A DNA stretch of 20,172 bases from a virus: positions 1-20,172 of IMG/VR virus record IMGVR_UViG_3300011115_000102. One strand, 5' to 3'. Below the pieces are notes generated by a model. The model was not told where the DNA came from. It made no database searches and saw nothing but the letters and a program-made list of their open reading frames with translations. This document shows, in pieces, positions 1 through 20,172 of this stretch (positions within the stretch are counted from its first letter, which is position 1; every line of letters begins with the position of its first letter). The translations under genes were made by a program, and so were the position numbers.

Positions 1-2
1 CT

Positions 3-281
3 ATTCACGAAATTAGCGTTTGGATACGCGTAAACGACACAGATGTACCGGGGTCTACTGGTAGGGAATCCATTAGCGCCAAACACGGTGCTTTTGATGG
101 CGGCGGTATTTCAGCTTGGAACTACTTTGTTCAACTTCAAGCCAATGAATATGTGGAGTTATGGTGGTCTACTCCAGATACATCGGCGTTTATTACCTCT
201 TACGTTGCGGGAACCAGCCCAACCCGCCCTGCAACCGCCTCTGTCATAGCCACGCTAACTTTTGTATCGGCGCTACCGTAA
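3..281 (+). CDS. Virion fibre/decoration-like protein, C-terminal 92 residues (5' truncated)
   Basis: Frame 3 is open from the first base to a TAA at 279-281, so this is the end of a gene that starts outside the window. The visible part is rich in alternating hydrophobic and polar residues, with motifs such as NYFVQLQANEYVELWWS and an ending SVIATLTFVSALP. That pattern suits a beta-sandwich (jelly-roll or C1q-like) domain as found at the C-terminal ends of phage fibres and head-decoration proteins. This assignment rests on resemblance only. It lies just upstream of the virion protein at 319 in the same direction, which fits a structural role. A 68-codon ORF in another frame (43-249) covers the same DNA but has no such features. 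Coding status is fairly sure; the exact product is not. Confidence 0.72.
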   Translation: MHEISVWIRVNDTDVPGSTGRESISAKHGAFDGGGISAWNYFVQLQANEYVELWWSTPDTSAFITSYVAGTSPTRPATASVIATLTFVSALP

Positions 282-318
282 TGATATTATTGACAAAACC
301 TACCAAATTGAGGTTCAT

Positions 319-2085
319 ATGGATCAAGTAGCCCCGCAGGGTATGGAATCAACACCGCCGTATCAACTGCCCTATACGCGTCCTTCTGCCCCTGAAGCTG
401 CTTTCGATCCGGCTCTTCTACAGTTTATAGAACAGCAGCGGGTAGCGGCGGAAGCTAAGAAAGTTAGTAGCGATTTAGCGGCGGAAGCCCAAAGAGTTCG
501 TAGTGATGATGGCGGTATGGGTGACAACGGCGGCGGCACAGGTATAGCTAGGGCGACCCAAAAACTAATGGGTACTCCCTCCTCCACAAGCGGTGACGCC
601 CAATCTTTAGCTGGCGGCGGCGTTGCGTATGCCCGTGGGGGTTCTACACCGCGTGGTATAGCTGCTTTAGGTCGTGGCAAGGACACCATGCTTGTCCACA
701 TGACCCCCGGCGAGGTGCGTGGGTTACAACAATTAGCTCTTGCCCATGGTGGCTCCCTCACCATCAACCCCCACACCGGTCTAGTTGAGGCTGGGTTTCT
801 AAGCTCCATGCTTCCGATGTTGGTCGGCGCGGCGCTGACCGCGACGGGTGTTGGCGCACCTATAGCGGCTCTTATGGTAGGTGGGGGGTACGGATTAGCT
901 ACGGGTAGCTTGAAAAAAGGATTGATGGCGGGTCTTGGTGCCTACGGTGGTGCAAACTTAGGTGCGGGCTTAGGTGAGTTGGGCGCAGAGTCGCTGTCTA
1001 CGGAAGCTGCTAGGGATTTTTCAAATACCTTGGGGACGGAAGGGTCAAAAGTAGCAACTGATTTAGGGCAGCAAGCTTATGATACGGCGTTGAAAGAAGT
1101 TAGTTCGGGTAAGATTACCCCAGAGTATTTACAAAATGCTGGTATGACCCCCGAGCGATACGCCCAACAGTTTAGGGAGGCTGCGGAAAATAGTGCCCCG
1201 ATGCCTGATTACACTACTCCTAATCCTAAAGCGGTACCTAAATACGCTGATATGGATATGGCGCAACGAGCGCAGGCTATGCAGAAGGGGTTAGGTTCGG
1301 TTAATCCGTTTAGTGATACTTTCAATAAAACAGCCGCGTCAAGCTTCTTGGATAAGAATAAGTACCAAGTGGCTAGTGCGTTTGCTGGCCCTGCAATGGA
1401 GGCTATGAAACCCCAATCTATGACTCCTATGAAACCCGAACCTGACCAGTATGATCGGGAGTTGGCAAAGTATCATCTGGCCCCCAACTATCAACCCTAT
1501 GTAGCGCCGCGCCCTAACCCTTACTATAGTGCCGTGTATGCGGCTGAAGGTGGGGATGTTTCTCGTATGGCAGGTGGCGGTAAGACTTTATCCCGAAAAC
1601 CAGATATTCCTGATGTTGGTATTATCCCACTGGACGACATCACTACGGCAAGTCTATCCCCGAATGAAGCTGCCCTTATCCGTATGCAAGCAGCGGCTCG
1701 GCGGGCAAACCTGACGCCGTATACTCCTGAGAAAATTGCCATTAAGGGGCTTGGGGATATTGGGCCACCCACATCTATGTTGGCAAATGGTGGCATCGCT
1801 GCGCTACCCAGTGAGTACGCTGCTGGTGGTAAGCTACTCCAAGGGCCGGGGGATGGCATGTCTGACTCTATCCCAGCAGTAATTAAAGGCCCACGTCCGC
1901 AGCGTGCTGCGTTGGCTCAAGGGGAGTTTGTAGTCCCTGCGGATGTGGTTAGTCACTTAGGTAATGGCTCGACTGATGCTGGGGCGAAAAGGCTTTATGC
2001 CATGATGAACAATATCCGCAAGGCAAGAACTGGCACCAAAAAACAGGGCAAGCAGATTAACGCTGCGCACTTTATGCCCGCATGA
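319..2085 (+). CDS. Gly-rich virion structural protein, possible internal/ejection protein
   Basis: This 588-residue protein is most likely part of the particle. I chose ATG 319 because GAGG lies five bases upstream; a TTG at 262 in the same frame would overlap the preceding gene and has no ribosome site. Residues about 160-220 form a Gly/Ala-rich, weakly hydrophobic stretch that could insert in or cross a membrane. Short Gly motifs recur (AEGGDVSRMAGGG, LANGGIAALP, AAGGKLLQ). The C-terminal part has the signature GPGDGMSDSIPA, then GEFVVPADVVSHLGNGSTDA and a basic end with KARTGTKKQGK. I recognise this tail from many uncultured phage virion proteins, but no biochemical role is known to me. 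Its stop overlaps the GNAT start by four bases. An internal virion protein or a tape-measure-like component are both possible. Confidence 0.82.
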   Translation: MDQVAPQGMESTPPYQLPYTRPSAPEAAFDPALLQFIEQQRVAAEAKKVSSDLAAEAQRVRSDDGGMGDNGGGTGIARATQKLMGTPSSTSGDAQSLAGGGVAYARGGSTPRGIAALGRGKDTMLVHMTPGEVRGLQQLALAHGGSLTINPHTGLVEAGFLSSMLPMLVGAALTATGVGAPIAALMVGGGYGLATGSLKKGLMAGLGAYGGANLGAGLGELGAESLSTEAARDFSNTLGTEGSKVATDLGQQAYDTALKEVSSGKITPEYLQNAGMTPERYAQQFREAAENSAPMPDYTTPNPKAVPKYADMDMAQRAQAMQKGLGSVNPFSDTFNKTAASSFLDKNKYQVASAFAGPAMEAMKPQSMTPMKPEPDQYDRELAKYHLAPNYQPYVAPRPNPYYSAVYAAEGGDVSRMAGGGKTLSRKPDIPDVGIIPLDDITTASLSPNEAALIRMQAAARRANLTPYTPEKIAIKGLGDIGPPTSMLANGGIAALPSEYAAGGKLLQGPGDGMSDSIPAVIKGPRPQRAALAQGEFVVPADVVSHLGNGSTDAGAKRLYAMMNNIRKARTGTKKQGKQINAAHFMPA

Positions 2086-2537
2086 CAACTTTAGCGTATG
2101 AGGATACCGACCCCTTCCGCTTTGTGGAGGAGATGAAGCAACTGTTCCCTATACATTATGATGAGCTTTGTGTAACTAAAGACTTTGCGCTAGAACCTGA
2201 CTACGATGCGTACAGACGGTTATGTGATGCGGGTATGTTACGGTGCATTACTTGTAGAGCAGATAGCGAGTTGATCGGATATATAATTTTTGTCGTACAG
2301 CCGCACTTGCATTACAAGTCCTGTAAAACGGCTTTTGAGGATATTTACTTCATAACGAAGGAATACAGAAAAGGTCGCATCGGCATTAAATTGTTTCAGT
2401 ATGCAGAAAAAGTCCTGAAAGATATTGGGGTAAACAGGATCATTATGCACACCAAGATTCATTTAGATAATTCCAGACTATTTGAGTATCTGGGTTATAC
2501 ACTGACGGACAAACTCTTTACGAAATTGCTGGGGTAG
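2082..2537 (+). CDS. GNAT-fold acetyltransferase-like protein in the virion cluster
   Basis: The 151-residue product has the layout of a GNAT N-acetyltransferase: a helical N-terminal part, beta strands around residues 62-73 (ELIGYIIFVV) and 86-92, then an acetyl-CoA loop at residues 95-101 (YRKGRIG) leading into a helix, and a C-terminal SRLFEYLGY segment typical of motif B. The loop lacks the first Gly of the usual R-x-x-G-x-G/A pattern (Arg99 stands there), so catalytic activity is not certain. The start ATG overlaps the upstream stop as ATGA, pointing to translational coupling. GNAT-like proteins sit at this place in several podoviruses; T7 gp13 is a possible positional counterpart, which is inference. 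A substrate cannot be named. It may modify a virion or host protein, or serve in assembly. Confidence 0.8.
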   Translation: MTTLAYEDTDPFRFVEEMKQLFPIHYDELCVTKDFALEPDYDAYRRLCDAGMLRCITCRADSELIGYIIFVVQPHLHYKSCKTAFEDIYFITKEYRKGRIGIKLFQYAEKVLKDIGVNRIIMHTKIHLDNSRLFEYLGYTLTDKLFTKLLG

Positions 2538-2540
2538 AAC

Positions 2541-5072
2541 ATGCGATATAACCATTTTACGATGCTGCCTGAACAGGCATTTAAATCGCTTGGCGGTAGG
2601 ATGACTCTTGAGGGCGGCGGTAGTTCTGCTCCAGCGCAACCTACAACGGCTACCCAGTACAACACCAACATCCCTGAGTACGCTAAGCCCTACGTCACTA
2701 ATATGTTGGGGGCCACTCAACAGCAGTTGTTTGACATGGATGCTGATAAAGGCATAACGGGTTTCAAGCCCTACCAGCCGTATAGCTCCAATGTTAACGA
2801 TTACTTCGCTGGCTTCTCTCCGATGCAGAAGCAAGCACAGCAGGCTACGGCCAATATGCAAGTGCCGGGGCAATATAATACAGCTACGGGTATGGCTGGT
2901 GTAGCCGGTATTGGCAGTTTAAACGCTGGTGGTAACTACAACCGGATGGCGACTGACCCCAGTGCTATGCAAGCGTTTATGTCACCGTACCAACAGAACG
3001 TCACTGACTTCCAGAAACAACAAGCGGTGATGGACTACGGTCGTCAGCTTCCGGGTATGAATGCAGCGGCGTCTAGTAAAGGGGCGTTTGGTGGCAGTCG
3101 TCAAGCCATCGTAGAAAGTGAAGGCCAGCGTAATTTGCAGGACACGTTAGCGGGCATCCAAGCTACAGGTAGCCAGAACGCATTCCAGAACGCCCAGCAA
3201 GCCCAGCAGTTCGGCGCTAACTTAGGTATGCAAGGTTATGGGCAAGCTCTACAAGGGGCTAGCACACTGGCTAACATCGGTGGTCAAGAGTTGGGTGCGC
3301 AACAAAGTATTGCCAATGCCCAGAACACTATGGGCGCACAGCAACAAGCACTAGAGCAGAACAAGATTAACCAAGGCATTCAGAACTACGCCACTCAGCA
3401 GCAATACCCCATGATGCAGTTGGGGATGATGTCTAACATGTTGCGCGGCCTTCCGATGCAGTCCACCACGACCCAGTCTTACCAAGCTGCTCCTACTATG
3501 GCCTCTCAGCTTGTGGGTTCGGCGGGTACGTTGGCGAGTGTGTATCAGGGTATGAATGCTGTACCTAAGAAAGAAGGTGGAGTCATCAGAGGACTAGCTC
3601 ACGGTGGCTCAGTTAATGGTCAGGGCTATGCTGTGGGCGGGGAGATTAAACAACAACTCTCTACGATGTCTGAAGAGCAACTCCAGCAAGTTGTGCGCAC
3701 TTCGGCAAGCAATGAGATTCGCTCAATGGCCGCTGAGATTCTCGCCGGGAAGGAGATGGCTAAAAGGATGACCAGCCAAATGCCTAGCTCTCCCGGAGCA
3801 GGACAAGGTATAGCTGCGGCTAACACCGGGGATATGTTCACCAGTATGGCTGATGGTGGCATCATTGCTTTTGCCGAGGGTTCAGAAAAAGCGGTTGCCC
3901 CGGGGGAAAATTATTACTACAACCCCTTAACTAAACAAAACGAACTGATAGAAGGCAAAACTGAAACGCCCGGAAGCCCAGAAACTCAAGGACTGTTGGC
4001 GGGGCTTCCTCCTGAGAAAAGACCTAACATGCAGCCGGGAGCAGGTGCTTCCATAGAGGACTTCGCTAAGTACTTAGGTGCTATACGCGCTGACGCGGGT
4101 ATTGGTGCGCCTCGTCAAGCTGAGAAAGAGATGCTTGATAAACGTATGGCAGGACGAGGGGCCGAAGAGAGCAGTCAGAACTATTTTAAAGCCGCAGAGT
4201 TCTTCGCTAAAATGGCTAACACACCGGGGGGTCTGCTTCGTAGTGCTACAGCAGCAGGGGCTGAAGTGCTGCCGGAATTTGCCAAGCTCCAAATAGCGCA
4301 GAGACAGGTTCGTGAAACCGATGCCAAGATTCTGGCTGATATTACTGAAGCTGCTCGCCTTGAGAAAGTGGGTCTGTTCGATCAGGCTGCAAAACTACGC
4401 TCTGAAGCTCAAACACTTGACGCCCATAATCAACGCACCAAAGATGAGATTGAAGGGCGTCTGAAAGTAGCAGGCATACAGTCTGATTCTTCGCGGGATG
4501 TGGCAAACATACAGGGGGCTACTTCGCGGGATGTGGCAAACATAGGGGGGGCTACTTCGCGGGATGTGGCAAACATACAGGGGGCTACTTCGCGGGATGT
4601 GGCAAACATAGGGGCGGGTGCGCGGAGTGGTGCGGATAAAAGGGAAGCTGAGGTATTCGAGGCTTACGTCAAAGATATAGCCGCAAGGAACCCCACGTGG
4701 TCAGAGCACAAGGTAATGGTAGAAGCTCACAGCGCACTCCAGTTAGCTAAAGGAGGCGCGGGGGCTAGGATTGAAGCGGCGCAGAATAACAGGGTGAGTA
4801 GCGCATATACTGCGCTGGTAACAAAAGACCTTGTTCTGAGAGGCTTGAAACGTAGGGAGGCTGACGAGAGTGACCCTGATAAAAAGGCAGCACTAAATAA
4901 AGAAATAGAAGCGCGAGACGCGGCTTTATTGCGAAGGGCTAGAAACAGCATCCTCGCCGAAGACGCATCCCCTGCTCCCCCTGCTGCTGCCCCTGCTACC
5001 ACTACTGCCCCTGCCGGGCGAACGGGAGTTGATTCCGGCAATCCTTTGCTAATGCTAAATCCAAACCGATAG
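2541..5072 (+). CDS. Gln/Gly-rich internal virion protein with tandem repeats
   Basis: This is an 843-residue, probably virion-borne protein. Residues about 145-290 are rich in Gln, Ala and Asn and carry a familiar phage pattern (MSPYQQNVTDFQKQQ, KGAFGGSRQAIVE, NLQDTLAGIQATGSQ). It predicts long amphipathic helices. A Gly-rich segment follows (residues about 342-370, EGGVIRGLAHGGS) and another near 435 (MADGGIIAFAEG). Residues about 570-650 are highly charged and likely coiled-coil. They lead into four copies of an 11-residue repeat (SRDVANIQGAT and variants). The C-terminal end is a Pro/Ala linker. The start at 2541 follows the GNAT stop by three bases and has only a weak ribosome site (GGGG), which suits coupling; Met8 or Met21 are alternative starts. 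An ejection or tape-measure-like role is inferred from composition and place. Confidence 0.8.
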   Translation: MRYNHFTMLPEQAFKSLGGRMTLEGGGSSAPAQPTTATQYNTNIPEYAKPYVTNMLGATQQQLFDMDADKGITGFKPYQPYSSNVNDYFAGFSPMQKQAQQATANMQVPGQYNTATGMAGVAGIGSLNAGGNYNRMATDPSAMQAFMSPYQQNVTDFQKQQAVMDYGRQLPGMNAAASSKGAFGGSRQAIVESEGQRNLQDTLAGIQATGSQNAFQNAQQAQQFGANLGMQGYGQALQGASTLANIGGQELGAQQSIANAQNTMGAQQQALEQNKINQGIQNYATQQQYPMMQLGMMSNMLRGLPMQSTTTQSYQAAPTMASQLVGSAGTLASVYQGMNAVPKKEGGVIRGLAHGGSVNGQGYAVGGEIKQQLSTMSEEQLQQVVRTSASNEIRSMAAEILAGKEMAKRMTSQMPSSPGAGQGIAAANTGDMFTSMADGGIIAFAEGSEKAVAPGENYYYNPLTKQNELIEGKTETPGSPETQGLLAGLPPEKRPNMQPGAGASIEDFAKYLGAIRADAGIGAPRQAEKEMLDKRMAGRGAEESSQNYFKAAEFFAKMANTPGGLLRSATAAGAEVLPEFAKLQIAQRQVRETDAKILADITEAARLEKVGLFDQAAKLRSEAQTLDAHNQRTKDEIEGRLKVAGIQSDSSRDVANIQGATSRDVANIGGATSRDVANIQGATSRDVANIGAGARSGADKREAEVFEAYVKDIAARNPTWSEHKVMVEAHSALQLAKGGAGARIEAAQNNRVSSAYTALVTKDLVLRGLKRREADESDPDKKAALNKEIEARDAALLRRARNSILAEDASPAPPAAAPATTTAPAGRTGVDSGNPLLMLNPNR
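4491..4615 (+). repeat. 33-nt in-frame tandem repeat, about 3.8 copies
   Basis: Units begin at 4491, 4524, 4557 and 4590, each starting TCGCGGGATGTGGCAAACAT. Units 1 and 3 are identical. Unit 2 differs only where CAG becomes GGG, and unit 4 diverges at its end. The copies encode SRDVANIQGAT / SRDVANIGGAT in alternation, so the true period may be 66 nt. Because the period is a multiple of three, copy-number change keeps the reading frame. Near-identity at the DNA level suggests recent duplication. Confidence 0.95.
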
Positions 5073-5079
5073 GTTTCCC

Positions 5080-8000
5080 ATGCCATCGCTTGCTGAGATT
5101 TTTAACGATCCCAACTATACTGGGGCAAACGCTGCCACCAAACAGGCTATCTTTGATAGGTATTCAGGGCAGGATGAAAATTACACCAGCGCAAACGATC
5201 CGACTAAACAAGCAATCCGTGAGCGTTTTGGGCTAGTACAACCTTCACCTCAAGGGGCGGCACCCCAACCCACTGCCCCTGCTCCGGGGCCGCTTAACCA
5301 ACCGCCAATAGTGCCCGAGGAAACCGGTGCGGCGTTTGGTAATCGTAACCTTATGGCGCAGGGTGAAAAAGCACGTGCAACCGCTGCGGCGAACGCCGCA
5401 CGTGAGCCTGAAAAACTTGGGTATCTTGCGGCGTCTACCAAAGCAGGCGCACTTAATTTAGTGGGGTCAGCGGCTAAATTAGTAGACGCGCTCAATCCTT
5501 TTACTACTAGCGAAGCAGAACTTGCGACTCTGTATAAGAACGAACCAGAGAAGTTAGCTAAGTTACAGGCGGAAGGAGCGAATACATTTCTACAACGCTT
5601 TGGCCGCGCCATGCAGCAGGGTAGCGAAAACGTGATGGAAGACATCGCACCGGGGGATAAAGAAAAATATGGGAAATTAAAATACGCCACTATAGACCCA
5701 GATAAGGCGGCGTATCTTTCGCCGGTAAAAGTTGTTGGCGATGTTCTTTCATCGCTACCGACAACATTAGCTTTGGGTGTTTCATTATACTTAACCAAAG
5801 GTGCCGCCGCTCGTGTTGAAGCACAAGCCTTGGCGGAAGGACTTACGCCAGAAGCTGCTCGCCGTTTAGGGGTTAACGCGGCTGTTGATACGATGGCTAA
5901 GGTTGGAGCCGGTTCTGAAGGAACAATAGGATACGCCCAAGCAGCATTGCAAACCCGCGAGGAAGCTGACAAGATAACAAAAAAAGCAATCGAGGCATCC
6001 CCAGAATATAAAAAACTGATTGCGGACGGGTTTTCACCTGAGACTGCTCGTATTCGTGTGTCGGCGTTAGCCGCTGAAACTTCTGGTGTAGTGGCGGGTG
6101 CAGCCGATGCGGTACTCAATTTTTTCGGGGGTAAAGTTCTTGGCAAAGTAATTAGTGAAGGTGGAAGCTTACTCAAACGTACTGGTAAAGGCTTTTTAAC
6201 GGAAGCCGCTGTTGAAGCGCCGCAAAGTGGAGCCGAACAAGCCGCACAAAATATAGCGGTTAAACAATTTTTAGATAGTAAAAAAGAAGAGTTAGACGGG
6301 GTAGCAGAAGCAATAGCGCAAGGTTTTTTTGTAGGTGGTGTATCTGGAGGTGGATTCGCCGCAGTATTAGGCAGGGGCGAAGGTTCAGAACAAGCTCCTG
6401 TTCCTCCTGCTGCACCCGCCCCAGTTGCTGGTAGCCCAGAACAACGCGCTGCCTTAATTGCTGGCTATCGAACAGACCTTGGTTTGCCGTTGGATGTGGC
6501 TACCGCTATGGCAGATCAGCAGCTTGCCGCCGCCCAACCCCCTGCCCCTGCTGCAACTACCGCGACTACTGCTCCTCCTGCTGCTACTGATATACCTGCT
6601 GGTGTTGATCCCCAGCGAGTTGCAGATATAGAGGCGGATTTATTTAACAATGGCGTTGAACCTGCCGCAGCAAGAATCGGTGCAATTAACCAAGCTGCGC
6701 AAGAGGCAAAAGACGACGCCGAAGCCAACGCCGCTGCTACTCAACAGGAGGCATCCAATGCAACAGTATCTACAGATGCAGGAGTTGGAACTGACCCAAG
6801 TGGAGGAGGCGTTGCGGCGGCTCTACAACAACAACCCGGAGCATCTACCGAGGGAGCTACTGATGCTCAGTCGGGAGGAGTGGATGGCTCTCAGTCAGTT
6901 GTTACACAATCTGCTACAGGAGAAGGCGCACAGCCGGGTGCATTAGAAGAGGCACGCCCCCAACAAACTGTTGAGGAAATACTGGCGGGGGTTAGGCGCA
7001 CTCAGTTGGGTGCATTAGTCCCCCGTCAAGCCGCAGTAAGTTTTGATGGACGCAAGGGTATAGTATTTAATGAAGCAGTGCTAGGTGGGTTACGGCGGGT
7101 AGTTGCCGATGATGATGTGGCATTAGATAACCCTTCCCGTGTTGGCGCAGTTATGCTCACGGGTATAGATCGTCAAGCTGGCGGTAGTGCGGGTAGAGCA
7201 TCAGAAGTACTTACGGCCCTTACTACTTGGGCTGACATTAGTAACGAGCGCATCGTTCTGTCTCCCGCTGCAAGTGGAGATTTAAAGCAGTCTGAGTTGG
7301 TGAAGTGGTACGAGCGTAATGGATTTACGACTACCCCTGATGGGTTGATGGAACGTAACCCTTCCACTACAAAAACTATCACACCAGCAGCGCCCACACC
7401 GGCTAAGCCAATCACGCCTACGAGCTTTGCGGTTAAGGAAGTACCTGCTGCGGAATCTCCAACAGGTAAACGCGCATGGAACGTAACCGGCCCCGATGGG
7501 GAGATACTCGGCACCTTTGATAAGAAGGGTGACGCCACCGCGCAAGCTAAACAAGCTAGAGCCGCAGCTAGAACAGCAGCAGGCCAGCAACCGGCAGGGC
7601 GCAAAGCTACGCTAACCCCAGAACAGAGAGCAGCCGCCACCGGCCAACGTGCTGTTACTCAGAAGGCCAGCATAGACGCTACGCGCACTGCGGAGAAACT
7701 TTTAACCAACATAGGCACTGAATACACCCCCAACCCCGAGTCCACGCAGGAAGAAGCGGGGGTAGAGAAGCAAGCTCACGATGAACGGCGAGTGGCTATT
7801 GTTGTTGCTGCGTTAAATATAGCCAACGACCCCGCACATAGACTTAACACTGCTGGGCAGATAGCAAAACAAGTGTTGGCGCATCCAAGTGTTACCCAAC
7901 GGGAACGCGCCCGTGCTGCTAATGCACTGCGCGAAGCGCGAGGTGAGAAGCCCATCGTCATGGATGAGGCTGCACTTGCTAAGATATTCCCGGCACAGCA

Positions 8001-11000
8001 AGCTGCAAGTGAAAAACCACAATCCTCTGGTATCCCTCTGGGGGTTACTAGCCAAAACTCTAACCCCAAATATACTACATTCAAAAATGCTGGGCAGGCG
8101 CTATCGTGGGTGTCTCGTAACGGCACGAAGTTTGAAAAGTTTTTAGCCAAGCGCCTATATTACTTTGCGCGTAAAGCCCAGATTGTAATAGCTAGCGATA
8201 TGAACGCCCTTCCTGAAGCCGTGCGTAAGGAGTTTGAAACAGGATCGGCGGGGGTTTATTTTAAAAATGTTATATATCTGCATCCTGTCTACGGCATTAA
8301 CAATACGGTGTTTTTGCACGAAGCCCTGCATGGTGCAACGATTGCCAAAATTACCGAGTACCTTACCCGCGTAAAAAACGGAGAATCCATACCGCCAGCT
8401 ATGCAAGCTGCTTACCTCGCTTTAGAAACCGTGCGTCTGAGGGCTTCTGATCGGTACTTCCTGTTGAAAAAAGAGGGGTTGCTTGATAAGCGTATGCTGG
8501 TGTTTGAGAAAGGGGGTGCGTTTAGCGACCTAAAAGAGTTCATTGCCTACGGCCTGTCCAGTGAGGACATGCACGAGTTTCTGTTGCAAACCTCTGGCAT
8601 GCTTGGTGGTAAGACCGCTAACTACTTTAACAACCTGCTATCTAATTTTGTTAAGGGTATTCGCGGCATATTTAACATGGGCGATACCCATCAGTCGGCC
8701 CTGCAAGACCTTATACTTGCTACGGATAATTTGCTATCCACTAGGATGCGGGTAAGAAAAACCGCCACCGCGCCCCCATCATCGGCGCTGCCACCATCTA
8801 CGCCCGCTAAAAAGCTTAAGCAAAAAGTAGCCAAAGTTAGCAAAGCTATGGCACAGGTTCAGGCTTCCTCTAACGCGCAGGATGTAGTGAACGGCGTATC
8901 CACGGGTATGGCGGGGCGTATGGCTGAAGATTGGCTCCCACTGCTTAAGGATAACTACGCTGCATTTAACGTGGGCACCACACAGCAGGTTTTATATAAG
9001 CTGCCAACCTCCGACATTATCCGTTGGAAGGGCGATGAGGTGCCCGGACTGAAGCGTGTTGATACGCTAGTACAACGTATGGCGGCTATGCGGGGCAGCA
9101 TGCAGTTAGCTGGAGCTAAGAAAGCTACGGAACTTGCTAAGTTTGTACGCAAAAACGGCCAGAAGGTACTTGGTGAGGCTAGACACTTGGCGCGTTTGCA
9201 CGAAGTAAGCCCTACTAAATATGCCAACCGTGCTGATGCGTTAGCAAATGACCCCGACATAAAAGAAAACGCGGCTAAGAGTGTTGACCCTCAGTACAGC
9301 GCCACCCAACAACGCGCATACAAAGGGGAAGTAACTAAACGTACACGTGCCATCAACGAAGTGTTCACCGCTTGGGAGGCTTTGGGTAAGCAATCCGGTG
9401 GGCATTCGATGTACAAGATGCTTCGCCAGTTTTATGTTGACGGCTATAACCTGACTCGTACTCTGCTTAATACCCAGATTCAAGCACTACCCATAGACGC
9501 GGCGGCAAAAGCCAAGCTGATGAAATCAGTCCGCTTAATGCAAGAGCAGAGTGAAGCAATAGTAGATACCGCTGGTAAAAAACAAAACGCCCTGCCGGAA
9601 GAGTACACCCCGTTCATGCGTTATGGTGAGAACTGGCTGCGCGTAACCGCAAAGGGAGGTGGCCCTGCTGGTCGTGCATTCTATACGTTTGAAAGCGGTG
9701 CTGATCGCAATAAGTTTCAAAGGCAAGAGGCCGCTAGGTTAGGTAAAGACCCTGAAGATGCGAGCGTATTTAGTAAAGGTTCGGATTTAACTTCGTTGCG
9801 CAAAGATTTTGCCAACGAAAGCGTCATGTTAAAGGAGATGTTTTCGGCTATTGATAAGGCAACTACCTCCAGCACAATTAGTAGCGCAACCGATGTAGAT
9901 GCGTTTAAAGAAGGCTTAAAAGATCAGCTATACCAAGTCTACCTATTGACGCTACCAGAACGGAGCCTGCGTAAACAATTCCTTAACGCTAAGAACATAA
10001 CGGGTTTTAGTGCGGATATATTTCGTAACTTCAAAACTTCGGCTACTAAACTAGCTAACCAAGCCTCCAAGCTGCGTTACGCTACGGAGATACAGAACGA
10101 GGTCATAGCCGCAAGGGAGAGCTTAGCCGGTAGACCACCTTCAGAGGTGGAGAAGCTGTCTCTGTTTGTCAATGAGATAGCATACAGAGCTAATGAGGAA
10201 CTCAATCCTACCCCGCGTAGTAAGCTTGCGGCGGCGGCAAGTCAGTTTGCTTTTGTAACTATTCTGACCGGTGCGGCATCGGCAATGGTGCAGTTTGCCA
10301 GCATCCCTGTAATGGTTATGCCTAGGTTAAACAGGGACTACGGGTACGGAAAATCAGCGGCGAAGTTTGCCCGCTATATGCCTATATGGGACACGATAGG
10401 TGTGACCACGACGGAACCCAATGGGGATGTAGTCTACTCTGCACCCTCTATTGGCACTTCCAAAATGGTTACATCCAACCCGGTGTTGCAACGGGCTTTT
10501 GAGGAAGCTGTTAATCGACAAGTAACAACAGTTGGTAGTGTGTCGATAATCGCAAACAACAAACAGACACCTGAGAATACGCGGAAGAGTGCTGTTGGTG
10601 CCGCCGCTGAAAGTGCGTATGGGTTAGTAACAGGGTTATTCAGTGGGGCGGAACGCCTAACCCGTGAGATGACTTATATGATGGCGTTTGAACTTGAATA
10701 CGCCAAGACAAAAGACTTCGATGCTTCCGTGGAGAAGGCTATAGAAATTACGCAAGATACACTTTTCCGATACGACACCATGGAAAGACCCCGCATATTA
10801 CGCACCGGGTTAGGAGGTGCTATTGGGCAATTCAAAATGTATGCAGCGGGGATGACTAGCTTTTTTATACGTGGTATGTATAACTCCATGCGGATATTAA
10901 ACCCCAAGGAGGCTCTGTCAGCCGTACACCTTTTGGGTGGCGTTTTGTTAACTGGGGCTGTGTTCCACGGACTTGCTGGTTCTCCCTTCTACAGCACGAT

Positions 11001-11889
11001 AACTACCCTGATAGATTTGATACTGAACTCCGGTGACGAGGACGAAGAGAAAAAGAAACGCAGGCAGAAGAACCCCCTTACGGCGCAAAGCTCTGACTTA
11101 CGGTTCCGGTATGAGTTTCTGCCTGAACAGTTTGGGGAAATTAAGATGCCCGGTATAGATGGTAAAGAATATAAGTTAAGCACGGTACTTGAAAAAGGGC
11201 TGGTGTCAGTTCTTACGGATGTCAATGTAGGCTCCCGTACCTCGTTCAATAACATGTGGTTTCGTTCAGCCCCAGAAGGTAAGGATTGGAAGGAAACCGC
11301 TTTTAATATTGCGGAAGCAAACTTGGGGCCGTCCGTATCTGCGGGGGGTAACTTTATTTCTGGGGTTGAAGACGTATGGGACGGAAAAATACGCCGTGGG
11401 CTGGAGAAGATGGTTCCCGCATTCTTCAAAGGCAGTATCGTTGCTAGTAGGTACGCTGATGAAGGTGCGCAAACACGCAACCGCGACGTTATACTAAAAG
11501 CTAACGAGCTAAGTGGGCTTAACTTGGCCGCGCAAGTGCTTGGGTTTACTCCTACGCGCCTAGCTCAAATACAGGAGTTCAATTACGGCATCAAGGAAGT
11601 CGAGGTTAAAGCGTTGCGGGAAAAGAACGACCTGCTTAAAGACCTTAAAGACCTTGAGAATAATCCTGATAGAAATCCTGAATCCCGCAAAAAACTAGAC
11701 CGTAGGATCGACCAGCACAATCGTAGATACAACTATATGGAAGGGTTTATCATTGACGAAGATACCCGCGAACGCTCGTTAGAAGCCTACGATACGCGCA
11801 AAGAAAACACCATCCGTGGCAAGCTTACAACGGAGGAAACAGACTACCCCATACGCAAGATGCAGCAGAATATTGGGATTGGGCGATAA
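5080..11889 (+). CDS. Giant polyvalent virion protein with metallopeptidase-like and GNAT-like domains
   Basis: The 2269-residue product starts at ATG 5080, with AGG six bases upstream inside the previous stop region. Two helical repeats open it (residues about 10-52: ANAATKQAIFDRY and ANDPTKQAIRERF), followed by a Pro-rich linker. A helical region has a hydrophobic stretch near 217-240. An Ala/Pro/Gln linker covers about 440-640. Residues about 650-762 resemble a GNAT fold (SAGRASEVLTALTTWAD, WYERNGF). Residues about 1040-1220 hold a zinc-peptidase motif HEALH (His1080, Glu1081, His1084), with Glu1153 in LKEFIAYGL as a plausible third ligand. Hydrophobic segments lie near 1720-1750 and 1946-1983. 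The C-terminal third, with DTLFRYDTMERPR (from about 1892) and LVPAFFKGS, resembles domains of large polyvalent phage proteins (DarB-like). It is the last + strand gene; a role in DNA ejection or injection is inferred. Confidence 0.85.
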   Translation: MPSLAEIFNDPNYTGANAATKQAIFDRYSGQDENYTSANDPTKQAIRERFGLVQPSPQGAAPQPTAPAPGPLNQPPIVPEETGAAFGNRNLMAQGEKARATAAANAAREPEKLGYLAASTKAGALNLVGSAAKLVDALNPFTTSEAELATLYKNEPEKLAKLQAEGANTFLQRFGRAMQQGSENVMEDIAPGDKEKYGKLKYATIDPDKAAYLSPVKVVGDVLSSLPTTLALGVSLYLTKGAAARVEAQALAEGLTPEAARRLGVNAAVDTMAKVGAGSEGTIGYAQAALQTREEADKITKKAIEASPEYKKLIADGFSPETARIRVSALAAETSGVVAGAADAVLNFFGGKVLGKVISEGGSLLKRTGKGFLTEAAVEAPQSGAEQAAQNIAVKQFLDSKKEELDGVAEAIAQGFFVGGVSGGGFAAVLGRGEGSEQAPVPPAAPAPVAGSPEQRAALIAGYRTDLGLPLDVATAMADQQLAAAQPPAPAATTATTAPPAATDIPAGVDPQRVADIEADLFNNGVEPAAARIGAINQAAQEAKDDAEANAAATQQEASNATVSTDAGVGTDPSGGGVAAALQQQPGASTEGATDAQSGGVDGSQSVVTQSATGEGAQPGALEEARPQQTVEEILAGVRRTQLGALVPRQAAVSFDGRKGIVFNEAVLGGLRRVVADDDVALDNPSRVGAVMLTGIDRQAGGSAGRASEVLTALTTWADISNERIVLSPAASGDLKQSELVKWYERNGFTTTPDGLMERNPSTTKTITPAAPTPAKPITPTSFAVKEVPAAESPTGKRAWNVTGPDGEILGTFDKKGDATAQAKQARAAARTAAGQQPAGRKATLTPEQRAAATGQRAVTQKASIDATRTAEKLLTNIGTEYTPNPESTQEEAGVEKQAHDERRVAIVVAALNIANDPAHRLNTAGQIAKQVLAHPSVTQRERARAANALREARGEKPIVMDEAALAKIFPAQQAASEKPQSSGIPLGVTSQNSNPKYTTFKNAGQALSWVSRNGTKFEKFLAKRLYYFARKAQIVIASDMNALPEAVRKEFETGSAGVYFKNVIYLHPVYGINNTVFLHEALHGATIAKITEYLTRVKNGESIPPAMQAAYLALETVRLRASDRYFLLKKEGLLDKRMLVFEKGGAFSDLKEFIAYGLSSEDMHEFLLQTSGMLGGKTANYFNNLLSNFVKGIRGIFNMGDTHQSALQDLILATDNLLSTRMRVRKTATAPPSSALPPSTPAKKLKQKVAKVSKAMAQVQASSNAQDVVNGVSTGMAGRMAEDWLPLLKDNYAAFNVGTTQQVLYKLPTSDIIRWKGDEVPGLKRVDTLVQRMAAMRGSMQLAGAKKATELAKFVRKNGQKVLGEARHLARLHEVSPTKYANRADALANDPDIKENAAKSVDPQYSATQQRAYKGEVTKRTRAINEVFTAWEALGKQSGGHSMYKMLRQFYVDGYNLTRTLLNTQIQALPIDAAAKAKLMKSVRLMQEQSEAIVDTAGKKQNALPEEYTPFMRYGENWLRVTAKGGGPAGRAFYTFESGADRNKFQRQEAARLGKDPEDASVFSKGSDLTSLRKDFANESVMLKEMFSAIDKATTSSTISSATDVDAFKEGLKDQLYQVYLLTLPERSLRKQFLNAKNITGFSADIFRNFKTSATKLANQASKLRYATEIQNEVIAARESLAGRPPSEVEKLSLFVNEIAYRANEELNPTPRSKLAAAASQFAFVTILTGAASAMVQFASIPVMVMPRLNRDYGYGKSAAKFARYMPIWDTIGVTTTEPNGDVVYSAPSIGTSKMVTSNPVLQRAFEEAVNRQVTTVGSVSIIANNKQTPENTRKSAVGAAAESAYGLVTGLFSGAERLTREMTYMMAFELEYAKTKDFDASVEKAIEITQDTLFRYDTMERPRILRTGLGGAIGQFKMYAAGMTSFFIRGMYNSMRILNPKEALSAVHLLGGVLLTGAVFHGLAGSPFYSTITTLIDLILNSGDEDEEKKKRRQKNPLTAQSSDLRFRYEFLPEQFGEIKMPGIDGKEYKLSTVLEKGLVSVLTDVNVGSRTSFNNMWFRSAPEGKDWKETAFNIAEANLGPSVSAGGNFISGVEDVWDGKIRRGLEKMVPAFFKGSIVASRYADEGAQTRNRDVILKANELSGLNLAAQVLGFTPTRLAQIQEFNYGIKEVEVKALREKNDLLKDLKDLENNPDRNPESRKKLDRRIDQHNRRYNYMEGFIIDEDTRERSLEAYDTRKENTIRGKLTTEETDYPIRKMQQNIGIGR

Positions 11890-11912
11890 AAAACCCCCGC
11901 ACTAGGCGGGGG
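11888..11912 (-). terminator. Rho-independent terminator of the - strand operon
   Basis: A perfect 7-bp stem (CCCCCGC at 11894-11900 and GCGGGGG at 11906-11912) closes a 5-nt loop. Read on the - strand it is followed by six T residues (complement of A at 11888-11893), the standard intrinsic-terminator layout. There is no T-tract on the + side, so it should stop leftward transcripts only. It lies 45 nt past the stop of the last leftward gene, and its U-tract overlaps the TAA of the giant + strand gene. Confidence 0.88.
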
Positions 11913-11956
11913 CGAACTAAGGAGTAAGGAGCAAACTTACTGGAAGGTAGTTTAGG

Positions 11957-12151
11957 TTATAGCCGCCAGATTCGCAAACCCTTGATGCTATCTTCTATAC
12001 TTATTTTAATCAGGACTTCTAGCTTCAGCCTTTTTGTAACTAGCAGCACCACCTGCTTAGCCCTGACGCAATCAATACAGGGTATAAAAAAGGAATACCC
12101 CGCCCTTAGCGAACGCCAGTTGATATTATAACTAACCCCCTCTATCAGCAC
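11957..12151 (-). CDS. Small conserved-looking phage protein, 64 aa, function unknown
   Basis: This ORF runs from a GTG at 12151 to a TAA at 11957 and overlaps the end of the primase gene by 20 bases in another frame. The product has a patterned sequence: NINWRSLRAGYSFFIPCIDC, then an amphipathic helix (RAKQVVLLVTKRLKLEV) and a strand-rich end (EDSIKGLRIWRL). The mix of aromatic, basic and hydrophobic residues suggests a compact alpha/beta fold, and it resembles small proteins I have seen in phage genomes. No function is known to me. Its place before a clear terminator makes it the last gene of the leftward operon. The ribosome site at the GTG is weak; re-initiation after primase translation would explain expression. 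Confidence 0.62.
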   Translation of the reverse strand: MLIEGVSYNINWRSLRAGYSFFIPCIDCVRAKQVVLLVTKRLKLEVLIKISIEDSIKGLRIWRL

Positions 12152-14972
12152 TATCGCCGCCCGTTGGCAACAGACCGTTTATGTCTATGAAGTCGCTGTT
12201 AGAGCAGTCAAACGCCAAGGCGTAGACCCCCGGCGTGTTCATCTTCATACCCTTGGACATACGCTTGACCCCTGCACCTATAAACACGCCCTTGAGCTTT
12301 AGTTGCTTCAACACATCCTTGTAGTGAATCTGGGACTCAACGCAGTCCTTACGAAACTCCGTGGAGGACAGAAATAGCTTGTTAGTATCAGGCTCAAACC
12401 TAATGAGTAGTGGGCCTCGCGGCTCTAGTAGGGGTAGCACTTGCATCTTGGTGCGGTTATCCCCCTCGTCATTAACCACCAGCATGTTTTGAATGTGCCG
12501 GTTGACGTAGCCACCGATTACCCCCGACACCTCGCTTACTGGCGGGGTAACGTCCTCCCTTATATCCTTAAGCATCTCCATGGTAGCCCACCTATAGATA
12601 GCCTTCATATCGTAGTCGATAAGGTTAAGGTTCCGTGCGATAAGCCCACCCGTTATATTGCACGCAAGGATGGAAGACCAGAACCGTTCTCTGTTGGTTA
12701 GGCGCATCTCCTTATCTATCTTAGCTTGCACAGCGAGAAGCCCGCTTACAGATTCTTCCAGATTCCCTAGTAGGTGGCTGCAATATATGTCGCCTGCGAT
12801 ACCGTAGTTCTCTAAAAGCTGGTGGTCGAACATGCGCTTTGCTTCGGCGGGGGCAATAATATCGGTGGGGTGAATTTGATACTCGACTAGCCGCATTAAC
12901 TCACCATCAGGGCTGCTCTTGTGTATCCCCAACTTCTCGTAGAAGCTAGCGTTAGAACTTGCTAGAGATAGAGTTTTCCATGTTGTGTTGTTCAGTCGCA
13001 GTTCGTTGGTCTGGGACTTAGCACGGTTTGGGCCGCGACCTTGAGACATACTATACGCCAAGGTAGAGAAGTCCTGTGCCTCTGTGTTGGTGATCTCGTC
13101 TACGGTAAAAGGTAGGTTGTTCATCACGCCCAAGTGAATCATCCGTGCGGCTAGGGTGTCCTTCCAGATAGCTGCCAACTTAGTTGGATGCCCATACACG
13201 CTGTTACAGACGTATAGAATCGTTGACTTGCCCGTGCCTGAGGTCTTGTGTATCAGGTTTATGATCGCCCCATTCTGCCCCGTATACTTCAGCAGGGGTG
13301 CGCCAAATGCTGTGAGGGCGGCAAAGGCGTGGGCTTCCAAACCCGGTTTGTTGTACATGTTAAACACTTCTTTCCACTTCTCTAGTGTCCCTTTGGGGGT
13401 CATATCAGCGGCAAACTGTGCGGTGACACTGGACGGGGGGCTATGAAACGTACCGTCCTTTGTGATTTCTCTATTGCCTATAACAAATTTACTATCGTTT
13501 TCTGTCCATCCGAATTGGGTTCTCATTATTTCTGCCCTAACTTTGTATTGGAGTTCCTTGACAAATATCATTATGAACGTCGTCAACTCGCTCATCTGAT
13601 ACGGTAGCCCTGCTACACCCTTACGCGCTAACGCCGTTCGTAGGCTTTCCTTAACCGCAACAACCGCTAGCGGCACAGTAAACTCAATCACTTCTTCCTT
13701 AGGTAGATGCAAACGAATAAGAGCTAACTCCCCCTCCTCAGGGTCGCGCATACGCTTGACGACATAAATATCATGCTCGTATACGCATATCGGCTCCGCT
13801 TCCTCATCCGATTTAGCTGGCATCTTATATACCCCGCCGTTCTTACCCCGAAAGTATGGGGATGGGTACGGAGGTATGATGTAGCTACCGTCTTTCTCCA
13901 GCGTGGAGGCATCCTTTTCTTGCACCTCAGGGCGTATAACTTCCCTGCCTAAAGATAGCGGAGTCTTTATGCGCCCCTTCCACGGGCATCCTTCACAGCC
14001 ACCGGGGTTGTGCTTCTCAAAGGTGGTGCAGTGATGCGCCCCGCTAGTCGTGCTGGCCTTGCTCTCTGTTTCGTCGTAACTGTAGTCGGGGTATTTCTCG
14101 GATATCTTATGTATCGCAGTCTTGCGGTCAACGCAGAGGTGGGCAACAGACAACGCATCCCACCATAGGGGTTCGTTGATTGTCTCTTGGTTCTGGTATA
14201 CGTATAGAAGCTGAGCGCAGCCCTCATAGTTAGCACTCTTACGCATGATACGACTGAAGCTTAACGTGGTATTACTTAGTAGGGACTTAGCTAACTCGCT
14301 AAGCTCTCTATGCGGCGCATCCAGTTTGGATACTACTTCTTTAACACCAAGTGAATCCCTAAACGTAGCGTATTCAATATCCACGCAGTCGCTAATAACT
14401 TCTACCGAAGATGGGGGTTCATCCTTAAAGTTTAAAGTGCCCGGAATACGCAGCACTCTAGCTACTTCAAATACGCTGGTGTCTACATAGAGGTTATGGA
14501 TAACACAAAGCTCGTTAAAACGATTGGCTACAGGCTCCCATTCCTCGCGGGTGATGGGCGTAGTTAAAGGCCAATAGGCATGAATCCCCCTGCCAGAGTT
14601 AACAAGCAGCGGGCGTGGTAAACCTATTAGGGCGCAGAATTTCTGCAACTCCCCGAGTGCGGTGGGTTGGTCTACATACCCATCGGGTCTACCGGTGCTA
14701 TCGTTTATGACCGCTTTGGATACACCGCAGTCTATATCCAACCAGAAACACTTAATGCTCTGGACGTTTTCTTTCTTGCGGCTCTCGTTGGTCTTGTATT
14801 TAGCGCACCCAAAAAACACGTTTCGTTTCTGGGCTACAAACTCCTCGGCGGCTGTGTCAACTTCCTTACGAGTAGCTACAAGAACCTGCTTTACGCTCTT
14901 CCCCCTTATGCCTACCACAGCGAACCAGCCATCAACGGCTTGAACTCTGTCTAATAGATCAATGCTCGGCAT
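12132..14972 (-). CDS. Fused archaeo-eukaryotic-type primase and helicase/ATPase
   Basis: The 946-residue protein probably primes and unwinds DNA at the phage fork. The N-terminal AEP (primase-polymerase) domain shows FWLDIDCG with Asp79 and Asp81 as metal ligands, SGRGIHAYWPL with His131 as the nucleotide-binding motif, and ARVLRIPGTLNFK around 171-183. A middle segment has His314, Cys315, Cys326 and Cys329 (GGCEGCPWKG), a likely zinc or Fe-S site as in primase C-terminal modules. The C-terminal ATPase has Walker A SGTGKST (Lys582) and Walker B FTVDE (Asp625, Glu626), close to DUF927/D5-type helicases. ATG 14972 has an AAGAGA-type ribosome site. It lies downstream of the HTH gene, separated by a palindrome and a hairpin. 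Together the domains stand in for separate DnaG and DnaB proteins. Polymerase activity is possible but not shown. Confidence 0.9.
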   Translation of the reverse strand: MPSIDLLDRVQAVDGWFAVVGIRGKSVKQVLVATRKEVDTAAEEFVAQKRNVFFGCAKYKTNESRKKENVQSIKCFWLDIDCGVSKAVINDSTGRPDGYVDQPTALGELQKFCALIGLPRPLLVNSGRGIHAYWPLTTPITREEWEPVANRFNELCVIHNLYVDTSVFEVARVLRIPGTLNFKDEPPSSVEVISDCVDIEYATFRDSLGVKEVVSKLDAPHRELSELAKSLLSNTTLSFSRIMRKSANYEGCAQLLYVYQNQETINEPLWWDALSVAHLCVDRKTAIHKISEKYPDYSYDETESKASTTSGAHHCTTFEKHNPGGCEGCPWKGRIKTPLSLGREVIRPEVQEKDASTLEKDGSYIIPPYPSPYFRGKNGGVYKMPAKSDEEAEPICVYEHDIYVVKRMRDPEEGELALIRLHLPKEEVIEFTVPLAVVAVKESLRTALARKGVAGLPYQMSELTTFIMIFVKELQYKVRAEIMRTQFGWTENDSKFVIGNREITKDGTFHSPPSSVTAQFAADMTPKGTLEKWKEVFNMYNKPGLEAHAFAALTAFGAPLLKYTGQNGAIINLIHKTSGTGKSTILYVCNSVYGHPTKLAAIWKDTLAARMIHLGVMNNLPFTVDEITNTEAQDFSTLAYSMSQGRGPNRAKSQTNELRLNNTTWKTLSLASSNASFYEKLGIHKSSPDGELMRLVEYQIHPTDIIAPAEAKRMFDHQLLENYGIAGDIYCSHLLGNLEESVSGLLAVQAKIDKEMRLTNRERFWSSILACNITGGLIARNLNLIDYDMKAIYRWATMEMLKDIREDVTPPVSEVSGVIGGYVNRHIQNMLVVNDEGDNRTKMQVLPLLEPRGPLLIRFEPDTNKLFLSSTEFRKDCVESQIHYKDVLKQLKLKGVFIGAGVKRMSKGMKMNTPGVYALAFDCSNSDFIDINGLLPTGGDSADRGG

Positions 14973-14990
14973 GCTATTCTCTTTGCGAAA

Positions 14991-15017
14991 GTAAAGGGGG
15001 GACTAATCCCCCCTTAC
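14991..15017 (-). promoter_or_regulatory. G6/C6 intercistronic hairpin before the primase-helicase gene
   Basis: Six G (14996-15001) pair with six C (15008-15013) around the loop ACTAAT. Flanking GTAA(A)/TTAC extends the stem with one bulged A. In the leftward transcript it lies between the HTH stop and the primase start and is followed only by TTTAC, so it is a weak terminator at best. It could act as an attenuator, an RNA-processing site or a stabilising hairpin. Confidence 0.6.
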
Positions 15018-15025
15018 CTAGTGGT

Positions 15026-15042
15026 GCTAATAGAGTATTAGC
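15026..15042. promoter_or_regulatory. Perfect 7-bp palindrome, candidate operator for the HTH protein
   Basis: GCTAATA (15026-15032) and TATTAGC (15036-15042) are exact inverted copies separated by three bases. It overlaps the stop codon of the adjacent HTH gene and precedes the primase gene. A short symmetric site beside a small DNA-binding gene is a classical operator arrangement. The link to that protein is inference. Confidence 0.5.
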
Positions 15043-15265
15043 TAAGTTTTTTTATGTACGAAACTACCGCCCCAACATGCTGTTTTGGGTCATAAGTGCC
15101 AATGAACCAGTTATAGACAGTCTGTTTGCTGACGTTAAGTTTCTCTGCCACCTCGCTAGCGGGGATATCCAACGCAATGCACAACCTGCCAAGCAAAACA
15201 CCAGTACGGCGTTTATTGGCTTGTTTGTTAAGCTTGACAATATTTGCGCTGTATCCGTAGCTCAT
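15038..15265 (-). CDS. Small helix-turn-helix DNA-binding protein
   Basis: This 75-residue protein carries a helix-turn-helix at about residues 34-54 (PASEVAEKLNVSKQTVYNWF), of the XRE or resolvase-like class, flanked by basic residues. The ATG follows the upstream stop by two bases. Its ribosome site GAGGAG is made of the last codons of the ssDNA-binding gene, so the two are translated together. A likely job is to regulate the replication operon, perhaps through the palindrome at its own 3' end. A small size and a single domain argue against a recombinase. It could instead bind the origin or assist the primase. The partner and the target site are not visible. Confidence 0.8.
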   Translation of the reverse strand: MSYGYSANIVKLNKQANKRRTGVLLGRLCIALDIPASEVAEKLNVSKQTVYNWFIGTYDPKQHVGAVVSYIKKLS

Positions 15266-15267
15266 GG

Positions 15268-16206
15268 TTACTCCTCACTCCAAGCGGATACAACATCGGC
15301 CAAGTTTTTCTTGGGCGGGGCGGCATCGGGTTCCACTTTCTTGGACGCACGTTTAACGGGTTCTGCCGGTGCCGGTTCGTCTGTATCCTCAGCAGCAAAC
15401 TGCGGGCTTTTAGGTTTGGCCTTCTGAACTACGGGGGCCGGTTCCTGTTTTGCCTCTGCTACTGCTGCGGGAAGCTTCTTCACCCCATCAACTGCTGCTG
15501 CGGTGAGTTGCACAAACCGCTTAGCCTCAACAGACTTCTGTGCCGTTTCAACCAGATCAAGTTCCTCGTCGGTCAAGTGCCGCACAGCGGTAAACTTCAG
15601 CACGTCTCCGGTTTCGTTTTCATCGAACCGCATCTCAGTAACTACATGGTCGATGCTCTCACCGTTGGCGGGAAGGAAGTTCTTGTAGCTTTCAAACGGG
15701 TGCGTATTGCCCACGCCCTTACCGAACAGGGACTTCGACGGGATGTTGAATTGATACAGATGCCCAGTGGTGTCACCTTCAAGCAGTATGGCTACACGAC
15801 GCATGAAACGGCATGCACGGCCTTTACCGTTCTGACCTGAGCCATCAATGTTCTGAGGGCAGGTAGCGCAGTTGGCCGATTGAGCGTTAGCTACATTGCT
15901 CTCCGGTGCCGTGCCAAGGTTAGACCAGCAATCCGGCAGCGTGGCTTCCCCATCGGGGTCGTAGGGTTTGCTGTAGAACTGCCGTGATACTTTAGGCAAC
16001 GCGTTGACAACTATGACATTGATGAAACCATCCCGCACCTTACCGGCTTCCTTGCCGTTAATCATACGGCGGAAGATGCCCTTGTTCATAGCGATACGAC
16101 TGCCACCCCCACTGGAATCAACGAGGGACTTGGATAACGCGCTAACCTCGCGGGCGCGTGAGGGTGCTACGGAAGTGGACTGTTGGAAAATGCTAAGGTT
16201 GCTCAT
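15268..16206 (-). CDS. Putative single-stranded DNA-binding protein with Cys4 site
   Basis: The 312-residue product has a folded N-terminal part of about 225 residues, a Lys/Ala/Pro-rich tail, and an acidic tip with an aromatic residue (VVSAWSEE). That tail layout is typical of phage and bacterial SSBs that recruit partners through the C-terminus. Four cysteines (93, 113, 116, 132; context DCWSN, CATC, GRACRF) look like a zinc site. Conserved-looking stretches FNIPSKSLFGKG and VVTEMRFD follow. I recognise this type from phage replication modules, where it is usually called ssDNA-binding by context; no OB-fold can be proven by eye. AAGGAG lies six bases from the ATG, and the start overlaps the upstream stop as ATGA. 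Neighbours (helicase, nucleases, primase) support the role. Confidence 0.72.
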   Translation of the reverse strand: MSNLSIFQQSTSVAPSRAREVSALSKSLVDSSGGGSRIAMNKGIFRRMINGKEAGKVRDGFINVIVVNALPKVSRQFYSKPYDPDGEATLPDCWSNLGTAPESNVANAQSANCATCPQNIDGSGQNGKGRACRFMRRVAILLEGDTTGHLYQFNIPSKSLFGKGVGNTHPFESYKNFLPANGESIDHVVTEMRFDENETGDVLKFTAVRHLTDEELDLVETAQKSVEAKRFVQLTAAAVDGVKKLPAAVAEAKQEPAPVVQKAKPKSPQFAAEDTDEPAPAEPVKRASKKVEPDAAPPKKNLADVVSAWSEE

Positions 16207-16616
16207 GCTTTACTCCTTCTAACGGATATAGTGTATTTGCTGTCTGCTTGTAATCCCATCGGCAGCTTGTCGGGGTTTTCTTCTAGGAACTGCTTTAAGT
16301 TGGTTTGGTGAATGCGTCTCTCCAGTAGTCCGTATACATCGTTCTCTTTTATAAATGTGTACATCGATTCCCAATCGTTCGTCCAGTAGCGTGTATCTAC
16401 CTTACGCATGATTGTGCCAGCGGTAGTCTTGATGCTTGTTGCGTTGTTAGTGGCGCAGATTTCCAACAACTGTGCGGAAATTACATCCCGTTGAGAACGT
16501 AACTCTTCCTTCTTCTCTTCGTAATCTGCGGTGAGTTTTGCTTCCGCGTCACGAATTTTTATGTAGATACCCGCTAAAACATCTGGCGGTAAAACCTCTG
16601 AAACTTCAGCTTCCAT
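16203..16616 (-). CDS. Coiled-coil phage protein, Gp157-like in layout
   Basis: This 137-residue protein starts with a charged helical part (residues about 12-55, KLTADYEEKKEELRSQRDVI) predicted to form a coiled coil. A small strand-rich region follows (SIKTTAGTIMRKV), then YWTNDWESMYTFIKE, LLERRIHQTNLKQFLEENP and a final strand YTISVRR. The order of coiled coil, short beta hairpin and C-terminal strand recalls the Gp157 family that sits next to ssDNA-binding and recombination genes in siphoviruses, but I cannot show homology. The ATG has a strong AAGGAG five bases upstream. It is the first gene after the candidate promoter at 16656-16684 and overlaps the putative SSB gene by four bases, suggesting that the two act together. 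Confidence 0.72.
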   Translation of the reverse strand: MEAEVSEVLPPDVLAGIYIKIRDAEAKLTADYEEKKEELRSQRDVISAQLLEICATNNATSIKTTAGTIMRKVDTRYWTNDWESMYTFIKENDVYGLLERRIHQTNLKQFLEENPDKLPMGLQADSKYTISVRRSKA

Positions 16617-16655
16617 ATTAGCTCCTTATGTATGGGTCGTTCGCCCATTACGTTC

Positions 16656-16684
16656 AGTCTAACTATGCTCCTTGACTCTGTCAA
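16656..16684 (-). promoter_or_regulatory. Candidate sigma70 promoter for the coiled-coil/SSB/HTH/primase unit
   Basis: On the - strand TTGACA (16684-16679) matches the -35 consensus exactly. After a 17-base spacer comes TAGACT (16661-16656), four of six matches to the -10 box. It reads toward the coiled-coil gene starting at 16616. The -35 box overlaps the TGA of the helicase gene. Between -10 and the ribosome site lies another short palindrome, ATGGG/CCCAT at 16632-16648. Confidence 0.6.
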
Positions 16685-16685
16685 G
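16671..16685. promoter_or_regulatory. Palindrome overlapping the -35 box, candidate operator
   Basis: CTTGAC (16671-16676) and GTCAAG (16680-16685) are exact inverted copies around three bases. The site covers the whole -35 element of the candidate promoter, so a protein bound there would block polymerase. The same palindrome was not found elsewhere in the window by eye. Confidence 0.45.
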
Positions 16686-18102
16686 CTGTTTCTTCAATTT
16701 CGTTTCTATACAGGTCAAGTATTTTTGCGTGCCCAGCTATGTTATTTTGCAGCATAGTGTACAGCCGTGTTTCTATGGGACTGCCTCTGATATGTACCAC
16801 GGTCATGGGGTTTACTTGCCCCGGTCTGTCTATACGCGCATTAGCTTGAAGGTAGGTTTCTACGCTAGGCACAGGTGAGTACCATATGATTACGTTGGCC
16901 GCAGTAAGCGTTAACCCATGGGATGCAGCTTGCGGTTGGATAATCAACACCCGTATATCATCTCCTTCTTGAAACCGTTGGATGATGGAGTGCCGTTTGT
17001 TGACTGACACTTGCCCGTTAATGACCTCTGCCGGGATGCCTTTCTTAGCAAGGAAGTCGTTTAGTAGCTGTATGGTATGGGTGAAGGGGACGAAGATAAG
17101 CACTTTATGGCTAGCCTCGTTGATAACTTCTTGTATTACGTTCAACCGATTACTCACGTCGAACTCCACAACCTCACCAGTATCGCTGTAGACTGCACCA
17201 CCAGATATCTGTAATAACTTATTCAGGTTCACTGCTGCGTTAACAGCCGTTATCTGCTCACCCCCCGCCGACATAGTCATTTGCTTCTTGAGCATTAAGT
17301 AGTACTTAATCTGCTGCTGGGTTAGTGGTGCTTCTCGTTCTACGTAGGTAACACTAGGTAAATCTAAGCACTGAGACTTCTCAAACCTAATGGCGGGTTG
17401 TAGTGCCTTATGCACTATCGCTTCGGCTTGCGGCTTGGGAGTCCACTTAAAGGTGCTTATTTTGTACATCACCGAGTCACGGAACTGCCCATAGAACTTA
17501 GGTGTATTCTTGGGGTTCACCAGCTTAGCCAAACCAAACGCATCCTCAGGCGACTGTGCTGCTGGCGTACCCGTAAGCATCCACATGCCTTTGACTGTCT
17601 TGTCGATATCCCGTAGCGTCTTCCACCTATTGGTCTGTGCGTTCTTGTAAGCGTTAGCCTCGTCCACCACAATCAAATCAAACCCGCCGTTGATGATGGC
17701 GTCTTTGACTATCTCCACCCCATCGTAGTTGATGATGACGAACTCAGCCCCGTTGTTGATTAGCTTCTTGCGCCTATTGGCATCCCCATAAGCTACATCG
17801 CAGGTACGATGTATTGCAAACTTGAACAGGTCAGCTTGCCACGCGGACTTCATAATGGATAGCGGGCAAATCACAAGCACACGTCGCAAAATACTTAGCG
17901 TCATCAAGTAATCACAGGCCCATATAACGCTTGCTGTCTTGCCGGTACCCTGTTCGTTGAAGCAGAATGCCCTGCGGTTAAGCGTCAAGAACTCCGAGGT
18001 CTGCTTCTGGTGAGCGAAGGGACTATATTTGCCCGGCCAGTTGTAGTCCGTCAGGATGCTATTTGGTTTTGGGGGTGTTACGTTTGACTGTGTGGTCGGC
18101 AT
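16681..18102 (-). CDS. SNF2-family (SF2) DNA helicase/translocase
   Basis: A 473-residue product from ATG 18102 holds both RecA-like lobes: a Q-motif-like YSPFAHQKQT, Walker A QGTGKTAS (Lys55), Walker B as VVDEAN (147-150, DEAN rather than DEAH), motif III LTGTP (176-180) and motif VI QANARIDRPGQ (419-429) with both arginines. These define SNF2-type dsDNA translocases. It probably remodels replication or recombination intermediates with the neighbouring nucleases. The frame stays open upstream to 18207, and ATG 18198 has AGGAG at nine bases. However, that would overlap the HNH gene by 140 bases, and the extra residues look like an out-of-frame reading of it. With 18102 the overlap is 44 bases. 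The exact start is uncertain; the domain call is firm. Confidence 0.9.
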   Translation of the reverse strand: MPTTQSNVTPPKPNSILTDYNWPGKYSPFAHQKQTSEFLTLNRRAFCFNEQGTGKTASVIWACDYLMTLSILRRVLVICPLSIMKSAWQADLFKFAIHRTCDVAYGDANRRKKLINNGAEFVIINYDGVEIVKDAIINGGFDLIVVDEANAYKNAQTNRWKTLRDIDKTVKGMWMLTGTPAAQSPEDAFGLAKLVNPKNTPKFYGQFRDSVMYKISTFKWTPKPQAEAIVHKALQPAIRFEKSQCLDLPSVTYVEREAPLTQQQIKYYLMLKKQMTMSAGGEQITAVNAAVNLNKLLQISGGAVYSDTGEVVEFDVSNRLNVIQEVINEASHKVLIFVPFTHTIQLLNDFLAKKGIPAEVINGQVSVNKRHSIIQRFQEGDDIRVLIIQPQAASHGLTLTAANVIIWYSPVPSVETYLQANARIDRPGQVNPMTVVHIRGSPIETRLYTMLQNNIAGHAKILDLYRNEIEETA

Positions 18103-18346
18103 TGCGGCTGAATGACCTGTTCGCGGAAGAAGGTTTAACCCTAAGGTTGCCCGTAGCATTCGTGCCCCCTTTGCTAAGAGGCTTGGTGTGGTCAACATCT
18201 TTTCCATCTCCTGTATGCACTTTCCCTTGTTTGGCTAGCTGCGCACGTGCGGCGTTGCGCTCGGCTCGTTTCTTAATCTGGTCGGGCTTACCTTGGTATG
18301 TTTCGTATTCGTGCTTATACGGACGTGGTTTATTGACGTAGGGCAT
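18059..18346 (-). CDS. HNH endonuclease (HNN variant)
   Basis: The 95-residue protein has a basic helical N-terminal half and a beta-beta-alpha-metal finger: VDHTKPLSKGGTN with His53, NLR with Asn67, and SSANRS with Asn77 in place of the last His. Zinc-binding cysteine pairs are absent. It probably makes nicks or double-strand breaks in DNA. Small HNH proteins in phages serve in packaging, homing or repair. Here it sits among replication genes, between a PD-(D/E)XK-like gene and the helicase, so a replication/repair role or a free-standing homing element are both possible. The ATG has AAGGAG seven bases upstream. Its 3' end overlaps the helicase start out of frame. Confidence 0.85.
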   Translation of the reverse strand: MPYVNKPRPYKHEYETYQGKPDQIKKRAERNAARAQLAKQGKVHTGDGKDVDHTKPLSKGGTNATGNLRVKPSSANRSFSRNADHTVKRNTPKTK

Positions 18347-18359
18347 GTGTATCTCCTTG

Positions 18360-18782
18360 TCATTGCGCAGCTATCTGTTTAAATGAAGCAATGGGTATAT
18401 AAACACATCGCTCTATATCACTAGGGTCATTACGATCTGTGCGGCCTCCGATGGATTCGTCGTACCCTGTACCAACTTTAGCCATAAAAAGTCCATCCGT
18501 AAACTTAATAACTAGGATGAACGGCGCGTTTTCTTTATGCGCCCAATCCAATCCTTTCTTGTACTTAGCGGAACTCAGCATCAATGTGGGGTATTTGTAG
18601 CTAGCGTTGCCCCTAACCTTTATCTCCGCTATAGCCTGCACCTTACCGTCTTTAACGAACTTGCCGTTCACCGCATGCAGTGGGGGATACTGCTCGTAGG
18701 TGCAATCAAACACGTTGCAAAATTTAGCTGCTATCTCCAACTCCCTTGCTACGTTCGTAGAATTCTCGTATTTGGGTCTCAT
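18360..18782 (-). CDS. PD-(D/E)XK nuclease-like protein, active site possibly altered
   Basis: This 140-residue protein shows an N-terminal helix (NVARELEIAAKFC), then a strand pair and AIAEIKVR, in which Glu53 and Lys55 form the E-x-K half of a PD-(D/E)XK site. TLMLSSAKYKKGLDWA and a hydrophobic strand PFILVIKFTDG follow. Related phage proteins, as I recall them, have an aspartate about 14 residues before that Glu; here the position holds Asn39, so activity may be lost or use another residue. A Holliday-junction-resolvase or VRR-like nuclease is the nearest guess. The ATG has AAGGAG upstream and overlaps the Cas4-like stop as ATGA, so the two proteins are probably made in step. Confidence 0.65.
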   Translation of the reverse strand: MRPKYENSTNVARELEIAAKFCNVFDCTYEQYPPLHAVNGKFVKDGKVQAIAEIKVRGNASYKYPTLMLSSAKYKKGLDWAHKENAPFILVIKFTDGLFMAKVGTGYDESIGGRTDRNDPSDIERCVYIPIASFKQIAAQ

Positions 18783-19450
18783 CTTCTCTCCTTATAGTTG
18801 ATACACGTCTTGACTGGGCACCACCCGCAGAGAGGGCTAGCTACGGCATTCCATACTCCGTTTTGTATAGCCTCTTCAATCCGCGTCACGTCATACTCAA
18901 AGGGTGCTATGTATGACTCGCTGTCATCTCTGTAGTGGGTACGCTTCACAAACTCATTGCTGACTACAAATAGCAACGCAGAGTTAATCCTGTTTACCTC
19001 GGGGAAGTGAACGAATATAGCCGTTGCCAGTAGGTCAAGCTGCTTTGTATCCGCGTACTTGGCGTTCTTACCGGTCTTGTAATCCACCATAAACGCAACG
19101 TCCTTTTGGACGATAAGCAAATCCACTATGCCCCGCCACCACACGTTTGAGGCAAAGAATTCGCATGGAGTGTATTCTTCTTCCTGCTTGGCTAGCCCCA
19201 ACCTAAGTTCGCAATGCTTTTCACCGGGGATTCTATTGAGCGCATCCAACACGTCTTGGATGTAGGCAAACTTCTGTGGGATGGGTTCGTTGTTTTTTAT
19301 GTATTGCTCAGCGGCTTTATGCACTTCATTCCCATACACCAATGCGGTAGTGCTTGATTGCTTCACATCTTTGGCGATACTCAAGTGGTAGTACTTCTTC
19401 GGGCATTGCTGGAAGTTTTTTATCGAACTGTACGACCACGTTATCGCCAT
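18779..19450 (-). CDS. Cas4/RecB-like PD-(D/E)XK exonuclease with Fe-S cysteines
   Basis: The 223-residue product has the order expected of RecB/Cas4-type nucleases: SYSSIKNFQQCPKKYY with Cys16, YGNEVHKAAEQY with His44, RGIVDLLI with Asp110, MVDYKTGK with Asp123 and Lys125, and Gln137 in KQLDLLA. Three more cysteines near the end (208, 211, 216; CGWCPVKTC) complete a four-cysteine set like the 4Fe-4S cluster of Cas4 and AddB. It should resect DNA ends for recombination or recycle host DNA. No CRISPR array or other cas gene is nearby, so this is a phage replication/recombination nuclease. It ends in an ATGA overlap with the next nuclease-like gene. GAGG lies about ten bases before the ATG. Confidence 0.88.
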   Translation of the reverse strand: MAITWSYSSIKNFQQCPKKYYHLSIAKDVKQSSTTALVYGNEVHKAAEQYIKNNEPIPQKFAYIQDVLDALNRIPGEKHCELRLGLAKQEEEYTPCEFFASNVWWRGIVDLLIVQKDVAFMVDYKTGKNAKYADTKQLDLLATAIFVHFPEVNRINSALLFVVSNEFVKRTHYRDDSESYIAPFEYDVTRIEEAIQNGVWNAVASPLCGWCPVKTCINYKERR

Positions 19451-19451
19451 G

Positions 19452-19661
19452 TTAATCTTTCCTCTTCCTTGGTTTGACTGCGGCTAGTCCACGATTGCCG
19501 CTACATGATACCCCCCTTGCCTTTACTTTGTCCATCATAAGGTCAGCCATGGCTACCGCCTCCTCTGCTATTGCCTCTCTACCCGGTTCCCCTCGCGTGA
19601 TATACCCAAGCATAGCTAGCCCTGCGTATAAATTGCGTAGCTGTTCATCTTCGTCGGTCAT
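19452..19661 (-). CDS. Small helical protein, 69 aa, function unknown
   Basis: The frame is open to 19808, but ATG 19661 is the convincing start: AAGGAG lies eight bases upstream, and the ATG shares its first A with the stop of the preceding gene (TAATG). The residues upstream of it are an out-of-frame reading of the neighbour. The product is acidic and helical at the start (DEDEQLRNLYAGLAMLGYITR), with EEAVAMADLMMDKVKARG next, and very basic at the end (KPRKRKD). Small phage proteins with a YAGLAM-type helix are common next to replication genes. No activity is known to me. It may bind nucleic acid through its tail. Confidence 0.68.
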   Translation of the reverse strand: MTDEDEQLRNLYAGLAMLGYITRGEPGREAIAEEAVAMADLMMDKVKARGVSCSGNRGLAAVKPRKRKD

Positions 19662-19852
19662 TACAAACGCTCCTTCAATGCTTCCGTCAGTCTCTCGATT
19701 CTCTGGTTGTTGTATAACACCATACTTTCCGCGTAGTCTTTCGCTGTCTCCGCTAATAGCAAGTCCCGCCTTGCGGTATCCAGTTCCCGCACCATCAGTT
19801 CCTCGCAAGTCGCGGGCGTGTACATCTGCTTTATCCAGTTTAGAAATTTCAT
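19661..19852 (-). CDS. Small coiled-coil protein, 63 aa, function unknown
   Basis: The 63-residue product is almost all helix: MKFLNWIKQMYTPAT, then ARELDT-like charged heptads through LLLAETAKDYAESMVLYNN to QRIERLTEALKERL. A short coiled-coil oligomer is the best structural guess, with an aromatic amphipathic N-terminus that could touch a membrane. TAGGAG lies five bases before ATG 19852, and the stop codon is fused to the next start (TAATG), a coupled pair. I recognise similar small proteins in phages but know no function. It lies one base after the stop of the 31-residue membrane peptide. Confidence 0.7.
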   Translation of the reverse strand: MKFLNWIKQMYTPATCEELMVRELDTARRDLLLAETAKDYAESMVLYNNQRIERLTEALKERL

Positions 19853-19853
19853 T

Positions 19854-19949
19854 TCATCTCCTAAGAATTGTAATCACTGCCCACGCCATCACGCCAATGA
19901 CCGCAAGCAGACCAACTGCCGGAGAGAACTCTACGAGAAGGTCAATCAT
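19854..19949 (-). CDS. Single-span membrane microprotein, 31 aa
   Basis: ATG 19949 to TGA 19854 encodes 31 residues: an acidic start (MIDLLVEFSP), a hydrophobic span of about 19 residues (AVGLLAVIGVMAWAVITIL) and two arginines at the end. That is a single transmembrane helix with its basic end likely in the cytoplasm. GGGGAG lies about nine bases upstream. The start overlaps the stop of the preceding ORF by eight bases, and the stop is one base from the next start. This packing supports it as a real gene. A membrane anchor or a lysis- or exclusion-type peptide are guesses; nothing in the sequence decides. Confidence 0.55.
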   Translation of the reverse strand: MIDLLVEFSPAVGLLAVIGVMAWAVITILRR

Positions 19950-20040
19950 CGTTCTTCTCTCCCCTATCTATCGGCCCTCTAAATAGTTTTGGTGCATCGT
20001 TCGGTGGGCAGATCGTGTATGTGTAAGGTAGTTTACCCAC
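19942..20040 (-). CDS. Microprotein, 32 aa, function unknown
   Basis: GTG 20040 to TGA 19942 encodes 32 residues (ending RGPIDRGEKNDD) rich in Pro, Asp and Lys, including PYTYTICPPNDAPKLFRGP. GGGAG lies seven bases upstream of the GTG. The start overlaps the stop of the upstream gene by eight bases, and its end overlaps the next start by eight bases. It fills what would otherwise be a gap of about 80 bases in a cluster with almost no gaps. I recognise no family with confidence. It is too short to judge by codon use, so it may be untranslated spacer. Confidence 0.42.
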   Translation of the reverse strand: MGKLPYTYTICPPNDAPKLFRGPIDRGEKNDD

Positions 20041-20172
20041 CGTTTTTCTCCCGTAACTTATCTTCTATCTGTTTAAACAGCTTTCGCGTATAAGCACCAA
20101 TCACACCGGAGTCATTGCGCCCCACGATGTCTTTGATATCCTCGTCCGTCAGCCCTACCCATTCACGCTCCG
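20033..20172 (-). CDS. Phage protein, C-terminal 46 residues (5' end outside the window)
   Basis: The frame enters at the right edge of the window and stops at TAA 20033. The visible end is REWVGLTDEDIKDIVGRNDS, then a basic amphipathic helix (YTRKLFKQIEDKLREKNGG). WxGLTDE-type endings are common in small phage proteins of unknown function within replication clusters. It is first in the visible leftward run, and the next ORF begins within its last codons. Nothing more can be said without the missing part. Confidence 0.65.
   Translation of the reverse strand, partial: EREWVGLTDEDIKDIVGRNDSGVIGAYTRKLFKQIEDKLREKNGG

What the first reader, a model, noticed from the sequence alone, without database searches (positions are those of the whole stretch)
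5080..11889. Virion-sized polyprotein-like gene carrying an HEXXH metallopeptidase-like domain
His1080-Glu1081-x-x-His1084, followed by Glu1153 in EFIAYGL, fits a gluzincin-type site inside a 2269-residue phage protein that also has a GNAT-like domain, hydrophobic segments and a DarB-like C-terminal region. Many podovirus ejection proteins carry a cell-wall transglycosylase; here a peptidase seems to take that place. It could mature the virion, cut cell-wall peptides or act on a host protein after injection.
Basis: partly seen in the sequence, partly recalled or inferred. Interest (0 to 1): 0.7.

Follow-up and report, generated by a model that had tools for sequence, protein, structure and literature searches.

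The report
Zinc-peptidase domain in phage ejection protein
The huge phage gene really carries a zinc-peptidase-like domain with an intact active site; it is the same kind of domain already described in large proteins that phages such as N4 inject with their DNA, so it belongs to a known class, but its job is unproven and it sits at nearly the same place in almost every relative.

Summary
The 2269-residue ORF (5080-11889, +) has one HEXXH (0.007 expected by shuffling). H1080, E1081, H1084 and E1153 are invariant in 26 aligned sequences, and in 47 of 47 domain-bearing clusters fetched through the C-terminus alone. AlphaFold2 models the domain well (pLDDT about 90 or more over residues 995-1174). 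Its best solved matches are anthrax lethal factor, the N4 virion RNA polymerase C1 domain and PPEP peptidases. Profiles also link it to phiKMV gp37 and the PhiM1 tetrameric ejection protein.

This is a zincin-bearing 'polyvalent' ejection protein (Iyer et al. 2017): N4-like N-terminal region, variable middle, zincin, LPD39-like region, PLxRFG C-terminus. 'A peptidase takes the transglycosylase's place' is not supported: Serratia phage Parlo and a Limnohabitans phage carry both in one protein.

New here: 55 of 56 PLxRFG clusters carry an HEXXH/HEXXXH motif within about 350-740 residues upstream of the PLxRFG domain, even where the zincin family differs. A PhiM1 region called 'endolysin/exotransglycosidase-like' contains this zincin.

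Most likely function: cleavage after ejection, of itself or a partner (about 0.4). A specific host target is the main rival. New member of a known kind.

The parts
5080..11889 (+). ORF of 2269 aa: PLxRFG/polyvalent-type ejection protein
   Evidence: NF032893 278 bits; phrog_10089, phrog_2206
5839..6399 (+). N-terminal region, residues about 254-440, resembling the N4 vRNAP N-terminal domain (272-455) and the N-terminal parts of other PLxRFG giants
   Evidence: phmmer, small set; phrog_2206 match 181-565
7015..7374 (+). GNAT-like variable module, residues about 646-765
   Evidence: 54-58% identical to L004 while the rest is about 24%; weak GNAT support through L035
8047..8769 (+). Zincin metallopeptidase domain, residues about 990-1230
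   Evidence: Alignment A2, AlphaFold2 model, structural matches, profile matches
8317..8331 (+). HEXXH motif, H1080 to H1084
8536..8538 (+). E1153, presumed third zinc ligand
   Evidence: Invariant in 26 aligned sequences and in 47 of 47 clusters
8947..9600 (+). LPD39-like region, residues about 1290-1507
   Evidence: No direct Pfam match in this protein; aligned relatives match LPD39; region HMM matches other PLxRFG proteins
9601..11829 (+). PLxRFG C-terminal domain, residues 1508-2250
   Evidence: NF032893 E=1.3e-82
2541..5072 (+). 843-aa neighbour, DNA ejection protein-like
   Evidence: phrog_4287 E=4.1e-12
2082..2537 (+). 151-aa GNAT acetyltransferase gene within the ejection cassette
   Evidence: PF00583 35.6 bits, above cut-off; a GNAT-type gene also lies in the cassette of L015's phage and near that of Parlo
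262..2085 (+). 607-aa neighbour, unassigned; possibly a further virion/ejection protein
   Evidence: No family match; position only

Best explanation
The gene encodes an internal virion (ejection) protein of the 'polyvalent' kind, probably packed in the head and expelled with the DNA. It is built as an N-terminal region shared with N4 vRNAP, a variable cargo stretch (here GNAT-like), a zincin metallopeptidase domain, then an LPD39-like plus PLxRFG core. Shown here: the domain, its fold class, the intact HEXXH...E site, purifying selection, and its place near the border between variable N-terminal half and constant core. Inferred from analogues: virion location and ejection. Inferred mechanism: H1080, H1084 and E1153 hold a zinc ion and E1081 activates water; after the chain has passed through the tail and refolded, the domain makes a specific endoproteolytic cut, most likely in its own chain or a co-ejected partner, freeing N-terminal cargo from the core. 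Identity as a zincin-type domain in an ejection/polyvalent protein: about 0.93. Self- or partner-processing after ejection as the main job: about 0.4. Specific host target: about 0.3.
For: Catalytic residues invariant; fold like lethal factor, N4 C1 and PPEP; homology to ejection proteins of N4, phiKMV, PhiM1; neighbours are ejection genes. For processing: the domain lies near the junction of variable N-terminal cargo and constant C-terminal core, and an HEXXH or HEXXXH motif is found in a similar place in 55 of 56 clusters and in 7 of 7 named PLxRFG phages even where the zincin family differs. Iyer et al. propose autoprocessing for such domains.
Against: No cleavage, zinc or activity shown. 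N4 vRNAP with the same domain is reported as packaged unprocessed. phiKMV gp37 keeps the domain although it is much shorter (1337 aa) and has no evident cargo, so releasing cargo cannot be the only role. VIA-align Z values are under 8 and Foldseek alone was weak. Zinc-ligand geometry was not measured directly.
Confidence: 0.45

Rival explanations
1. The zincin is an injected effector that cuts one specific host protein early in infection (a defence, transcription or envelope protein), as lethal-factor-like and PPEP endopeptidases do with their own specific targets.
For: Fold closest to highly specific endopeptidases; Iyer et al. list this option; the protein type is thought to be injected.
Against: The place in the chain is almost constant and the domain travels with the C-terminal core rather than with the variable cargo, which is less expected for one effector among many. 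No substrate is known.
Confidence: 0.3
2. The domain is mainly structural or regulatory: part of the packaging and ejection scaffold, or a contact site such as N4 C1 with the polymerase, with proteolysis of minor importance.
For: [quoted passage not shown] the region with the N4 domain is reported as needed for encapsidation.
Against: All four catalytic residues kept in 47 of 47 clusters and in the phiKMV, PhiM1 and N4 proteins; a purely structural role would be expected to tolerate loss.
Confidence: 0.15
3. It cuts peptide cross-links of peptidoglycan in place of a transglycosylase.
For: No SLT found in the window protein or in 11 related records.
Against: SLT and this zincin coexist in the Parlo and Limnohabitans phage proteins; phiKMV has its lysozyme on the neighbouring gp36; structural matches are protein endopeptidases. 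From general knowledge: well-known peptidoglycan metallopeptidases use other motifs.
Confidence: 0.07
4. Chance HEXXH in a helical region without a peptidase fold.
For: HEXXH is a short motif and much of this protein is helical.
Against: 0.007 expected per protein; conservation, fold and homology.
Confidence: 0.01

Closest known systems
Coliphage N4 virion RNA polymerase gp50 (NTD and C1 domain, PDB 9pnt/9pnr; PMC12633501)
   Same: C1 zincin fold (Z 7.6) with HELVH at 2228 and a distal EFMAWGL; similar N-terminal region; large ejected multi-domain protein
   Different: No RNA polymerase domain here (no vRNAP family match; N4 itself matches four); C-terminus is PLxRFG, not detectably N4 C2
PLxRFG / 'DarB-like' giants (Parlo, Pavtok, ZX1, douglas 12A4)
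   Same: C-terminal core, LPD39 region and an HEXXH or HEXXXH motif upstream
   Different: No SLT and no methylase-helicase in this chain; shorter; own GNAT-like module
phiKMV gp37 and PhiM1 tetrameric ejection protein (PDB 8vb2; PDB 9sfn_G is a close phiKMV gp37 relative by length and sequence)
   Same: Same zincin domain by profile (9sfn_G E=1.7e-18, 8vb2 E=1.3e-3), both HEXXH and distal Glu; position as last and largest gene of an ejection cassette
   Different: 1263-1337 aa, no PLxRFG domain detected, no evident cargo
Polyvalent proteins with MPTase domains (Iyer et al. 2017, PMC5512222)
   Same: Large phage protein combining disparate domains with a zincin beside virion genes
   Different: This chain was not described there, and the zincin does not match a Pfam family
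Anthrax lethal factor and PPEP-type endopeptidases
   Same: Best solved cellular fold matches (Z 7.7 and about 6), HEXXH plus distal Glu
   Different: Only 9-12% sequence identity; shared fold class, not shown family membership

Membership tests
Zincin-like metallopeptidase (HEXXH plus distal Glu) | HEXXH and a distal Glu on the following conserved helix | tested here: met
   Invariant in 26 aligned sequences and in 47 of 47 clusters; Glu on model helix 177-186
Zincin-like metallopeptidase (HEXXH plus distal Glu) | Core fold: N-terminal helix, small beta sheet, HEXXH helix, Glu helix | tested here: met
   Predicted elements in that order; lethal factor Z 7.7 rmsd 4.3 153 aligned, N4 C1 Z 7.6 rmsd 4.6 174 aligned, PPEP-2 Z 6.0; all Z under 8
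Zincin-like metallopeptidase (HEXXH plus distal Glu) | Zinc bound by the two His and the Glu | not testable with these tools
   Model coordinates not exposed; no experiment
Zincin-like metallopeptidase (HEXXH plus distal Glu) | Proteolytic activity | not testable with these tools
   Needs an assay
Zincin-like metallopeptidase (HEXXH plus distal Glu) | Match to a curated Pfam metallopeptidase model | tested here: not met
   None for the window domain at E up to 10; Tox-MPTase4 in 3 of 26 relatives, best 0.074
Polyvalent proteins (Iyer et al. 2017) | Several domains of different activity in one chain | tested here: met
   Zincin, LPD39-like and PLxRFG core, weakly supported GNAT-like module
Polyvalent proteins (Iyer et al. 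2017) | Gene near virion (late) genes | tested here: met
   Next to a phrog_4287 DNA ejection protein gene; in L015's phage the same cassette lies beside a virion structural protein gene
Polyvalent proteins (Iyer et al. 2017) | Delivered into the host with the DNA | not testable with these tools
   Inferred from homologues only
PLxRFG domain proteins (NF032893) | Score above the curated cut-off | tested here: met
   278.4 bits against 100
N4-type virion RNA polymerase | T7-like RNA polymerase domain | tested here: not met
   No vRNAP Pfam family in the protein, while N4 gp50 matches four
Transglycosylase-bearing ejection protein (T7 gp16 type) | SLT domain in the chain | tested here: not met
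   No match; also none in 11 related records
DarB-type antirestriction protein | Methylase-helicase dyad in the chain | tested here: not met
   Only the C-terminal end of phrog_10089 is matched (3953-4621 of 4647); no such Pfam domain in the protein

The most novel reading that the evidence does not exclude
A catalytically intact zincin is a near-obligate, position-fixed part of the PLxRFG ejection proteins, and related domains sit in the ejection proteins of phiKMV- and N4-type podophages. It would be a general ejectosome protease that acts after delivery, partly hidden so far under an 'endolysin/transglycosylase' label.
Probability: 0.3. Interest if true: 0.65.

Novelty: new member of a known kind. 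Interest (0 to 1): 0.4.

Why it matters
It connects separately described protein groups (N4 vRNAP C1, phiKMV and PhiM1 tetrameric ejection proteins, PLxRFG giants) through one zincin domain whose job has not been tested. The active site is kept without exception in the domain-bearing relatives examined, and a zincin-type motif recurs at about the same place even when the family differs. That makes a concrete question testable in a laboratory system: does a phage ejection protein cut itself or a host protein after delivery? It also suggests that the 'endolysin/exotransglycosidase-like' label on phiKMV-type and PhiM1 ejection proteins should be re-examined.

Tried and rejected
C-terminal fold: a model of residues 1250-2269 (mean pLDDT 75) gave no informative solved match and no PDB sequence match. 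N4 C2 and phiKMV gp37 C-terminus: HMMs of the middle and C-terminal regions gave no credible match. Pfam for the zincin domain: no family for the window sequence at E up to 10; only Tox-MPTase4 in 3 of 26 members, best 0.074. Prophage relatives in species genomes: none found with the single pattern tried. A Pro-rich, PPEP-like self-cleavage site after the domain: the PP dipeptides are not conserved among relatives. GNAT-like module in phage records: no match. A paper describing PDB entry 9sfn was not found in the open library. Paper on Sulfitobacter phage PhiGT1: nothing on peptidases. S74 chaperone-peptidase in the window: none. Foldseek alone against the PDB gave only weak rows, best lethal factor at E=0.76; 8vb2 and 9sfn did not appear in the structural lists although they match by sequence, which is no evidence that the folds differ.

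Full report
Observation. The ORF at 5080-11889 (+) codes for 2269 residues without a stop and has a single HEXXH, H1080-E-A-L-H1084, with E1153 in KEFIAYGL. Shuffles of the same composition give 0.007 such motifs per protein. The window is a whole 20,172-base virus record, probably a fragment.

Conservation. A first alignment of 26 sequences keeps both His, the Glu of the motif and the distal Glu in every row, at identities down to 18-22%. Because one pattern of that search was NNTxFLHE, I fetched relatives again through the C-terminal region only and clustered them at 90% identity. All 47 clusters with a match to the domain have HE..H plus the distal Glu, none degenerate. The domain evolves under purifying selection (dN/dS 0.27 against L001).

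Fold. AlphaFold2 on that alignment gives a domain with block pLDDT of 90 or more over model residues 21-200 (window residues 995-1174): helix, strand, hairpin, HEXXH helix 101-125, Glu helix 177-186. Aligned to solved structures, the best rows are anthrax lethal factor (Z 7.7, rmsd 4.3, 153 aligned), the N4 virion RNA polymerase at residues 2124-2349 (Z 7.6, rmsd 4.6, 174 aligned), and PPEP-2 and PPEP-3 (Z 6.0 and 5.9). Z under 8 alone would be modest, and Foldseek alone was weak. But the leading rows are zincins almost throughout, and independent sequence evidence agrees: phrog_2206 (virion RNA polymerase, 2029-2250) E=1.8e-9, PDB 9sfn_G E=1.7e-18, PhiM1 ejection protein 8vb2 E=1.3e-3. In the viral structure library the hits include 'large polyvalent protein' chains, phiKMV-type internal core proteins and a vRNAP. 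N4 residues 2124-2375 are the C1 domain with a conserved HExxH in PMC12633501. Direct zinc geometry could not be checked, as coordinates are not exposed.

The whole protein. The N-terminal region (about 254-440) resembles the N4 vRNAP N-terminal domain at 272-455 and the corresponding parts of Parlo, ZX1, Pavtok and Stean (E-values are for a small set of sequences); phrog_2206 also matches 181-565. The N4 NTD has predicted membrane helices at 224-278 and goes into nanodiscs (PMC12633501). The C-terminus is the PLxRFG domain at 278 bits. Relatives have Pfam LPD39 between zincin and PLxRFG. Comparing relatives shows a constant core (about 835-2253) and a variable N-terminal half. The GNAT-like stretch is shared at 54-58% with L004, although the rest is about 24% identical, which looks like module exchange. 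L002, 60% identical over the core, instead has about 790 extra residues between window residues 986 and 990, with an HSP90-like ATPase match and a second HEXXH, HELGH. Upstream lie a DNA-ejection-protein gene, a GNAT gene and a 607-aa gene, an order resembled in L015's 66.7-kb phage. These features fit the polyvalent proteins of Iyer et al. (PMC5512222), where zincins are the commonest domain and N4 vRNAP is a leading example.

A position-fixed zincin. In 56 clusters with at least 550 residues upstream of PLxRFG, 46 have this same zincin. Nine of the other ten have a different HEXXH or an HEXXXH motif 392-736 residues upstream, and only L128 lacks one there; shuffled regions contain either motif in 0.9% of cases. 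The median distance for HEXXH motifs is 421 residues (range 350-735). HEXXXH is a variant that Iyer et al. describe. All seven named PLxRFG phages checked also have one, 372-521 residues upstream. The distal Glu was not checked in those other motifs. Keeping a zincin-type motif there while its family differs suggests that peptidase activity at that place in the chain is what selection holds (inference).

Transglycosylase question. The window protein has no SLT, nor do 11 related records, and 80 relatives gave no match to the SLTs of Parlo and Pavtok. But Parlo has SLT at 44-150 and this zincin at 1088-1324, the Limnohabitans phage ejection protein has SLT at 16-118 and HEXXH at 609, and phiKMV has its lysozyme on gp36 beside zincin-bearing gp37. 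So the two functions coexist and the peptidase is not a substitute. PhiM1 TEP residues 268-528 were described as endolysin/exotransglycosidase-like (PMC11440229). That stretch contains the HEXXH domain (matched at 379-514); no Pfam family is found in the protein and the Parlo and Pavtok SLTs do not match it. phiKMV-type proteins carry a similar 'endolysin domain' label in records. I read this as a probable mislabel, to be checked on the structures; phiKMV gp36, which has a described lysozyme domain, also gave no Pfam match, so absence from Pfam alone is weak evidence.

Mechanism. Shown: domain, active-site residues, selection, position. Inferred: zinc binding, catalysis, virion location, ejection. 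Maturation inside the virion is disfavoured by N4, whose vRNAP with the same domain is reported as packaged unprocessed. I favour a specific cut after ejection, in its own chain or a partner, near the border between variable cargo and constant core (about 0.4). A specific host target comes next (0.3), then a mainly structural or regulatory role (0.15) and wall peptides (0.07). The 0.45 given for the best explanation covers identity plus the processing mechanism broadly; identity alone is about 0.93.

Novelty. The domain and protein class are known; the specific chain is new. The fixed-place zincin and the link to possibly mislabelled phiKMV-type ejection proteins are modest additions that I did not find stated in the papers read, but the literature search was limited to an open-access library.

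Noticed in passing
L002 ORF 6639-15749 (protein residues about 968-1756): Relative with an insert of about 790 residues just before the zincin, holding an HSP90/HATPase-like domain (PF13589 E=2.3e-4, below cut-off) and a second HEXXH (HELGH): an ATPase module inside an ejection protein.
   Followed up: partly
L130:2198-5989 (PhiM1 TEP) and L040:3759-7772 (phiKMV gp37): Regions labelled endolysin/exotransglycosidase-like contain an HEXXH zincin domain instead of a recognisable SLT; probable mislabel.
   Followed up: partly
L041:4201-8931: Limnohabitans phage YIMV22061 'hypothetical protein' of 1576 aa combines an N-terminal SLT with this zincin domain, a T7 gp16-like ejection protein.
   Followed up: partly
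L073, L115, L122, L123 (and L084, L107): PLxRFG proteins in which the upstream motif is HEXXXH (HEALGH type) rather than HEXXH: apparent displacement of one zincin family by another at the same place.
   Followed up: partly
window 2082-2537 (+): A stand-alone GNAT acetyltransferase gene inside the ejection cassette; a GNAT-type gene also lies in L015's cassette and upstream of Parlo's giant gene.
   Followed up: no
window 16203-16616 (-): Named 'minor head protein' by PHROG 13900, but weakly Mu Gam-like / Pam3 gp33-like in Pfam and placed among recombination and replication genes; a Gam-like DNA end-binding protein seems likelier.
   Followed up: no
L039:3677-5107 (-): A radical SAM protein gene among the late genes of L015's phage.
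   Followed up: no
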